From: Methylocapsa sp. S129
GTDB taxonomy: Bacteria > Pseudomonadota > Alphaproteobacteria > Rhizobiales > Beijerinckiaceae
DNA: 64,000 bases
Reading direction: 5' to 3'
Assembly: GCF_009765995.1 (NCBI RefSeq)
Contig: NZ_LMUI01000020.1
Location: 124,001 to 188,000 of the forward strand
Of this stretch, positions 1-64,000 are shown in pieces. The notes below the pieces were generated by a model. It was not told the origin of the DNA. It searched no databases and was given only the letters and a program-made list of their open reading frames with translations. Made by a program: the position numbers and the translations under genes. Position 1 is the first letter of the stretch. Every line of letters starts with the position of its first letter.

Positions 1-227
1 CCGGCGATATCGACGAAGGTGAGTCGTGTCGGGATAATCTCCTTCGAGCCCGCGATTTCGGCGAGGGTCGCCAGCCGCGCATCCGGCACCGCGACATCGC
101 CGACATTGGGCTCAATGGTGCAGAAGGGATAATTGGCCGCCTGCGCCGCCGCCGTCTGCGTCAGCGCATTGAAAAGCGTCGACTTGCCCACATTGGGAAG
201 GCCAACAATGCCGCATTTGAAGCCCAT
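1..227 (-). CDS. ychF: Redox-regulated GTPase/ATPase YchF (OLA1 family), N-terminal part
   Basis: The reverse strand begins [19 protein letters not shown], with the G1/P-loop GLPNVGKS at residues 9-16, followed by the conserved [12 protein letters not shown] stretch and a DxxG-type region (FVDIAG) at the window edge. This is the signature opening of YchF/OLA1, an Obg-related nucleotidase that binds ribosomes and prefers ATP. Only about 75 codons are inside the window; the remainder runs off the left end. The gene diverges from rplY. In many alphaproteobacteria ychF lies near rplY-pth, which supports the assignment. Confidence 0.93.
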
Positions 228-478
228 AGCCGGGTGCTCTTGAAGGTTGTGCCGCGTTCAGGCCGCGCTATGCGGGGCGGCGGCGAAAAAGGCAAGGGGA
301 GGGCGCGCGAGCCGCCGCCGCGCCCGTCATCATGGCCGATTGGCCGTGCTGTCCTACATAAGTCCGGCTCAGCCAAAACTTGCGCCCCAGCGTCTCGCCC
401 TCTATAAGCCGCAGCCTCGCGCCCAATCCGACACCCCTGGAGGCAGGGCGCGGTCAACTCTAAAAAGGAATGTTCGAC

Positions 479-1213
479 ATGGCAGCGACGAAGCAACTCG
501 CGGCCGTGGCGCGCAACGGGATCGGCAAGGGGGCCGCCCGTTCTGTTCGCCGCGAAGGCCGCGTACCCGGTGTAATCTATGGCGGCGGCGAGGCGCCCGA
601 GCCGATCTCGGTCGACTATAAGGACCTCAACAAACTAGTCTATGCCGGCCATTTTCTGACGACGATTTTCGAACTTGACCTCGCGGGCCGCAAGGAGCGT
701 GTTCTGCCGCGCGACTATCAGCTTGACGTCGTCAGCGACAGGCCGCTGCATGTCGATTTTCTGCGGCTCAAGGCCGGTTCGCGCGTGCGTATCCAGACGC
801 CCGTCCATGTCATCAATCAGGATCAGTCGCCCGGCATAAAGAAGGGCGGCGCCGTCAATCTGGTGCTGCATTCGCTTGAGCTTTGGGCGCCGGCGGATGC
901 GATTCCCGATTCCGTCACGATCAGTCTGGCTGGTCTCGATTTTCACGATTCGGTGCATATTTCGACGGTCAAGCTCCCCGAGGGTTGCAAGCCGGTCAAC
1001 ACCAAGACCGACCTGACGGTCGTCACGATCGTGCCGCCGACCGTTTACCAGGACGATACGCCGGCGCCGGTCGCCGCCGTCACCTCGGGTGCGCCCGCAG
1101 CGGGAGCCGCCGCGCCTGCCGCTGGCGCTGCGCCTGCCAAGGGCGCCGCCGCTGCTGCGCCCGCTAAGGGAGCCGCGGCCGCGCCGGCCAAGGCGCCCGC
1201 CGCCAAGAAATAA
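479..1213 (+). CDS. rplY: 50S ribosomal protein L25/general stress protein Ctc
   Basis: The product is a 244-aa long-form L25 (Ctc type) that binds 5S rRNA. The N-terminal beta-barrel carries RNGIGKGAARSVRREGRVPGV and VIYGGGEAPEPI, and a second domain of about 90 residues follows (DFLRLKAGSRVRIQTPVHV). The last 40-50 residues are an Ala/Pro/Lys-rich tail built of AAPAKGA-like repeats, common in alphaproteobacterial homologues. I chose the ATG at 479 over the in-frame ATG at 470 because AAGGA at 465-469 lies 9 nt before 479 but almost touches 470. A terminator-like hairpin follows at 1243, and pth is 76 bp downstream. Confidence 0.95.
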   Translation: MAATKQLAAVARNGIGKGAARSVRREGRVPGVIYGGGEAPEPISVDYKDLNKLVYAGHFLTTIFELDLAGRKERVLPRDYQLDVVSDRPLHVDFLRLKAGSRVRIQTPVHVINQDQSPGIKKGGAVNLVLHSLELWAPADAIPDSVTISLAGLDFHDSVHISTVKLPEGCKPVNTKTDLTVVTIVPPTVYQDDTPAPVAAVTSGAPAAGAAAPAAGAAPAKGAAAAAPAKGAAAAPAKAPAAKK

Positions 1214-1242
1214 GGGCGGCTTTAACTCGCCCTTCCTTTCAA

Positions 1243-1275
1243 GGCCCGTCCGCCCTCAAGCGGGCGGGCCTTTTC
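1243..1275 (+). terminator. Rho-independent terminator after rplY
   Basis: A GC-rich stem of about 11 bp (GGCCCGTCCGC paired with GCGGGCGGGCC, one G-T pair) is followed by TTTTCT. It lies between rplY and pth. It may only partly uncouple the two genes, because pth starts 15 nt after the T run. Confidence 0.7.
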
Positions 1276-1289
1276 TCTAAAGGCCGCCC

Positions 1290-1889
1290 ATGCTGCTTAT
1301 CGCAGGCCTCGGCAATCCCGGCGCGCGCTACGCCCGTAACCGTCATAATATCGGCTTCATGGCGATCGAGGCGATCGCCGCCGAGCATCGCATCGGCCCG
1401 TTCAGAGCACGCTTTCAAGGCGCGGTCGCCGAAGGGTTGATCGGCTCGGAGCGCGTTGCGCTGCTCGCGCCGCAGACCTTCATGAATGAATCGGGCCGCA
1501 GCGTCGGCGAAGCCATGCGCTTTCACAAAATCGGCCTCGATGCGGTCGTCATCTTGCATGACGAACTCGATCTCGCGCCCGCCAAGGTTCGTGTGAAGGT
1601 CGGCGGCGGCAATGCCGGCCACAATGGCTTGCGCTCGATCAGCGCCCATATCGGCAATGATTACAAACGCGTTCGTCTCGGCATCGGCCATCCCGGCGAC
1701 AAGGCGCTCGTCTATCAATTCGTCCTGAGCGATTTCGGCAAGGCCGAGATGGCCTGGGTCGGCGCTGTTTGCGATTCCGTGGCGCGTTTCGCGCCATTGC
1801 TCGCCCAGGGGCAGGATGCGAGCTTCCAGAACAAGGTCCATCTCGCCGTCGACGCGGTAGGTTTTGGCGACAAGAAGGACGAGGCCTGA
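1290..1889 (+). CDS. pth: Peptidyl-tRNA hydrolase
   Basis: This 199-aa protein has the length of bacterial Pth, which recycles peptidyl-tRNA released from stalled ribosomes by cleaving the ester bond. Visible motifs are the opening [18 protein letters not shown] with catalytic His19, FMNESG with Asn66, and HDELDLAP with Asp91, followed by the [13 protein letters not shown] substrate loop. It lies downstream of rplY, an arrangement conserved in many bacteria. The ATG at 1290 aligns with the start of the beta-strand seen in family members. Confidence 0.96.
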
Positions 1890-1978
1890 CGGTCGGATCG
1901 TTTTGAACAGCGCTGCTTGGCGCCGCCCACGGTTCGTGCTTTTTACCCGCTTGCCTCACGCCTCAACCGGATGATCCC

Positions 1979-2608
1979 ATGCCGACCGCAGACCGCCTCC
2001 TCGTTCTCGTGCGCCACGGCCAGAGCGACTGGAACCTCAAGAACCTGTTCACAGGATGGAAGGATCCCGATCTTTCTCCCAAGGGCGTCGAGGAGGCGAC
2101 AGCGGCGGGGCAAAGGCTGAAAGCGCAAGGACTCTCGTTCGATCTCGCCTTCACTTCGGCGCTCATCCGCGCGCAAAATACGCTGAAACTCGTGCTCGGC
2201 GAGCTTGGTCAGCCGAATCTTGCGACCACCGCCGATCAGGCTCTGAACGAGCGCGATTACGGCGATCTGTCCGGCCTCAACAAGGACGATGCGCGCAAAC
2301 GCTGGGGGGAGGAACAGGTGCACATCTGGCGGCGTAGCTATGACGTCGCGCCGCCAGCGGGCGAGAGCCTCAAGGACACGGTCGCGCGCGTGCTGCCCTA
2401 TTATTGCCAGCACATCCTGCCGCCCGTGCTGGATGGCCGACGCGTTCTCGTCGCCGCTCATGGCAACAGCCTGCGCGCGTTGGTGATGGTGCTCGACCGG
2501 TTGACGCCGAAGACGATTCCCTCGATGGAGCTCGATACCGGCGTGCCGCTGGTCTATCGGCTGAAAGCCGATTCGACGGTGGAATCGAAAGTCGTGCTCG
2601 GGGCGTGA
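1979..2608 (+). CDS. gpmA: 2,3-bisphosphoglycerate-dependent phosphoglycerate mutase
   Basis: This 209-aa histidine phosphatase superfamily protein begins [19 protein letters not shown], with the phospho-accepting His at residue 13. Further motifs are [15 protein letters not shown] (substrate loop), [11 protein letters not shown] (proton-donor Glu), and the second catalytic His in [12 protein letters not shown]. These match cofactor-dependent GpmA, which interconverts 3- and 2-phosphoglycerate in glycolysis/gluconeogenesis. The length is typical of the shorter alphaproteobacterial form. The stop codon overlaps the GTG start of alkB, so the two are probably translationally coupled. Confidence 0.95.
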
Positions 2609-3240
2609 AGGAAGCCGTGCCCGCTTCCATCGAGATTGTTCCGGGCATCGCTCATTATCCCGGTTATCTCGATCGGGCCGCTCAGGAGGCCTTGCGCGAC
2701 GCGTTGCGGGAAATCGTGCGCGCCGCCCCTTTGTTTCAGCCGCGCACGCCACGCACCGGCAAGGCGTTTTCGGTGCGCATGACCAATTGTGGACCGCTGG
2801 GTTGGGTTTCCGACGTCGCCGGCTATCGCTATCAGCCCCATCATCCCGACACCGGCGCGCCTTGGCCCGATATGCCGGAGATCGTCGTGCAGGCCTGGGC
2901 GGAATTGGCGGCTGACGCACCGCGGCCGGAGGCGTGTCTTGTCAATTTCTACGACCAGGGCGCGCGCATGGGGCTACATCAAGATCGCGACGAGCAGGAT
3001 CTGTCCGCGCCTGTGCTCTCGTTGTCGCTCGGCGATTCCTGCCTCTTTCGGGTTGGCGGAATCCAGCGCGCCGCGCCGACGCGCTCGTTCCGTCTGCAAT
3101 CAGGCGACGCGCTGACGTTGGCCGGCCCCGCGCGCCTTGCTTTTCACGGCGTCGATCGGATCATGCCAGGCACATCGACGCTTCTGACGCCAGGCGGGAG
3201 AATCAATCTGACGCTGCGGCGGGTGACGCGGATTGGCTAA
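2605..3240 (+). CDS. alkB: Alpha-ketoglutarate-dependent DNA dealkylase AlkB
   Basis: This 211-aa Fe(II)/2-oxoglutarate dioxygenase removes 1-methyladenine and 3-methylcytosine lesions oxidatively. The HxD iron motif is in GLHQDRDE, the distal iron His in LAFHGVDR, and the 2-oxoglutarate-binding arginines in RINLTLRR at the C-terminus. The nucleotide-recognition lid includes [13 protein letters not shown] and [11 protein letters not shown]. The start is taken as the GTG at 2605, which overlaps the gpmA stop as GTGA and begins the AlkB alignment; no later ATG would leave an intact domain. A longer reading frame upstream is only gpmA in another frame. Confidence 0.9.
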
Positions 3241-3362
3241 GACGTCGGCGGTCTCCGGGAGGCAAAAAAACATCGTGGCATAAACGCCCAAAGCCTACCC
3301 CTGACGGCATTTAGCCGCCCGGGTTCGACAAAAAGCCGGCCTATCGACGTTCCGCATAGCCA

Positions 3363-3391
3363 TTACAAATGACAAAATATGTCACTATAAA
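3363..3391 (+). promoter_or_regulatory. Possible mdh promoter with an inverted repeat in the spacer
   Basis: The 379-bp gap between alkB and mdh has no credible gene and is AT-rich around 3360-3450. TTACAA (3363-3368) and TATAAA (3386-3391) are separated by 17 bp. Inside the spacer is the inverted repeat TGACA-AAATA-TGTCA (3370-3384), a plausible operator for a dimeric regulator. A start near 3398 would leave a leader of about 220 nt before mdh. The -35 match is weak, so this is tentative. Confidence 0.3.
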
Positions 3392-3529
3392 GATCAATTT
3401 TATGTGCTGCTGGGGAGTGTATGATTTGCGCATTGATGATCTAACCGGCTGATATTAGGTTGAACTCTCGAATGACGAAGCAAGCTCCAGGGCGAAAGCG
3501 CCGGCTTCTTGATCGAAAGTCCGACTTGA

Positions 3530-4585
<1,056 letters not shown>

Positions 4586-4643
4586 ACGCCGGCAGCCCAA
4601 GGCAAAGCCGGCGACGTAAATCCTTCCCACCCGAGCGCTTCTC

Positions 4644-5855
4644 ATGAACATCCATGAATATCAGGCCAAAGCGGTCTTGCGCGAGTTTGGCGCGCCGCTC
4701 TCCAAGGGTAAGCCAGCCTTCACCCCTGACGAGGCGGTCGCCGCCGCCAATGAGCTTGGCGGCTCGCTCTGGGTGGTCAAGAGCCAGATTCATGCGGGCG
4801 GGCGCGGCAAGGGTCGCTTTAAGGAAGCCTCGGCGGGCGAAAAAGGCGGCGTGCGCCTCGCTCGTTCGATCGACGAGGTCAAGAGCTTCGCCAAGGAAAT
4901 GCTCGGCGCGACGCTGGTGACGGTGCAAACCGGTCCGGCGGGCAAACAGGTCAATCGCCTCTATATCGAAGAAGGCGCCGCGATCGATAAGGAGTTCTAT
5001 CTCTCAGCCTTGGTCGACCGGGTCACGGCGCGCGTCGCCTTCGTGCTGTCTACCGAAGGCGGCGTCAATATCGAGGACGTCGCGCATCACACGCCGGAGA
5101 AGATACATTCCTTCTCGATCGATCCGGCGACCGGCGCGATGCCCCATCACGGGCGTGCGGCGGCGCGGGCTCTGGGCCTGACCGGTGATCTCGCCAAACA
5201 GACGGAAAAGCTGATCGCGCAGCTCTATGGCGCCTTCATCGCCAAGGACATGGCGATGTTGGAAATCAATCCGCTGATCGTCACGGCGCAGGGCCAGCTC
5301 AAGGTGCTCGACGCCAAGGTCTCGTTCGACGACAATTCGCTCTACCGTCATCCCGACATCGTCGCGCTGCGCGATGAAAGCGAGGAGGACGCCAAGGAGA
5401 TCGAGGCGTCCAAGCACGAACTCAATTACATCACGCTCGACGGTTCGATCGGCTGCATGGTTAATGGCGCCGGCCTCGCCATGGCGACGATGGACATCAT
5501 CAAGCTCTACGGCGAAAGCCCCGCGAACTTTCTCGACGTCGGCGGCGGCGCCTCCAAGGATCGTGTGACGGCGGCGTTCAAGATCATCACCGCCGATCCG
5601 CATGTGAAGGGCATTCTGATCAATATTTTCGGCGGCATCATGAAATGCGACGTGATCGCCGAAGGCGTGATCGCGGCGGTCAAGGAAGTCGGCCTGCAAG
5701 TCCCGTTGGTCGTGCGGCTGGAGGGCACCAATGTCGAGCTCGGCAAGAAGATCATCCGCGAATCCGGACTGAACGTCATCTCGGCTGATGATCTCGACGA
5801 CGCTGCGCAGAAGATTGTGAAAGCGGTTCAGGCCGCTCGTAAGGGAGCGGCCTGA
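4644..5855 (+). CDS. sucC: Succinyl-CoA synthetase (ADP-forming), beta subunit
   Basis: This 403-aa ATP-grasp subunit begins [19 protein letters not shown], the canonical SucC opening. Other landmarks are [15 protein letters not shown] (nucleotide binding), LEINPLIVT (metal-binding Glu/Asn) and the C-terminal CoA-ligase flavodoxin-like region with FLDVGGGAS and [15 protein letters not shown]. With SucD it makes ATP or GTP from succinyl-CoA. Its TGA shares a base with the ATG of sucD (TGATG), so subunit synthesis is coupled. It lies 58 bp behind mdh. Confidence 0.97.
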
Positions 5856-6742
5856 TGTCCGTTTTGATCGACAAGAACACTCGCGTCCTTACGCAAGGCT
5901 TCACCGGCAAGAATGGCACGTTCCATTCCGAACAGGCGCTTGCCTATGGCACGAAAGTCGTCGGCGGCACGTCGCCAGGCAAAGGCGGCTCGACGCATCT
6001 TGGCCTGCCGGTTTTCGACACCGTCGCCGAAGCGCGGGAGAAAACGGGCGCCGACGCTTCTGTTATTTATGTGCCCCCGCCCGGCGCGGCGGACGCAATC
6101 TGCGAGGCGATATCGGCCGAAATCCCGCTAATCGTTTGCATCACCGAGGGTATTCCGGTCCTTGACATGGTGAAGGTCAAGCGCGCCCTGCAGGGATCGA
6201 AATCGATCCTCGTTGGCCCCAATTGTCCCGGCGTCATGACGGCGGGCGAATGCAAGATCGGCATCATGCCCGGTAATATTTTCAAGCGCGGCAATGTCGG
6301 CATTGTCTCGCGCTCGGGCACGCTTACCTATGAAGCAGTGTTTCAGACGACTCAGGAAGGCCTCGGGCAGACGACGGCGGTAGGCATCGGGGGCGATCCC
6401 GTCAAGGGTATGGAATTCATCGATGCGCTGGCGCTGTTTCTCGCCGATCCCGAGACAAAGTCGATTGTCATGATCGGCGAAATCGGCGGCCAGGCGGAAG
6501 AAGACGCCGCGCAATTCCTGAAGGATGAGGCAAAACGCGGCCGCGCCAAACCAATCGTCGGCTTCATCGCCGGGCGCACGGCCCCTCCGGGACGCCGGAT
6601 GGGTCATGCCGGCGCCATAATTTCGGGCGGTAAGGGCGGCGCCGAAGATAAGATCGCGGCGATGGAAAGCGCCGGCATTCGCGTTTCCCCCTCGCCGGCG
6701 CGGTTGGGCAAAACGCTCGTCGATTTGTTGAACGGCAAATGA
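5855..6742 (+). CDS. sucD: Succinyl-CoA synthetase (ADP-forming), alpha subunit
   Basis: This 295-aa subunit has an N-terminal CoA-binding Rossmann fold ([20 protein letters not shown]) and the segment [20 protein letters not shown]. The phosphohistidine loop is [16 protein letters not shown], about residue 247, and the power helix is [11 protein letters not shown]. It forms the alpha-beta enzyme with SucC; the genes overlap by one base. sucA follows after 45 bp. Confidence 0.97.
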
Positions 6743-6787
6743 TCGGGCGGCCGACAAGGCCGCGACGAAGGATCGGATAATTCTGCG

Positions 6788-9754
6788 ATGACCAGGCAAG
6801 ATTTCAATCAGGCGTTGTTGCAAACCTCGTTCCTCTATGGCGCTAATTCGGCCTATATCGAGGAACTCCAGGCCAAATACGAAAAGGATCCGGCCTCGGT
6901 CGAGCCAGACTGGCGCGACTTTTTCGCGGCCCTTGGCGACGATCCCGCCAGCGTCGAAAAGACAGCGCAAGGCGCGTCATGGAAAAAGGCCAACTGGCCG
7001 CTGACGCCCAAGGGCGATCTCATTTCCGCGCTCGACGGCGACTGGCCGGCGGCCGAAAAGATTATTGGCGAGAAGTTGCGCGCCAAAGCGCCGTCGACGG
7101 CCGGCGAAGACGCTCTGTCTGAGGCCGACCTGCAGCGCGCCACGCGCGAGAGCGTGCGCGCGCTGATGATGATCCGCGCCTTCCGCATGCGCGGTCATTT
7201 GCACGCCAACCTCGATCCGCTCGGCCTTGAGGCGCAAAAGGATCACGAGGAGTTGCATCCTTCGAACTATGGCTTTGCCGAAGCCGACTATGGCCGCAAG
7301 ATTTTCATCGACAATGTGCTGGGGCTCGAATACGCGACGATCCCGGAAATGCTTGCCATTCTGCGCCGCACTTATTGCGGGACGATTGGCTATGAGTTCA
7401 TGCACATTTCCGATCCCGCCGAGAAGGCCTGGATGCAGGAGCGCATCGAGGGGCCGGACAAGGAGATTACCTTCACCAGGGAAGGCAAGCGCGCCATCCT
7501 TAACAAGCTCGTCGAAGCGGAAGGTTTCGAGAAATTCTTTGACATAAAATATACCGGCGCCAAGCGTTTCGGCCTCGACGGCGCCGAGGCGATGATTCCC
7601 GCGCTCGAGCAGATCATCAAGCGCGGCGGTGCGCTGGGCCTCAAGGAAATCGCTTTTGGCATGGCCCATCGCGGGCGTCTCAATGTGCTCAGCCAGGTGA
7701 TGGGCAAGCCTCACCGCGTAATCTTCCACGAATTCAAGGGCGGATCGGCTTCCCCCGACGAAGTCGACGGCTCAGGCGACGTCAAATATCATCTGGGCGC
7801 CTCGTCGGATCGCGAGTTCGACGGCAACAAGGTGCATTTGTCGCTGACGGCCAATCCGTCGCATCTCGAAATCGTCGATCCCGTCGTGCTCGGCAAAGTG
7901 CGCGCCAAGCAGGACCAACTCAACGATTACATCGAGCGCGTGAAAGTCCTGCCCTTGCTGATCCATGGCGACGCGGCTTTCGCGGGTCAGGGCGTCGTCG
8001 CCGAATGTTTTGGCCTCTCGGGCCTGCGCGGCCACCGTACCGGCGGCTCGGTCCATTTCATTGTCAACAATCAGATCGGCTTCACCACCTATCCCCGCTA
8101 TTCTAGATCCTCGCCCTATCCTTCCGATGTCGCCAAACTCGTCGAGGCGCCGATTTTCCACGTCAACGGCGACGATCCCGAAGCGGTCGTCCATTGCGCC
8201 AAAATCGCGATCGAATACCGGCAGAAATTCCATAAGCCTGTCGTCATCGACATGTTCTGCTATCGGCGCTTTGGCCATAATGAAGGCGACGAGCCGGGCT
8301 TCACGCAACCACTGATGTATCGGATCATCCGCTCACATCCGACGACTCTCGAGATATACGCGAAAAAGCTGATTGGCGAAGGGCTCGTCACCGAAGGCGA
8401 AGTCGACAAATTGCGCGGCGATTGGCGCCATCGGCTGGAGGCGGAACTTGAAGCCGGTCAGGGCTACAAGGCCAATAAGGCCGATTGGCTCGACGGGCGC
8501 TGGGCCGGCCTCAAGGCGGCGCAGGACATGATCGACGACGACCGGCGCGGTCTTACCGGCGTCGACATCGAGAAGATCAAGCAGATCGCGGTGCGCATCA
8601 CGACGACGCCGGCGGGCTTCAGCGTCCACAAGACGATCCAGCGCTTTCTCGACAATCGCCGTCAAGCGATCGAGACGGGCGAGGGCCTCGATTGGGCGAC
8701 GGGCGAGGCGCTCGCCTTCGGCTGTCTGCTTGACGAGGGCTATCCCGTCCGCCTGTCGGGCCAGGACAGCGAGCGTGGCACATTCTCGCAGCGCCATTCC
8801 GTCCTGATCGATCAGCAGACGGAAGCGCGCTACATCCCGCTCAATCATATTCGCGACGGTCAGGGCCGCTTCGAAGTCATCAATTCGATGCTTTCGGAAG
8901 AAGCCGTGCTCGGCTTCGAATATGGATATTCGCTGGCCGAGCCGAAGGCTTTGACTCTGTGGGAAGCGCAGTTCGGCGACTTCGCCAATGGCGCGCAAGT
9001 CGTCTTCGATCAGTTCATCTCGTCGGGCGAGCGCAAATGGTTGCGCATGTCCGGCCTCGTCTGTCTGCTGCCGCATGGTTATGAAGGGCAGGGCCCCGAG
9101 CATTCCTCGGCTAGACTTGAGCGCTTTCTGCAAATGTGCGCCGAGGACAATATGCAGGTGGTCAATTGTACGACGCCCGCCAATTATTTTCATGTGCTGC
9201 GCCGGCAGTTGAAGCGCGAAATCCGCAAACCGCTGATTGTGATGACGCCCAAATCGCTGCTGCGCCATAAACGCGCGGTGTCGATGACGAGCGAAATCGC
9301 CGCCGGCACGTCGTTCCATCGTCTGCTTTGGGATGGCGCGGAATCGCATAAGGGCGAGAAGATCAAGCTCGCCAAAGACGAGAAAATCCGGCGCGTCGTG
9401 CTGTGCTCCGGTAAGGTTTATTACGACCTCTATGAGGATCGCGAGAAGCGCGGCGTCGACGATGTCTATCTTCTGCGCGTCGAGCAAATCTATCCCTTCC
9501 CATTGAAAGCCCTGGTCAAGGAATTGTCGCGCTTCAAAAAGGCCGAGATTGTCTGGTGCCAGGAAGAGCCCAAGAACATGGGCTCGTGGAGTTTCGTCGA
9601 GCCCTATCTCGAATGGGTGTTGGGACAGGTCGGCGGCAAATCGAAACGCGCGCGCTATGCTGGACGTCCCGCTTCCGCCGCGACAGCGACCGGCCTCATG
9701 TCCAAGCATCTGGCGCAGCTGAAGGCCTTCCTCGACGAATGTTTCGCTGAGTGA
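6788..9754 (+). CDS. sucA: 2-oxoglutarate dehydrogenase E1 component
   Basis: The product is a 988-aa thiamine-diphosphate-dependent E1 that decarboxylates 2-oxoglutarate and succinylates the lipoyl group of SucB. The N-terminal E2-binding helix appears as LYGANSAYIEELQAKYEKDP. The ThDP domain has GMAHRGRLNVL, HGDAAFAGQGVVAE and RRFGHNEGDEP, and the pyrimidine-binding domain has GQDSERGTFSQRHSVL. C-terminal landmarks include EEPKNMGSWSFVEPYLE. Length and order match alphaproteobacterial SucA. It lies between sucD and sucB in the same direction, consistent with one operon. Confidence 0.97.
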   Translation: MTRQDFNQALLQTSFLYGANSAYIEELQAKYEKDPASVEPDWRDFFAALGDDPASVEKTAQGASWKKANWPLTPKGDLISALDGDWPAAEKIIGEKLRAKAPSTAGEDALSEADLQRATRESVRALMMIRAFRMRGHLHANLDPLGLEAQKDHEELHPSNYGFAEADYGRKIFIDNVLGLEYATIPEMLAILRRTYCGTIGYEFMHISDPAEKAWMQERIEGPDKEITFTREGKRAILNKLVEAEGFEKFFDIKYTGAKRFGLDGAEAMIPALEQIIKRGGALGLKEIAFGMAHRGRLNVLSQVMGKPHRVIFHEFKGGSASPDEVDGSGDVKYHLGASSDREFDGNKVHLSLTANPSHLEIVDPVVLGKVRAKQDQLNDYIERVKVLPLLIHGDAAFAGQGVVAECFGLSGLRGHRTGGSVHFIVNNQIGFTTYPRYSRSSPYPSDVAKLVEAPIFHVNGDDPEAVVHCAKIAIEYRQKFHKPVVIDMFCYRRFGHNEGDEPGFTQPLMYRIIRSHPTTLEIYAKKLIGEGLVTEGEVDKLRGDWRHRLEAELEAGQGYKANKADWLDGRWAGLKAAQDMIDDDRRGLTGVDIEKIKQIAVRITTTPAGFSVHKTIQRFLDNRRQAIETGEGLDWATGEALAFGCLLDEGYPVRLSGQDSERGTFSQRHSVLIDQQTEARYIPLNHIRDGQGRFEVINSMLSEEAVLGFEYGYSLAEPKALTLWEAQFGDFANGAQVVFDQFISSGERKWLRMSGLVCLLPHGYEGQGPEHSSARLERFLQMCAEDNMQVVNCTTPANYFHVLRRQLKREIRKPLIVMTPKSLLRHKRAVSMTSEIAAGTSFHRLLWDGAESHKGEKIKLAKDEKIRRVVLCSGKVYYDLYEDREKRGVDDVYLLRVEQIYPFPLKALVKELSRFKKAEIVWCQEEPKNMGSWSFVEPYLEWVLGQVGGKSKRARYAGRPASAATATGLMSKHLAQLKAFLDECFAE

Positions 9755-9830
9755 GGATTTTCCAGGAACGAACTGCCTTGTCGGCGATCTAACCTTCCAA
9801 CAGGAGCCGCTTGGCGGCTAAAGTGATGAA

Positions 9831-11081
9831 ATGGCGACTGAAATCCGCGTTCCGACCCTTGGCGAATCGATCACCGAGGCGACCGTCGGCAAATGGTTCA
9901 AAAAGGCCGGCGATGCGATCAAGGCCGATGAACCGCTCGTCGAACTCGAGACGGATAAGGTGACGCTGGAGGTCAATGCGCCGGCATCGGGCGTCCTCTC
10001 CGAAATTGCCGTGCCGACCGGCGAGACGGTCGCAGTCGGCGCTTTGCTTGGTATGGTCGGAGCGTCGGGCGCCGCCCCGGCGCCGAAGCCCGCTGCGGCT
10101 GCGCCCAAGGACGTCAATGGCGTTGCGCCCAAGGATGTGAACGGCGTCGCGCCCAAAGCGCCAGCGCCTGTCGCGACGGCGATGCCGCCCGCGCCCTCCG
10201 CCGCCAAAATCGCCGCCGAACAAGGCGTCGATCTTAGCGCGGTCGCCGGCAGCGGTAAACGCGGGCAAGTCCTCAAAGGCGATGTGCTCGCCGCGCTCGC
10301 CAGTTCCGCGCCGGCCGTCCCCATAGCGGCGCCAGCGGCTCCCGCACCTATCGCGGCGCGTGCGTCGATTCCCGACGACGCCGCGCGCGAAGAGCGCGTG
10401 CGCTTGACCAAATTGCGACAGACCATCGCTCGTCGCCTCAAGGAGGCGCAGAACAACGCCGCCATGTTGACGACCTTCAACGAGGTCGACATGAGCGAAG
10501 TGATGGCCTTGCGCGCAAAATACAAAGAGGTCTTCGAGAAGAAGCACGGCGCCAAGCTCGGCTTCATGGGCTTCTTCGTGAAGGCCTGCGTCCAGGCGCT
10601 CAAGGACGTCCCCGCCGTCAATGCGGAGATCGACGGCGCCGATCTTGTGTTCAAGAATTATTATCACCTCGGCATTGCAGTTGGCACGGACAAAGGACTC
10701 GTCGTGCCGGTCGTTCGCGACGCCGACCGCCTCGGCATAGCGGGAATCGAAAAGGCGATTGCCGACTTCGGCAAGCGCGCACGCGACGGCCAGCTCAAGA
10801 TCGACGAATTGCAAGGCGGCACTTTCACGATCACCAATGGCGGCATCTATGGCTCGTTGATGTCGACGCCGATCCTGAACGCGCCGCAGTCGGGCATCCT
10901 AGGCATGCATAAAATTCAAGAGCGGCCCATGGTCGTCAATGGCAAGATCGAGGCGCGGCCGATGATGTATCTCGCGCTGTCTTACGATCACCGGGTCGTT
11001 GACGGCAAGGAGGCTGTGACCTTCCTGGTTCGCGTCAAGGAAGCGCTCGAAGACCCCGCTCGGCTCGTGTTAGACTTATAG
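9831..11081 (+). CDS. sucB: 2-oxoglutarate dehydrogenase E2 (dihydrolipoamide succinyltransferase)
   Basis: The protein is 416 aa. An N-terminal lipoyl domain carries the modified Lys43 in [10 protein letters not shown], followed by an Ala/Pro-rich linker, a peripheral subunit-binding domain ([30 protein letters not shown]) and the catalytic acyltransferase domain. The active site is [13 protein letters not shown] near the C-terminus. The linker contains a small tandem repeat in which GVAPKDVN occurs twice; flexible linkers tolerate such expansions. It transfers the succinyl group from SucA to CoA, and Lpd encoded downstream reoxidises the lipoamide. Confidence 0.97.
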
Positions 11082-11121
11082 AGCGCCGTCGCAATGGCGT
11101 CCGACAAGGAGGGGGAACGTC

Positions 11122-11511
11122 ATGTCTTCGATTGAACTGATCTGCCTGGAACTCAGCGTTCTGCTTTTCATCGCGCATGTCGTTTGTCAGGCCGTCCTCG
11201 CACAGGGTGAGTTCGGCCAGCCGTTTCTCTTCAGCCCGCGCGACAATCCGCCTGCGCCCACTGGCGTCGCGATCGGCCGGGCGACACGCGCCCTTGCCAA
11301 TTTTGTCGAAAATTATGGCGCTTTCGTCGCCATGGATCTGGCGCTGATTGTCACCGGACATACCGGCGGCTGGGGCGCGGTCGTTTGGATCGCCGCACGC
11401 ATCGTCTACCTCCCGCTCTACCTTGTCGGCATTCCAGTCGTGCGCACTTTGTGCTGGACCGTCTCGATTATCGGTCTTCTCATGATGGTCGCGCGGCTCG
11501 CATTTTCATAA
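11122..11511 (+). CDS. MAPEG-family membrane protein
   Basis: This 129-aa protein has about four hydrophobic segments and the MAPEG-like pattern ATRALANFVENYGAFVA ... RIVYLPLYLVGIPVVRTLCW. MAPEG members include glutathione-dependent membrane enzymes, but many short bacterial copies have no assigned substrate. A strong ribosome binding site (AAGGAGG) lies before the ATG. It sits between sucB and lpd in the TCA operon, an insertion also seen in some other Rhizobiales. I infer it is co-transcribed, but nothing shows a role in the dehydrogenase complex. Confidence 0.75.
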   Translation: MSSIELICLELSVLLFIAHVVCQAVLAQGEFGQPFLFSPRDNPPAPTGVAIGRATRALANFVENYGAFVAMDLALIVTGHTGGWGAVVWIAARIVYLPLYLVGIPVVRTLCWTVSIIGLLMMVARLAFS

Positions 11512-11616
11512 AACCGGCGGGTGGGCGCACTACGGCGTTTGACCTTATCCAAGTCAGCCAAGATCGAACGCAACGCTCAACCCTCCCTCTCGCCCTTTGA
11601 ACAGCAGAAAGCACCT

Positions 11617-13014
11617 ATGGCTTACGATCTTGTCGTCATCGGCTCGGGACCTGGCGGTTATGTCTGCGCCATCCGCGCCGCTCAGCTTGGGCTGAAGGTC
11701 GCCGTCGTCGAGAAGCAAAAAACCTTTGGCGGAACCTGCCTCAATATCGGCTGCATCCCATCGAAGGCTTTGCTCTACGCGTCGGAAATGTTCGAGGAAG
11801 CCGCGCATGGCATGGCGGCGCTCGGTGTGGTCGTCGGCGCACCCAAGCTCGATCTACCCGCGATGATGAAGCACAAGAGCGATACGGTGACCGCGAACGT
11901 CAACGGTGTCGCTTTTCTGTTTAAGAAAAACAAGATCGAGGCGTTCATCGGCGTGGGCCGAATCGTTGCCGCGGGCAGCGTCGAAGTCAAAGGCGCCGAC
12001 AGCAAGACGACGATGCTGGAGACCAAGGCGATCGTCATCGCCACGGGCTCGGATGTGGCCCGGTTGCCCGGCGTCGAGATCGATGAAAAAATAATCGTGT
12101 CATCGACCGGCGCGTTGAGCTTGTCGAAGACGCCGGCCAAAATGCTCGTCGTTGGCGCGGGCGTCATCGGCCTCGAACTCGGGTCGGTCTGGGCGCGTCT
12201 CGGCGCCGACGTCACCGTCGTCGAATATCTCGATCGTATCTTGCCGGGCATGGACGGCGAGGTCGCCAAGCAATTTCAGCGCCTGCTGGAAAAGCAGGGA
12301 TTCAAGTTTCACCTCGGCCATAAGGTCGCGAGCGTTGCGAAGACGGCGACTGGCGCCAAAGCAATCATTGAGCCTGCCAAGGGCGGCGAGGCGCAAACGC
12401 TGGAGGCCGATATCGTGTTGGTGGCGATCGGCCGGCGGCCGTACACCGAGGGGCTTGGTCTCGAGGGCGTCGGCGTCGCGCTGGAGCGAGGCCAAGTCGT
12501 GATCGATAATCATTTTCAGACCAATGTGCCGGGCATTTATGCGATCGGCGATGTCGTGCGCGGTCCGATGCTTGCCCATAAGGGCGAGGACGAGGGCGTG
12601 GCGGTCGCCGAAATTCTCGCCGGTCAGGCTGGCCATGTGAACTATGAGGCGATTCCGGCCGTCGTTTATACGTCGCCGGAAGTCGCCGTCGTCGGCAAGA
12701 CCGAGGAAGAGCTCAAGGCGGCCGGGATCGCCTATAACGTTGGGAAATTTCCCTTCACCGCCAATGGCCGCGCCCGCGCGATGCGCCACACCGAAGGCTT
12801 CGTCAAAGTACTCGCCGACGCCGCGACCGACCGGGTCCTTGGCGTCCATATCTTAGGGTTTGGCGCGGGAGAGATGATCCATGAAGCGGTGGTGCTGATG
12901 GAGTTCGGCGGCTCCGCGGAAGATCTGGCCCGTTGCACCCACGCGCATCCCACGATGTCTGAGGTGATCAAGGAGGCGGCGATGGCGGTCGCCAAGCGGG
13001 CGATCCATATCTGA
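11617..13014 (+). CDS. lpd: Dihydrolipoyl dehydrogenase (E3)
   Basis: This 465-aa flavoprotein disulfide reductase starts MAYDLVVIGSGPGGYVCAIRA (FAD-binding GxGxxG). The redox disulfide is GGTCLNIGCIPSK (Cys41/Cys46), the NAD-binding motif is VVGAGVIGLELGSVW, and the catalytic His lies in THAHPTMSEV near residue 444. The ATG at 11617 was chosen because upstream in-frame residues have no family similarity. It probably serves as the E3 of the adjacent 2-oxoglutarate dehydrogenase. The next gene follows after 11 bp. Confidence 0.97.
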   Translation: MAYDLVVIGSGPGGYVCAIRAAQLGLKVAVVEKQKTFGGTCLNIGCIPSKALLYASEMFEEAAHGMAALGVVVGAPKLDLPAMMKHKSDTVTANVNGVAFLFKKNKIEAFIGVGRIVAAGSVEVKGADSKTTMLETKAIVIATGSDVARLPGVEIDEKIIVSSTGALSLSKTPAKMLVVGAGVIGLELGSVWARLGADVTVVEYLDRILPGMDGEVAKQFQRLLEKQGFKFHLGHKVASVAKTATGAKAIIEPAKGGEAQTLEADIVLVAIGRRPYTEGLGLEGVGVALERGQVVIDNHFQTNVPGIYAIGDVVRGPMLAHKGEDEGVAVAEILAGQAGHVNYEAIPAVVYTSPEVAVVGKTEEELKAAGIAYNVGKFPFTANGRARAMRHTEGFVKVLADAATDRVLGVHILGFGAGEMIHEAVVLMEFGGSAEDLARCTHAHPTMSEVIKEAAMAVAKRAIHI

Positions 13015-13025
13015 CGGACGGGCCG

Positions 13026-13826
13026 ATGAGCGCGCGCCTTCGACCGATCGCAACTTCGCGGGCTGCGCTATGGGCGGCCATAGCGGTTGCGGGCCTTATC
13101 ATCGCGACGGCGACACTGGCGGTGCGCGCGGCCGATCGCTTGGTTCTGTGGCGCATCGTCCATGAAAAATGCGTCGTCGACCAGAGGGCCAATGGCGCGC
13201 CGGCGCCCTGCGCCTTGGTCGATATTTCCGGCGGCGAGGACAATGGCGTCGCGATTCTCAAGGACATCAACGGAATCGCTCAGCATCTGGCGATTCCGAC
13301 CCGGCGCATCGCAGGCGTCGAAAGCCCAGACATTCTAGACGCTTCTTTGCCCAATTACTGGCGCGCCGCCTGGGCGGCCCGCTCCTATCTTAACGCGCGT
13401 CTCCCCCATGAATTGCCGCGCGACGCTATCGGGATGGCCATCAACGCGGCGAGCCGGCGTAGCCAGGACCAGTTGCACATTCACATCGATTGCGTCGCGC
13501 CCGACGTTCGCGACGCGCTTGGCGCCTACAACGGGCGCCTGAGCGCCGACTGGCATGTCCTGCCCTTCTTGCTCAAAGGGCGCCGCTATTGGGCGCGCCG
13601 GCTCGATTCGGTCGATCTGTCGGATGCGGCGCCCTTCCGGCTGCTGGCGGAGGGGGTCGAGGGCGCGAAAAACGATATGGCGCAGGAAACGCTGGTCGCC
13701 ATCGGGGCGACCTTCGCGCCCGCCAGTCCCGGCTTTATCCTTCTGGCCGACCGCGCCGACCCCGGCGCCGGCGGCCATGGCGAGGACCTGCTCGACGCAC
13801 GCTGCGCCATCGCCGGCGCGGCCTGA
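13026..13826 (+). CDS. cdh: CDP-diacylglycerol diphosphatase
   Basis: This 266-aa protein has one N-terminal membrane anchor (about residues 12-35). It is followed by a HIT-like domain with RLVLWRIVHEKCV at its start and the catalytic HxH motif in SQDQLHIHIDC. These features match Cdh, which hydrolyses CDP-diacylglycerol to phosphatidate and CMP at the inner membrane. Length agrees with Escherichia coli Cdh (about 250 aa). It starts 11 bp after lpd and may be transcribed with it. The symbol rests on domain similarity. Confidence 0.82.
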   Translation: MSARLRPIATSRAALWAAIAVAGLIIATATLAVRAADRLVLWRIVHEKCVVDQRANGAPAPCALVDISGGEDNGVAILKDINGIAQHLAIPTRRIAGVESPDILDASLPNYWRAAWAARSYLNARLPHELPRDAIGMAINAASRRSQDQLHIHIDCVAPDVRDALGAYNGRLSADWHVLPFLLKGRRYWARRLDSVDLSDAAPFRLLAEGVEGAKNDMAQETLVAIGATFAPASPGFILLADRADPGAGGHGEDLLDARCAIAGAA

Positions 13827-14001
13827 CCACGGTTCATGGCAAGGTTTCTGGGCTCCGTTAACGATTTGAGGCGCAACTGTGCAGCAATCGTGGCTTGATT
13901 GTGGCGCCGCGCTTGCTTAGACTTTTGTAAGGGCGCGCTCGCTATTGCCGATGTGCCGGAATGGCGCAAGCGCCGCCCGCGTTCTGTTTGCGAGTTGCGT
14001 C

Positions 14002-14547
14002 ATGCGTTCATTTCAGAGAGTTCTGCTGTCTCTTTTTGCGCTTTTTGCGATGTCGAGCCTCGCCCATGCGATGGTCAGGATCGACGTCGATCTTTCGTCC
14101 CAGACCATGAATGTCACGTCGGGCGACGGCGCCAACTACACTTGGCCGATTTCATCGGGGCGAGCGGGCCATTTGACGCCGCACGGCCAGTTTCGACCGC
14201 AACGGCTTTACGTGATGGTCCATTCAGCGAAATATAATAACGCGCCGATGCCGCATTCGATTTTCTTCTACGGCCAATATGCGATCCACGGAACGACCGC
14301 GGTCGGCGCCCTCGGTCGCCCGGCCTCGCACGGCTGCATTCGTCTGGCGCCCGCCAATGCGGCGACGCTTTTTGCGATGGTCCAGTCGCAAGGCGCGGCG
14401 ATTTCGATTGTCGGCGCAATTCCGGGGGGCGGGGCGATGGCCCAACTGCATCATACCCATCGCAACGTCGCGGCGCTGGCTTATGCGCCCCACCACCGGG
14501 CGCGCTCGCTGAAGGAATGGGCTCGCGATCCCCTCGGCAACCGCTAA
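14002..14547 (+). CDS. L,D-transpeptidase (YkuD domain), exported
   Basis: The chosen ATG gives a clean signal peptide (MRSFQRVLLSLFALFAMSSLAHA) before a YkuD domain. The catalytic signature is intact: IHGT at the conserved His and ASHGCIRLA with the nucleophilic Cys. Such enzymes make 3-3 peptidoglycan cross-links or attach proteins to the wall, and beta-barrel anchoring by L,D-transpeptidases is known in Rhizobiales. The mature protein is about 158 aa, a minimal single-domain form. An upstream in-frame ATG at 13945 would bury the signal peptide and is less likely. Confidence 0.85.
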   Translation: MRSFQRVLLSLFALFAMSSLAHAMVRIDVDLSSQTMNVTSGDGANYTWPISSGRAGHLTPHGQFRPQRLYVMVHSAKYNNAPMPHSIFFYGQYAIHGTTAVGALGRPASHGCIRLAPANAATLFAMVQSQGAAISIVGAIPGGGAMAQLHHTHRNVAALAYAPHHRARSLKEWARDPLGNR

Positions 14548-14742
14548 ATCTCAAAAATCCGGTCCCGACGCCTGTCCGGCGTTGGGCCAATCGTCTTGAC
14601 ACGCAGGCCTTGAACTTCCCGCGTCGCTCTCCGCAATTGTCGTTACAATATCGCACCGCGAATCATCTGTCGCGTTTTGGCGCATTATGGGCTATCAGGC
14701 CGGGCGACCGCGCTTTACGTGATCCTATTGAGGAGGCCTTCG

Positions 14743-15708
14743 GTGCAAAGACGTAACTTCCTGGCCGGGACGGCCGGGCTTTTGGTTGGCGCGCTGGCGT
14801 CGCGCTTGGCGATGGCCGATGATGCGCCGGCCCCGGCTGCGGCGGCCCCCGCCGCCCCGGCGACTCCGGTAGCGCCCGCCGCTCCGGCGGCGCCTGCGAC
14901 TCCTCCGGCCAAAGTGTTGCCAACGCCCTTCACCTTCGACCTCGCGCCGCCGACGGACAGCCGCGAAAAGTTCGTCGCCTGGGGCGTCGCCCAGCGCGAA
15001 GAGGATCCAAAATATCTTGGCGAACGGTTCGACCGCTTCGGCGCGCTCGTGCGCAACGAAGATCTCTGGGACGACCGCAACAAGAACGCGTTTCTGCTGA
15101 CGCCGCGCGAAAAATTCGTGCGCGCGCCGAATCTCCCACGCGCCTATGAGCACGCCTTCCTCGACATCGGCTTTGGCGTCACTATTTCCGGGCCCCATAT
15201 CGTCGGGCGCATGACCAACACGATCGACGTCAAGAAGGGCGAGAAGGTGCTCGAAATCGGCACCGGATCGGGCTACCAATCGGCCTATCTGTCGCATCTG
15301 ACCGACAAGGTCTTCACCATCGAGATCATTAAGCCGCTGGCTGAGCGAACGCGCGCCACTTATGACGAATTGATCGCAGCCGGCTACAGCGAATTCAAAG
15401 CGATCAGCAGCAAGAACGCCGACGGCTATTATGGTTGGGAGGACGCAGGACCTTTCGACAAGATCATCGTCACCTGCGGCATCGATCACATCCCGCCGCC
15501 CCTGCTGCAGCAGCTCAAGCCGAACGGCATTATGGTCATTCCCGTCGGGCCGCCGGGCGCCCAGCGCGTGCTCAAGGTCGTCAAGACCCAGGGCGCCGAC
15601 GGATCCATCACCGTCGCCCGTTCCGACATCTACGGCGGCAAGATCGTGCCCTTCGTGCCCTTCACCAAACTTGAAGGCGACGCGATCAAGGGGACGCATA
15701 ACAATTGA
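14743..15708 (+). CDS. Exported protein-L-isoaspartate O-methyltransferase-like protein
   Basis: The product has 321 aa. The GTG start at 14743 is preceded by AGGAGG with 6-nt spacing and gives a twin-arginine-like signal (QRRNFLAGTAGLLVGALASR) followed by an Ala/Pro-rich linker to about residue 65. The remainder is a class I methyltransferase of the PCMT family: AdoMet motif I is VLEIGTGSGYQSAYL, and FDKIIVTCGIDHIPPPLL resembles the PCMT post-I region. PCMT normally repairs isoaspartyl residues in the cytoplasm, so predicted export is unusual and the substrate may differ. The next gene, a membrane spermidine-synthase-like protein, starts 58 bp later. Confidence 0.8.
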   Translation: MQRRNFLAGTAGLLVGALASRLAMADDAPAPAAAAPAAPATPVAPAAPAAPATPPAKVLPTPFTFDLAPPTDSREKFVAWGVAQREEDPKYLGERFDRFGALVRNEDLWDDRNKNAFLLTPREKFVRAPNLPRAYEHAFLDIGFGVTISGPHIVGRMTNTIDVKKGEKVLEIGTGSGYQSAYLSHLTDKVFTIEIIKPLAERTRATYDELIAAGYSEFKAISSKNADGYYGWEDAGPFDKIIVTCGIDHIPPPLLQQLKPNGIMVIPVGPPGAQRVLKVVKTQGADGSITVARSDIYGGKIVPFVPFTKLEGDAIKGTHNN

Positions 15709-15766
15709 TGGCCGCGGTGATCGCGTGTGGGAGAAGGGCGCGCATTCCGCTGCCGAGGGCGGCGCT

Positions 15767-18469
15767 ATGAACGACGGCTTCGCCGCGCCCGATCCGCTCG
15801 CTCTGACCCCCGTCGCCACTGAAGACATCGTTCTCGACGGGCGCGGGCGCCTGGCGCTTTATCTCGCCGTCGGCCTTGCCGCCGGCGCAGTTATCGCGCT
15901 GCAAATCGATATCATGCGCGTCTTCTCAGTCGGCTCCTGGGCGCATTTTGGCTCGCTGGTCGTCAGCCTCGCTATGCTTGGCTTCGGTCTGACCAGCGCC
16001 GTGATGTGCGTCGCCAAGGAATGGTTCCAGCGCCATTGGCGCATCGCCGCCACCGTCGCACTCGCCTTGTTCGGGCCGCTCGCCGTCGGCGCCAATCTCT
16101 ATGTCCAGCAGCTCGGCTTCAACGCGATATTTCTGGTCTCTGATCCCGCGCAGAAGTGGAAGCTGCTCCAAATATTTCTTGCCGACCTCACGCCGTTTCT
16201 CGCCGGCGCCGTGTTCCTCGGCTGTGTGTTTTTGAAAAGCAACCGCACGTTTGGGCGCGTCTATTTCGCCGATCTGGCGGGCTCGGGCCTGTGCGGCCTG
16301 GTGTTTCTGGCGGCGATGTATCTTCTCAAGCCGGAAGACCTGATCGCCGCGCCGCTTGCATTGTGGTTCGCCGCGGGCATTGCCTGGTCCGTCGGCCCAG
16401 GCGGCCTGCGCACGATCGTTCCGCTTGTCGTCCTCGCGGCTATCGCTTTTGGCGGCCATTTCATCGCCGCGCCGGCGCTCGGCTGGAGTCGGCTCGCTGT
16501 CAATGACTACAAAGGCGTCGCCTACGCCCGTAAATTTCCGGATGCACAACGCGTCTACGAGAGCGTTTCGCCGTTCGGCTATATCGAGGCCTATTCCAGC
16601 TCTTATCTGCATTTTGCGCCCGGCCTCTCCGACAACGCCGCATTCAACCTGCCGAACATTCCGGCCAACGCCTATCTCGCGATGTATATCGACAGCGACG
16701 GGCCGATCGGCATCATCCGCAACCTGCCGGACAAGGACACGGCCTATTTCCGTTTCCTGCCGATGTACTATCCCTACGTCATCAAGAAGAATCCAAAGAC
16801 TTTCATCACGCAATTCGGCGGCGGCATATCGAGCGCGCTGGCCTTGCGTTCCGGCTCCAGCAGCGTGACAGTCGCCGAAGGCAATCGGGCGGTGCTCGCC
16901 GCCTTCCATGATCCAGTGATCAAGGATTTCACCGGCGACATTCTCTCAAAAGTGCGCGTCATCGATTATGAGGGCCGCCACTTCCTCGCCCATACCGACG
17001 AGCGCTTCGACATTGTCGACTTGAGTCTCGCCGATTCTGTCGGACTGTCTAATCCGGGCGGCTTTGCGATCGTCGAGAAGTTCTCCTACACGCGCGAGGC
17101 GATGGAAACCTATATGCGCGCGCTCAGCGACGGCGGCATATTGTCGGTCACGCTGTGGAACAAGGAAGAGCCGCCCAAATCGATCCTGAAGCTCTACGCT
17201 ACGATGGCGGCCGCCGCCAAAAACGTCGATCCCGCTCATATGGCCGATTCGTTCTTTGTCTCGTCCTCCTATCTCTCGACGGCGACGGTTCTGTTCAAGC
17301 GCGGCGGATTTACCGCCGACGAAATCGACAAGTTGCGCAAGCATACGCACGACATGTCGTTCGATGAGATCTATTCGCCCGGCTTGTTCTATGACGGCAC
17401 GCAGACCGATCGCACGTTGGACGGCTATGTCGCGCAGATTTTCTCCGGCGCCGCGGGTGGACCGGCTGCGCCGATCCCGGCGACCGATGCGCAAGCGGCC
17501 GCCGATCCGACCGGCCCCGCCGACTCCACCGGACCTGCCGATCCGACGGCGCCAAGCGACCAGCCTGGCGCGAATGCCGACAATGGCATCCTTCCCGCGA
17601 CCGTCATGGGGCGCCTCGCGTGGCATTCGCTGATCAACGGCGAATGGCCTGGTATCGCCAAACGTTATGTCTTCGATACGCGCTTGCTGACCAACGACGC
17701 CCCTTATTTCGCCGCCTACGTGAAGACGGCCGATCTTCCCAGGATCACAGATCGGCTTGAATTGTTGCAAGACGAATGGGGCTATCTGCTGATATGGGCG
17801 ACGCTGGGCGTCGCCTGCGTCACGGCGACCGTTCTGCTCGCCATTCCGGTTCTGTGGGGTTGGCGTACGATCTTCTCGAAATCTCGCGGTAAATTCCTCA
17901 CCATCGTTTATTTCGCCTGTCTTGGCGCGGGATATATCATGGTCGAGGTCGGACTGATCGCGCATTTCGTGATGGCTTTGGGCAATCCAACCGTATCGGC
18001 CTCGGTGTTGATCACCGGCATGCTGGTCTTTTCGGGATTGGGCGCGCTTCTCTCCGAGCGCGTGTTGCCGCGCATGCGTACGATCATGCCAATCCTGTTT
18101 GTCGCCATTGGCGGGCTGTTGATCGGCTACGCCTTCTTCATCAACAATGCGCTCGACGCGATCGGCGCCTTTCCCTATGGCGTGCGCCTCCTGTTGTCGT
18201 TCGCCATCATTGCGCCGCCGGCCTTCCTGATGGGATTCCCGATGCCGACTGCGATGACCACGCTTGGGCGGTTGGGCAAGGAACACATGTTCATCTGGGC
18301 CTGGGGCGTCAACGGATGCTTCTCGGTGATCGGCGCGGCCGCGGCGCCGGTGATCGCCACCAATTTCGGGCTTGGCGCGGTGATCGAGATCGCCGGCTGC
18401 GCCTACCTTCTGGCCTTGCCGGCGTTCTTCGGCGTAATATCGGGCGGCTCGTCGCGCCGCGCTGCGTAA
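15767..18469 (+). CDS. Membrane-integrated spermidine-synthase-like protein
   Basis: This 900-aa protein has an N-terminal block of several membrane helices (about residues 25-250) and a soluble SpeE-like Rossmann methyltransferase/aminopropyltransferase domain (about 330-560), with FGGGISSALALRSGSSSVTVAE as the AdoMet-binding region. A Pro/Ala/Asp-rich low-complexity insertion (about 565-605) and a second group of helices to the C-terminus follow. Fused SpeE/transporter-like proteins are widespread in bacteria, but their function is poorly known, so polyamine synthesis cannot be assumed. The ATG at 15767 opens the protein with no family-like residues lost. It lies behind the exported PCMT-like gene. 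Confidence 0.75.
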   Translation: MNDGFAAPDPLALTPVATEDIVLDGRGRLALYLAVGLAAGAVIALQIDIMRVFSVGSWAHFGSLVVSLAMLGFGLTSAVMCVAKEWFQRHWRIAATVALALFGPLAVGANLYVQQLGFNAIFLVSDPAQKWKLLQIFLADLTPFLAGAVFLGCVFLKSNRTFGRVYFADLAGSGLCGLVFLAAMYLLKPEDLIAAPLALWFAAGIAWSVGPGGLRTIVPLVVLAAIAFGGHFIAAPALGWSRLAVNDYKGVAYARKFPDAQRVYESVSPFGYIEAYSSSYLHFAPGLSDNAAFNLPNIPANAYLAMYIDSDGPIGIIRNLPDKDTAYFRFLPMYYPYVIKKNPKTFITQFGGGISSALALRSGSSSVTVAEGNRAVLAAFHDPVIKDFTGDILSKVRVIDYEGRHFLAHTDERFDIVDLSLADSVGLSNPGGFAIVEKFSYTREAMETYMRALSDGGILSVTLWNKEEPPKSILKLYATMAAAAKNVDPAHMADSFFVSSSYLSTATVLFKRGGFTADEIDKLRKHTHDMSFDEIYSPGLFYDGTQTDRTLDGYVAQIFSGAAGGPAAPIPATDAQAAADPTGPADSTGPADPTAPSDQPGANADNGILPATVMGRLAWHSLINGEWPGIAKRYVFDTRLLTNDAPYFAAYVKTADLPRITDRLELLQDEWGYLLIWATLGVACVTATVLLAIPVLWGWRTIFSKSRGKFLTIVYFACLGAGYIMVEVGLIAHFVMALGNPTVSASVLITGMLVFSGLGALLSERVLPRMRTIMPILFVAIGGLLIGYAFFINNALDAIGAFPYGVRLLLSFAIIAPPAFLMGFPMPTAMTTLGRLGKEHMFIWAWGVNGCFSVIGAAAAPVIATNFGLGAVIEIAGCAYLLALPAFFGVISGGSSRRAA

Positions 18470-18594
18470 TCCCGAGGGAAAGCGCTGACTTTTGAGTAAG
18501 GATTATGCGCTAGCAAATGACTGAATGGCTGACCAAGGGCCGTGCCTCCGTTTGCGATGGCGCGAGTGTTGAGTTGATCGGCTCGGAGCGACGC

Positions 18595-19617
18595 ATGAGC
18601 GACAGTCGGCATGCATCTCGTCTTGCGAAAGCCGCAGCGGGATTGGCTTTGGCTCTTCTGGTTGCGAGCTGCGCCGGAGGGCCGCCTGTGACCAGGGAAG
18701 CCGGAACGCCGAACGGTTCTTTCGGGCCGCAATTCGCCAATGCCGGCGGCGTCAATGTCGCGATGCCGGAATTCCAGAATTCCGCCTTCCCTTATCACGG
18801 CCTGATCCCGGCGAGCGCCGACAATCCCGGCAAGGATCGTCCGTTCATGAACGTGGACGACAAAGGCCGGCTCGGCCATCAGTCGCCGCGCGGCGGCGTC
18901 TATTGGGAGGACGCGACTTATAGCGACCGTCACGTTCTGCTTGCAGCGTCGCAGAATTTCGACAGCCGCAATCCAGGCGATCTCGTGATATTTTTCCACG
19001 GCAATGAGGCGACGCTCTCCCGGGACGTGCTCGATCGCCAGCAGGCGCCGCGCCAGCTCGCCGATTCCGGCCTCAATGGCGTAATGATTGCGCCGCAGAT
19101 GGCGGTCGATGCGATGGATTCAAGCGCCGGCCGTTTCTGGAAGCCCGGCGCGCTCGCCGAATTTCTGGATGAGGCGGAGGTCAAGCTGGCCGCGCTCTAT
19201 CCCGGCGCTTCGCGCAGCACGTTCAGCCGCATGCCGGTCATCCTTGTCGCCTATAGCGGCGGGTATCTGCCGGCCGCCTTTGCGCTGGCGCAGGGGGGCG
19301 CTTCGGAACGCGTGCGCGGCGTCGTACTGCTGGACGCGCTCTACGGGGAGGAAGACAAGTTCGCCGACTGGATCGAGCGCGAGCACAATCGCGCTTTTTT
19401 CGTCAGCGCCTACTCGAAATCCTCGCATGATCAGAATGAGGCTCTGCGCCGCCGCCTCGCGCAAGCTGGCGTCAATGTGCAGGACGGGATGCCGGAAACA
19501 CTAGGCCCCGGGGTCGTGGCCTTTATCGACGCTGGCGACGTGGATCACAACGGCTTCGTCAATAGCGCCTGGACGAGCAATCCGCTGCGCGACGTGCTGG
19601 CCAGGGTTGCGCAATAG
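18595..19617 (+). CDS. Alpha/beta-hydrolase-like lipoprotein
   Basis: The 340-aa protein starts with a lipoprotein signal peptide; the lipobox is LVAS-C around residue 26. A segment typical of hydrolases follows: LVIFFHGNEATLS (oxyanion region) and ILVAYSGGYLPAAFAL as the nucleophile elbow (GxSxG-like with Tyr/Ser-Gly-Gly). It is therefore a likely membrane-anchored periplasmic hydrolase of unknown substrate. GGAG lies 8 nt before the ATG at 18595; the in-frame ATG at 18517 would hide the signal peptide. It converges with the tetR gene, and a hairpin lies between them. Confidence 0.65.
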   Translation: MSDSRHASRLAKAAAGLALALLVASCAGGPPVTREAGTPNGSFGPQFANAGGVNVAMPEFQNSAFPYHGLIPASADNPGKDRPFMNVDDKGRLGHQSPRGGVYWEDATYSDRHVLLAASQNFDSRNPGDLVIFFHGNEATLSRDVLDRQQAPRQLADSGLNGVMIAPQMAVDAMDSSAGRFWKPGALAEFLDEAEVKLAALYPGASRSTFSRMPVILVAYSGGYLPAAFALAQGGASERVRGVVLLDALYGEEDKFADWIEREHNRAFFVSAYSKSSHDQNEALRRRLAQAGVNVQDGMPETLGPGVVAFIDAGDVDHNGFVNSAWTSNPLRDVLARVAQ

Positions 19618-19632
19618 CAAAGCGAGAAATCT

Positions 19633-19654
19633 CAGCGCGCGGGAATGCGCGCTG
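19633..19654. terminator. Bidirectional hairpin between convergent genes
   Basis: A perfect 8-bp stem (CAGCGCGC / GCGCGCTG) with a 6-nt loop lies immediately between the lipoprotein gene stop (19617) and the tetR stop (19655). No long T run follows, so it may be a weak or Rho-assisted terminator. Confidence 0.5.
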
Positions 19655-20284
19655 TCAGTTTGCCGCCATAGCGGGCGCTTCTCTCCGCCTCTCCGCCGAT
19701 TTTGGATTCTGGAATGATGCGATAATCGCCTCGCACATGCGCACGAATTTTGCGCTTGGTCCTTCGACGCCAACGCTTTGCCGGCTCACGCGGGCGCCTT
19801 CGAGCAAAAGCGACAAGGTGTCAGCGAGAAGGTCAGCTTGCGCGATCCCCGCTTCCCTGCACAGATTCGCGAGGCGGTTGCGCTGTTTGGTCTTGATTTC
19901 TTCGATCACCCGCCGCGCGGGATGATCGGTTTCGGCCAATTCGACCGCGGCGTTCGCAAGGTCGCAGCCCCGGTCGTCGCCGAAAACGCATTCAGCGCAG
20001 CCCGCGATCCAGGCATGCAGTTGCGCCAGGGGATCGCCGGGGTGGTCCGTTTCGAGTTCGACCCACCAGTGTTCGGCCTCAAGCGCCACGTCGCGCAGAC
20101 ATTGAATGATCAAATCGTCCTTCGATCCGAAGTGACGGTAAAGAGTCATCTTGTTGGTGCCGGCCGCCTCCGCGATCGCGTCGACGCCGATGCCCCGTAT
20201 CCCGTGCCTATGAAACAGGTCTCTGGCGGCGCCGGCAATCCGATCGCGTGGGCGAAGCCTTGTCGTGGCGCATTCCTCTACCAA
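19655..20284 (-). CDS. TetR/AcrR-family regulator of the adjacent RND operon
   Basis: This 209-aa protein has an N-terminal TetR HTH: RIAGAARDLFHRHGIRGIGV, followed by DAIAEAAGTNKMTLYRHFGSKDDLI (residues about 15-60). The C-terminal ligand domain is helical and typical of the family. The only start that keeps the whole HTH is TTG at 20284, backed by AGGAG 8 nt upstream. It is transcribed away from the efflux operon. The palindrome TGTTAC-N6-GTAACA at the presumed efflux start site is a natural operator candidate, so I infer repression relieved by an unknown ligand. Confidence 0.85.
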   Translation of the reverse strand: MVEECATTRLRPRDRIAGAARDLFHRHGIRGIGVDAIAEAAGTNKMTLYRHFGSKDDLIIQCLRDVALEAEHWWVELETDHPGDPLAQLHAWIAGCAECVFGDDRGCDLANAAVELAETDHPARRVIEEIKTKQRNRLANLCREAGIAQADLLADTLSLLLEGARVSRQSVGVEGPSAKFVRMCEAIIASFQNPKSAERRREAPAMAAN

Positions 20285-20324
20285 GTGAGTGTCTCCTGCT
20301 CCCGAAATTTGTTTGTCGTGACTA

Positions 20325-20377
20325 TTGACTAGGGTGTGACCGGTCTGTATCTTCCGTGCTGTTACTTACCGGTAACA
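20325..20377 (+). promoter_or_regulatory. Efflux operon promoter with putative TetR operator
   Basis: TTGACT (20325-20330) and TATCTT (20348-20353) are separated by 17 bp, a good sigma-70-type promoter. The expected start is near 20360. The inverted repeat TGTTAC-TTACCG-GTAACA covers 20360-20377, exactly where a repressor would block initiation. It is the best palindrome in the tetR/efflux intergenic region. Confidence 0.6.
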
Positions 20378-20484
20378 CCCGACGTTGCGTTAGTCAAGAC
20401 CGCGCCTTGGTCTCGATCTTGCCGGGCGACGCGGACCGCTGGCGTCGCTGTTTGATTGGCGCAGCAACAAAAAGGATCAAACCC

Positions 20485-20859
20485 ATGGATGCGACAAGCA
20501 GCTTTCTATCGGTTGCCGATGGGGATACGGATTTCAGGACCGCGCATTGTGCGGAGCCGACGCTTGAAGACCTTCTGGCGGATCCGCTAACGCGCGCTCT
20601 GATGAAAGCGGACCACGTCGATGTCGGAGCCTTCGAACAGATGCTGCATTCCCTCGCTGGCCGTTTCCAGGCTGGACGCGCGCCGACGCAGCCGATCGTA
20701 GCCTTGAAAACAGGCGCTAAATCCAGCCTGCCGATTCCCGACTATCTGCATTGGACGTCTCTCGATCGTCTTTCCGAATCGGCTACGGCGCGATCCGTGT
20801 CCGGGGCGCTTGCGGCGAAGGCTTCCGGAAACATCTGCGGAACGCATTGCTCATGGTGA
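20485..20859 (+). CDS. Small conserved-looking protein leading the efflux operon
   Basis: This 124-aa soluble protein starts MDATSSFLSVADGD. AAGGA lies 8 nt before its ATG. Its middle, TLEDLLADPLTRALMKADHVD followed by FEQML, resembles short helical segments found in small rhizobial proteins of unknown function. It has no signal peptide or membrane segment. It begins about 125 nt after the predicted start site, and its end overlaps the first codons of the RND gene (starting 20853) by 7 nt, suggesting translational coupling. I do not recognise a domain; a regulatory or leader role is speculation. Confidence 0.5.
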   Translation: MDATSSFLSVADGDTDFRTAHCAEPTLEDLLADPLTRALMKADHVDVGAFEQMLHSLAGRFQAGRAPTQPIVALKTGAKSSLPIPDYLHWTSLDRLSESATARSVSGALAAKASGNICGTHCSW

Positions 20860-23800
20860 ATTTCTTCATCCAGCGGCCGATTTTCGCTTCGGCGATCGCT
20901 GTCGTTATGGTGCTCGCCGGAGCGATTTGTTATTTTCTGCTTCCGGTCTCGCAATTTCCAAACGTGACGCCGCCCCAGGTCGTGGTGAACGCCATTTATC
21001 CCGGCGCCAGCGCGCAAGTCGTCGCGGATACCGTGACCACGCCGCTCGAAGAGCAGATCAACGGCGTCGAAGGCATGACCTATATGTCGTCGGCGAGCTC
21101 CAACGACGGCTCGTCGACCATCACCATCACGTTCGAAGTCGGCTATCCCATCAATACCGCGGCCGTCGACGTCCAGAACCGCGTGTCCCAAGCCGCTTCG
21201 TCGCTGCCGGCGATCGTCAACCAGGGCGGCGTGACGATCAAGAAACAGAACCCCAATTTCGTCCTCATCGTCAATCTTGTCTCGCCCGACGGATCCGTCG
21301 ATCCCGTTGCTCTCAGCAATTATGCCTATCTTCAGATCGCCGACCCGTTGAAGCGTCTGCCAGGCGTTGGCGACATCCAGATATTCGGCGAGCGCCGCTA
21401 TTCGATGCGCGTCTGGCTCGATCCCGACAAGCTCGCCAATCTTGGCATTACCGCCGTCGACGTCCAGAACGCCGTCGCCGAGCAGAATCTGCAGGTTGCG
21501 GCGGGCAAAATCGGCCAGTCCCCGGCGCCGCCGGGCACGCCGTTCGAAATGCAGGTCAATGCCGTCGGCCGGTTGAGCGATGCGACGGAGTTCGGCGACA
21601 TTGTCGTGCGCGCCAACGCAGCGGACGGCGCCGTGGTGCGCCTGCGCGACGTCGCGCGCATCGAGCTCGGCGCGTTGCAATATTCCTCCTCGGCCTTTTT
21701 CGGAGACAAGCCGAGTGTCGTGCTCGCGGTCTTCCAGGCGCCTGGCTCCAACGCGTTGGAACTGCAGCAGCGTGTCAAGGACAAGATGCAGGAATTGTCG
21801 AAGCGCTTCCCCGCCGGCATCGACTACGCCATGCATTACGACACGACGCGGTTTGTTTCCGCCTCGATGCATGACGTGGTGATCACGCTTACCGAAGCGC
21901 TCATCCTTGTCATCGCGGTCGTGTTCGTCTTCCTGCAGAGTTGGCGAACGACGATCATTCCGACGATCGCGATTCCGGTGTCGTTGATCGCAACGCTGAT
22001 CGTCATGCAATTGCTCGGTTTCTCGCTAAATATGCTGAGCCTGCTCGGCATGGTGCTGGCGATCGGCCTTGTCGTGGACGACGCGATCGTCGTCGTCGAA
22101 AACGTCGAACGTCAGCTTGAAGCCGGCCTGCCGCCGCTCGCGGCGGCGCGCAAAGCGATGGGCGAGGTCACTGGCCCGATCATCGCGACGACCGCAGTGC
22201 TGATGGCGGTGTTCATTCCCGTCGCCTTCATCCCCGGCGTCGCCGGCCGCCTCTACAATCAGTTCGCGTTGACCGTAGCGATCTCAGTGGCGATCTCCGC
22301 GTTCAATTCGTTGACGCTGAGCCCCGCTCTGAGCGCCGCGTTGCTGCGCGAGCGCAAGCCCACCCATTTCGCGCCGTTCCGCTGGTTCAACGCAGGCTTT
22401 GAATGGCTTTCGCACGCCTATGCGCGCTCGGTTCGCGTTTTCATCCGCTGGCGCTGGGCGATGCTTGGATTGTTCGCGGCGGGGCTGGTTGCGACCTATG
22501 CGGTGTCGGAGCGGCTCAACTCGACTTTCTTGCCCGTGGAGGACCAAGGCTATTTCCTCATCATCGTGCAGCTCCCCGACGGCGCCTCTCTGCAGCGCAC
22601 CGACGCGGTCGCCAAGCAGGTGCGCGATGTCCTTCAGAACACGCCGGGCGTCGACATTGCCGGCTCGATCAGCGGCCTCAACTTTCTGACCAACGCCCAG
22701 CAGTCGAATTCCGCGATCGAATTCGCGGTCCTCAGGCCTTGGGACGAACGCGGAACGGCGCTGAGCGTGGCGAACATCCTCGCGTCGGTGCGCCCGAAGC
22801 TGTTCATGATTCCCGACGCTTTCGTTTTGGCCATCGATCCGCCGTCGATCAACGGGCTGGGCACTACTGGAGGATTCGAATTCCAAGTGGAGGATCTCGC
22901 AGGCCGCGGCGCCGTCGCGCTCAATGACGCGACGCAAGCGCTGCTCGCCGAAGCCCGCAAGCAGCCGGAGCTGAGCCCGCAGCAGATGTTCAGCTCCTTC
23001 AGCACTTCGACGCCGCAGTTCACCTACGATCTCGATCGCAACAAGGCGAAGCTGCTCGGCCTCAGTCTGCCCGATGTGTTCAACACATTGCAGATTTATC
23101 TGGGCTCGCTCTACGTCAACGATTTCAATTTGTTCGGCCGCACTTTCCGCGTGACGATGCAAGCCGACAAGGATGCTCGCGCTTCCGCGACAGATATTTC
23201 GCGGCTCTATGTGCGCAATGCGACGGGCGGCATGGTGCCGCTGAACACGCTCGGCCAGTTGCGCCCAATCGTCGGTCCGGAAACCGTTCCTCACTATAAC
23301 AATTATGGATCGGCCCTGATCAACGGCGCCGCCGCGCCAGGCTTCAGTTCTGGCCAGGCGGTGGCGGCGATGCAGCGAGCGGCGGCGACCGCCTTGCCCA
23401 ACGATTTCGGTTACGAATGGACGGGCATTACGTTTCAGGAGCTCAAAGCGGGTTCGATCGCCACGGTGGTGTTCGGACTGGCGATCGTCTTCGTCTTCTT
23501 GATTCTCGCCGCCCAGTATGAAAGCTGGACCATGCCCTTCATGGTGCTGCTCGCCGTGCCGCTCGCCCTCTTTGGCGCGCTGCTGGCGCTATGGGTGCGC
23601 CAGATGCAGATTGACGTTTATTCGCAAATCGGCTTCGTCATGCTGATCGGCCTGGCCGCCAAGAACGCCATTCTGATCATCGAATTCGCCAGACGGCGGC
23701 GCGAAGAAGGGCTCGAAATCGTCGAGGCGGCGATGGAGGCGGGGCGTCTTCGCCTGCGTCCCATCCTGATGACCGCTTTCGCGTTCATCCTCGGCGTGCT

Positions 23801-24023
23801 GCCGCTGGTGTTCGCAACAGGCGCCGGCGCGGCGAGCCGGCAATCGATTGGAACGACGGTGTTTGGCGGCATGGTCGCCGCGACAATCTTGACCCTGATC
23901 TTCGTTCCAGTTTTCTACGCCGTCATCGAGCGGTTGCGCGAGCGTCGCCCCGCGAGCGCGCCTGTCCCGGCGTCGGCGTCATCGACTTATGGCCCCGAGG
24001 CGAACCCTCAGGCGGCGGAATGA
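20853..24023 (+). CDS. RND efflux transporter permease, HAE1 (AcrB/MexB) type
   Basis: The 1056-aa permease starts MVNFFIQRPIFASAIAVVMVLAG, the usual HAE1 N-terminus. It has twelve predicted helices in two halves, each with a large periplasmic loop. Helix 4 contains GLVVDDAIVVVENVER, with the paired Asp residues of the proton relay. The second half shows IGFVMLIGLAAKNAILIIEFA and RPILMTAFAFILGVLPL. The protein exchanges protons for hydrophobic drugs or solvents together with a periplasmic adaptor and an outer-membrane channel. The adaptor gene lies downstream, the reverse of the common adaptor-first order. No outer-membrane factor gene is visible nearby. Confidence 0.93.
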   Translation: MVNFFIQRPIFASAIAVVMVLAGAICYFLLPVSQFPNVTPPQVVVNAIYPGASAQVVADTVTTPLEEQINGVEGMTYMSSASSNDGSSTITITFEVGYPINTAAVDVQNRVSQAASSLPAIVNQGGVTIKKQNPNFVLIVNLVSPDGSVDPVALSNYAYLQIADPLKRLPGVGDIQIFGERRYSMRVWLDPDKLANLGITAVDVQNAVAEQNLQVAAGKIGQSPAPPGTPFEMQVNAVGRLSDATEFGDIVVRANAADGAVVRLRDVARIELGALQYSSSAFFGDKPSVVLAVFQAPGSNALELQQRVKDKMQELSKRFPAGIDYAMHYDTTRFVSASMHDVVITLTEALILVIAVVFVFLQSWRTTIIPTIAIPVSLIATLIVMQLLGFSLNMLSLLGMVLAIGLVVDDAIVVVENVERQLEAGLPPLAAARKAMGEVTGPIIATTAVLMAVFIPVAFIPGVAGRLYNQFALTVAISVAISAFNSLTLSPALSAALLRERKPTHFAPFRWFNAGFEWLSHAYARSVRVFIRWRWAMLGLFAAGLVATYAVSERLNSTFLPVEDQGYFLIIVQLPDGASLQRTDAVAKQVRDVLQNTPGVDIAGSISGLNFLTNAQQSNSAIEFAVLRPWDERGTALSVANILASVRPKLFMIPDAFVLAIDPPSINGLGTTGGFEFQVEDLAGRGAVALNDATQALLAEARKQPELSPQQMFSSFSTSTPQFTYDLDRNKAKLLGLSLPDVFNTLQIYLGSLYVNDFNLFGRTFRVTMQADKDARASATDISRLYVRNATGGMVPLNTLGQLRPIVGPETVPHYNNYGSALINGAAAPGFSSGQAVAAMQRAAATALPNDFGYEWTGITFQELKAGSIATVVFGLAIVFVFLILAAQYESWTMPFMVLLAVPLALFGALLALWVRQMQIDVYSQIGFVMLIGLAAKNAILIIEFARRRREEGLEIVEAAMEAGRLRLRPILMTAFAFILGVLPLVFATGAGAASRQSIGTTVFGGMVAATILTLIFVPVFYAVIERLRERRPASAPVPASASSTYGPEANPQAAE

Positions 24024-24039
24024 ATTTGGAGACGATGTG

Positions 24040-25194
24040 ATGAGAGTTTGGAAAATTGTTCTTGGAGCCGGCGTCGTGTTTGCCGCGATCGCCGTCTGGC
24101 ATGTGCTCGATCGCAATGCAAAAAATGTTGTCGCCGGCGCGGCGGGCGCCGCGACGCCAAGCCCCGCGATGATGGCGATGCCCGTGCCCGTGACGAAAAT
24201 CGTCAAAAAAACGCTGCCTATTTATCTCGAATATTCGGCGCGGACCGAGTCGATCGGCAATGTGACGCTGCAGGCGAAAGTGTCGGGATATCTCAAGGAG
24301 CAACTTGCGCCCGATGGCGCCGACGTCAAACAGGGCGACCTGCTCTACAAAATCGATCCGCGCGATTTTCAGGCTTCGCTCGATCAGAGCAACGCCCAAG
24401 CCGAACGCGACGCCGCTTCGCTTGATTATCTGCGCTCCAATTTCAATCGTGGCACTGAGCTCGCAAAGACTGGCTTTCTCGCCAAGGATGCTTTCGACCA
24501 GCGCGGGAGCAATATGCGCCAGGCCGAGGCCGCGCTCTCTATGGATCAGGCCGCGATTCGCGGCGCGCAGTTGAATCTCGGCTATACCGAGATTCGCGCG
24601 CCCTTCGCGGGGCGGTTGGGACGCAATCAGGCGCCGATCGGGACGCTTGTCGGCGCTTCGGGCACCGTGCTGAACAATCTGGTTCAACTCGATCCGATCT
24701 ACGTCACATTCAATCCCAGCGAGACGGATCTTATTGAACTTCAGAAGGCCCGCGCGGCAGGCAAGGTCGAAGCCGATATTCTTCTACCCGGCGAAACACA
24801 GCCGTCCCAAAAGGGCGAACTGACGTTCATCGACAATATGGTGGATCGCGCGACCGGCACGATCACTGCCCGCGCGACGATCGGCAATGCCGACTTTCAT
24901 CTGCTGCCGGGCCAGTATGTCCGCATTCAGTTGCATATCCGCGAACAGCCCGATGCGCTGATGGCGCCGCAAATCGCGCTTGGATCAAGCCAGCTCGGCA
25001 AATATGTCTATGTCGTCGGCGCAGGCAATAAGGTCGACCAGCGTCTCGTCTCGCTCGGTCGGACGGACGGCGATCTCGTCGCCATTACCGGAGGCGTCGC
25101 CGAAGGCGACCAAGTCATCGTTGGCAATCTGCAGAAGATCGGCCCTGGAATGCCCATCCAGCCCATGCCAAGCAAGACGGAAACGAAATCGTAA
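24040..25194 (+). CDS. RND efflux periplasmic adaptor (membrane fusion protein)
   Basis: This 384-aa MFP has an N-terminal membrane anchor (MRVWKIVLGAGVVFAAIAVW) and a biotinyl-lipoyl-like half-motif (LQAKVSGYLKEQLAPDGADVKQGDLLYKID). A helical hairpin (about residues 105-165), the returning half-motif YTEIRAPFAGRLGR, and beta-barrel and membrane-proximal domains follow. It bridges the permease encoded upstream to an outer-membrane channel. The start follows the permease stop by 16 bp; GGAG precedes the ATG. The last residues (GPGMPIQPMPSKTETKS) are typical of AcrA-like proteins. Confidence 0.92.
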   Translation: MRVWKIVLGAGVVFAAIAVWHVLDRNAKNVVAGAAGAATPSPAMMAMPVPVTKIVKKTLPIYLEYSARTESIGNVTLQAKVSGYLKEQLAPDGADVKQGDLLYKIDPRDFQASLDQSNAQAERDAASLDYLRSNFNRGTELAKTGFLAKDAFDQRGSNMRQAEAALSMDQAAIRGAQLNLGYTEIRAPFAGRLGRNQAPIGTLVGASGTVLNNLVQLDPIYVTFNPSETDLIELQKARAAGKVEADILLPGETQPSQKGELTFIDNMVDRATGTITARATIGNADFHLLPGQYVRIQLHIREQPDALMAPQIALGSSQLGKYVYVVGAGNKVDQRLVSLGRTDGDLVAITGGVAEGDQVIVGNLQKIGPGMPIQPMPSKTETKS

Positions 25195-25265
25195 AGGCGC
25201 GGCAATCGAAGTCGGCGCGCTCATTTCGCGACGTCGGCGCAGGACGCGCGACGATTCTGAAGGGG

Positions 25266-25859
25266 TTACGGCGCTTCCAGCGCCGCCATGCGTTCGCGCG
25301 CGGCGCCCATCCCGGCCGCCAACGCTTTGGCGTAATAGTCGCGCGCCTTGCCCGCATCGCCCTTGATGCCCAAAACGCCCATGCGGGCGAGCGTCATGGG
25401 ATCGTAGCTCTCGCCAAGCACCATAAGAGCCCGGACATCTCCGGCCTCGGCTGCCCGTTCGAGATAGGGGCGGGCCCCGGCAATATCGCCGGCCGCCATC
25501 GCGACCAGCCCCTGTGCGCAAAGCCGCCTAGCGGTCTCGCTGACAGGCGACGAGGCGCCCGGAGCGGAGAGGGATAAGTTCACTGAACGCGTCGCCGCTG
25601 GACTCGCCGTAGTTGTCGTCGGATTCGCTTGCAGCGCAACTGTCAGTTTGGCTATCGCGGCGGCGTCGGTATTGGCGTCCGCCGCCGCAGCGGCCGGCGC
25701 CGGCTTCGCGGGCGTCGAACTGACGACGAAGACCGGTTGTGACACTACGGACTTACTCGATAGCGACGTCTTTTCCATCGGCGGCCAAAAGGCCAAGCCA
25801 AGCACCAAAGTCAACGCCGTGGCGCCCGCGCCCGCGCCTAGTCCAATCAGATTGGGCAT
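25266..25859 (-). CDS. Membrane-anchored Sel1-repeat protein
   Basis: This 197-aa protein has one N-terminal transmembrane helix (GAGATALTLVLGLAFW), a long Ala/Pro/Thr-rich linker (about residues 30-110), and two or three Sel1/TPR-like repeats (ARPYLERAAEAGDVRALMVLGESYD and ARDYYAKALAAGMGAARERMAAL). Sel1 repeats mediate protein contacts. It starts 13 bp after the TAXI receptor gene in the same direction, with GGGAGA upstream of the ATG, so the two are probably co-transcribed. A function in envelope scaffolding is inference only. Confidence 0.7.
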   Translation of the reverse strand: MPNLIGLGAGAGATALTLVLGLAFWPPMEKTSLSSKSVVSQPVFVVSSTPAKPAPAAAAADANTDAAAIAKLTVALQANPTTTTASPAATRSVNLSLSAPGASSPVSETARRLCAQGLVAMAAGDIAGARPYLERAAEAGDVRALMVLGESYDPMTLARMGVLGIKGDAGKARDYYAKALAAGMGAARERMAALEAP

Positions 25860-25872
25860 TTACGGTCTCCCG

Positions 25873-27291
25873 TCATTGCGCCGCCCCGCTCAATTTCATC
25901 AAGCTCTCATAGAGTTTATCGGAATCTGCGCCGCCCGGCCCATCGCTGCCGCTCGCGGCCGTTTCCGCCGCGCCACGGAACGTATCGAGGGCGGCGTTTG
26001 GGGTCCCTTGGTTCTGATCGAGCCAAGCTTGCGTCGCGCCGAAGCGCGGCCAACCGAGGATTCTCGCGGCGAGATTGACATCGTTCCACCGGGAGCCGCG
26101 AAGAACGCCAACACTCTGGTCGAATTGCGCGAACAAACGGTCTGCGATCGGCGCGATCCGGGCGGTGCGCGGCGAATCTGGCGCCGCATCGATCGCCAGC
26201 AGCGCGGTAGGCACGCCGATCGTATCGACTTTGTCGTCAACGCCGATGAGATTGGCTTGATCGTGCGAAGTCAACCGCATGGGGCAGTAAAGCGCCTGCA
26301 GCGCGGGGGCATAAGGAATGGAGACGATGTGAAAGCGCCCATCCTTGCCAAAATCGGCCAAAGCCTTGGAATCGCCGCCGCCGACCACGAAGATCGCGTC
26401 GATCTCACCGCGCGCCAGATGTGAAAGCGCGTCCGACAGCGGTTCATTGGTCATCGTCGGCGCGATGTTCAGCCGCGAAAAGACAATAGCCGCACTTGCC
26501 GCCGTAGCGCCGTCCGCGGCGGCCACATTAACCTTACGACCAGCGAGCTGATGAATGTCGGCGATAGCGCGCGGCGCGATCAAAGCGATCGGTTCGTTGG
26601 CGAGCCGGACAACATAGGGCGCCCGTGCGCGCCAATCCGCGCCCTTGTCTGTCAACCCATTGCTGGAATCGCCCATGGCGTCCATCGGAACAACAGCGAG
26701 ATCGGCTGAATCGGCGTCAACCACCTTGTCCAACGCGGCGGCCGAAGTTTTGCCGGCGATGGCCTTCACATGCAGACCGCCGCTTTGCATGGCTTGCGCG
26801 AATTCGGCGGCCATCCGCGTCGCCGACGCATCGGCCCCGTCCGCTAAAACAAGAATATCGCGCGTGCTGGCCGGCGCGGCGGCGTTCGATTCGGGTTTTG
26901 TCGCCGGCGCAGCGGCGGTTTCGCCGGCGCGTCCGCCATCACGCCATGCGCCGTGCCAAAGAACCCGGTGCCCGTTATGAAACACCGGCTTGTCATAGCG
27001 CACCATACCGCCATGCCTTAGCGAGGGCGTCTTTTCGGCAGAGGTCGGCGTGTTGTCGGACGCGGCGGCCGGCTCGGTCGCCGGTTGCGCTTCTTGCGCC
27101 TGCGGCGCAGCGCCACCGGCGGCGCGAGCCGCCGACGGCAGCGCGAACGCGGCCGCGATTACGAGGGTTGCGATGCTCGCCTCGCGCGATTTGCGGCGAA
27201 ACGCACTCGCCCGCAAACCGCCCGCCGTCGTCCGCGAAATGTCCTTATACGCGCGCCAAAGCGGGTCGAGACGCTGAACTCTGATCGTCAT
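25873..27291 (-). CDS. TAXI-family periplasmic solute-binding receptor
   Basis: The 472-aa protein from the ATG at 27291 has a basic N-terminus and a signal/anchor (SIATLVIAAAFALPSAARA), followed by a low-complexity stretch of about 100 residues. The C-terminal 330 residues resemble the TRAP-associated extracytoplasmic receptors of the TAXI type: AAALDKVVDADSADLAVVP, PYVVRLANEPIALIA and GEIDAIFVVGGG. No TRAP membrane subunits (DctQM or fused) are encoded nearby, so it is an orphan receptor or serves a distant transporter. The long linker before the domain is unusual. Confidence 0.7.
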   Translation of the reverse strand: MTIRVQRLDPLWRAYKDISRTTAGGLRASAFRRKSREASIATLVIAAAFALPSAARAAGGAAPQAQEAQPATEPAAASDNTPTSAEKTPSLRHGGMVRYDKPVFHNGHRVLWHGAWRDGGRAGETAAAPATKPESNAAAPASTRDILVLADGADASATRMAAEFAQAMQSGGLHVKAIAGKTSAAALDKVVDADSADLAVVPMDAMGDSSNGLTDKGADWRARAPYVVRLANEPIALIAPRAIADIHQLAGRKVNVAAADGATAASAAIVFSRLNIAPTMTNEPLSDALSHLARGEIDAIFVVGGGDSKALADFGKDGRFHIVSIPYAPALQALYCPMRLTSHDQANLIGVDDKVDTIGVPTALLAIDAAPDSPRTARIAPIADRLFAQFDQSVGVLRGSRWNDVNLAARILGWPRFGATQAWLDQNQGTPNAALDTFRGAAETAASGSDGPGGADSDKLYESLMKLSGAAQ

Positions 27292-27377
27292 ACGAATAGC
27301 ATTCCCTGCAAAATGCGACCTCTTCAAGGCAAAGCGCGCGCGCGTCAACTGTGGCGACAATATGAACATGGCAATTT

Positions 27378-30300
27378 TCATATTGTGGTCAAAAGTTTGG
27401 CGAGCGCTTGATCGAGCGCACCAGGGTCGATTTCCATAATATCGGGATTGTCGAGCCAGACGAGGAAAGCGCGCAACGGCCGCTTGGGATAGAGCGGGGC
27501 CAGAGCCGCGCGGTAAAGCGCGAGCTGCGCTAGATATTGAGGCGACGTCGGGCCGTGCGGCGCGCCGCTCTTGAAATCGGCGATCAGCACGCCCTCTTCG
27601 TCAATCGCGATCCGGTCGATGCGCCCCGCGAATGGCGCTGACGCGCTGCCAGGCCGCGGGGTGTTCGCCGCGATCGCGACCTCCGCTCGCGAATTGACGC
27701 CGAACAGCGAGACCAGGCGCTCATCCTCGATCACGCTCAGCACGCGCTCGATGATGGCCCGATATTCCTCAACCGGCGTCTCCAAGCCGCGTCTGGCCAA
27801 AAACCGCATTGCGGCGTCGCGCCGCTGCTCTGCGGCTATGTCGGGGAGATATTGCAGGAGAGAATGACTGAGACGCCCCGCTTCAAGCCGGCTCTTGCGC
27901 GCCGGGCCAATGACCATCGTCGAGGGGGCTACAGCCGCGCGCGATGGGTTGAGCGCAGTCGGCGCCCTTTCAGGCGTCGCACGGACGCGTAACCAAGGCG
28001 GCGCCGGTTCTCGGTCACTGACCGTTTCGGCGCGCAAGCCGCCCGTTGCGACCGAGGCGTGGCCGAGGCGCCAGATTTGCTCATCGCCGCTCCAGGGCGA
28101 GGGGGAGGGGTTCATGGCGCCATCGAGCCCGGCGCGCGCCATGTCGTACCAGCAATCCCTGGCCTTGCCGCGCGGTCCGTGAAAGCCTGCGATGACGAGC
28201 CGCTCGGCGGCGCGCGTCATCGCGACATAAAGCAAGCGCCGGTGTTCGCCAGCCGCCGCTTCGCGCACGACCGCGCGGGCTTGCGCGACGCCGGAGGGAT
28301 CGCTCGCTTCACGCGGCGACCAGGCGATCAGTGGCGGGTCGCCCGGATTTATCGCATCGAGCGTAAACAATTTGGGATCATGGCGCCCGCTTGGGCCGCC
28401 GCATGTGTCGGGCAGGAAGACGATGCTCGCCTCCAGTCCCTTGGCGGCGTGGATGGTCATCACGCGAACGCTGTCGCCGCTCGCCTCCATGTCGCGCTTG
28501 ACGGAAACGTCGGCGCCTTCGATCTCCTGGAGAAAGTTGAGCAGCGATGGCGCATTGCTTTGCTCGAAAGCGAGGGCCAGCGAAAGGAATTCGTCGATCG
28601 CGTCTCCGGCTTCCGGCCCCAGACGCGACAGAATCGCGCGGCGGCCGCCATCTTCGCTTAGAAGGCGAGCATAGAAGGCGAACGGCGAGAGATGGCGGGC
28701 CCGTTCGCGCCAGATTTCCAGCCGTCGATGCGTCTGCGCGAATCGCTCGTCCGAGGCCTCGGCGAGCGCCTGCGTCAGCGATCCCTCGCGCAATGGCGCA
28801 AGCGCGATCAGGTCCGTGTCGCCGAGCCCGATCAATGGCGATTTGAGGACGCAGGCGAGCGCCAGATCGTCGTCGGGCGAGAGCGCCGCGCGCCCCACGG
28901 CGACAAGATCCATCGTCGCGATATGCTCGCCCAAAGCCAGGCGATCGGCGCCCGCCGCTTTCACGTCCGCCTCTTTGAGGGCGCGGATCATCGCTTCGAA
29001 GAAAGCGCCGCGCGAACGCACAAGAATCATGATGTCGCCGGGCGCGATCGGCCGGGAGCCGCCGCTTCGCGCATCATGCACGCGTTCATGCGAACCGGGC
29101 GACAGCCAGCCGCCGATGACGCTGGCGATGCGTTGGGCGAGCTGCACGGCGGGGTCTTGACTGGAGGGCGCGTCAATGGGCATCAGCCAATTGTCTGGGA
29201 CCGCTTCGCTTGTCCCCTCGATCGGCTCCCAGACTTCGACAAGGCCCGGCAAAGCGCTGCGAAACGCGATATGCGGCGGCGCCTTCTCCTCATCCGCCGC
29301 CATGCCGCGCCAAGTCTGCGCGACGCTGAACGTCTTGTCGACGCCCTCGAGCACCGTCGCGGCGGAACGGAACGAAAGGTGCAGCGGCACTTCGGCGAAA
29401 TCGAGTTCGGCGCGCTTGTGGCGCATCGCGAATTCCCTGCGCATCTCCGCGAACATTTTCGGCGCGGCGCCCTGGAATGAATAGATCGACTGCTTTTCGT
29501 CGCCTACTGCAAAGAAGGTCCGGATTATTTCCCGCGCGCCTTTGCCTGAAGTGAAGTCCTCGGCCAGTCGTTTGAGGATTTCCCATTGCTCTTTCGACGT
29601 GTCCTGCGCTTCGTCGACGAGGATGTGATCGATGCCGGAATCGAGCTTGTAGAGCACCCAGGCGGCGTCCGACCGACTGAGCAACGACAAAGTTCGCTCG
29701 ATCAGATCGTCGAAATCGAGCAGGCCGCGTTGCGCTTTTTGCCGCGCATAGGCGGAGAGAATCGCAGCGGCAAGTTCGATCAAAATGAGACTGCGCGCGA
29801 GCGTTTGCGCCGCCTTGAGTTTTTCGCGCAAGGCGATGAGGCGCTCCTGCTCGGCCTGCAGGCGCGCAAGCAGGCCAGGGAAGCGCGCTTCGAGCGGTTT
29901 GGTGATGAGCTTGCGATCGCCGCCGCCGCGCGGCTCATCCGCCTTGGTGAAGAAGACGGAGAGATAGGATTTGAGGGTGAACTCGCGGTCGCTTGCATCG
30001 ACAGCCTCGCGCAGCGCGGCCGCTAAATCATTATCTTTCTTGCTGCCTTGATCGAATTGGACAGCAATATTGACCCAATTGGCCCGCCCGCCGAGGCCCG
30101 TCAGCATCGCGCTTTCGAGCGTGGCGACATCCTCGCCCGGCTCCAGCCCGAGGCGCTCCGCCAAAGCCTCGCCATATCCGGTCGAATCGCCGCAAAAGGC
30201 CATCGACTCGACGATTTCGGCGCGCAGCCCGAGCGCTTCGCGCAGCAATTTGTCGAATCCGTCGGCGCCCGCCTCGCGCGCCACGGCGGCCAGCCGTTGC

Positions 30301-30845
30301 TCCCCTTCGACATTGCGCACCGCTGCTGTGAGCGCTTCGGCCCGTGCGCGCTCCAGCAGCAGCGCGGCGTCGCGCTCCTCCACGACGCGAAAGCCGGCCG
30401 CGACATTGGCTTCGAAAGGGAACAGATGCAGCAACCGCTCGCAGAAGGCGTGGATCGTCTGGATCTTCAGGCCGCCGGGCGTCTCGATCGTGCGCGCGAA
30501 CAGGCGCCGCGCGAAGCTGAGCCGCGCCGCGTCAGGCGTTCCGGCGCCGACTTCGACGATCGCCGCGCGCAAAGCGTCGTCCGAAAGCTGCGTCCATCGC
30601 GCGAGCGTCTTGAACACGCGATCCGCCATGTTGGCCGCGGCCGCCTTGGTGAAGGTCAGGCACAGAATGCGCGAGGGCGGCGCGCCGCCGAGCAGCAGGC
30701 GCAGCACCCGTTGCGCGAGCACATGCGTCTTGCCCGAACCCGCATTGGCCGAAACCCAGGCCGAGGCGCGCGGATCGGAGGCGCGCGCCTGCGCCACGCG
30801 CGCGCCCGGCGGGATCTCAGGCCGCCCTGCCGCTGGCGCGCTCAT
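27378..30845 (-). CDS. addA: Double-strand break repair helicase-nuclease AddA, alphaproteobacterial type
   Basis: The 1155-aa protein is a UvrD-like SF1 helicase fused to a C-terminal PD-(D/E)XK nuclease. Walker A is VSANAGSGKTHVLAQR (Lys39), motif II is ILVDEAQDTSKEQW, and motif V is VMTIHAAKGLEASIVFLPDT. The nuclease core appears as GVLIADFKSG followed by QYLAQLALYRAAL. AddAB resects broken ends for RecA loading and replaces RecBCD in this group. The ATG at 30845 overlaps the addB stop as ATGA, the usual coupled arrangement addB-addA, which fixes the start. Confidence 0.95.
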   Translation of the reverse strand: MSAPAAGRPEIPPGARVAQARASDPRASAWVSANAGSGKTHVLAQRVLRLLLGGAPPSRILCLTFTKAAAANMADRVFKTLARWTQLSDDALRAAIVEVGAGTPDAARLSFARRLFARTIETPGGLKIQTIHAFCERLLHLFPFEANVAAGFRVVEERDAALLLERARAEALTAAVRNVEGEQRLAAVAREAGADGFDKLLREALGLRAEIVESMAFCGDSTGYGEALAERLGLEPGEDVATLESAMLTGLGGRANWVNIAVQFDQGSKKDNDLAAALREAVDASDREFTLKSYLSVFFTKADEPRGGGDRKLITKPLEARFPGLLARLQAEQERLIALREKLKAAQTLARSLILIELAAAILSAYARQKAQRGLLDFDDLIERTLSLLSRSDAAWVLYKLDSGIDHILVDEAQDTSKEQWEILKRLAEDFTSGKGAREIIRTFFAVGDEKQSIYSFQGAAPKMFAEMRREFAMRHKRAELDFAEVPLHLSFRSAATVLEGVDKTFSVAQTWRGMAADEEKAPPHIAFRSALPGLVEVWEPIEGTSEAVPDNWLMPIDAPSSQDPAVQLAQRIASVIGGWLSPGSHERVHDARSGGSRPIAPGDIMILVRSRGAFFEAMIRALKEADVKAAGADRLALGEHIATMDLVAVGRAALSPDDDLALACVLKSPLIGLGDTDLIALAPLREGSLTQALAEASDERFAQTHRRLEIWRERARHLSPFAFYARLLSEDGGRRAILSRLGPEAGDAIDEFLSLALAFEQSNAPSLLNFLQEIEGADVSVKRDMEASGDSVRVMTIHAAKGLEASIVFLPDTCGGPSGRHDPKLFTLDAINPGDPPLIAWSPREASDPSGVAQARAVVREAAAGEHRRLLYVAMTRAAERLVIAGFHGPRGKARDCWYDMARAGLDGAMNPSPSPWSGDEQIWRLGHASVATGGLRAETVSDREPAPPWLRVRATPERAPTALNPSRAAVAPSTMVIGPARKSRLEAGRLSHSLLQYLPDIAAEQRRDAAMRFLARRGLETPVEEYRAIIERVLSVIEDERLVSLFGVNSRAEVAIAANTPRPGSASAPFAGRIDRIAIDEEGVLIADFKSGAPHGPTSPQYLAQLALYRAALAPLYPKRPLRAFLVWLDNPDIMEIDPGALDQALAKLLTTI

Positions 30846-33800
30846 GAGCCGCCTCCGTCGCCGTCGCTCAGGCCGCCCGTCGCCGACCATTCCTTGACGC
30901 GGGCCAGATGATCGTAGGCGCCGAAGCGGCTGGCGAATTTCGGATAGGGGCGCGACAGATAGGGTGTTTCAACTTTCGCAAATTGTTCAAGCAAGACGAT
31001 CAATTCACCGAAATGCTTTTCGACGATTTCGGCGAAACTCGCGTCCTTGAATACGAGCTCGCGCGTTTCGCCGCCTTTGGCGCCGCCCAATTTCAAATAG
31101 AGCGCGCCGATCGCCTTGACGCCATGGGCCGCGGGAAACGCCCCCCGCGCAAGCATCGCGGCCTCCAGTGTGAGCTGCGGCGCAAAGCCGACCTGCACTT
31201 CGCCGACGCCGGGCGGCGCTCCGGTCTTGTAATCGATCAGCACCGCGCCGCCGCCCTTGATGAGATCGATGCGGTCGGCCCGGGCGGTGAGCTTGAAGGA
31301 TGCGCCCGTCGCCAGCGGAATCGCCAGCGATCCATTCTTCTCGACCAGAATGCGCTCGACGATCGCGCGTTGCGCGCGATCAAAGTCGAGGAAATAATCG
31401 AGCCCGCGCTCGACGCGCGGCCAGGTCAGCGCGCGGAAAGAAGGGTCGGCCAGCATGGACGCAAATTGCTCGCGGGCGATGCGCGCCAAGACATCGCGCG
31501 CGTCGCCCGGCATTTCGCCGCCGGGGAAATGCGCGGAAAAGGCGCTCAGCGCCTCGTGCCATTGCGTGCCGATTTCGCGAGCGCCTTGAACCATGCCGAT
31601 CGGCTCCAGCGGCTGCAGCCGCAGGATGCGCTCGGCATAGATCGCGTAAGGGTCGCGTCGCAAAACCTCGATGCGCGTGACGCTGAGGCTTTTGGGGCGC
31701 AATTCCAGCGCCGGACGCGGCTCGGGTCGCCTGATCGGCGCGATGGCGGCGGGCGCGTCGATGTCTCGCGCCAGCGCAAGCCAGGCCTCGCCCCGCGCGC
31801 CGGCCGTGGCATAGGCGGCCTCGCCCGCGACCGCGCCCATGCGCTGCAAGAAGCGCGAGGCGACGGTCGGCGCGCCGCCCCGTTTTTTGGCTCGGCTGAG
31901 GATCGCCTCAGGCGCGCCGAGCGCGGCGACAAAATCATGTGCGGTCTGGCCGATGCGCCGCTCCGGCGCCGACAGGCCGAGCGCGGCGCGCATCGGGCGG
32001 TTGAGGAACGAATCGGTTTGCGCCTGCGGCGGCCAGACCGTTTCGTCGAGGCCGGCGACCAAGGTCAGATCGAACGACAGCAGCCGCGCTTCCAGAAGGC
32101 CGAAAATGTGCAGCCGGGGATGCGCGGCGCCCGCATCCGGCGCGCGTTGCTGGGCCGCGACCGCATCGAACAAAGCGATGTAATCGATGCGCTCGCAGGC
32201 AAAACCATGCTGTGCGGCCTCAATCCATTCCTCCATCAGCGCGATCAGCGTCTCGCCGCCGGACGCTTCGACCAGCGCATCGCTCTCGGTCAATCGGTCG
32301 AGCGTCGCCGCGTGCGCGGCGACGAAATCGGCGAGCGGCGCGTTCGCTGGCAAATCGCGCAAAGGCGCGAGCGCGGCGCGCGCATCGCGCAGCAGACGTT
32401 CGGCGGCGTTCCATTCTGCCGCGCTCAATCGCCTGCGCGCGTCATGCGCATGGGGATCGCTCGCCGATTTCTTCGCGGCTTCGAACAAGGCCTCGACATT
32501 GTCGAGACCCCCCGCCGGCAGAACGCCGCGCAAGGCGCCGATCTCCAATGCGCGCGCCGCCGCTTCGACTTCGTGGCGCGGACGCGCCAGAAGCGCGAGC
32601 GGATGGGCGAGCAGGGCGAGGAGATCGAGCGCACGCCCCTCGAACGCCGCGCCAAGGATGAGCCGCGCAAAAGCGCCGGCGGCGGTCTGGCCAAGCTTTT
32701 CACCGGCCGAATCCTCGACCTCGACGCCCCAGCGCGCGAGTTCCGCCTTGACGCGCCGGCTGATCTGCAGGTCGGGCGAAATCAGCGCCGCCGTCTTTCC
32801 CGGAACCTCGAGCGCGGCGCGCATCGCAATGGCGAGCGCGAGCGCCTCTTCGATTTCGTCGTTTGCTTCGATAATGGTGACGCCTTCCAGCGCTTCGTCG
32901 ACGCCCTCCGCGCGAATCGCGCCCTGGGCTTGCCAAAGGTCGGTGGAATCGGCAGGGCGCAACGCCTCGCTCAAGAAACGGGCGCGGCTTTGCAGCGTGG
33001 GCGCGACATGCCCCAATGGCCGCACGTCGTCCCGTTCGGCTTTGACAATGCTGAGCAGGCGGAACAGGGCGGCTTGCGGATGGCCGGCGATTGTCTCGCC
33101 ATCGGCGCCGATCATCCGCCATGAAGGCTCGTCCAGCCTGCAATCGAGATCAGGCAGCACCACCGCGCCTTGCGGCGCGCGCGCGATCGCCGCGATCAGG
33201 TGCGCCGTCGCACGGTTCGTTCCGGTCGACCCCGCTATGACGACGGGCCCTTTCATCGCGCCGGCGGCGAGCCGGGCAATCTCCTGCTCCACCAGCAGCG
33301 CGCCGCGCGCCGCCTGGTCGACGAGGCCCCGCTCGGCGAGCCACGCCGGCCATTGCGCGATGGCGATCTTGAGAAAATCGAGCGTGATGCGCCAATAGGC
33401 GTCGAAATCGCCCGGCGCGAGGCTGTCGAGCCGCTCCCACGGCACGCCCTCGATGATCATGTCGTCGATCAGTGCGCCAAGATCGCCGGCCAGAAAAAAA
33501 GCCTGCGCTGGACTGGCGGCGACCAGCGGCGCCTCATGGGGGTGGAACAGCAATTGCCCATCGACGTCGATCCGGGCGATAGCGCCGCGCAAAGCCTGCC
33601 CCCAGGCGCGCGTCAACCGCGCCAGGATCATCCGCCGCATCAGTTCGGATACGGCGTCCGGCGCCTCCGTGATGAGATCGCTTGGCTCCTCGAACAGCAG
33701 GCCATCTTGCGTCGCCTCGAAAGCGCCGAGCGGCGCGATGCGCGGCAGGATCAGGCTGGCGCCGCCGCTGGCGTTGACCAGCGCTTGGCTCAGCGCGCGC

Positions 33801-34015
33801 GCCGCGCGCTGCGTTGGCACGTAGATGGTGGCGCGCGCGAGAGCGAGCGGGCCCGCGTCGCCGGGAAAGCCCTCGACCAGCGCGCCATCGAGTAGGGCGC
33901 GGCTGAGCGTTGCGAGAAAGGGCGCGCCGGCGGGGATGGAGAAGAGGTTAGGGCTGCGCAGAGGAGGCTCGCTTTGGCGCGGGAGGATTCCCGGTCGAAA
34001 AGGCTCAGCCGTCAT
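30842..34015 (-). CDS. addB: Double-strand break repair protein AddB, alphaproteobacterial type
   Basis: This 1057-aa partner of AddA has an inactivated helicase-like N-terminal part (AGAPFLATLSRALLDG; VPTQRAARALSQAL) and a C-terminal nuclease domain with VLIDYKTGAPPGVGE as the catalytic strand. The ATG at 34015 (MTAEPFRPG) was chosen. The reading frame extends further upstream, but that extension is the translation of a REP-like repeat (RFLDGFAPLAMT), not AddB sequence. Even the chosen start codon lies inside the repeat at 34011-34050. An initiation site further inside, such as near the LFSIPAGAPF segment, cannot be excluded. Confidence 0.92.
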   Translation of the reverse strand: MTAEPFRPGILPRQSEPPLRSPNLFSIPAGAPFLATLSRALLDGALVEGFPGDAGPLALARATIYVPTQRAARALSQALVNASGGASLILPRIAPLGAFEATQDGLLFEEPSDLITEAPDAVSELMRRMILARLTRAWGQALRGAIARIDVDGQLLFHPHEAPLVAASPAQAFFLAGDLGALIDDMIIEGVPWERLDSLAPGDFDAYWRITLDFLKIAIAQWPAWLAERGLVDQAARGALLVEQEIARLAAGAMKGPVVIAGSTGTNRATAHLIAAIARAPQGAVVLPDLDCRLDEPSWRMIGADGETIAGHPQAALFRLLSIVKAERDDVRPLGHVAPTLQSRARFLSEALRPADSTDLWQAQGAIRAEGVDEALEGVTIIEANDEIEEALALAIAMRAALEVPGKTAALISPDLQISRRVKAELARWGVEVEDSAGEKLGQTAAGAFARLILGAAFEGRALDLLALLAHPLALLARPRHEVEAAARALEIGALRGVLPAGGLDNVEALFEAAKKSASDPHAHDARRRLSAAEWNAAERLLRDARAALAPLRDLPANAPLADFVAAHAATLDRLTESDALVEASGGETLIALMEEWIEAAQHGFACERIDYIALFDAVAAQQRAPDAGAAHPRLHIFGLLEARLLSFDLTLVAGLDETVWPPQAQTDSFLNRPMRAALGLSAPERRIGQTAHDFVAALGAPEAILSRAKKRGGAPTVASRFLQRMGAVAGEAAYATAGARGEAWLALARDIDAPAAIAPIRRPEPRPALELRPKSLSVTRIEVLRRDPYAIYAERILRLQPLEPIGMVQGAREIGTQWHEALSAFSAHFPGGEMPGDARDVLARIAREQFASMLADPSFRALTWPRVERGLDYFLDFDRAQRAIVERILVEKNGSLAIPLATGASFKLTARADRIDLIKGGGAVLIDYKTGAPPGVGEVQVGFAPQLTLEAAMLARGAFPAAHGVKAIGALYLKLGGAKGGETRELVFKDASFAEIVEKHFGELIVLLEQFAKVETPYLSRPYPKFASRFGAYDHLARVKEWSATGGLSDGDGGGS

Positions 34016-34050
34016 TGCGAGCGGCGCGAAGCCATCCAGAAATCGTGACG
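34011..34050 (+). repeat. REP-like palindromic element, copy 1
   Basis: This 40-bp element matches the reverse complement of 34124-34163 with only about three mismatches. The pair is inverted, 73 bp apart. Its conserved core reads GTCATTGCGAGCGGCGCGAA on one strand. It is of the type seen as dispersed palindromes in many alphaproteobacteria, whose translation gives the familiar CERSEAIQ/DGFAPLAMT peptides. It covers the start codon of addB. Confidence 0.75.
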
Positions 34051-34123
34051 CCGGGCGGTTCGCACGCCGGTGCGTCGGGACCAACCCTTAAGCGGGACCT
34101 CCGCGACGACACTAATCACCGGA

Positions 34124-34163
34124 CGTCACGACCTCTGGATGGCTTCGCTCCGCTCGCAATGAC
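34124..34163 (-). repeat. REP-like palindromic element, copy 2 (inverted)
   Basis: This is the partner of 34011-34050 in inverted orientation, about 37 of 40 bases identical. Together they could form a large stem-loop in transcripts entering addB. The 34016-34539 stretch has no credible gene. It holds these elements and the duplicated segment at 34292-34413. Confidence 0.75.
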
Positions 34164-34291
34164 GATCAACGGCTCGACCATAAATCATCACGCGCTGTGC
34201 AGGAAGGCGGGGCAGCGAACCCTGCGGGCCCAGTTCCCCGGGCGATCGTGGATCGGCCTCATCGTCCAAAATCGAACGGGCGGAAAGCTCG

Positions 34292-34413
34292 CTGCTTCCG
34301 CTTTCCGCTGTGCAAGCGCGCATATCGTCGATGCCAACGCAGACCGACTTCGGCTAGTTTGCGCGCGACCAGGAGAAAAGAGCGCAATGAACTTGTCCGG
34401 TATTTTCGCACGC
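34292..34413 (+). repeat. Direct duplication, copy 1 (truncated promoter/5' end copy)
   Basis: From CTGCTTCC onward this stretch matches 35251-35367 closely over about 115 bp with a short indel and scattered substitutions. It includes the promoter-proximal region, the ribosome binding region CAGGAGAAA and the first codons of the PQQ-type dehydrogenase gene. The copies flank the cytochrome b561 gene and lie 960 bp apart. Confidence 0.85.
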
Positions 34414-34482
34414 AGCGGTTGCGCTGCCGGGGGCGCTTTCCGCATTTTTCAACTCACGCGCGGACCGGGCGGAAAGGGATGA
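34387..34482 (+). pseudogene. Truncated N-terminal remnant of the PQQ-dehydrogenase-like gene
   Basis: An ATG at 34387 opens MNLSGIFAR, almost identical to MSLSGIFAR of the gene at 35340, with the same ribosome binding site. Similarity then ends, and the frame closes after 31 codons. It looks like the scar of a tandem duplication whose second gene copy was lost or replaced by the cytochrome b561 gene. It is unlikely to make a functional protein. Confidence 0.6.
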
Positions 34483-34539
34483 GCAAATTCCTTATGGCGC
34501 CGAGTCTTCGGGAGACGAATCGCGACATCAAAACAGGAG

Positions 34540-35070
34540 CTAATAGCGATGCGGCGCCATTCGTCGAAGCACTTCGTCTTTCAGGGCGTAATGATGGATG
34601 AGCGCGGCCACCGCATGCAAAAACGCGAGGCCGAGCAAGATATTGGCGGCGAGTCCATGCCAATGGGTTATAGGTCGGCGCAAAGCCGAGTCGCCAAGCT
34701 GCGGCACATTGACAATATCGAAAAGGCTGGAACCCCGAACAAACGCGTTGACGACGCCGAGCGCTACGACTGTCAGAAGCAGGGCGTAAAGCAAACAATG
34801 CGTCGCTTCGGCAAGGAAATGGAGAATGCCGGAATCGGCGGCGGGCAGCCGTCGTCCGCCAAGGCTGCGCCATAGGATTCGCCACGCCAGCACAAAAGCG
34901 AGGGCAAAGCCGAGCAGGACATGTATTGACCAATAATCAGTTTTGACCGCGCCGCGAGGAAGCCAATCTGCGGTTTGACCGATGATCCAAAGCACGACGA
35001 CCAGCGCCGCCGTGGACCAGTGCAGCGCGATCGTGGTTGTATCGTATTTCAGGTGGGTTTCATTTGTCAT
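34540..35070 (-). CDS. Cytochrome b561
   Basis: This 176-aa four-helix membrane protein contains the b561/YodB-type opening KYDTTTIALHWSTAALVVVLWIIG, with the first haem-ligating His in ALHW. Further His residues are in WSIHVLLG, THWHGLAANILLGLAFLHAVAALIHH. Such proteins pass electrons between quinone and periplasmic or membrane donors. The start at 35070 (MTNETHLKYD) removes a long implausible N-terminal extension. It is divergent from the PQQ-type dehydrogenase gene and could be its electron acceptor. It is bracketed by the two copies of the 120-bp duplication. Confidence 0.88.
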   Translation of the reverse strand: MTNETHLKYDTTTIALHWSTAALVVVLWIIGQTADWLPRGAVKTDYWSIHVLLGFALAFVLAWRILWRSLGGRRLPAADSGILHFLAEATHCLLYALLLTVVALGVVNAFVRGSSLFDIVNVPQLGDSALRRPITHWHGLAANILLGLAFLHAVAALIHHYALKDEVLRRMAPHRY

Positions 35071-35250
35071 AAGTCTCAATCTGCCTTCTTCCTTCGCGTG
35101 GTCAAGCGCGCGGGGATGGTGTAATTCGAATTCATGCGCGCGCAGCCTATTATTGCTGTCTGCGCTATCACCGTTATAGCTTGGAATGCCTGGCCGTCGC
35201 GGGCCGCCCTCAACATCCAACGCGTCGACCGCGTAGAAAACTCCCGGCCC

Positions 35251-35367
35251 CTGCTTCCGGCTGTGCAAGCGCGCATATCGTCGGTTCCAACGCAGGCCCG
35301 CTTCGGCTAGTTTGCGCGCGACCCAGGAGAAAGAGTGCAATGAGCTTGTCCGGTATTTTCGCACGCA
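35251..35367 (+). repeat. Direct duplication, copy 2 (intact gene start)
   Basis: This copy covers the 5' region and first nine codons of the PQQ-type dehydrogenase gene. Sequence shared with 34292-34413 includes GCGCGCATATCGTCG, CTTCGGCTAGTTTGCGCGCG and TTGTCCGGTATTTTCGCACG. See copy 1 for the comparison. Confidence 0.85.
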
Positions 35368-36650
35368 TCGTCGCGCTGATTGGCGCTGTCATGGTTGTCT
35401 TGCGGCGGCTGCAGGGCGGCGCGCACGAGCCTGCGTTGGGCGGCGCTCCGGCGATCCCGGCGGCAAAGCCGCAGGGCGCGCTTCCGACGCTCAAGATGCC
35501 GACGGCGAGGGGATGGACGACAGGACAGACGCCGGTCGCGGCGCCCGGGCTCAAGGTCAATGCGTTCGCAGCCGGTCTCAAGCATCCCCGCTGGATTCAC
35601 GCGCTGCCCAATGGCGACGTGCTCGTCGCCGAGGCGCTGACCCAGGCCGGCCCCATCAAGACCGCGTTCGACTATGCCATGTTCAGCACGATGAAACGCG
35701 CCGCCGCTGTCGGCGACAGCCCGAATCGCATCACGCTGCTTCGTGACGCGGATGGCGATGGCGTCGCCGAAATCCGGGAGACGTTTCTGGAAGGGCTGAA
35801 CCAGCCGTTCGGCATGGCGCTGCTGGGCGATACGTTTTATGTCGGCAATACCGATGGCGTGGTGGCCTTCCCATATGCCGCGGGGGCCAGCCGCATTACC
35901 GCGCCGGGGCGGAAGCTGACCACATTCAAGCCTGGCGGCCATTGGACGCGAAGCTTGCTGGCGAGCCCCGACGGGTCGAAACTTTTCGTCGGCGTCGGCT
36001 CGCTCACCAATATCGCCGACGACGGCATGGACGTGGAGGAGGGCCGCGCGGCCATCTACGAGCTTGATCTGGCGAGCGGCGCGAGCCGCGTTTTCGCCGG
36101 CGGTCTGCGCAATCCTGTGGGCCTCGCATGGGAGCCGCATACCGGTGCGCTTTGGACGGTGGTCAACGAGCGCGACGGCCTCGGCGACGAGACGCCGCCC
36201 GATTATCTGACCTCGGTGCGCGACGGCGGCTTTTATGGCTGGCCCTATTGCTATTGGGGACAGACGGTCGACGACCGGGTGCCGCAGGACGCGGCCGCGG
36301 TCGCCAAAGCTGTCACGCCGGACTATGCGCTGGGCGGCCATACCGCGTCGCTGGGCCTCTGCTGGCTGCCCGCCGGCACGCTTCCGGGCTTTCCGGACGG
36401 CATGGCCATCGGGCAGCACGGCTCCTGGAATCGCAGCACGTTAAGCGGTTACAGGGTCGTCTTCGTGCCGTTTGTGGATGGACGCCCGGCCGGGCCGCCG
36501 CGCGATATTCTGACGGGGTTCCTGGCGCCAGACGAGCGGGCGTCCTACGGACGACCTGTCGGCGTGACGATCGGGCCCGATGGCTCCGTGCTGGTGGCGG
36601 ACGATGTGGGCGATGTGATCTGGCGCGTGACGGGCGAGGGGCAGAGCTGA
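35340..36650 (+). CDS. PQQ-dependent sugar (L-sorbosone-type) dehydrogenase
   Basis: The 436-aa protein has an N-terminal membrane anchor or signal (GIFARIVALIGAVMVVL) and a six-bladed beta-propeller of the soluble glucose/sorbosone dehydrogenase type. Landmarks are LKHPRWIHALPNGDVLVAEA, GNTDGVVAFPYAAG, KLFVGVGSLTNIADDG and FAGGLRNPVGLAWEPHTGALW with ERDGLGDE, the usual PQQ/Ca-site blades. It would oxidise an aldose or aldehyde in the periplasm. The divergent cytochrome b561 could accept electrons. The ATG at 35340 is preceded by AGGAG. Its 5' end is duplicated upstream. Confidence 0.82.
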   Translation: MSLSGIFARIVALIGAVMVVLRRLQGGAHEPALGGAPAIPAAKPQGALPTLKMPTARGWTTGQTPVAAPGLKVNAFAAGLKHPRWIHALPNGDVLVAEALTQAGPIKTAFDYAMFSTMKRAAAVGDSPNRITLLRDADGDGVAEIRETFLEGLNQPFGMALLGDTFYVGNTDGVVAFPYAAGASRITAPGRKLTTFKPGGHWTRSLLASPDGSKLFVGVGSLTNIADDGMDVEEGRAAIYELDLASGASRVFAGGLRNPVGLAWEPHTGALWTVVNERDGLGDETPPDYLTSVRDGGFYGWPYCYWGQTVDDRVPQDAAAVAKAVTPDYALGGHTASLGLCWLPAGTLPGFPDGMAIGQHGSWNRSTLSGYRVVFVPFVDGRPAGPPRDILTGFLAPDERASYGRPVGVTIGPDGSVLVADDVGDVIWRVTGEGQS

Positions 36651-36704
36651 GCCAGCCGCCGAGTTGCGATCGAAGCGCATCCTCAGTCTTGCCGGACCCT
36701 CGTT

Positions 36705-37640
36705 CTATCCCCCGCCAATGCCGTGGCGGAATGGGTCCGCGGGGTCCTGCCAGAGGTTCGTCTCGCTGCAGATGAAAGCCCGACCGCCGATGCGTGGAAT
36801 GATTCCGCCGCGCTCGCCCGGCCGATAGTGCGCCTCGAAGCGGCTGCCGATGATGCTCTCCTGAATCCAGCGCTCGCCTGGGCCAAGCTTGCCGTCCGCG
36901 GCAAGGCAGGCGAGCTTGGCGCTGGTTCCGGTTCCGCAGGGCGAACGGTCATAGGCGCCGCCGGGGCAAAGCACGAAATTGCGGCTGGCGGCCTCCGGCG
37001 AGCGAGGCGCGCCGAAGATTTCGATATGGTCGATTTCCGCGCCGCCTGCTCCGGTGACCCCTTGCGCCTTGAGCGCATACTGGATGGCTTGCGCCGCTTG
37101 CGTCAGCGTCGGAATATTGCCGATGACCAGCGGACATGGGGCGAATTCCGTCAGGAAGAACCAATTGCCGCCCCAGGCGACGTCGCCTATGACGATCCCC
37201 AGACCATCGATCTCGACGCGAACCGCCTTCAAATGCCGATAACTTTCGACGTTCTCAACGGCCGCTTCATTTCTGCCGGTCAATTCGACAGAGACGATTC
37301 CGACCGGCGTCTCGAAGCGATGGGCGCCGAGGCCGATACGCCCGAGATGGGCAAGCGTCACCGCCGCGCCGATCATGGCGTGGCCGCACATGCCGAGATA
37401 GCCGACATTGTTGAAGAATATCAGGCCGGCGGTGCAGGTCGGGTCTTCCGGTTCGCACAGCAACGCCCCCACAAGGGCGTCATAGCCGCGGGGCTCGTTG
37501 ACGGCAAAACGCCTAACATGGTCGAATGTGTCGGCGAAAAGCTGGCGGCGCTCGGCAAGCGGGCCGCGGCCGAGCGGCGGCCCGCCGTCGATGATGAGCC
37601 GCGTGGGCTCGCCCTCCGTATGGGAGTCGATGACGCGCAT
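36705..37640 (-). CDS. 4-hydroxyproline 2-epimerase (proline racemase family)
   Basis: This 311-aa proline-racemase-fold enzyme has both catalytic cysteines: Cys85 in GYLGMCGHAMIG and Cys235 in YDRSPCGTGTSAKLA. Cys/Cys pairs with this context are found in 4-hydroxyproline 2-epimerase and proline racemase; a Thr replaces the first Cys in trans-3-hydroxyproline dehydratases. The start MRVIDSHTEGEPTR is the standard family opening. It starts 5 bp after a DapA-like lyase gene, and the pairing fits conversion of trans-4-hydroxy-L-proline to the cis-D isomer and later steps. No D-hydroxyproline oxidase or ketoglutarate-semialdehyde dehydrogenase is encoded here. Confidence 0.87.
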   Translation of the reverse strand: MRVIDSHTEGEPTRLIIDGGPPLGRGPLAERRQLFADTFDHVRRFAVNEPRGYDALVGALLCEPEDPTCTAGLIFFNNVGYLGMCGHAMIGAAVTLAHLGRIGLGAHRFETPVGIVSVELTGRNEAAVENVESYRHLKAVRVEIDGLGIVIGDVAWGGNWFFLTEFAPCPLVIGNIPTLTQAAQAIQYALKAQGVTGAGGAEIDHIEIFGAPRSPEAASRNFVLCPGGAYDRSPCGTGTSAKLACLAADGKLGPGERWIQESIIGSRFEAHYRPGERGGIIPRIGGRAFICSETNLWQDPADPFRHGIGGG

Positions 37641-37645
37641 GGGTC

Positions 37646-38587
37646 TTAGCGCTCCGCGCGACGCCAATCGGTATACCAGGATTTGAAGAGCTTCAATTGC
37701 GTCTCGGCGAAGCGCTGCTGGCTCGCGCTCAGGACGTCGGATGCGTTGAAGTGCAGCGCATATTCCGCGTCGCCTTCCAGCACCATCAAATGCTTGTAAT
37801 AGAGGACGAGATCGACCCCTTCGTCGAAGCTGGAGAGAACCACCAACGCGCTTTCGAGTTCGAGCGCCCGCCGCCGTGCTGTGGCATCGCCCTTTGCGGT
37901 GCGTTCGCAAAGAGCGACGAGATGCAACACTTGTTCAGGCAATATGTTGCCGATGCCGGTGATCGCGCCGCTGGCCCCGCAATTGACGAAACCGTGGAAC
38001 ACTTGTGTGTCGACGCCGACCATCAACGTGATGTCGGGCGACTGCCCGGCGATGTGTTCGGCCGCGTAGCTTAGTGATTTTGCGCCGCCAAATTCCTTGA
38101 AGCCGACGAGGTGCGAATATTGGCGGCGCAGTTCGAAGAAGAGCTCGGCCCGGGTTTCGAAGCCATAATAGGGGCTATTATAGATGACGGAGGGAAGATC
38201 GACGGCGGCTTCAAGCACGTCGGAGAAATGCGCGCGCTGGGCGGCCGCCGATCCGCCGCGCGACAAGACGCGCGGGATAATCATCAGCCCCTTCGCGCCG
38301 ACCTTCTTGGCGTGGCCGGCGAGCGCGGCGGCGCGGCCGGAGTTCTGCGCGCCCGTGCCGACGATGACCGGGACGGCCGCCTTGACGAGCGCCTCGACGC
38401 CTTCCATGCGCTGCTCGTCGGTGAGCAAAGGCCAATCGCCCATCGAGCCGCAATAGACCACGGCCGACATGCCCGCTTCGATCAATTGTCGTCCTTTGCG
38501 TGCGAGCGCGTCGAAATCGGGCGTGCGATCGGATTTGCAAGGCGTCATCAGAGCGGGAATGACGCCCTTGAATATATTTGAGGCCAT
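37646..38587 (-). CDS. DapA-family lyase, probably 1-pyrroline-4-hydroxy-2-carboxylate deaminase
   Basis: This 313-aa class I aldolase of the dihydrodipicolinate synthase family has the Schiff-base Lys164 in VGFKEFGG and the catalytic Tyr136 in VIYNSPYYG. CGSMGDWPLLTDEQR replaces the usual GTTGE loop, which argues against true DapA. Such variants occur in hydroxyproline catabolism. The neighbouring epimerase and the divergent AraC-type regulator support that role, although other keto-acid lyases are possible. AGGAG precedes the ATG at 38587. Confidence 0.75.
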   Translation of the reverse strand: MASNIFKGVIPALMTPCKSDRTPDFDALARKGRQLIEAGMSAVVYCGSMGDWPLLTDEQRMEGVEALVKAAVPVIVGTGAQNSGRAAALAGHAKKVGAKGLMIIPRVLSRGGSAAAQRAHFSDVLEAAVDLPSVIYNSPYYGFETRAELFFELRRQYSHLVGFKEFGGAKSLSYAAEHIAGQSPDITLMVGVDTQVFHGFVNCGASGAITGIGNILPEQVLHLVALCERTAKGDATARRRALELESALVVLSSFDEGVDLVLYYKHLMVLEGDAEYALHFNASDVLSASQQRFAETQLKLFKSWYTDWRRAER

Positions 38588-38716
38588 GGCGGAGGCTCCT
38601 GTCTCTGTCCGGCGAGGACGGAATTGGCTGATGGCGCGCAGCTTCCCACGGATGGCCGTTCCGATCTTGTCTGAAACACTGGCGGAAAATCGAGAACCTG
38701 CACAATATCTGCGCCG

Positions 38717-39499
38717 ATGAGATCGCACGGCGACTGCCGACAGGATTTTCTGAATACGCTTGGGCGCCCGTTCCTGGGCGAGGAATTGTTCGACCGCATC
38801 GCCGACACGGTCTTCTTCCTCAAGGACCGGGATGCGCGCTATGTCGCGGTCAATGACGCGCTGGTTCGCCGCTGCGCTCTTGCCAGCAAAGCCGACCTCA
38901 TCGGGCGGACGGCGCGCGAAGTTTTTCCTGCTCCCCTTGGCGAACGCTTCGACGATCAGGATCGGCGCGTGCTGAAGGAGGGACTGTCAATCAATGGGCG
39001 GCTCGAACTGCACCTTTATCCCGACAGGCGGCAGGGATGGTGCCTGACCTGGAAAGAGCCGTTATCGGGCCGTGACGGGAAAATCGTCGGGCTCTCGGGC
39101 ATTTCGCGCGACGTTCCCACATTGACCAGCCCGCAACCCGATGTGACCGCGCTTTCCTCCGTGCTCGGCTATATCCACGACCATCTCGACGCTTCGCTAC
39201 GGCTGCCGGATCTGGCGGCGCGGGCGCGACTGTCGGTATTCCAGTTCGATCAGCGCATCAAGGCGCTGTTCGGCCTCTCCGCCGGGCAATATCTGACGCG
39301 GGCGCGGATAGAACGCGCCTGCAATCGCCTGCGCCAGACCGATGATCCGATCAGCATCGTCGCGCAGGAATGCGGCTATGCCGATCAGGCCGCCTTCACC
39401 CGCCAGTTCCATAAATCCGCCGGGCTCACGCCGAAAGCCTATAGGAGCGCGATGACACGGGATCGCCGTCAGGCGCCGGGGCAGGTTCAAAGAACGTGA
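38717..39499 (+). CDS. PAS-AraC transcriptional regulator of the hydroxyproline-type operon
   Basis: The 260-aa protein has a PAS-like domain (about residues 20-135: FDRIADTVFFLKDRDARYVAVND ... VGLSGISRDV) and an AraC/XylS DNA-binding domain (about 150-248). The latter contains LPDLAARARLSVFQFDQRIK and the conserved CGYADQAAFTRQFHKSAGLTPKAYR. A PAS sensor in front of an AraC domain is less common than a cupin or GATase-like sensor. It is divergent from the DapA-like gene across a 129-bp gap and probably activates it. Its 3' end overlaps the convergent TPM gene by 13 bp. Confidence 0.8.
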   Translation: MRSHGDCRQDFLNTLGRPFLGEELFDRIADTVFFLKDRDARYVAVNDALVRRCALASKADLIGRTAREVFPAPLGERFDDQDRRVLKEGLSINGRLELHLYPDRRQGWCLTWKEPLSGRDGKIVGLSGISRDVPTLTSPQPDVTALSSVLGYIHDHLDASLRLPDLAARARLSVFQFDQRIKALFGLSAGQYLTRARIERACNRLRQTDDPISIVAQECGYADQAAFTRQFHKSAGLTPKAYRSAMTRDRRQAPGQVQRT

Positions 39500-40098
39500 A
39501 AGCGTTGGAAGACCTGCGCCGCCCGCCCCTCATGCGGGGGGAAATGGCGCGCGAGCAGGTCGCCGCAATGGGTCGCGGCGCCAATCAGTGCGTCGCCCGT
39601 TGCGCCTGTCTTCATCGCGTTTGTCAGCTTGTCGACAATGGCGCGCCATTGGCTCTGGTCGATGGCTTTGGCGGCGCCGTCGTCGGCGACGATGCGCGCA
39701 TAACGTTCGGCAAGCGATACGTAGATGAGAATTCCGTTGCGTTCGGCGCAATGGGTCGCGCCGCGCAGGACGAATTGTTCGAGGGCGGCGCGATGGGCGT
39801 TGGCGCGGCGCACGCTGCGCGGGGTGAGGAGCAAGCGGAGGCTCGGCAACGACAGGACGGCCAGCGTGACAAGAAAGATCGCGAGTTGCGCGATGAAAAT
39901 GCGCTCCGCCGACAATTCGGTGAAAAACAGCAGCGGCAATGGCGTCGCCAGAGCGATGAGGGCGCTCCAGATCAATGGCATGATCTCGTAATGGGCGGAG
40001 GCGCGCGCAAGAACGCAGACGATCTGGCCGCTTGAGCGCGCCTGGGCCGCGCGCAGCGCCGCCTCGATCCGGACCGCTTCTTCATGCGCCAGCACCAT
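39487..40098 (-). CDS. TPM-domain membrane protein
   Basis: This 203-aa protein has a TPM-like segment (EEAVRIEAALRAAQARSSGQIVCVLARAS), two membrane helices (about residues 42-85) and a C-terminal region with RGATHCAERNGILIYVSLAERYARIVADDG, typical of the TPM/YgcG group. The ATG at 40098 overlaps the TGA of the preceding TPM gene as ATGA. With the next two genes it forms a LemA-TPM-TPM cassette of unknown envelope function. Confidence 0.75.
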   Translation of the reverse strand: MVLAHEEAVRIEAALRAAQARSSGQIVCVLARASAHYEIMPLIWSALIALATPLPLLFFTELSAERIFIAQLAIFLVTLAVLSLPSLRLLLTPRSVRRANAHRAALEQFVLRGATHCAERNGILIYVSLAERYARIVADDGAAKAIDQSQWRAIVDKLTNAMKTGATGDALIGAATHCGDLLARHFPPHEGRAAQVFQRFHVL

Positions 40099-40850
40099 CA
40101 CCAACTCCCCGAGGCGCCGCCGCCGCCCGACGATCCGCCGCCGCCCGAGAAGCCGCCTCCGCCTCCATCCGAGAAACCGCCGCCTCCGCCGCCTCCGAAA
40201 GAAGAACCGCCTCGACCGCCGCCGCTCAGCAGAACATTCATCAAAATATACATAAGGGCGCGGCCGACGCCGCCTTGTTGGCGGACGGTGCCGACGATGA
40301 TGAAAATAAAGATCGCAATGAAAAGAAGAAGCAGGACAGGCGCCGCCCAGCTCTCAGAATCCTCGGGGCGCATCTGCTGCGCCGGCTTCTGCCATTCCGA
40401 CGAATCGGTCGTCAGCGTGGTGATGATGTCGTCGACGCCGCGCGATATGCCGCCGTTGAAATCTCCGGCCTTGAAGCGCGGCGCGACGGCATTGGCGATG
40501 ATGATCTTCGAAGTCGCGTCGGTCAGCGTTCCTTCGAGCCCGTAGCCGACTTCGACACGCACCTTGTGTTCCTTGGGTGCGATGAGAAACAACACGCCGT
40601 TGTTCTTCTTCTCTTCGCCGAGCTTCCAGGTGCGGAAAAGCTGGTTGGCGTAGGGTTCGATTTCCTGGCCTTCGAGCGAGGAAACGGTCGCCACGACAAG
40701 CTGGATGCCGGATTTGTCCTCGAGCGCCTTCAGCTTGCCTTCGAGGGAAGCGCGTTGTTCAGGGGAAATGACGTTTGCCTGGTCGACCACCCGTCCCGTG
40801 AGCGCGGGAAAGGCTGGGTCCGCCTGAGCGGCAAGCGTCAAACCGAACAA
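40098..40850 (-). CDS. TPM-domain exported protein with Gly-rich tail (YgcG-like)
   Basis: This protein is 250 aa from the TTG at 40850. A TPM domain (LTGRVVDQANVISPEQRASLEGKLKALE ... VEVGYGLEGTLTDA) precedes one transmembrane helix (VLLLLFIAIFIFIIVGTV) and an extreme Gly/Ser tail (FGGGGGGGFSDGGGGGF). No ATG or GTG lies near the expected N-terminus. Extending the frame gives a convincing signal peptide ending LTLAAQA and beginning at CTG 40907, which overlaps the lemA TGA as CTGA and follows GGTGA. The true start may be that CTG, so the 5' end is uncertain. Confidence 0.85.
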   Translation of the reverse strand: MFGLTLAAQADPAFPALTGRVVDQANVISPEQRASLEGKLKALEDKSGIQLVVATVSSLEGQEIEPYANQLFRTWKLGEEKKNNGVLFLIAPKEHKVRVEVGYGLEGTLTDATSKIIIANAVAPRFKAGDFNGGISRGVDDIITTLTTDSSEWQKPAQQMRPEDSESWAAPVLLLLFIAIFIFIIVGTVRQQGGVGRALMYILMNVLLSGGGRGGSSFGGGGGGGFSDGGGGGFSGGGGSSGGGGASGSW

Positions 40851-40903
40851 GACGACCAGAAGCGCGCAAAAGCGCCCCGGAGAGATCGCGGAGAGAAGAG
40901 CGC

Positions 40904-41503
40904 TCAGAATTTCACCTTCGGCGCGGCCTGTGCGTCGTCCGTCGCCGTGAATTCGGCCATCGGCTTATTGCCGCTGAAAAAGGTCGACGCCCAGATCACG
41001 CTCGGGAACGTCCGCAAGGCGACGTTATAGGCGCGCACCGCGTCGATATAATCCTTGCGCGCGACGGCGATGCGATTTTCCGTGCCCTCGAGCTGCGACT
41101 GCAGCGCGAGGAAATTCTGGTTGGACTTGAGATCGGGATAGTTCTCGCTAACGGAAAGCAGGCGCCCGAGGGCGCCGGACAGCGTATTCTGCGCGTCCTG
41201 CAATTGCTTCACCTTGACGGGGTCGGTGAGATCGGCGGCGTCGACATGGATCGCGGTGGCTTTGGCGCGCGCCTCGGTGACGGCCGTCAGCACATCTTTT
41301 TCCTGCTTGGCGTAGCCCTGTACGGTCGAGACCAGATTGGGGATGAGATCGGAGCGGCGCTGATACTGGTTCTGGACTTGCGCCCATTGCGCCTTGGCGG
41401 CCTCTTCGAGCGTCGGAATGGTGTTGTAGCCGCAGGCCGAAACGCTCAAACCGAGAAGGACGGCGGCGGCTATGGCGCGTAGGCGCGAAAAGCTGGCGGA
41501 CAA
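40904..41503 (-). CDS. LemA-family lipoprotein
   Basis: This 199-aa protein has a lipoprotein signal (LLGLSVSAC lipobox at Cys24) and the LemA helical bundle: WAQVQNQYQRRSDLIPNLVSTVQGYAKQE is the diagnostic segment, followed by ENYPDLKSNQNFLALQSQLEGTENRI. The start is TTG at 41503, supported by AGGGGA 7 nt upstream; there is no usable ATG. It is the first gene of the lemA-TPM-TPM cassette, which occurs in many bacteria with no firm function. Confidence 0.88.
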   Translation of the reverse strand: MSASFSRLRAIAAAVLLGLSVSACGYNTIPTLEEAAKAQWAQVQNQYQRRSDLIPNLVSTVQGYAKQEKDVLTAVTEARAKATAIHVDAADLTDPVKVKQLQDAQNTLSGALGRLLSVSENYPDLKSNQNFLALQSQLEGTENRIAVARKDYIDAVRAYNVALRTFPSVIWASTFFSGNKPMAEFTATDDAQAAPKVKF

Positions 41504-41591
41504 TGGCGATCCCCTCGGTGTTCGATTTCAGCCGCCAGCATAGAACCGAAGCCGCGCTTCGCAAAGAGCGGCGCGGGATCGGCCCGCGCGT

Positions 41592-41906
41592 TTACTCCTT
41601 GTGCTGCGCCGATCGCCACTCGGCCCAGGCGGCGCGAAAGCGCGGGGACGCTATGGCGAGGGCGAGTTGAGCAAGCGCGATCGCCAGATTGAGGTCGGCT
41701 GGCGGCCCAGCGCGGCGGCGGCGCGCCATATGGCTGGCGAGTGCGTCGATTGTCATTGCATCGGCTCCGCGAACGATCCGCGCAACCCGCCATGGCTGGG
41801 CAATAAGGACGCGGCCGCCGGCCTCGATGATCGAGGCGACGGCGTCGGAAGCAAGCGCCGCGGGATTCTGTGCGGCGGCATGGGAGGATATTGGATTGTT
41901 GAGCAT
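41592..41906 (-). CDS. Hypothetical small protein
   Basis: This 104-aa Ala/Arg-rich protein (MLNNPISSHAAAQNPAALAS ... ALAQLALAIASPRFRAAWAEW) has no domain I recognise and no signal peptide. The ATG at 41906 lacks a clear ribosome binding site. An AT-rich stretch upstream (41915-41960) could hold a promoter. Another frame here is also open (41470-41913), so coding status is uncertain. Confidence 0.35.
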   Translation of the reverse strand: MLNNPISSHAAAQNPAALASDAVASIIEAGGRVLIAQPWRVARIVRGADAMTIDALASHMARRRRAGPPADLNLAIALAQLALAIASPRFRAAWAEWRSAQHKE

Positions 41907-41979
41907 GCGTCATTTCTGTAAAATAGAAAATAACACATAAATATCTAATTATCCAGAATTTTCATCTATGTCGGCGTAG

Positions 41980-43173
<1,194 letters not shown>

Positions 43174-43278
43174 AATCTCGCGCCGGCGCCCCGTCGCGCT
43201 TCATTTCGAAGCTGGACAGGGCGCCGCGCCTTTGCTACACCCCCGGCCTCGCGACGGCCTGGGGTCATCGCTTTCGAT

Positions 43279-43354
<76 letters not shown>

Positions 43355-43380
43355 TCGAAATCAAGGACTTATCAAAATTC

Positions 43381-43421
43381 ACCGTTTGAGGCACGCCGAC
43401 TCAAACGGCTTTTCAAACGGT
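43381..43421 (+). repeat. Inverted repeat after tRNA-Lys with two possible 3' arms
   Basis: CCGTTTGAG (43382-43390) pairs perfectly with CTCAAACGG (43400-43408). A second 3' arm TCAAACGGT (43413-43421) can pair with the same 5' arm. A short T run separates the two arms. It may terminate tRNA-Lys transcription or be part of a recombination site. Confidence 0.5.
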
Positions 43422-43525
43422 GTTTTCTGGCGCGGCGGTTCACAGAGATGTGAATGGCTGCCATCTCCTAAAGCGCCAGATGCTACCTTAGCGGCGGGGT
43501 TTTGGCGCATGGCCGATCCAAGGGC

Positions 43526-43576
43526 CACAACTTTGCCAAGGTGGGATCGAGGGTTCGAATCCCTTCGCCTGCTCCA
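43526..43576 (+). pseudogene. 3' half of tRNA-Gly (GCC), probable attachment-site scar
   Basis: The stretch holds a Gly-type anticodon region (ACTTTGCCAAGGT, anticodon GCC), then a T arm (GAGGG-TTCGAAT-CCCTT), an acceptor 3' strand CGCCTGC, discriminator T and CCA. Discriminator T and this layout match alphaproteobacterial tRNA-Gly(GCC). The acceptor 5' strand and the D arm are missing: upstream bases show no AGCTCAGTTGG-like sequence. Half-tRNA copies of this sort are usual products of tRNA-targeting integrases. Nothing else gene-like lies in 43355-43659. Confidence 0.7.
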
Positions 43577-43659
43577 AGTTTCGGGTGTGTTGGCGAATCT
43601 TAACTGCCGTTGAAACCCAAGCTTCGCCATACATCTATGAACGGATGCCGCTCAGCGGG

Positions 43660-44430
43660 TTAATGCTCCCATTGAACTTCGGTGGCGAGGTATTCCGAAA
43701 GGACGGACCGCACCCTCGGGCCGCCGTCCTGCTGGACGGAATAGCGGTAGATTCCTTCTTGGACGACGACCCATTCGCCTTCCGTGTCCTCGCCCGTAAG
43801 TAGGCGTGTCAGCATGCGGCTCCCGACCTCCGGCCACGCCGCGAGGCTTCCTGGGCCGCTTAGCCCCTCAAAGTCCTGGCGCTCCTCCGTCGTCATACAT
43901 TCCAGCGGGATCATCGACATGTGGGCCGGAGCATCCAACATCGGTTCGCCGTACTCGAAATAAGCGTGCCCACGCGCATTCTTCAGCACCACACGCGCGA
44001 CGCGACTCGAATCCGGTTTCCATAAGACACGTGTCTCGCCACCGCGCGTCACATATTCTGTTCGCGATCGCTCGATCCGCGCGCGCAAAGCAGCGCTATC
44101 GGCCAGAGCACGCGCCGCGCTCGCGTTCGACTGTTTCTCCGGGTCGGTCGAACCTGCCAGGACACAACTCAGGAACGTCACCACGTATTGCTCATCCAAC
44201 GAAAAGCTGGTGTTGCACTCCTTGCAGATTGTCACGATCGGCAGGTGGTGTGGGCGTGGCTTTGCCAAGAGGCTCTTTGACGGGACGTGATCCTCGTTGG
44301 TTTCAAGGCCCGCGAGCGGCCTCGCGCAGTGGATGCACCACGACTTCTGCCGTTCGTCGACGAATTCCTCGATCTTGTGCAATGCTGGCTTCCTATCGAT
44401 CGAACCTACGGAAATCGACGGCACAAGCAA
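43660..44430 (-). CDS. HNH-type nuclease-like protein, last gene of the R-M operon
   Basis: The protein has 256 aa. A zinc-bound HNH-like core lies near the N-terminus: WCIHCARPL (Cys32/Cys35), NEDHVPSKSLL (Asp47-His48) and ICKECN (Cys69/Cys72, Asn73). The pattern fits HNH family members that keep two CxxC pairs. The C-terminal 150 residues are not recognisable. A start at TTG 44430, or GTG 44424, is forced by a stop just upstream. It lies 12 bp after the PIN-like gene, which suggests it belongs to the same transcript. Whether it cuts DNA in defence is inference. Confidence 0.65.
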   Translation of the reverse strand: MLVPSISVGSIDRKPALHKIEEFVDERQKSWCIHCARPLAGLETNEDHVPSKSLLAKPRPHHLPIVTICKECNTSFSLDEQYVVTFLSCVLAGSTDPEKQSNASAARALADSAALRARIERSRTEYVTRGGETRVLWKPDSSRVARVVLKNARGHAYFEYGEPMLDAPAHMSMIPLECMTTEERQDFEGLSGPGSLAAWPEVGSRMLTRLLTGEDTEGEWVVVQEGIYRYSVQQDGGPRVRSVLSEYLATEVQWEH

Positions 44431-44442
44431 TCATAGCGCGGC

Positions 44443-45588
44443 TCATGGTGTGCGTTCCTCCGTTGCCGAGGAATCATCGCCGCCCGGCGTTGCTAAGACC
44501 GCGTCATCTGGTCGTTGCTGGTGGGCTTCCAATTCCGCAGTAAGTTCGCCCAGCCGTGTTCTGAGGGCGACCCTATCGACTGGCGCGACCGGCATCGATG
44601 CGCCAGGCGCGCCCGACAACACGGCAACGATCTGATCTCGTTCATCCTCAAGCTCCCGAACCTTCGCCCGTGTCTCGATTGCCTCCGCTACCTCGCTCTG
44701 TCTCCGACGAGCACGCTCGTCGTCCTGCAAGCTCTTCTCCACCTGATCGACACCGGCTTGGATTTCTGGGAAGCGCTCCGCCGCGAACCGCAAGAACTGG
44801 CCGAACTCATAGATGTGAAAATCCTGGTCGGACCCTGCTCGAAACTCCTCAATCAGCTCCGGGCGAGGACCGAGCTTCCGGCCTTTATGGATCCACCACC
44901 AGTCTTCCTTGGCATCGTCGGATATAAATATTATAGGCCGCTTGTCGGATTTGGCCTTCGCGATCATGTCTTTCCAGATAATGAGGTCACCGAATTTGTC
45001 GATCTCTCCACCGTCTTTCTTGGCATCCTTGTATCCAGGTGGAACCTTCTTCGAATACCGATCCTCGCCCTCTTTCTTCACCGCAGCGAGTTGCTCGGGC
45101 TTCCACTTGTCACCAATTCGCCCGTCCAAGAGTTGTGTGAGCCTGGCGACGGCGGCGGCGATTTCCTCAACCGGGTGCGCTGCCTGCGCCGCAATCATTC
45201 GGCCGCGAAAGTCTCCGGCGAACATATCTAGCGCCGCCAGTTCCTTAGCAACGCTGATCGTCGGGTGGGCGCGGAGCTGACGCAGCCTCTCGCGCGCTTT
45301 CTCAAGAACCGCCTCCTGATCCTTTATCAATGCCTCATAGGCATCCTGCGCACCCAGTTCGACATCTAGGCGGTTGCGATGAAACTCAAGCCCAACTTGG
45401 TACGGAATCCACAACGACCCCCTTAGCGCATCGAACAGTCGCAGAAGCTCTTCACGTACTGCGGCGGGGTGACGGAGGCAGTGCAACAGAACGTTTGCAT
45501 CGGGGACAAAAATCGCGTTGTCCCACAACGCCGAAGCCTCCGTTGCCGACTTTGGATACCAGCCCGGATACTTGTCCCTCATGATCAC
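44443..45588 (-). CDS. PIN-like domain (PIN_8 type) protein
   Basis: The 381-aa protein has the N-terminal PIN-like strand IFVPDANVLLHCLRH (first acidic residue Asp30), SLWIPYQVGLEFHRNR, and a later RPIIFISDDAKEDWW with further acidic residues. This is the arrangement seen in large PIN-like proteins of defence loci rather than small VapC toxins. A helical middle (about residues 90-170) and a coiled-coil C-terminus (about 295-360) are predicted. The GTG at 45588 overlaps the previous stop as GTGA; ATG 45582 is an alternative. It may be an RNase that acts as an effector. Confidence 0.7.
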   Translation of the reverse strand: MIMRDKYPGWYPKSATEASALWDNAIFVPDANVLLHCLRHPAAVREELLRLFDALRGSLWIPYQVGLEFHRNRLDVELGAQDAYEALIKDQEAVLEKARERLRQLRAHPTISVAKELAALDMFAGDFRGRMIAAQAAHPVEEIAAAVARLTQLLDGRIGDKWKPEQLAAVKKEGEDRYSKKVPPGYKDAKKDGGEIDKFGDLIIWKDMIAKAKSDKRPIIFISDDAKEDWWWIHKGRKLGPRPELIEEFRAGSDQDFHIYEFGQFLRFAAERFPEIQAGVDQVEKSLQDDERARRRQSEVAEAIETRAKVRELEDERDQIVAVLSGAPGASMPVAPVDRVALRTRLGELTAELEAHQQRPDDAVLATPGGDDSSATEERTP

Positions 45589-46115
45589 TCCAGCCAGGCT
45601 AATTTCTCGATACCAAGTCGTTGCGCGGCTTCTCGAACAAGTCCACGGGATCGTTCGGCCTCAGTCTTCCCGCTCTCCAATAGGACAACACCAAACGAAG
45701 AAAAGGATCTGTGCGCCCGGCCGCGCTCGAAAACCGCCATTAAGACGGATTTCCAATCTCGGCTGCGGCCCCATCCGATTACTCGGCCATCCTCGGTCCT
45801 GCGTCCATGAGGCTTGATATAGATGTGGACCGCCCGGTCCCTGCTCGTGAGCCCGAGTAATCGCCAGACCTCCGCTTCGTTCAGTGATAATCGCGCCCGG
45901 ACATAGGGCTTCACCAACGAATCCTTGATGTACACGCGTACCTTTCGCGCATCCATCACATGGGCCAACTGCCCGCCGATCGAGGCATCGCGCGTCCAAA
46001 GCTCGTAGTAACGCGCGCGTTCTGTGTCGGGTAGCGACATCCATCCGAGGTCATCGCACTGTGCCCAGAGCCTGTCCCTCAACGCATCGCGTACCGTTGT
46101 TGGAATCGCCGTCAT
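45585..46115 (-). CDS. Unrecognised 176-aa protein inside the R-M operon
   Basis: The protein (MTAIPTTVRDALRDRLWAQC ...) is soluble and mixed alpha/beta. It carries a segment KVRVYIKDSLVKPYVRARLS and an aromatic-rich strand VHIYIKPHGRR. I recognise no family. Its ATG overlaps the TGA of the helicase gene (ATGA), and its stop overlaps the next start, so it is firmly embedded in the operon and probably needed with its neighbours. A DNA-binding, specificity or adaptor role is possible but unsupported. Confidence 0.75.
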   Translation of the reverse strand: MTAIPTTVRDALRDRLWAQCDDLGWMSLPDTERARYYELWTRDASIGGQLAHVMDARKVRVYIKDSLVKPYVRARLSLNEAEVWRLLGLTSRDRAVHIYIKPHGRRTEDGRVIGWGRSRDWKSVLMAVFERGRAHRSFSSFGVVLLESGKTEAERSRGLVREAAQRLGIEKLAWLE

Positions 46116-47788
46116 TGAATGCCGCCTCTGCTATGAGGGGCTGGGAAATCGAAAGCGGGCAGCTCAAGCGTTGGATCGCCTTCGCGGGTGAATAAATCGG
46201 CTTGGTCCTTCATCCAATCCAGCATGAAGCTCCCGGCGCCCTCGTCACGGAATTGGATGACGCCAGGCAGACGCAACCGCTCGACATCGCCTCGCACGGC
46301 TTTCTCAAGTTCGACGACCTCAGCGAGGCGGCGCAGATCGCTAACGAAGTCGAGAACGACGACCTTCTTTTTCCTGGGGCTGATACGTAGCCCCCGGCCC
46401 AGTTGCTGCACGAAGATCCGCCGGCTGTGCGTGACCCGCATGAAAACGATCATGTCAACGTCGGGGACATCGACGCCCTCGTTGAACAAGTCACGGGTCG
46501 TTACGACGTCTAACGACCCTTTCCGAAAGGCCACCATCGTGCGATCTCGTTCCCGAGGCGTCATGTCGCCGGTGATTGGCTCGGCGCGAAAACCGAACAG
46601 CCTCAGCATGGCCGCGAAGCTTTTCGCGTGAGTAACCGACGAACAGAAGATTATCGCCGAGCGTCGAGCCTCCTTGTCGAAGGTGTCCCGGATCGCGCGT
46701 GCCGCTTCCTCATCGCGCGTCGGGAGCAACAACAGCTTGTTCAGCTGTGTGATCGAATAGCTGTTGCGTGAGTGCGATCGAACGAATGACCAATCGATAT
46801 TGTCCGCTAGTAGGCGGTAGTCCGCCTCACAAAGGAATCCCCGCCGGAGACCTTCCGCGATCCCAATTCGCACGACCGGAGGGCCCAGCAGGTGGTCAAT
46901 GTCATAGCCGTCGCCACGCCATGGGGTCGCTGTGACACCCCCAATCATCGCTTCAGCCATCTTGTCGGTTACTCGGCGGAAGGTATCGGACCCCACATGA
47001 TGCGCCTCGTCGATCAGGACGACCCCAAAGTCAGGCAACTGGTCGAGCCGCGACACGGCGCTTTGAACAGTCGCGAACGTGATCCCATTCCATTCGGGGG
47101 GAAATTCGCCGCCAATCAAGCGATGGGTCGGAACCCACTTCGGAAGCTGGTCCCAAAACGCTCTCTGCAGCTGATCGACCAATTCCCTCGTGCCGGCGAG
47201 CACCAACGCCCGACCGCCAGGTACCGCCTCGTCGCGAAAAAGCTGGGCGACGCTCTCGGCAAGTACAACTGTCTTTCCGAGTCCTGTCGCAAGGACCACT
47301 TGTCCCCGACCCGTTTCGCGCAGGGATCCAACGAACCGATCAACGGCATCGAGCTGATAGTCGCGAAGATCGCGTCTGCTGGCCGGGTACTCCGGACTGC
47401 GCCGCGCCATCTCGAGCAGACTCGCCGGCTCAAGAACACCGATCTCAATACCAAGCGCCGCCCAGCGGCGAACCGAGGCCTGCATCGCGGGGCCGGCGCG
47501 GCGGCTCGTGGCGACATAGATTCGATCAGCCTGATAATATCGTGCCGCTTCGCCGACCTGATCGACAGCGGCCGGCGACGGATATCCGTTGGTGGTGAAC
47601 TTGCATTGTATCACCCACAGCTCGGCGTTCTTGACGCCGAGGACGTCGGCGCCCGCGTCGCCAGAACCCCCGATGAGCCTGACATCCTCAAAACCATTGC
47701 ACACGAGCAGCCGAGCCACGTCCCGCTCGAAGGCTTGCCATGGCCCCCGTAGCAGTCGTTGGGCGTGTAGGAATGGTTCCGCAGTCAC
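46112..47788 (-). CDS. Mrr-like nuclease fused to SF2 helicase
   Basis: This 558-aa protein has two parts. Residues 10-120 form a restriction-endonuclease fold of the Mrr type: Glu21, GGSGDAGADVLG with Asp48, and VIQCKF (Gln61-x-Lys63). Residues 140-540 form a DEAD/DEAH-like superfamily 2 helicase: VVLATGLGKTVV (Walker A Lys172), VLIDEAHH (motif II), VTATPWRGDG (motif III), FNEGVDVPDVD and the final QLGRGLR (motif VI). The GTG start at 47788 overlaps the GHKL stop as GTGA; a longer TTG frame exists but ignores this coupling. Nuclease-helicases of this sort translocate on DNA in restriction systems. Confidence 0.85.
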   Translation of the reverse strand: MTAEPFLHAQRLLRGPWQAFERDVARLLVCNGFEDVRLIGGSGDAGADVLGVKNAELWVIQCKFTTNGYPSPAAVDQVGEAARYYQADRIYVATSRRAGPAMQASVRRWAALGIEIGVLEPASLLEMARRSPEYPASRRDLRDYQLDAVDRFVGSLRETGRGQVVLATGLGKTVVLAESVAQLFRDEAVPGGRALVLAGTRELVDQLQRAFWDQLPKWVPTHRLIGGEFPPEWNGITFATVQSAVSRLDQLPDFGVVLIDEAHHVGSDTFRRVTDKMAEAMIGGVTATPWRGDGYDIDHLLGPPVVRIGIAEGLRRGFLCEADYRLLADNIDWSFVRSHSRNSYSITQLNKLLLLPTRDEEAARAIRDTFDKEARRSAIIFCSSVTHAKSFAAMLRLFGFRAEPITGDMTPRERDRTMVAFRKGSLDVVTTRDLFNEGVDVPDVDMIVFMRVTHSRRIFVQQLGRGLRISPRKKKVVVLDFVSDLRRLAEVVELEKAVRGDVERLRLPGVIQFRDEGAGSFMLDWMKDQADLFTREGDPTLELPAFDFPAPHSRGGIQ

Positions 47789-50136
47789 ATCATGACGTCC
47801 GGTCTGAGAAGACGGAGCGAGCAAGTCGCTCGGATCACGGTGTCTCGCGAGGCCCTTGCCAAATCTGCCGGCGTTTGATCAGCGAGCCATATGGCGTCCC
47901 CCAGATATGCGTCATAGCGCGCGACCGTTGCCGCCTTCGCGTCGGTCGTGACATCGGGCGCGCCGAAATCAAGAGCGGCGTACACATCTTCCCAATACTT
48001 CCCGTCGAGAAATAGCTCGGGATGTCTCTGGAAGAAGCGGCGAACCGTGCCGCCATCGGCATAGTCCCAGTACCGGCCGTCCCCGATGAGCGCTCGAGGA
48101 TCTGCGACACCGCGACCGGCCATCCGGCGAGCTATTCCTTCCTTCTCGCGATCCGTTAGCTCGGCATACATTGCCTCGGCGGATTGCCCGTTGAGAAGGC
48201 CGGCCACGGAACGGCAGATATCGGTTAGGATACTGCTCGCCAGTGCGATGATTTCCTGCTCGTCCAGTCGAGTGTCGCCGCAATACTCGGCGCGAAAATC
48301 CGCGAGGACACCCGCCGGCGTGGCATCCTGGCTATGCCCGCGGAGAAACTCGATTGTCCGGTAGGTCAGATCGACGAGCAAAGCGTCGAGGGGAGTCATC
48401 GTCGAGGATCGAAACACGTCGTGTGCCGTATCCACGAGATACGAATAGGTGCGTGTCGCGACGTTGTCTAAGCGGACCGCCCACGGCTGACCCGCCGGCA
48501 ATTGTGGGTCAGCTGGATCGACGGCGAAAGCCTCGACGTCGAACTCCGCGCGGTATGTAGGATGAACGTACTTGCGGGTGAGCTCGAATATCGGCCGCCG
48601 CGCGGGGGCCGGCTCGGGCGTTACCGGGGATGCGGCAGGAGGCTGCTCGCCGCTGGGTGGGGCGCCGCCACCGTCGCCACTGCCAGCGCCTTCCGGATCG
48701 GCATCGCCTCCAAGAAAACCCGGAGGAATCGCTGCACCATCGCCGGCGCCAGGCGTGTCGCCGAGAATCTTCACGTCCTGCTCTTCAACGAGCTGCCACC
48801 AGCGCTCGTCGGTCAGATACTCGGCGTCGGCGTTCGCGAACGCACCCGCCATTTGCTGGGCGCGATCGTTGTCCTGAACGACCATGATCCTAGACCACAG
48901 ACCATTCTTGCCTTGAGGGCTGGTGCGGCGGAAAGCTTGAAACAGCTTGTACAGCGGGGTCCGATTGCCATCGAAACCCTTCTGGCGCGCGGTGTTGGGC
49001 CGTAACGGGCCCTCGCCTCGAACCACCCGGACCATCTCGTTCCATGCCGGATCGTCTCGCTCGAAGCGATTCTTAGTGTAGCTCACCTGGCAATGGTCGA
49101 GGTGGATCTCTCCTATGAAGCGACCCCGGCTTCGCGGATCATCGATCGGATACTCGACCTCCTGGGTCTCCCCGTCATTCCAGATGAAAAGATCCTTGGT
49201 CCCAATTTCAATCTTTCGCCCATTTCTGATGAAGTCGATTCCAAAGTCCGTCTTGTCCAAGTATCTTTGGATGCCGACCCAGCCTTTGACCCTGCGCGGG
49301 GTCTCGACGATCGCGCATTCAGCGCTTCCAGTGGGGCACTGCTCTTGATCACTCGCCAACGTCCGCATGCAATGCTCGCAATATCGTCGTGGGGCGAGCG
49401 CGACGTCGAATTGCTCTACAGCGCTAACGGTGGTGCCATCAGGTAGCTCTACCGACCGGCTGGCGTCCCAGACGCAAGGGCGGAGTGGCGTGACCCTCGC
49501 GCCGCCCAGCATCAACCGGATCGCCCCCGCTTCCGAATTGGAGAGAAGCGACGAGTAAGTCTTGGCCAAATGCTTCTTGATTGTTGCTCGGTTGTTCGCT
49601 CGCGCCAGATAAGCTCGCTGCTCGGGCTTCAACCGCGTCACGACAATCTCCGTGCCGTGGTCCTCATGATTCGCCTTGGCGCGCGTCTGGCGGGGCACCT
49701 TATAATTCCCAGAGGCGCGAAGCTCCTCAAGATCAATGCGAACGCCAACCTGTTCTGGATCGCCCCGCCGGCTTGTCCAAACCTCGGTCACGATACCAAG
49801 GCGCGCGGTGGCGATATTGAAACCCATCCCAAAAAGGCCGAGCTTTGACAGCGGATCGTTTCCCGACCAGCCCGCCCGAAGCGCGTTCTCCAAGGTCTTC
49901 AGGGACATACCCGGCCCATTGTCCTTGACGGACACCCTCGCGTTTTCGGTATCGGCGGTTGGTATGCTGACCGCGATCTCGGGCTGTGCGATCGGCGCGC
50001 CGGCCCTGGCCGCGTCAATGAAACCGTCGATGGAGTTATCGATGAGCTCGGCCAGGCACCGCCATTGCTCGAGATTGATTTCGCCGAGCATCTGCAGCAC
50101 GCGCGGCGCGGGTGTGAGATCCAATTCCTGAGTCAT
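47785..50136 (-). CDS. GHKL (HSP90/MutL/MORC-type) ATPase
   Basis: The 783-aa protein opens with a Bergerat ATP-binding fold: CLAELIDNSIDGF (Glu30, Asn34), VKDNGPGMSL (Asp72) and LGLFGMGFNIATA (about residues 99-110). A four-cysteine zinc site follows (Cys253, Cys256, Cys267, Cys274), then an S5-like and middle region, a Pro/Gly-rich linker (about 490-540) and a C-terminal domain of unknown fold. GHKL ATPases related to MutL and eukaryotic MORC are known from prokaryotic R-M neighbourhoods with 5mC methylases, Vsr and SF2 helicases, exactly the neighbours here. It may act as an ATP-gated DNA clamp. Confidence 0.85.
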   Translation of the reverse strand: MTQELDLTPAPRVLQMLGEINLEQWRCLAELIDNSIDGFIDAARAGAPIAQPEIAVSIPTADTENARVSVKDNGPGMSLKTLENALRAGWSGNDPLSKLGLFGMGFNIATARLGIVTEVWTSRRGDPEQVGVRIDLEELRASGNYKVPRQTRAKANHEDHGTEIVVTRLKPEQRAYLARANNRATIKKHLAKTYSSLLSNSEAGAIRLMLGGARVTPLRPCVWDASRSVELPDGTTVSAVEQFDVALAPRRYCEHCMRTLASDQEQCPTGSAECAIVETPRRVKGWVGIQRYLDKTDFGIDFIRNGRKIEIGTKDLFIWNDGETQEVEYPIDDPRSRGRFIGEIHLDHCQVSYTKNRFERDDPAWNEMVRVVRGEGPLRPNTARQKGFDGNRTPLYKLFQAFRRTSPQGKNGLWSRIMVVQDNDRAQQMAGAFANADAEYLTDERWWQLVEEQDVKILGDTPGAGDGAAIPPGFLGGDADPEGAGSGDGGGAPPSGEQPPAASPVTPEPAPARRPIFELTRKYVHPTYRAEFDVEAFAVDPADPQLPAGQPWAVRLDNVATRTYSYLVDTAHDVFRSSTMTPLDALLVDLTYRTIEFLRGHSQDATPAGVLADFRAEYCGDTRLDEQEIIALASSILTDICRSVAGLLNGQSAEAMYAELTDREKEGIARRMAGRGVADPRALIGDGRYWDYADGGTVRRFFQRHPELFLDGKYWEDVYAALDFGAPDVTTDAKAATVARYDAYLGDAIWLADQTPADLARASRDTVIRATCSLRLLRPDVMM

Positions 50137-50621
50137 TTCCCCGCCTTTGCCCCAACTATGGATCGGGATTTATCCTCCGCCGTGCGCGGCGGGTTTATCG
50201 TCTGAAGTCTAGCAATCAGCCGCCGCAAGTAGTCAGGTTTGGTCTCGCACTCCCAAACCTCGACCACCGTCCAACCATCCGTTTCCAGCGCGGATCGTGT
50301 TTTTTCGTCGCGTAACCTGTTGCCCTCAAGTTTCGGGCGCCAGAAATCGAGCTTCGACTTTGGCATTCGAGAGAGCTTGCAATTCGGATCCGGATGCTGG
50401 TGCCAGAAGCACCCGTGGACGAATAGTGCTATCCGCCGGCCCCGAAAGACAAGGTCGGGCCTTCCGGGCAAATCCTTCGCATGAAGACGGTATCGCAATC
50501 CCGCCGCGTGAAGCGCCCCACGCACGCGCATTTCCGGCTTGGTGTCACGCGCTCGTATGCGCGACATCTGCGCACTTCTGGCGGCATCCGTTTCATTCGT
50601 CGTCGACACCGCCAGCCTCAT
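50133..50621 (-). CDS. vsr: Very short patch repair endonuclease Vsr
   Basis: This 162-aa Vsr nicks DNA at T-G mismatches that arise by deamination of 5-methylcytosine. Motifs are RSAQMSRIRARDTKPE, the catalytic Asp56 in LPGRPDLVF, and ALFVHGCFWHQHP with His69 and the zinc/aromatic wedge residues. The ATG at 50621 begins 29 bp inside the upstream endonuclease gene; its TGA overlaps the GHKL start as ATGA. Its presence matches the 5mC methyltransferase encoded in the same operon. Confidence 0.93.
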   Translation of the reverse strand: MRLAVSTTNETDAARSAQMSRIRARDTKPEMRVRGALHAAGLRYRLHAKDLPGRPDLVFRGRRIALFVHGCFWHQHPDPNCKLSRMPKSKLDFWRPKLEGNRLRDEKTRSALETDGWTVVEVWECETKPDYLRRLIARLQTINPPRTAEDKSRSIVGAKAGK

Positions 50622-51540
50622 CCGGCTCGGGACCCGCGACGTCCTCACCCACTGGCGGAATCTCGGGAACCACTGAAACGGCATCGTCCTGACGAAACCC
50701 GGCCAACATCTCCTTCAGTAGCGCGGCATGATCCTGTCGCGCCGGCACCCGTTCCAGCGTCGCGACGATTCGCTTGGCGATCTCATACGGCGTCAGCGAG
50801 TCCGCCAGCCGCTCATCCAATGCCCAGAGTCGTCCAGGATGCACGACGTCCCACGGGGAGCGCTTGTTGGCTCGCGTGGTCGCCGCGTCACCATGCTTGC
50901 TCATTCCCCAACAGGCTTTGGTTTCCGAGTTCCAGATCGGCCAGAAGGTCCGAATGAGATGCTTTTCCGCGACTAGTTGGGCATTTGTAGCGCAGACAAG
51001 TCGGCGGCAAACGAAGTCCGCGAGCTTTATGGCGGATAGATGGGACGGAAGCTTGTCAGCGTAGCCTTCCGCCGTGCCGATCGTGCCCGCATGCTCCAAT
51101 AGACGCCCCGTGAGTTTTGGGCCTTGCTCACGCGTGGTGCTGGCATCGTCGTTCGCAGGATCAGCCTTACCGACGTATATCGGCGTCTCTGATCCTGAGA
51201 TGCCGCCGTATAGCGGATGATCGCCCCGATAATAGATCGCATAGACGCCCGAACCATAAGCCGACCGAACATCGGTCAAAGCCACGAGAGGTTGAGCAAG
51301 GAGCGCGATCGAGACCATTCGGCCGATCGCTTTTGGATCGGCGGGATCGAACGTCGTGCGGGGCATACGAATTGGATCGGTGGACGAACGCGCCGCTTCC
51401 ACCGCGTCGGCGTGTGCCGCCAAACCCTCACGAATCCGACGGACAACCGCTTGGGGAGGATTGCTACCGGCCGCTGAGAGCACAGCCGCAAGCGCGTCCT
51501 CAAGTGCCTTAATCGCGGCTCGATCTGGTGCGAGCGCCAT
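50593..51540 (-). CDS. GIY-YIG restriction endonuclease, Eco29kI family
   Basis: The 315-aa protein contains the GIY-YIG elements SGVYAIYY (Tyr100) and PIYVGKA (Tyr122), then GRLLEH (Arg146, His150) and LVAEKHLIRTFWPIWN (Glu192, Asn204). The Arg-x3-His pair and the 12-residue Glu-Asn spacing agree with the catalytic set of Eco29kI, a GIY-YIG enzyme that cuts CCGCGG. Site identity here is only inferred. About 60 extra N-terminal and 50 acidic C-terminal residues are present. It is flanked by its likely cognate 5mC methyltransferase and Vsr. Confidence 0.88.
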   Translation of the reverse strand: MALAPDRAAIKALEDALAAVLSAAGSNPPQAVVRRIREGLAAHADAVEAARSSTDPIRMPRTTFDPADPKAIGRMVSIALLAQPLVALTDVRSAYGSGVYAIYYRGDHPLYGGISGSETPIYVGKADPANDDASTTREQGPKLTGRLLEHAGTIGTAEGYADKLPSHLSAIKLADFVCRRLVCATNAQLVAEKHLIRTFWPIWNSETKACWGMSKHGDAATTRANKRSPWDVVHPGRLWALDERLADSLTPYEIAKRIVATLERVPARQDHAALLKEMLAGFRQDDAVSVVPEIPPVGEDVAGPEPDEAGGVDDE

Positions 51541-51615
51541 CCACTAAACCCCCTCGGTAGCCGAAACGAGGTCTAACGGCCGCGACTCGCCCTCCGGCTG
51601 AAATAAACGACAAAT

Positions 51616-52797
51616 CTACGCCGCGCGACGTGTGGAAGCTAGGCCGCCGAGGGACTTCCCCCCTTCGACCTGCGCCGCCAACCAACGGCCAGCCGCGGCT
51701 CCAAGAGGAGCCGGAACCGCATTTCCAAGTTGCCGCATGCTCTCCGTCCACGACCGCGGAAACTCGTAGTCGTCCGGCAAGCCCACCAGTCGCGCGGCCT
51801 CTCGGGTCGTGAAGTAGCGAACGGATCCGTCGTCCCGCACCATCATATTCTCGCCGCCGGGAACACCATGATCACCCGCCTTCAGAGCTTTCGCGGGAAG
51901 GTCCAAGGGACTTCCGGTGTGACCCGGGTAAATTCGCGCGCCGATCTGGAGGACGTGGTTGCGCTTGCCGTTCGGTTCGCCAAGGCCCTCCAACACATCC
52001 CGGACGGTGACCCATGGGGCCCCAGTCGGCTCTGTGTCCGCCTGCTTCAATCGTTCAATGCGCGCGTGATCCTGTTGAAGAATGGGGGTGCGGCGTCTCT
52101 TTAGGTCATGGCGCGCCCAATATTCCCCGATGACATATTGCTCCCAGAGAAGTCGATCGCGCGAATGGGTCGGCGGCATCGGCGTCGGAACGACATCGAG
52201 ATCGCTTCTGATCCCGAAGATCAGAACACGGTGCCTGATTTGAGCCGCGCCGAAATCGGCGGCGTTTACAAGCTGCCAAACAACTTTGTAATCCTTACGA
52301 CTCTTGGACGTGGCTAGCCGCGCGCGATGCTCGGTATGCGACTCTTCTAGCCCGCGGATCATTCCTGGTCGCTCAAGATGCGAGACGATCCACTCAAGAT
52401 AGGGGCGGAAGCGGGGACCTGCGAGATTCCTCACGTTCTCAAACAAGATCAGCCGCGGTTTTGCCTCTCGCACCGCTCGAATCGCCTCGGGCCACATATC
52501 ACGATGGTCGTCCTGGCCATGCTTTTTCCCGCCGATTCCAAACGGCTGACAGGGAGGTCCGCCAGACACGAGATCGAGGGAGGTCAGTTTCTTCCAATCG
52601 ATCTCTCGAACATCCTGAAGACCGATCGGCCAATCGCGGACATGCTCGATGCCCTTTGCCTTGTTGTGCAAGACCGTCGCGACCGCGTCCTGGTCGAACT
52701 CCGCCATGTGCTGGTGTCGAAACCCCGCGTGGGACATTCCAAGCGCCAGTCCCCCACAGCCAGCGAAGAGTTCAGCGCTTTGCATCTTCGCCCCCAT
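51616..52797 (-). CDS. DNA (cytosine-5)-methyltransferase, probable Eco29kI-type modification enzyme
   Basis: The 393-aa enzyme has the ordered C5-methyltransferase motifs: I AELFAGCGGLALG, IV GGPPCQPFGIGGK (nucleophile Cys83), VI FENVRNL (about residue 120), VIII QIRHRVLIFGIR, IX EAARLVGLPDDYEF and X QLGNAVPAPLGAA. The target recognition region spans about 225-310. It methylates cytosine at C5 and should protect host sites from the GIY-YIG nuclease next to it. The ATG at 52797 overlaps the upstream RHH gene by 26 bp; an ATG at 52785 is an alternative. Confidence 0.93.
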   Translation of the reverse strand: MGAKMQSAELFAGCGGLALGMSHAGFRHQHMAEFDQDAVATVLHNKAKGIEHVRDWPIGLQDVREIDWKKLTSLDLVSGGPPCQPFGIGGKKHGQDDHRDMWPEAIRAVREAKPRLILFENVRNLAGPRFRPYLEWIVSHLERPGMIRGLEESHTEHRARLATSKSRKDYKVVWQLVNAADFGAAQIRHRVLIFGIRSDLDVVPTPMPPTHSRDRLLWEQYVIGEYWARHDLKRRRTPILQQDHARIERLKQADTEPTGAPWVTVRDVLEGLGEPNGKRNHVLQIGARIYPGHTGSPLDLPAKALKAGDHGVPGGENMMVRDDGSVRYFTTREAARLVGLPDDYEFPRSWTESMRQLGNAVPAPLGAAAGRWLAAQVEGGKSLGGLASTRRAA

Positions 52798-53056
52798 TCA
52801 GATCCAGCGGTAACAACGGCCCGCCCGCAGCCTCTTCCAAGAATCTCTCGACAGCCCGCCGCACCAGCCAAGCGACCTTCACGCCCTGCGCCTTCGCGAG
52901 ACGATCCAGTTCGGCCTTCTTCTTACGCGTCAAGGTCGTAGTCACCCGCTCCGCGTCGCGGCCATCCTTGCCCAAACCGGCCTCCGCGGCAATCCGCGGC
53001 ATTCCGCGGCTCCGCTCAGTCTGAAGCAAAATCGTTAATTGTTCAACGGGGAGCAT
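52772..53056 (-). CDS. Ribbon-helix-helix-like small protein, first gene of the R-M operon
   Basis: This 94-aa protein carries a ribbon-helix-helix-like segment (ERVTTTLTRKKKAELDRLAKAQGVKVAWLVRRAVERFLEE, residues about 38-78), typical of CopG/MetJ-like DNA-binding proteins. It overlaps the methyltransferase start by 26 bp and is the first gene behind a LexA-box-containing intergenic region. It may control R-M expression, like the controller proteins of other R-M systems. The ATG at 53056 was chosen; the frame continues upstream through the promoter region. Confidence 0.7.
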   Translation of the reverse strand: MLPVEQLTILLQTERSRGMPRIAAEAGLGKDGRDAERVTTTLTRKKKAELDRLAKAQGVKVAWLVRRAVERFLEEAAGGPLLPLDLNGGEDAKR

Positions 53057-53082
53057 CGCCAATCCCCTTGATTCGATCTCAC

Positions 53083-53110
53083 CGGATAGAACAAATACGG
53101 AACATGCCAA
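53083..53110 (-). promoter_or_regulatory. SOS (LexA) box within the R-M operon promoter, shared with imuA remnant
   Basis: GAAC-AAATACG-GAAC at 53089-53103 is a perfect alphaproteobacterial LexA box (GTTC-N7-GTTC on the other strand). Read leftward, it fills the 16-bp spacer between TTGGCA (53110-53105) and TATCCG (53088-53083), a plausible -35/-10 pair for the R-M operon whose first ATG is at 53056. It also lies 36 bp before the ATG of the decayed imuA gene, a classical LexA target. Confidence 0.65.
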
Positions 53111-53138
53111 TTTCCACCTCGGAGGTCAAGAAGAAGCC

Positions 53139-53575
53139 ATGCGGCAACAGCCCGTCCTTGAGTCCTTGCGCGCGCAGATCAGGCGAATCGAGGCCCGCGA
53201 TAAACGCGTAGAAACGGCATTGCCATTTGGCGTTGCCGATCTGGACGCGCGACTCCCAGGTGGTGGGCTTCCGCGTGGCGCGTGAGGTTGCCGGCGGCGG
53301 CAATGGCGCGATCGGCGGCGCAGCGGCCGCGCTCTTCGCCGCTGGAGTTGCCGCGCGCACCAAAGGCAAAGTGCTTTGGTGTGTGACCGGGCCGGACCTT
53401 TTCGCCCCGGCGCTCTCGCAAGCTAGCCTGATATCCGACCGCGTTTATCTACCTCGAGGCCGGCGACGAGAAGACTGTCCTCGCCTGCTTCGAAGAAGGT
53501 GAAGAGCCGGAATTTTCAGTGAAGCCGGCGCGAGAGAGGCGGGAGGGCAGCCACCCGGTCCAAACCGGGAGATAA
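53139..53575 (+). pseudogene. imuA: Decayed imuA (SOS mutagenesis protein) gene
   Basis: Three consecutive frames together spell an ImuA/SulA-like RecA-fold protein. Frame 1 from ATG 53139 gives RQQPVLESLRAQIRRIEARD and LPFGVADLDARLPGGGLPRGA, and stops at TGA 53283. Frame 2 resumes with EVAGGGNGAIGGAAAALFAAGVAAR and KGKVLWCVTGPDLFAPALSQ. Frame 3 continues IYLEAGDEKTVLACFEEG and ends at 53575. The first break fits loss of 5 nt (expected GALHEVAGG), and the second fits one extra T near 53445. The C-terminal half is missing, and imuB and dnaE2 do not follow. Confidence 0.8.
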
Positions 53576-53597
53576 GGAAAGAGGCGCCGAGTGGCCG

Positions 53598-54944
53598 CTA
53601 GGGCGTCGTAGGCTCGGACCGTGCTTTAACCCAAGTCAGAAATGCGCCTATGTCATCCTTAGGAGCCGTCGTGTCCGCGTATATCGCCAGCTCTAATGCT
53701 GCCCGCCGAATGACAGCGATCGCGAATTCCTCCATTCCACTCCGACTCAGCGCAAGCCGTGTGTTCAGGGTGGACCATGTGCCGTGGAGGATGCGTGAGC
53801 GATCCCCGACTATACCGCGCGCGAACTGCTTGGCCGTCGTCGCCGTCTCGCTCGTGACAGTATCGTCTGGGTTCAAACCGTAGAAGGTCGCAAGGATCGC
53901 TTCCATCCGGGCTTGGCTTCCCGAGGCGTTTTCCGCGCGCAGCAAGACCTCCAAAGCCGTCTCGAGCTTCGCCATCGCGATGGCGTCAATGGCCTCCACC
54001 AGGGCTTCGTGGAGCCAATAGGCGGCGTCGCACCATGCCCGCTCCAAATCAGGGAGCCGAAACTGGCCGGTCGCGAACGACACGACACAGCGCCCAGCCG
54101 CGGCGATCGTCGGAGCCGTCTTTTGGAGGATGTCAGTCAGTGTCCCCGTTCCGATCGAAACTCCCGCCTCCCTCTTGGACCAGCCGGCGTTGTAATAGCC
54201 GTCCGATTCTGAAAGGGTCCGTCGTTCGGCCGCGCCGCGCCGGGCATCAAGGCGGCCCATCGTTCGCGTTCCCCATGCCAGGGGTATAGAAAGCTGGAGC
54301 GCGACGATGGCCAGGTCGGCAGCGAGGGCACCGATCTCTTCGGCCCGCTCGTGCTCACATCCCTCGACGGATACGCACGCGAGCCAGTTCGCCCGATTAT
54401 CCCTCATCAGCCCCAGCATTCTGTCAAAGCCGTCGCGGCCAAGCACATCCCCCGCGGGCGGGTAGAACTCGCTCCGTGCAGCTTCATCGACGTGAACGAA
54501 GATGGCAGGCCCGATCGAAAATCGAGGGGCGGCCCACGGCGAGATCACGCATGGAACGAAAACCCGACGCCGCGCGGCGAGCTGTCTGAACCACCTGTCG
54601 AAGTGGGTATGGAGAGACGCCACGTCGTCAACGCCGATCGAGCTTGGATCACGGCCTGTGTAGACCGCAAGGGTCTTCAGCAACTCGGTACGGACGTTTG
54701 CAAAGATCGTCCCGCGCTCCATCGCCGGGGATCGTTTGACGAGGGACTCCGAAAGATCAGTGAAGGCATCGCCGGCCGCCTGCCGGATCACGATCAACTT
54801 CTCACCGTCGAGCCGCGCCAGCGCAATTCGCTCGTTGCGCAAGAACTCTTGGGTAATTTGGTGAGACGGCACTGCAGGCCGTATCTCCACCCCTTGGGCA
54901 AGCGAGCGAAGCACCCCGATCTCTCTTCCGTAGCGTGAGGCCAC
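53598..54944 (-). CDS. Uncharacterised protein with a possible ApeA-like HEPN C-terminus
   Basis: This 448-aa protein begins at GTG 54944, which has a near-perfect AAGGAGG ribosome binding site 5 nt upstream. The C-terminal part is all-helical (ERAWCDAAYWLHEALVEAIDAIAMAKLETALEVLL), and its GDRSRILHGTW contains an R-x4-H (Arg382, His387) as in HEPN ribonucleases. The overall layout recalls Apea-like HEPN proteins. The N-terminal 200 residues are not recognised. It is downstream of the CBASS genes in the same direction, 142 bp away, and may be a separate defence effector. Confidence 0.6.
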   Translation of the reverse strand: MASRYGREIGVLRSLAQGVEIRPAVPSHQITQEFLRNERIALARLDGEKLIVIRQAAGDAFTDLSESLVKRSPAMERGTIFANVRTELLKTLAVYTGRDPSSIGVDDVASLHTHFDRWFRQLAARRRVFVPCVISPWAAPRFSIGPAIFVHVDEAARSEFYPPAGDVLGRDGFDRMLGLMRDNRANWLACVSVEGCEHERAEEIGALAADLAIVALQLSIPLAWGTRTMGRLDARRGAAERRTLSESDGYYNAGWSKREAGVSIGTGTLTDILQKTAPTIAAAGRCVVSFATGQFRLPDLERAWCDAAYWLHEALVEAIDAIAMAKLETALEVLLRAENASGSQARMEAILATFYGLNPDDTVTSETATTAKQFARGIVGDRSRILHGTWSTLNTRLALSRSGMEEFAIAVIRRAALELAIYADTTAPKDDIGAFLTWVKARSEPTTP

Positions 54945-55086
54945 TGGCCCTCCTTAAGAATTGCCGATGATGCCAGCTTGGCTGCAGCTCCCGGACGGCC
55001 AACCTAGCTGCGGAGCTCACCCTGTCGCCATGAGTGCCGCGTCGGCGCCTGCACTCGACTGAACGACGCGATTGTCGATGCGCCAT

Positions 55087-55974
55087 TCAGCTCTCCCAGT
55101 ATTTCTTCAGCGCTGCTGTGAAGCTGTTGAAATTCGCGACCGACCAGCAAGTCGGCGAACTGTCGCGCACGAGCCAGTGCATGTGGTTCGCGCACACGAG
55201 CTTGTCGCGATCGGCCGTGACGATATGGTTGAAACAGTTGATCCAAGTCTGCTGGTAGGTGCCCCCAAACTGGTCGTCCGGCACGTTGTAGAGCATGCCC
55301 TCGATGAAGTACGAGGGTGCCCCTCCGCCCTGTAGCAGCCCCTTTCCGGTCATCGTGTTCCGCATGTTCTTGAAGATGCGGACCATCGGCTTGAAGTAGC
55401 TTTTCGTGCTTTGATGTTTCGTCGTGCAGTTGTCGGAATGCAGCTTTGGGAAATTTTCGATCATCGGGTCGCCCGGGGGGAAGAAACATACCCCTTCGTC
55501 GTAGCGCTGGGTCTGCCAGGACTTGAACTCGTAGTAGCGCCGGAACCGGGACGCGATCAGAACGTCCGCGTTCCTGCGCCCGGAATTGCCTCCCGGGATA
55601 TAGAGCGCCTTTTTTCCGGCGTTCACGTTATTGTAAAGCCGCGTCACATAAGCGGTCGCGTCGCGCTTGAAGTCGGTGTAACCGTACGTCACGGTGCCGC
55701 CCGCCACGGCGTCATACGCGCGCCGATCCTCCGGCGAAAGCCGGCTCAGATCCTTGTAGAAGGCGCCGGTGTGGCAGAGGACAATGTCGACGTCGCTGTC
55801 GCCGTAGACGTTCGAGTCGTTCTTGTAGGAACCCTGGAGGAAGACTTCCGTATCGGCGAGCGGATAGGGCGCGCCGCTGTCGAGCAGGTTGCCGCGGATG
55901 CGATTGTAGGTGTCCGTGAACTGGGACGTCGGCCCCTGGGACGCCCAGATGTCGAGCTGGCTTTCGGCTATCAC
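55087..55974 (-). CDS. CBASS CD-NTase (cyclic oligonucleotide synthase)
   Basis: The 295-aa protein is a DncV/OAS-like nucleotidyltransferase. The signature GS-x(10)-DxD is present: Gly48-Ser49 in FLQGSYKND, with Asp61 and Asp63 in YGDSDVDIVL; the third acidic residue is Asp137 in RRNADVLIA. The C-terminal helical domain contains KPMVRIFKNMRN and SYFIEGMLYNVPDDQF. The GTG start at 55974 follows GAGGAG by 6 nt; a longer in-frame start would overlap the phospholipase gene. Upon phage infection such enzymes make a cyclic di- or trinucleotide that activates the neighbouring effector. Confidence 0.9.
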   Translation of the reverse strand: MIAESQLDIWASQGPTSQFTDTYNRIRGNLLDSGAPYPLADTEVFLQGSYKNDSNVYGDSDVDIVLCHTGAFYKDLSRLSPEDRRAYDAVAGGTVTYGYTDFKRDATAYVTRLYNNVNAGKKALYIPGGNSGRRNADVLIASRFRRYYEFKSWQTQRYDEGVCFFPPGDPMIENFPKLHSDNCTTKHQSTKSYFKPMVRIFKNMRNTMTGKGLLQGGGAPSYFIEGMLYNVPDDQFGGTYQQTWINCFNHIVTADRDKLVCANHMHWLVRDSSPTCWSVANFNSFTAALKKYWES

Positions 55975-55984
55975 TTGCGACTCC

Positions 55985-56926
55985 TCAGGCAAGAAACTTC
56001 CGCAACTCAGCTTCCGCGTCCCGCGCGCAGTCGCGCCCGCGCAGCCAGAGCAGGCCAAGTTTCTCCAGGTCGACCTCGAGCATGTCCGTCGCCATGTCCG
56101 GCTGCGTATACCTGGCGTGGATGCGGACGGTCTCGACCTCTCGGAACAGCACCTTGCGCAACTGGTCCATCGACTGCGAGCTGATTTCCATCGTCTTCTG
56201 GAGGAACACCATGGTGGGCAATTTGCTTGCCCACTTCCGAAGGCTCCAGGCCGGCAGCTTCGGTGTCGGGTACTCGCCCACGCCGATGCTCACCACGCGA
56301 ACATCCTTCCGGGCGGCGCCGAGCGATTCAGTCGCGTCCGCGATGGCATAGAGCGTCGGGTTGTTCGCGACGAAGCCCCCGTCGCGCACCTCGATTTTCT
56401 CGCCGCGGCTCGTGGACACGAACTTCTTCTTGAAGAAGGGATAGGCCGAGCAAGACCCGACGACGGCGTCCGCGATGGTGCAGCCGAAGCCGGGCTCGAA
56501 GGTCGCGTTTCCGAAGAAGGCCTGCCTGCGGTTCGTCTTGAAAATGATGGGCCGCTCTTCTTTCCATCGCGTCCCGACGATGCCCATATCCGTCTTGAAC
56601 GCGTCGAATTTCAACGCCCCGAACACCTCCGAGGCGAGCGTTTCCAGCGCGGCCGTCTTTTGGCTCGGAAGCCAGCGCGCCATGACCGTCACCACCCGCT
56701 TCCGGTAGAGCGCCTCGACTTCATCCACGGATTTCCCAAGCCCAAGCAGCGCGGCGATGATGGCGCCGGTCGATGTCCCGTAGATGAGATCGAACTTCTC
56801 GTAGAGCCGGCATTCGGCGAGCGCCTCAATCTCCTTCAGCGCGCCAAGGGTGTAGAAACCCTTCGCCCCGCCGCCATCAAGGCTTAGGACCCGAAAAAGC
56901 TTCGCCGTCGGAATATCGTCTGACAT
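55985..56926 (-). CDS. CBASS patatin-like phospholipase effector (CapV-like)
   Basis: The 313-aa patatin-fold protein has the oxyanion loop SLDGGGAKGFYTLG (Gly18-Gly20), the nucleophile Ser52 in YGTSTGAI and the dyad Asp182 in RDGGFVANNP. Patatin phospholipases paired with a CD-NTase form type I CBASS, in which cyclic nucleotide binding triggers membrane phospholipid hydrolysis and abortive infection. The CD-NTase gene starts 10 bp later. No Cap2/Cap3 or HORMA/TRIP13 genes are present, so this is the minimal two-gene form. It begins only 5 bp after the frameshifted SRAP gene. Confidence 0.92.
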   Translation of the reverse strand: MSDDIPTAKLFRVLSLDGGGAKGFYTLGALKEIEALAECRLYEKFDLIYGTSTGAIIAALLGLGKSVDEVEALYRKRVVTVMARWLPSQKTAALETLASEVFGALKFDAFKTDMGIVGTRWKEERPIIFKTNRRQAFFGNATFEPGFGCTIADAVVGSCSAYPFFKKKFVSTSRGEKIEVRDGGFVANNPTLYAIADATESLGAARKDVRVVSIGVGEYPTPKLPAWSLRKWASKLPTMVFLQKTMEISSQSMDQLRKVLFREVETVRIHARYTQPDMATDMLEVDLEKLGLLWLRGRDCARDAEAELRKFLA

Positions 56927-56931
56927 TGCGG

Positions 56932-57520
56932 TTATCCGACCCGTTCAACCGATAAGGTGCCCTCCGGCATCGACTTCAAAATAGATTTTGATGAAACCGA
57001 AGGGTCGAGCCAGGCGGCCCAATCCGAGCGGTTGAGTATCGCGATCTGCCGATCATGATACGGGGCGATGTCGGGCCCAGGTTCGATGGTGAGCATTGTG
57101 AAGGCCTCGCCGATATCCTTGTTGGCACGCCAAACCCCGGCGATGGAGAACCGGGGGCTCGCCCTTTTTGGTGAACAGCCATTTGTCCTTCCGCTTCTTC
57201 TTGTCCGGTGGATCGGTGAATTCGTAGAAGCCGTCGGCGATAATCAGGCACCGGCCCGATGTGAATTCGCGCCCGTCTGAGCGGAAATTGTAGACTGGCT
57301 TGCCGTTTTGCCCGGGCCAGCTCCAGCGCCGCTGGACAAGATCGCCCGCGTCCGGCTCGCCCTCAACCGTTCGCACGATCGGCGCGATATCGGTGATCTT
57401 GATATCGTGCCGCGCCTGGATGTTCGCCGTGCCCTCGGAGAAGCGGATCTTGATCTTGAGGTCCGCGAAATCCTTAAAGATCGCCGCCGCCTCCACCTCC
57501 AATCGATAGTCGTTGCACAT
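56932..57520 (-). pseudogene. SRAP (YedK/HMCES-like) gene with a frameshift
   Basis: The start MCNDYRLEVEAAAIF has the catalytic Cys2 that cross-links to abasic sites in ssDNA. GRCLIIADGFYEFTDP contains the active-site Glu. Near 57146-57152 the frame is lost: the first frame degenerates after KKGEPPV, while another frame continues AGVWRANKDIGEAFTML, PGPDIAPYHDRQIAIL and ends at 56932. The change equals one extra or two missing bases. Joined, the protein would be about 196 aa, a normal SRAP length. The stop is 5 bp before capV, so translation or transcription coupling to CBASS is likely. Confidence 0.85.
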
Positions 57521-57558
57521 GCAGGTCTCCGAACAGCGGACGGTTGCATCTGACTGTA

Positions 57559-57573
57559 GTTCTTATTATGTTC
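57559..57573. promoter_or_regulatory. SOS (LexA) box between the divergent SRAP genes
   Basis: GTTC-TTATTAT-GTTC is a perfect GTTC-N7-GTTC alphaproteobacterial LexA site. It lies 39 bp upstream of the SRAP/CBASS operon start (57520) and overlaps the probable 5' end of the rightward SRAP paralogue. SRAP means SOS-response-associated peptidase, so a LexA site is expected here; its consequence for CBASS is the novel point. Confidence 0.65.
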
Positions 57574-58242
57574 TCCCCCGTGACCGCAACCCCATTCGAT
57601 CTGGACGCGCCTCTCGGTCAACGCCGCGCCATCATAAGGCGAGACGGAGAGGGCGTGGAAATGGTGGAGCTTTCCTGGGGCCTGCAGCCACGGGACGGCA
57701 ACGGCCGGCCCTTCACGGTGATCCGCGCCGAAGGTCGAAGCTTCCCGACGCATCGCTGTCTTGTTCCCCCGTCCGAGTTTCGAATGCGAATCCGGGGCCG
57801 CGGATACAGTTTCTCGCTCGCTGACGGCGATTGGTTCTACTTCGCCGGCATATGGCGGCCCGAGACACACGGCTCGTGCGAAGCTTATGCGATTCTCACG
57901 ATCGAGCCTGGCCCCGATGTCGCCCGATACCATGATCGGCAAATGGCGGTCTTGAGGCGTGCGCAGCGATTCGATTGGCTCGATGCAACGATTGCCGAGG
58001 GTGAGTTGCTGCGTCCCCTGCCGGCCGGGGAGCTTTCGCGTCAGAGAGGATCGGCGGCCGAACGTGCCGCAGGGGTCTATGGCGTTCTAGGACGCCTATC
58101 ACCGCTGCGGCTGCCAGCCCACACGCATTTCCTGAGAGTCGCGAATACGCCTTCGCGAAGCCGGATTGTGAAGGGGAATGCCTTCCCCCTGGCCGGCGCT
58201 TTGGTCGCCGGCACACCCCCTTCTGCGGGGACGCCCCCGTAA
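57568..58242 (+). CDS. SRAP-domain paralogue lacking the N-terminal catalytic Cys
   Basis: The 224-aa protein shows SRAP landmarks: VELSWGLQP, TVIRAEGRSFPTHRCLVPPSEF, DWFYFAGIWRP and AILTIEPGPDVARYHDRQMAVL. It starts MFSPVTAT instead of MCxR, so the Cys2 that forms the abasic-site adduct is absent, and the position of the first Glu differs. The ATG at 57568 overlaps a LexA box; GTG 57580 is an alternative start. The C-terminal 60 residues (after AGELSRQRG) are not SRAP-like and Pro/Gly-rich. It is divergent from the frameshifted SRAP gene. Confidence 0.7.
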   Translation: MFSPVTATPFDLDAPLGQRRAIIRRDGEGVEMVELSWGLQPRDGNGRPFTVIRAEGRSFPTHRCLVPPSEFRMRIRGRGYSFSLADGDWFYFAGIWRPETHGSCEAYAILTIEPGPDVARYHDRQMAVLRRAQRFDWLDATIAEGELLRPLPAGELSRQRGSAAERAAGVYGVLGRLSPLRLPAHTHFLRVANTPSRSRIVKGNAFPLAGALVAGTPPSAGTPP

Positions 58243-58273
58243 CGCCCCGAGAGTGAGAGTGCGGGCCGGATTT

Positions 58274-58329
58274 CCGCGACGGCTTGAGGGCTGGAGGAGA
58301 GGCCTCCGGCGCCCGTCGCGGAGATCACG
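58274..58329 (+). promoter_or_regulatory. Stem-loop leader overlapping the ardC ribosome binding site
   Basis: An outer stem CCGCGACGG (58274-58282) / CCGTCGCGG (58313-58321) encloses an inner stem GGAGG/CCTCC (58293-58297 / 58303-58307). The 3' outer arm runs into CGGAGA, the ribosome binding site 6-9 nt before the ATG at 58330. The layout is repeated before parB (60388-60446). Confidence 0.6.
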
Positions 58330-59289
58330 ATGTTCAGAAAGACCATCCTCGCTCGCGCCGGCTCGGACCGGGCGACCCTCTATGACGAAATCACCGGCAA
58401 GATCATCGCCGAGCTGGAGGCCGGCCGCGTGCCCTGGGTCCAGCCCTGGGGCACGGCCGCGGCGAAGGCACCGCTCGCCGTGCCACGGAACGCCGCCACC
58501 GGCCGGCAATATTCCGGGATCAATATCCTGATTCTCTGGGGCGCCGTCATCGCGCTCGGCTATCCGGGCCAGAGCTGGCTCACGTTCCGCCAAGCGCTCG
58601 CGCTCGGCGGTAATGTGCGTAAGGGCGAGCATGGCACGACTGTCGTCTATGCCGACCGCTTCGTGCCTGACGACGAGAAGAAGCGCGCCCTCGAGACCGG
58701 GGAAGACGCTCAGGCAATCCCGTTCCTCAAGCGCTTCACCCTGTTCAACACGGCGCAGTGCGAGAACCTACCAGACGACGTCGCGGCGGTGACGCCGCCT
58801 CCGCCGCCGAGCCTGATCGAGCCACGGGTCGAGGCGCTGATCCAGGCGACGGGCATCGACTTCCGCATCGGCGGCAACCGCGCCTTCTATGTTCCGGCGC
58901 AAGACTACGTCCGGGTCCCGCCGCCCCAGGCGTATTTCGAGCCGATCAACTGGCATCGTACCGCGCTCCACGAACTCGGGCACGCCACGGGGCACGCCTC
59001 CCGTCTCCGGCGCGATCTGGCCGCCGGCTTCGGCACCAGGAAATACGCCTTCGAGGAGTTGGTGGCGGAGATAACCGCGGCCTTTTGCTGCGCCTCGCTC
59101 GGCATCGTGCCGACGGTCCGGCATGCCGACTACATCGGCTCCTGGCTCGAGGTGCTGCGCGAGGACAACCGCGCGGTCGTACGGGCCGCCTCCCAAGCCA
59201 GCAAGGCGGCCGAGTGGCTGCTCGGGTTCCTGCCGGCCAATGTTCGTCCTATACCCGCGACAACCTCTCGCGACGAGGAAGCGGCGTGA
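58330..59289 (+). CDS. ArdC-like antirestriction protein (ssDNA-binding domain plus metallopeptidase-like domain)
   Basis: This 319-aa protein has the N-terminal ArdC ssDNA-binding domain (LYDEITGKIIAELEAGRVPW, NAATGRQYSGINILILW, LTFRQALALGGNVRKGEHG) and a C-terminal zincin-like domain with TALHELGHATGH (His214, Glu215, His218) and FEELVAEITAAF. ArdC-like proteins protect incoming single-stranded plasmid DNA during conjugation. It fits a mobile backbone and sits beside an R-M system it might counteract in other hosts. The ATG at 58330 follows a structured leader. Confidence 0.9.
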   Translation: MFRKTILARAGSDRATLYDEITGKIIAELEAGRVPWVQPWGTAAAKAPLAVPRNAATGRQYSGINILILWGAVIALGYPGQSWLTFRQALALGGNVRKGEHGTTVVYADRFVPDDEKKRALETGEDAQAIPFLKRFTLFNTAQCENLPDDVAAVTPPPPPSLIEPRVEALIQATGIDFRIGGNRAFYVPAQDYVRVPPPQAYFEPINWHRTALHELGHATGHASRLRRDLAAGFGTRKYAFEELVAEITAAFCCASLGIVPTVRHADYIGSWLEVLREDNRAVVRAASQASKAAEWLLGFLPANVRPIPATTSRDEEAA

Positions 59290-59409
59290 TAGGGGACAAG
59301 TCTAGTTCGGTCAACAAGGGAGCACCGTCTGACTTCAAACAAGTGCAACTCTCAGAAATATCGGGCTCGATGCCGCAAGTCAGCCAATTCAAATTGAAGG
59401 ACGTCAACT

Positions 59410-60324
59410 GTGACCCTGGTCTGTGTGAGATTGGAAGAAAGTTTCGGTGTTGTCCGCATAACAGCGCTGGCCGACGCGCGGGCGTCTATCCGTCGCGAAG
59501 ATGGGACCTTCAAGACCGTTTCTGACACTACCGCAAAGCTCTTTGCCGTCCCTGTTCGCTGTTACCCGCTAAACCTCACCCCGGTGATAGGCGCTTGGAC
59601 TGACCCTTATTTCGAAACAATGATTGGCTTGGGCTTTTCGGGATCCTGTTTCGAGGCGCTGACGGTCATCGCTCACATCAGCCAGTCGTTGTCAGCTCTG
59701 GTCGCCCCAAATGGAGATTCGCCCGTACCTACCAGAGATGGACTGGTGAATCTGATCTCCAGGCTTTGCGAAACCTATTTTGCTCACCACAGTGGCGATG
59801 GCAAACCCCTCCTGCTCCTCATCATTTTCGGATTTGAAGACGGCAAGCCGTGGATCGCAAAGGTCTTTTGGGACCAACCGACCGGCGTTAAATCGTGCGT
59901 GGAATGGGCGACTGATGGCACTCTGGTGACGGTCGGCCAGGACCAACTGTTCCGCCAATACACCGAACAGTGGCGAACCCGAATCCAGAAACACAGGGAG
60001 GGCGTCGCAAAGAAAGCTCCTCCAGCCCTGGGCGACACTACCTTTGAGCAACAGCTCGAAATTTCACGCCACGATGTGGCAGAGCGCAAATCCGTCGAGG
60101 AAGAAATGCTTCGCCAGATTGAGTCGGAATTCGCCACGAGCATCGGAGGCGTCCTGCAGCGCCTTGAATTGGGCGTGGAAGATGGACGCGTGGTCGCCGG
60201 CTTCACCCATGACGATAGGCCTTATCTCGACGGGGCCAGCTACACCGTAACGCCCGGGACCCTGCTTGGGCCAATTGCGATAGTTGAGAAGATGGGACGA
60301 CAGGTTCGGAAATCAGATGTTTGA
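59410..60324 (+). CDS. Unrecognised 304-aa protein, faint Ntn-hydrolase (proteasome-like) resemblance
   Basis: The protein starts at GTG 59410 with AAGGA 8 nt upstream. The first half (TLVCVRLEESFGVVRITALADARASI ... IGLGFSGSCFEALTVIAHISQSL) has the alternating strands and GFSGS-helix that recall proteasome-like Ntn hydrolases, but no N-terminal catalytic Thr/Ser/Cys can be assigned with confidence. The C-terminal third has a helical stretch (FEQQLEISRHDVAERKSVEEEML) and a compact final domain. It lies between ardC and parB, and its codon use and lower GC look unlike its flanking genes, suggesting a later insertion. Confidence 0.6.
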   Translation: MTLVCVRLEESFGVVRITALADARASIRREDGTFKTVSDTTAKLFAVPVRCYPLNLTPVIGAWTDPYFETMIGLGFSGSCFEALTVIAHISQSLSALVAPNGDSPVPTRDGLVNLISRLCETYFAHHSGDGKPLLLLIIFGFEDGKPWIAKVFWDQPTGVKSCVEWATDGTLVTVGQDQLFRQYTEQWRTRIQKHREGVAKKAPPALGDTTFEQQLEISRHDVAERKSVEEEMLRQIESEFATSIGGVLQRLELGVEDGRVVAGFTHDDRPYLDGASYTVTPGTLLGPIAIVEKMGRQVRKSDV

Positions 60325-60387
60325 GCTCGTCGGACACACCAGTCGGATAGTTCGGCTCTGGAAGAGGAAGAGGGCTGCGCGAGTTTT

Positions 60388-60446
60388 CGCGGCGGGTTGG
60401 AGGTCGAGAGAGAGGCTCTCGGCCGCCCGCCGCGGAGACTACCCCG
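60388..60446 (+). promoter_or_regulatory. Stem-loop leader overlapping the parB-like ribosome binding site
   Basis: The outer stem CGCGGCGGG (60388-60396) / CCCGCCGCG (60426-60434) encloses an inner stem CGAGAG/CTCTCG (60405-60410 / 60416-60421). The 3' arm merges with CGGAGA ahead of the ATG at 60447. Arm length, loop length (29-30 nt) and distance to the start codon match the ardC leader although the stem sequences differ. Confidence 0.6.
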
Positions 60447-62588
60447 ATGGCTGGTGCCATTCAGAAGATCACCCTGTCGTCCTCGCGCGACATTCCCTTC
60501 AACAAGCTGGTGCTCAGCCAGTCGAACGTCCGGCGCGTGAAGGCCGGCGTTTCGATCGAGGAGCTGGCCGACGATATCGCGCGGCGGACGCTCCTCCAGA
60601 GCCTCAGCGTCCGGCCAATCCTCGACGCTGACGGCGCCGAGACCGGCATGTTCGAGATCCCCGCCGGTGGCCGACGCTACCGCGCCCTCGAATTGCTGGT
60701 GAAGCAGAAGCGCCTGGCCAAGACCGCACCCGTGCCCTGCGTCGTGCGCGATCCCGCGACCGACATTCTCGGCGAAGACGATTCGCTCGCCGAGAATATC
60801 CAGCGCGCCCCGCTGCATCCCCTCGACCAGTTCCGCGCCTTTCTGGCACTTCGCCAGAAGGGCCGGTCCGAGGAGGACATCGCCGCGGCGTTCTTCGTCG
60901 GCGTGAGCGTGGTGAAGCAGCGCCTGCGGCTTGCCTCCGTCTCGCCGACGCTGCTCGACATCTACGCCGAAGACGGCATGTCGCTTGAGCAGTTGATGGC
61001 GTTCACCGTCACGGCCGACCATGCCCGCCAGGAACAGGTCTGGCAGGCGATCTCCGGATCCTGGTCGAAGGAGCCCTACCAGATCCGTCGCATGCTGACG
61101 GAAAAGACGGTGCGCGCTGCCGACCGGCGGGCCGTGTTCGTCGGCCTGGAAGCCTATGAGGCCTCCGGCGGCCTGGTCCTGCGCGATCTCTTCCAGCAGG
61201 ACGATGGTGGCTGGCTCGAAGATGCCGCCCTGCTCGATGGCTTGGTCGCCGAGAAACTGAAGGCCGAGGCGGAGAAGATCGCCGCCGAGGGTTGGAAGTG
61301 GATCGAGGTCGCGATCGATCTGCCTTACGGCCACGCCCATGGGCTGCGCGCGCTTGAGGGCGTTGCCACCGGCCTGACGGAAGAGGAACAGGCGACGATA
61401 GAGGCGCTGAACGCCGAATACGCCAAGCTCGAGACCGAGTATGCGGAAGCCGACGAGTTGCCCGACGAGGCAGATCAGCGGCTGGGCGAGATCGAGACGG
61501 CACTTGCCGCCTTCGGCGATCGTCCTCTCAGCTACGCGGCGGCCGACATCGTGCGCGCCGGCGTCTTCGTCACCATCGATGCCGAGGGCGCGCTCTCGGT
61601 CGATCGCGGCTACGTCCGTTCCGAGGACGAGGCGCCTATCGTCGAGCCGGGACACGAAGGCGACGAAGACGACGTGATCGCTGGTTCGCAGGGCACCGAA
61701 CCGGGCGCGCCGATCGTTCAACGCGCGGTCATCGCCATCGGCGGCCAGTCTTCGGAGCCGGAGGACGAGGATGACGATGTCGTCAAGCCGCTGCCGGACC
61801 GTCTCGTGACGGAGCTGACCGCCGAGCGTACGCTGGCGCTACGCGACAAGCTGGCCAACACGCCAACGGTCGCGTTCCAGGCGGTGCTGCACAAGTTTTG
61901 TCTGGACGTCTTCCAGCGCTTCTTCTCCTCCGGCAGCGCGATGGAAATCTCGGTCCGCAGCATCGCCTTCCCCGTGCAGGCGCAAGGGCTGAAGGACACG
62001 GCCGCGGCGCGCGCGATCGCCGGGCGTCACAAGGTCTGGGAAGACCGGCTTCCGAAGGACCGCGCCGATCTTTGGGACTGGCTCACCACGCTCACCGGCG
62101 ACGAGCAGGCGGCGCTCTTCGCCCATTGCGCCTCGTTCGGCGTCAATGCGCTCTATGAGAAGGCCGACCGCTACGGCGGCGTGGTCACGTCACACGGAGT
62201 CGAACAGCGCATCGCCGAGGCGGACCGCATCGCACGGGCCGTCGATCTCGACATGGTGGGAGCCGGTTGGCGGCCGACCGCCGAGAACTACCTGGGTCGC
62301 GTGCCGAAGCGCCGCATTCTCGACGCGGTGCGAGAGGGCGCGGGCGAACGGGCCGCGCACCTCATCGACCACCTGAAGAAGGGCGACATGGCCAAGGAGG
62401 CGGAAAGGCTTCTGGCCGATACCGGCTGGCTACCGGAGCCCCTGCGGCCCGTCACCAAGGACGAGGCGGCGACCACCGCCGGCACCTCGGACGCCGAGGT
62501 CGGCGCGCTGCCGGAGTTCCTTGCCGTCGACGGCGAGGACGCCGCTGCCGAGGATGCGGAAGACCCGCGGATGATCGCGGCCGAATAG
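60447..62588 (+). CDS. ParB/RepB/Spo0J-like protein, large ICE/plasmid type
   Basis: This 713-aa protein has an N-terminal ParB nuclease-like/CTPase fold (PFNKLVLSQSNVRRVKAGVS, EIPAGGRRYRALELL, VRDPATDILGEDDSLAENIQR) and an HTH region (KGRSEEDIAAAFFVGVSVVKQRLRLA, about residues 140-170). A long C-terminal extension with an acidic linker (about 390-450) follows. Large ParB-like proteins of this size occur in integrative elements and megaplasmids of alphaproteobacteria next to ardC-like genes. No parA is adjacent, so a role in DNA partition is uncertain. Confidence 0.85.
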   Translation: MAGAIQKITLSSSRDIPFNKLVLSQSNVRRVKAGVSIEELADDIARRTLLQSLSVRPILDADGAETGMFEIPAGGRRYRALELLVKQKRLAKTAPVPCVVRDPATDILGEDDSLAENIQRAPLHPLDQFRAFLALRQKGRSEEDIAAAFFVGVSVVKQRLRLASVSPTLLDIYAEDGMSLEQLMAFTVTADHARQEQVWQAISGSWSKEPYQIRRMLTEKTVRAADRRAVFVGLEAYEASGGLVLRDLFQQDDGGWLEDAALLDGLVAEKLKAEAEKIAAEGWKWIEVAIDLPYGHAHGLRALEGVATGLTEEEQATIEALNAEYAKLETEYAEADELPDEADQRLGEIETALAAFGDRPLSYAAADIVRAGVFVTIDAEGALSVDRGYVRSEDEAPIVEPGHEGDEDDVIAGSQGTEPGAPIVQRAVIAIGGQSSEPEDEDDDVVKPLPDRLVTELTAERTLALRDKLANTPTVAFQAVLHKFCLDVFQRFFSSGSAMEISVRSIAFPVQAQGLKDTAAARAIAGRHKVWEDRLPKDRADLWDWLTTLTGDEQAALFAHCASFGVNALYEKADRYGGVVTSHGVEQRIAEADRIARAVDLDMVGAGWRPTAENYLGRVPKRRILDAVREGAGERAAHLIDHLKKGDMAKEAERLLADTGWLPEPLRPVTKDEAATTAGTSDAEVGALPEFLAVDGEDAAAEDAEDPRMIAAE

Positions 62589-62595
62589 CGCCAGG

Positions 62596-62624
62596 ACGCG
62601 GGGCGGCCACCGGCCGTCCCGCGT
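62596..62624 (+). terminator. Strong hairpin after the parB-like gene
   Basis: ACGCGGG and CCCGCGT pair around an inner GGCC/GGCC stem with a 3-nt loop, directly after the stop codon at 62588. There is no T run, so it may be a processing or Rho-assisted signal, or part of the leader of the next gene. Confidence 0.4.
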
Positions 62625-62692
62625 GTCTTCGTCTCTTACCCCATTGAACAGGCCGGCCTTCGCGTCGGGCTTTCGTGTTTCTCGAGGTCATC

Positions 62693-63112
62693 ATGCCCGT
62701 CTTCACCATCGAAACGACTTACCGCCTCCCGATCTATCGGCAGCGCACCTATGAAGCCGTAACGGCCGAGCAGGCCTGCGGTCTCGCAATCGCCGACGAA
62801 GGCTGGGATGACGGGAAATCCGATGCCGACGTTGCCGGCGACACCTACGTCAGCGGCGCGTGGGAGGGCCGGGACACCGCCTATAGCAGGAAGGTTCTGC
62901 CGATCCCCTCGCGGTTCGGCGAACAGCCTCAGCGCAAGGCCGAGCATTTCGAGGTGCTGCTCGGTCTCCTCAAGATCTTCGCGAATGCCCCCGCCGGTGG
63001 GCTGTCGGATGCCGCCGACCGGCGTTGGCGGACAGATGCCGCCATCGCGAAGGCCGAGACGATCTTGGCGGGTGAAGGCGATCCTGATGTGAGCCCCAAT
63101 CGAGAAATTTAG
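62693..63112 (+). CDS. Hypothetical 139-aa mobile-element protein
   Basis: The protein starts MPVFTIETTYRLPIYRQRTYEAVTAEQACGLAI, with a short alpha/beta N-terminal module (to about residue 60) that resembles host-interaction or hypothetical proteins found beside parB-like genes in alphaproteobacterial elements. The C-terminal half is helical (AEHFEVLLGLLKIF). GAGG lies 6 nt before the ATG at 62693. No signal or membrane segment. Function unknown. Confidence 0.7.
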   Translation: MPVFTIETTYRLPIYRQRTYEAVTAEQACGLAIADEGWDDGKSDADVAGDTYVSGAWEGRDTAYSRKVLPIPSRFGEQPQRKAEHFEVLLGLLKIFANAPAGGLSDAADRRWRTDAAIAKAETILAGEGDPDVSPNREI

Positions 63113-63123
63113 CGCGCTAGGGG

Positions 63124-63170
63124 TTGACCGTGAGTGGACTACGTCTTACATCAGCCGTAGTCCACTCACG
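63124..63170 (+). promoter_or_regulatory. Promoter with a 15-bp perfect inverted repeat (probable autoregulatory operator)
   Basis: CGTGAGTGGACTACG (63129-63143) and its exact reverse complement (63156-63170) are separated by 12 nt. TTGACC (63124-63129) and TTACAT (63146-63151), spaced by 16 bp, form a promoter whose elements and start site lie within or between the arms. The ATG of the downstream gene is 9 bp after the repeat. Confidence 0.65.
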
Positions 63171-63178
63171 TAGAAGCC

Positions 63179-63745
63179 ATGGCCGACAAAACGATTGCAG
63201 AGCGTGCCCGGCGCCAACGGGGCGTCCGGCTCACTGAGGGTTGGCAAGAAGTAAAGGTGTGGGTGCCCACGGAGGCCGACGCCGAAGATGTTCGAAAACT
63301 CGCCGCGGAGCGCCGCAAAAGAGCGGAAGCGCTGCACGGCCTCAGCAAGGAAGTACCAATGATCGACATGAACACGGAACTACGGATCGCGAAGGCGATC
63401 TCGGAACAAGGCTCGGCGGCGTACACGACAGAGTCGGGAGCCGTCCTCGAGTTGATGACCCATCTCGCGGATGAAGACGACCTGCAAGGCCTGTCGCGCG
63501 CATTCGTCATCTTGGCGCGCGCCAAGCCACCGAACGCGGCATTCGTGGCGGCTCGGGTCCCCGCGAAGATCTCGAACTTTCTGATCAAGCATCGCGGCAT
63601 CAATCCAATCGCGTTGCTGAAATGGACCTCGGCCTACCCCGCGTGGGTCGAGGACCTGAAGGACGCAGTACGTGACCCCGTCCGCTTCGAGCAGGTGGTC
63701 GAAGCGATGGCGACTGCCATCAACCAGGCGGCGGCCACGAACTAG
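63179..63745 (+). CDS. Hypothetical protein with RHH-like N-terminus, probably autoregulated
   Basis: This 188-aa protein starts MADKTIAERARRQRGVRLTE. Residues 15-50 (RGVRLTEGWQEVKVWVPTEADAEDVRKLAAERRKR) have a strand-helix-helix pattern like ribbon-helix-helix DNA-binding domains. The remainder is helical and unrecognised (MIDMNTELRIAKAISEQGSA ...). A 15-bp perfect inverted repeat covers its promoter just upstream, which fits autoregulation. It ends before a strong terminator. It could be a plasmid/ICE copy control or partner of ParB, but this is speculative. Confidence 0.7.
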   Translation: MADKTIAERARRQRGVRLTEGWQEVKVWVPTEADAEDVRKLAAERRKRAEALHGLSKEVPMIDMNTELRIAKAISEQGSAAYTTESGAVLELMTHLADEDDLQGLSRAFVILARAKPPNAAFVAARVPAKISNFLIKHRGINPIALLKWTSAYPAWVEDLKDAVRDPVRFEQVVEAMATAINQAAATN

Positions 63746-63760
63746 CGCTCCGACAAGAAC

Positions 63761-63802
63761 AGGCCCGGCCTCGGACTGCGTCCAGAGGCCGGGCCTTTTT
63801 TA
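63761..63802 (+). terminator. Rho-independent terminator
   Basis: A perfect 12-bp stem (AGGCCCGGCCTC / GAGGCCGGGCCT) with a 12-nt loop is followed by TTTTTT. It ends the transcription unit of the 188-aa protein gene. Confidence 0.9.
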
Positions 63803-63934
63803 TTGCCTTCGCTGGTTCGCGGTCGTCGCGCGCCGAGAGGAAGAGGACGGCCGCGCCGGCTTTGAGCCGATGCGGTCCGAGAGAGAGCGCGCCGGCCGGC
63901 TCGCCCCGTTTCCCGCTCTCCCGAGGTTCCCTCC

Positions 63935-64000
63935 ATGAACGACCTTTCCCCGCTCGCGGCCGCATTGGCCGCACCGATTGCTGCCGCTCGCCCTTCCCAC
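63935..64000 (+). CDS. Start of an unidentified gene (runs off the window)
   Basis: Twenty-two codons are visible: MNDLSPLAAALAAPIAAARP and on. GAGG lies 8 nt before the ATG. The preceding 100 bp share GGAAGAGG and CGAGAGAGAG-type segments with the leader before parB, suggesting a related leader. In similar elements a large helicase/methylase-like gene often follows, but identity cannot be judged from this fragment. Confidence 0.5.
   Translation, partial: MNDLSPLAAALAAPIAAARPSH

Follow-up and report, generated by a model that had tools for sequence, protein, structure and literature searches.

A CBASS gene pair behind a broken SRAP gene

The window, that is, the whole stretch of 64,000 nucleotides of Methylocapsa sp. 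S129 DNA that was analysed, carries on its minus strand a CBASS pair preceded by a SRAP gene, with a second SRAP gene facing the other way. The features considered here are:

55087..55974, minus strand: CBASS CD-NTase, GTG start (PADLOC and PDB matches)
55985..56926, minus strand: patatin-like phospholipase of the CapE type, the CBASS effector, named capV in the preliminary description (PADLOC, PDB and Pfam matches)
56932..57520, minus strand: SRAP1, a SRAP gene with a broken frame (its N part spans 57053-57520 and its C part 56932-57159)
57544..57572, plus strand: promoter-like element TTG-N20-TATGTT directed toward SRAP2, opposite to the CBASS side; its spacer and -10 hexamer overlap with the box
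57559..57573, plus strand: LexA-type box GTTCTTATTATGTTC, a perfect GTTC-N7-GTTC, in the gap between SRAP1 and SRAP2
57580..58242, plus strand: SRAP2, a truncated SRAP-family protein, GTG start (Pfam SRAP profile positions 92-201 only; alignment)
53089..53103, minus strand: the other box of the window, GTTCCGTATTTGTTC, located upstream of ribbon-helix-helix, cytosine methylase, restriction-enzyme and Vsr genes
43309..43364, plus strand: left copy of a 56-bp direct repeat that includes the 3' end of tRNA-Lys (43279-43354); its right counterpart is beyond the window, at G000:C27:269622-269677

The effector gene ends 10 nt before the CD-NTase start, as the preliminary description had it, and GAGGAG is found just upstream of the CD-NTase. 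The two proteins matched the PADLOC Cyclase (5.3e-107) and phospholipase effector (4.9e-144) families. The closest solved relative of the CD-NTase was PDB 6e0k (3.8e-46), which we take to be of the CdnE type; that of the effector was PDB 9iom (3.7e-101), a cUMP-AMP-activated phospholipase, presumably of the CapE type, which came well ahead of CapV. The signal molecule predicted for this CBASS is a cyclic dinucleotide, probably cUMP-AMP. Neither Cap2 nor Cap3 was found among the immediate neighbours of the pair, which are SRAP1 and a 448-aa protein with no Pfam or PADLOC match. Passages of PMC9122588 describe type I CBASS as made up of the cyclase and effector proteins only. As judged from its family matches, the CBASS here is of a known kind, an ordinary type I pair with a CdnE-type cyclase and a CapE-type phospholipase.

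SRAP1 is not read in one frame. The frame that starts with the ATG at 57520 ends at 57053, and the C-terminal part is in another frame; the break is near 57,150-57,165. A SRAP stop had been reported 5 bp before capV; that stop exists, 5 nt from the effector gene, but it closes the C part and lies in a frame other than that of the SRAP1 ATG. Translation from the start codon would end 126 nt before the effector, and because of the break any translational coupling between SRAP1 and capE would be lost. The Pfam SRAP family matched SRAP1 as separate pieces (profile positions 1-128 for the N piece and 129-207 for the C piece), and two overlapping pieces were also found in a search of the own genome. 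In the alignment, Cys2 and the glutamate of GFYEF fall in the N piece and the histidine of YHDRQ in the C piece, so that active-site residues, whose roles we presume from those of YedK, lie on both sides of the break. A programmed frame change was considered and dropped: in another locus, L032, SRAP1 also breaks in this region, but the frames of its two pieces are related differently. No relative of SRAP1 was confirmed in the viral-contig scan.

The break was read from one assembly and could be biological or an assembly error. If the latter, SRAP1 would be intact and the first gene of a normally translated SRAP1-CapE-CdnE operon, a situation compatible with either reading of control considered below. 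Five intact relatives share 66-69% identity with the N piece, and the family sequence is preserved in the C piece, as expected of a very recent break or of a base-call error. Against an error, decay of SRAP1 is not rare: although the gene is full length and in one frame in 14 of the 17 other loci with SRAP2, it is broken in two (L032 and L093) and was not found in the fetched stretch of a third (L089). An assembly or sequencing error is therefore possible, and we regard it as the lesser possibility.

The SRAP2 side of the gap

SRAP1 and SRAP2 are divergent and separated by 59 bp (57521-57579), with the box inside this gap. SRAP2, on the far side of the box, does not figure in the preliminary description. 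It lacks the N-terminal part that holds Cys2, and it is followed by ArdC-type and ParB-type genes. Its GTG start lies 7 nt after the -10 hexamer of the promoter-like element.

We compared this region with 17 other SRAP2 loci. Seven came from scanning 397 genomes of the order at a cut-off of E <= 1e-30, the own genome excluded (three of these, L020, L022 and L023, carry a single in-frame stop in the part of SRAP2 that matched), and 10 from plasmid records (202 records had a SRAP2 match; the 10 were examined from the 60 matches listed). The box was found beside SRAP2 in 15 of the 17. It is missing in L022, where SRAP1 is intact, and in L089; the latter is uninformative as to which gene the box serves, because SRAP1 was not found there either. 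The box is retained in both loci in which SRAP1 is broken. Moreover, where the gap is wide (308, 317 and 254 bp in L020, L034 and L035, respectively), the box stands beside SRAP2, at a distance of more than 200 bp from SRAP1; all remaining box-like matches in these gaps have two mismatches. No CapE or CdnE was found in the fetched flanks of any of the 17 loci. Where annotated or matched, the neighbours of the SRAP pair are dinB, imuA, imuB, dnaE2 and ligase genes.

The arrangement TTG-N20-TATGTT toward SRAP2 occurs in the window and in the same 15 loci that have the box. Measured in 11 loci, the window among them, the start codon follows the -10 hexamer at a distance of about 6-12 nt. Three other boxes of the own genome that end in TATGTTC were examined, and they lack that TTG. 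By consensus the element is weak (7 of 12 bases in the window), and a stricter promoter scan did not flag it; the argument for a promoter toward SRAP2 rests on the conservation of the element and not on its consensus score. Our best reading as yet, drawn from these comparisons, is that the box looks real and goes with a conserved SRAP1/SRAP2 repair module, not with CBASS.

The box is very probably a LexA operator

The perfect GTTC-N7-GTTC box that the preliminary description placed in the SRAP promoter is present, 39-53 nt upstream of the SRAP1 start. As a string it carries no weight, and we rejected significance by string count: 2.12 occurrences are expected in the window and two were found, and genome-wide there are 182 as compared to 204 for the reversed control. 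The evidence for the box comes instead from its spacer and its conservation. We scored boxes with a matrix built from 13 others (three of the own genome, namely those of lexA, recA and another SRAP gene, and ten belonging to SRAP pairs elsewhere). Among the 100 listed of the 182 own-genome boxes, GTTCTTATTATGTTC ranked second, a rank that in part reflects shared descent since 10 of the 13 boxes in the matrix are equivalents of this one in other loci; the lexA box itself, which was in the matrix, ranked 19th. The fraction of random spacers that score as high as GTTCTTATTATGTTC is 6e-5 under an assumed base composition. The ending TATGTTC is shared by eleven of the 100 listed boxes.

A single LexA match was found in the genome, and both lexA and recA have boxes upstream, of the GTTC-N7-GTTC type to which GTTCTTATTATGTTC also belongs. 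The LexA motif of the alphaproteobacteria is GTTC-N7-GTTC (PMC8565304). Taken together, the spacer and the conservation indicate that GTTCTTATTATGTTC is very probably a genuine LexA operator.

It is not one of only two boxes, both heading defence operons, as had been claimed for the island. The 56-bp repeats enclose a 102-kb element at tRNA-Lys, and the whole element has six exact boxes, versus one for a control pattern. Besides those of the SRAP pair and of the restriction operon, boxes lie upstream of another SRAP gene, of dinB and of the gene for a 1074-aa protein; the sixth is at 140966.

No SRAP gene directly in front in 30 related CBASS loci

We then turned to the CBASS side. The upstream side could be examined in 30 of 31 related phospholipase/CD-NTase loci (L009, at a contig end, was left out); seven of them, L025-L031, show only about 540 bp of it, L007 and L010 agree in length, coordinates and identities and could be a single sequence, and the L078 match covers just the later portion of the effector. 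Plasmid records with the cyclase numbered 50, of which 13 were examined from the 40 matches listed. The adjacency of SRAP and capV, on whose occurrence in related loci the preliminary description had staked its proposal, was found in none: a tblastn search with this SRAP family, which could miss a very distant SRAP, placed a SRAP gene directly in front of the effector in 0 of the 30 loci. The closest pair, in Bradyrhizobium (L006, 82-84% identity), has no SRAP match in 1.98 kb upstream. The one relative found when viral contigs were scanned with the phospholipase (L082) has no SRAP.

Annotated upstream neighbours vary among the relatives. ParB genes occur near CBASS in L007 and L010. The gene immediately before the effector is an HTH gene in L079, whereas in L080 HTH and ImmA/IrrE genes lie about 2 kb upstream and two other genes intervene. 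Repair genes lie within 4 kb of CBASS in two loci: L074 has an ATP-dependent ligase and a gene for damage-inducible mutagenesis, and L076 has ligD and a SRAP gene, the latter a distant relative (22-28% identity) that is divergent and about 1.2 kb away. Because of the neighbours in these two loci, we conclude that CBASS of the CdnE-CapE type is sometimes near repair genes. In a comparison by eye with five relatives, no shared similarity upstream of the effector that would mark an insertion edge was found.

Exact boxes within 250 nt upstream of the effector occur in two of 29 other CBASS loci, two boxes in L031 and one in L076 (the count leaves out L009 and also L038, which has an insertion sequence between effector and cyclase). 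Three boxes compare with 0.235 expected; of 2000 simulations, 0.2% gave at least three boxes and 2.15% at least two loci, an enrichment that was noticed post hoc. In L031 a divergent gene starts beyond the boxes; an ImmA/IrrE-like HELGH motif was seen by eye in its product, whose first 125 residues have no Pfam match. With the same post hoc character, the boxes of L031 and L076 keep alive the idea that CBASS of the CdnE-CapE type is sometimes brought under LexA-type control.

Promoters around the CBASS pair

Between 54,900 and 57,800 the stricter scan found no consensus promoter on either strand, and no separate CBASS promoter was found. In a looser comparison, the best leftward match was TTGACC-16-TCGAAT (9 of 12). 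It lies within the 5' end of SRAP2 and ends 73 nt ahead of the start of SRAP1; transcription from it would start just upstream of the box. This leftward candidate outscores the element directed at SRAP2, but it is not conserved, as the best leftward matches of 11 other loci differ in sequence and in place. Since the strict scan flagged nothing on either strand, neither promoter direction is proven.

How the arrangement may have arisen

Taking the two sides together, we think it likely that a known CBASS came to lie by chance behind a LexA-boxed repair module, through a mobile insertion, and that SRAP1 either decayed or was misread. This reading leans on what can be seen in the sequence itself, namely the box, the promoter-like element, the SRAP pair, the frame break, the gene families and the lack of a conserved adjacency. 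The 102-kb tRNA-Lys element carries its own LexA-boxed repair genes, among them the divergent SRAP pair, with the probable LexA operator in the shared gap and inside the putative SRAP2 promoter. A mobile type I CapE-CdnE pair would have landed directly behind SRAP1, an insertion history that we infer, and SRAP1 would have lost its frame, or have been misread in the assembly. LexA, presumably bound at the operator, would hold SRAP2 down; upon DNA damage LexA would leave and SRAP2 would be freed. CBASS would respond to its own cue: upon infection the cyclase would make the cyclic dinucleotide, probably cUMP-AMP, and this would turn on the membrane-degrading phospholipase. Any effect of LexA on CBASS would then be a by-product of position. 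Several points run counter to this reading. With a gap of only 59 bp, LexA would probably hinder a leftward start as well, and CBASS could then be damage-inducible without any conserved geometry. The leftward candidate scores above the element toward SRAP2, the box is missing in L022, and other CBASS loci have exact boxes near the effector (L031, L076) or repair genes close by (L074, L076).

A different account is that CBASS was captured into the SOS regulon of the element and is directly controlled by LexA instead of CapW, CapH/CapP or CapK/CapS. LexA on the box would also block a leftward start, so that damage would release a SRAP1-CapE-CdnE transcript, and cyclase and effector would be replenished whenever single-stranded DNA arises from phage or damage; the boxes near the effector in L031 and L076 would be further, independent instances of such rewiring. 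The tight spacing of 5 and 10 nt, the position of a high-scoring box close upstream of the SRAP1 start, the leftward 9-of-12 candidate just upstream of that box, the finding that the strict scan flagged no separate promoter for CBASS and the boxes in two of 29 other CBASS loci are all consistent with it, as is the finding, in PMC13373217, that other local regulators render CBASS damage-inducible. However, SRAP1 is broken and its translation would end well short of capV, with coupling lost; the conserved promoter-like element points toward SRAP2; the leftward candidate is not conserved; and none of the 30 CBASS relatives has SRAP directly in front. We consider direct capture unlikely on this balance. 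The single transcript from the SRAP promoter that had been proposed to carry CBASS stands to the extent that read-through is possible, but SRAP1 is broken and the conserved promoter faces the other way. Similarly, the proposed link of CBASS to LexA keeps its operator, very probably a true one, but in the three wide-gap loci the box is found beside SRAP2. This particular CBASS may be under LexA control, although no conservation of such control was found.

A dedicated three-gene SRAP1-CapE-CdnE system, with an abasic-site shield working together with CBASS, would agree with the adjacency and common strand seen in the window only, and it is highly improbable and close to refuted, as SRAP1 is frame-broken, SRAP directly precedes none of the 30 CBASS relatives, CBASS is found in the fetched flanks of none of the 17 SRAP2 loci, and elsewhere the SRAP pair keeps company with dinB, imuA-imuB-dnaE2 or ligase genes.

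Comparison with known systems

In our reading the attractive SRAP-CBASS arrangement was over-read, and the box goes with the SRAP1/SRAP2 module. The CBASS pair resembles the type I CdnE-CapE systems in having two genes only and in the best solved-structure matches of both proteins; it differs in its place behind a broken SRAP gene. By titles and abstract openings, the literature search gave no report of SRAP linked with CBASS, nor of LexA control of CBASS.

SRAP genes have been set among the translesion-repair genes of the SOS response, according to passages of PMC3765255. The loci compared here are like those modules in that SRAP genes lie beside dinB, imuA-imuB-dnaE2 or ligase genes and in the LexA motif GTTC-N7-GTTC; the window is unlike them in that SRAP1 is broken and CBASS then follows. 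The same passages do not mention a divergent, truncated partner such as SRAP2. A full-length and a truncated SRAP gene, divergent and with one LexA-type operator, make up a recurrent module that seems worth study.

Tying CBASS synthesis to LexA, and to a protein that shields abasic sites, was described as a new control layer in the preliminary description. Control of CBASS transcription by DNA damage is already known, through CapW, CapH/CapP and CapK/CapS (PMC13373217; for CapW also PMC9122588), and damage-tied transcription here would be the same idea. None of these regulators was found among the two immediate neighbours of the CBASS pair, SRAP1 and the 448-aa protein. CapW, CapH/CapP and CapK/CapS are dedicated regulators encoded next to the immune operon, whereas here the candidate control is a LexA-type box between two SRAP genes. 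If CBASS is LexA-induced at this locus, direct control by LexA would add a route to those known to lead from DNA damage to immune genes.

A divergent SRAP pair and its operator

57521-58242, and also in L017-L023, L032-L035 and L088-L093 (17 other loci): divergent SRAP pair, one gene full-length and one truncated

The two SRAP genes of the pair share a single LexA-type operator (GTTC-N7-GTTC), and the box was found in 15 of the 17 other loci. Sequence alignment showed that the truncated member of this recurrent pair lacks the Cys2 region. The start codon of SRAP2, the truncated gene, lies so close behind the -10 element that the gene may be leaderless. SRAP1 is also broken in two plasmid loci, by a frame change in L032 and with only short end pieces left in L093; both nevertheless retain the box and the promoter-like element facing SRAP2.

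Other boxes and the element that carries them

53089-53103: box GTTCCGTATTTGTTC of the restriction operon, preceding a ribbon-helix-helix gene and methylase, restriction-enzyme and Vsr genes
L087:5952-5966 (G000:C27:267952-267966, same contig beyond the window): box GTTCTATTAATGTTC, about 25 nt ahead of the gene for a 1074-aa protein
43309-43364 (left copy) and G000:C27:269622-269677 (right copy): direct repeat of 56 bp at tRNA-Lys, bounding a 102-kb element

The score of GTTCCGTATTTGTTC ranked 16th among the 100 boxes listed, and was equalled by 0.7% of random spacers. The 1074-aa protein had no family match in Pfam (E <= 0.01) or PADLOC (E <= 0.001). Between the 56-bp repeats, the 102-kb element holds the defence genes described here together with repair genes of its own.

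CBASS surroundings here and in related loci

53598-54944, minus strand: 448-aa protein directly after the CD-NTase
L031:405-419 and 487-501: exact boxes a short distance upstream of the CBASS phospholipase gene
L076, about 2861-2875: exact box, likewise placed

The 448-aa protein matched nothing in Pfam or PADLOC, nor in the related CBASS loci L006-L010. No SRAP operon accompanies the phospholipase boxes of L031 and L076; beyond those of L031 lies a divergent ImmA/IrrE-like gene. On rhizobial plasmids, repair-related genes lie less than 4 kb from a CBASS of the same type: a damage-inducible mutagenesis gene and a ligase in L074, and a SRAP gene and ligD in L076.
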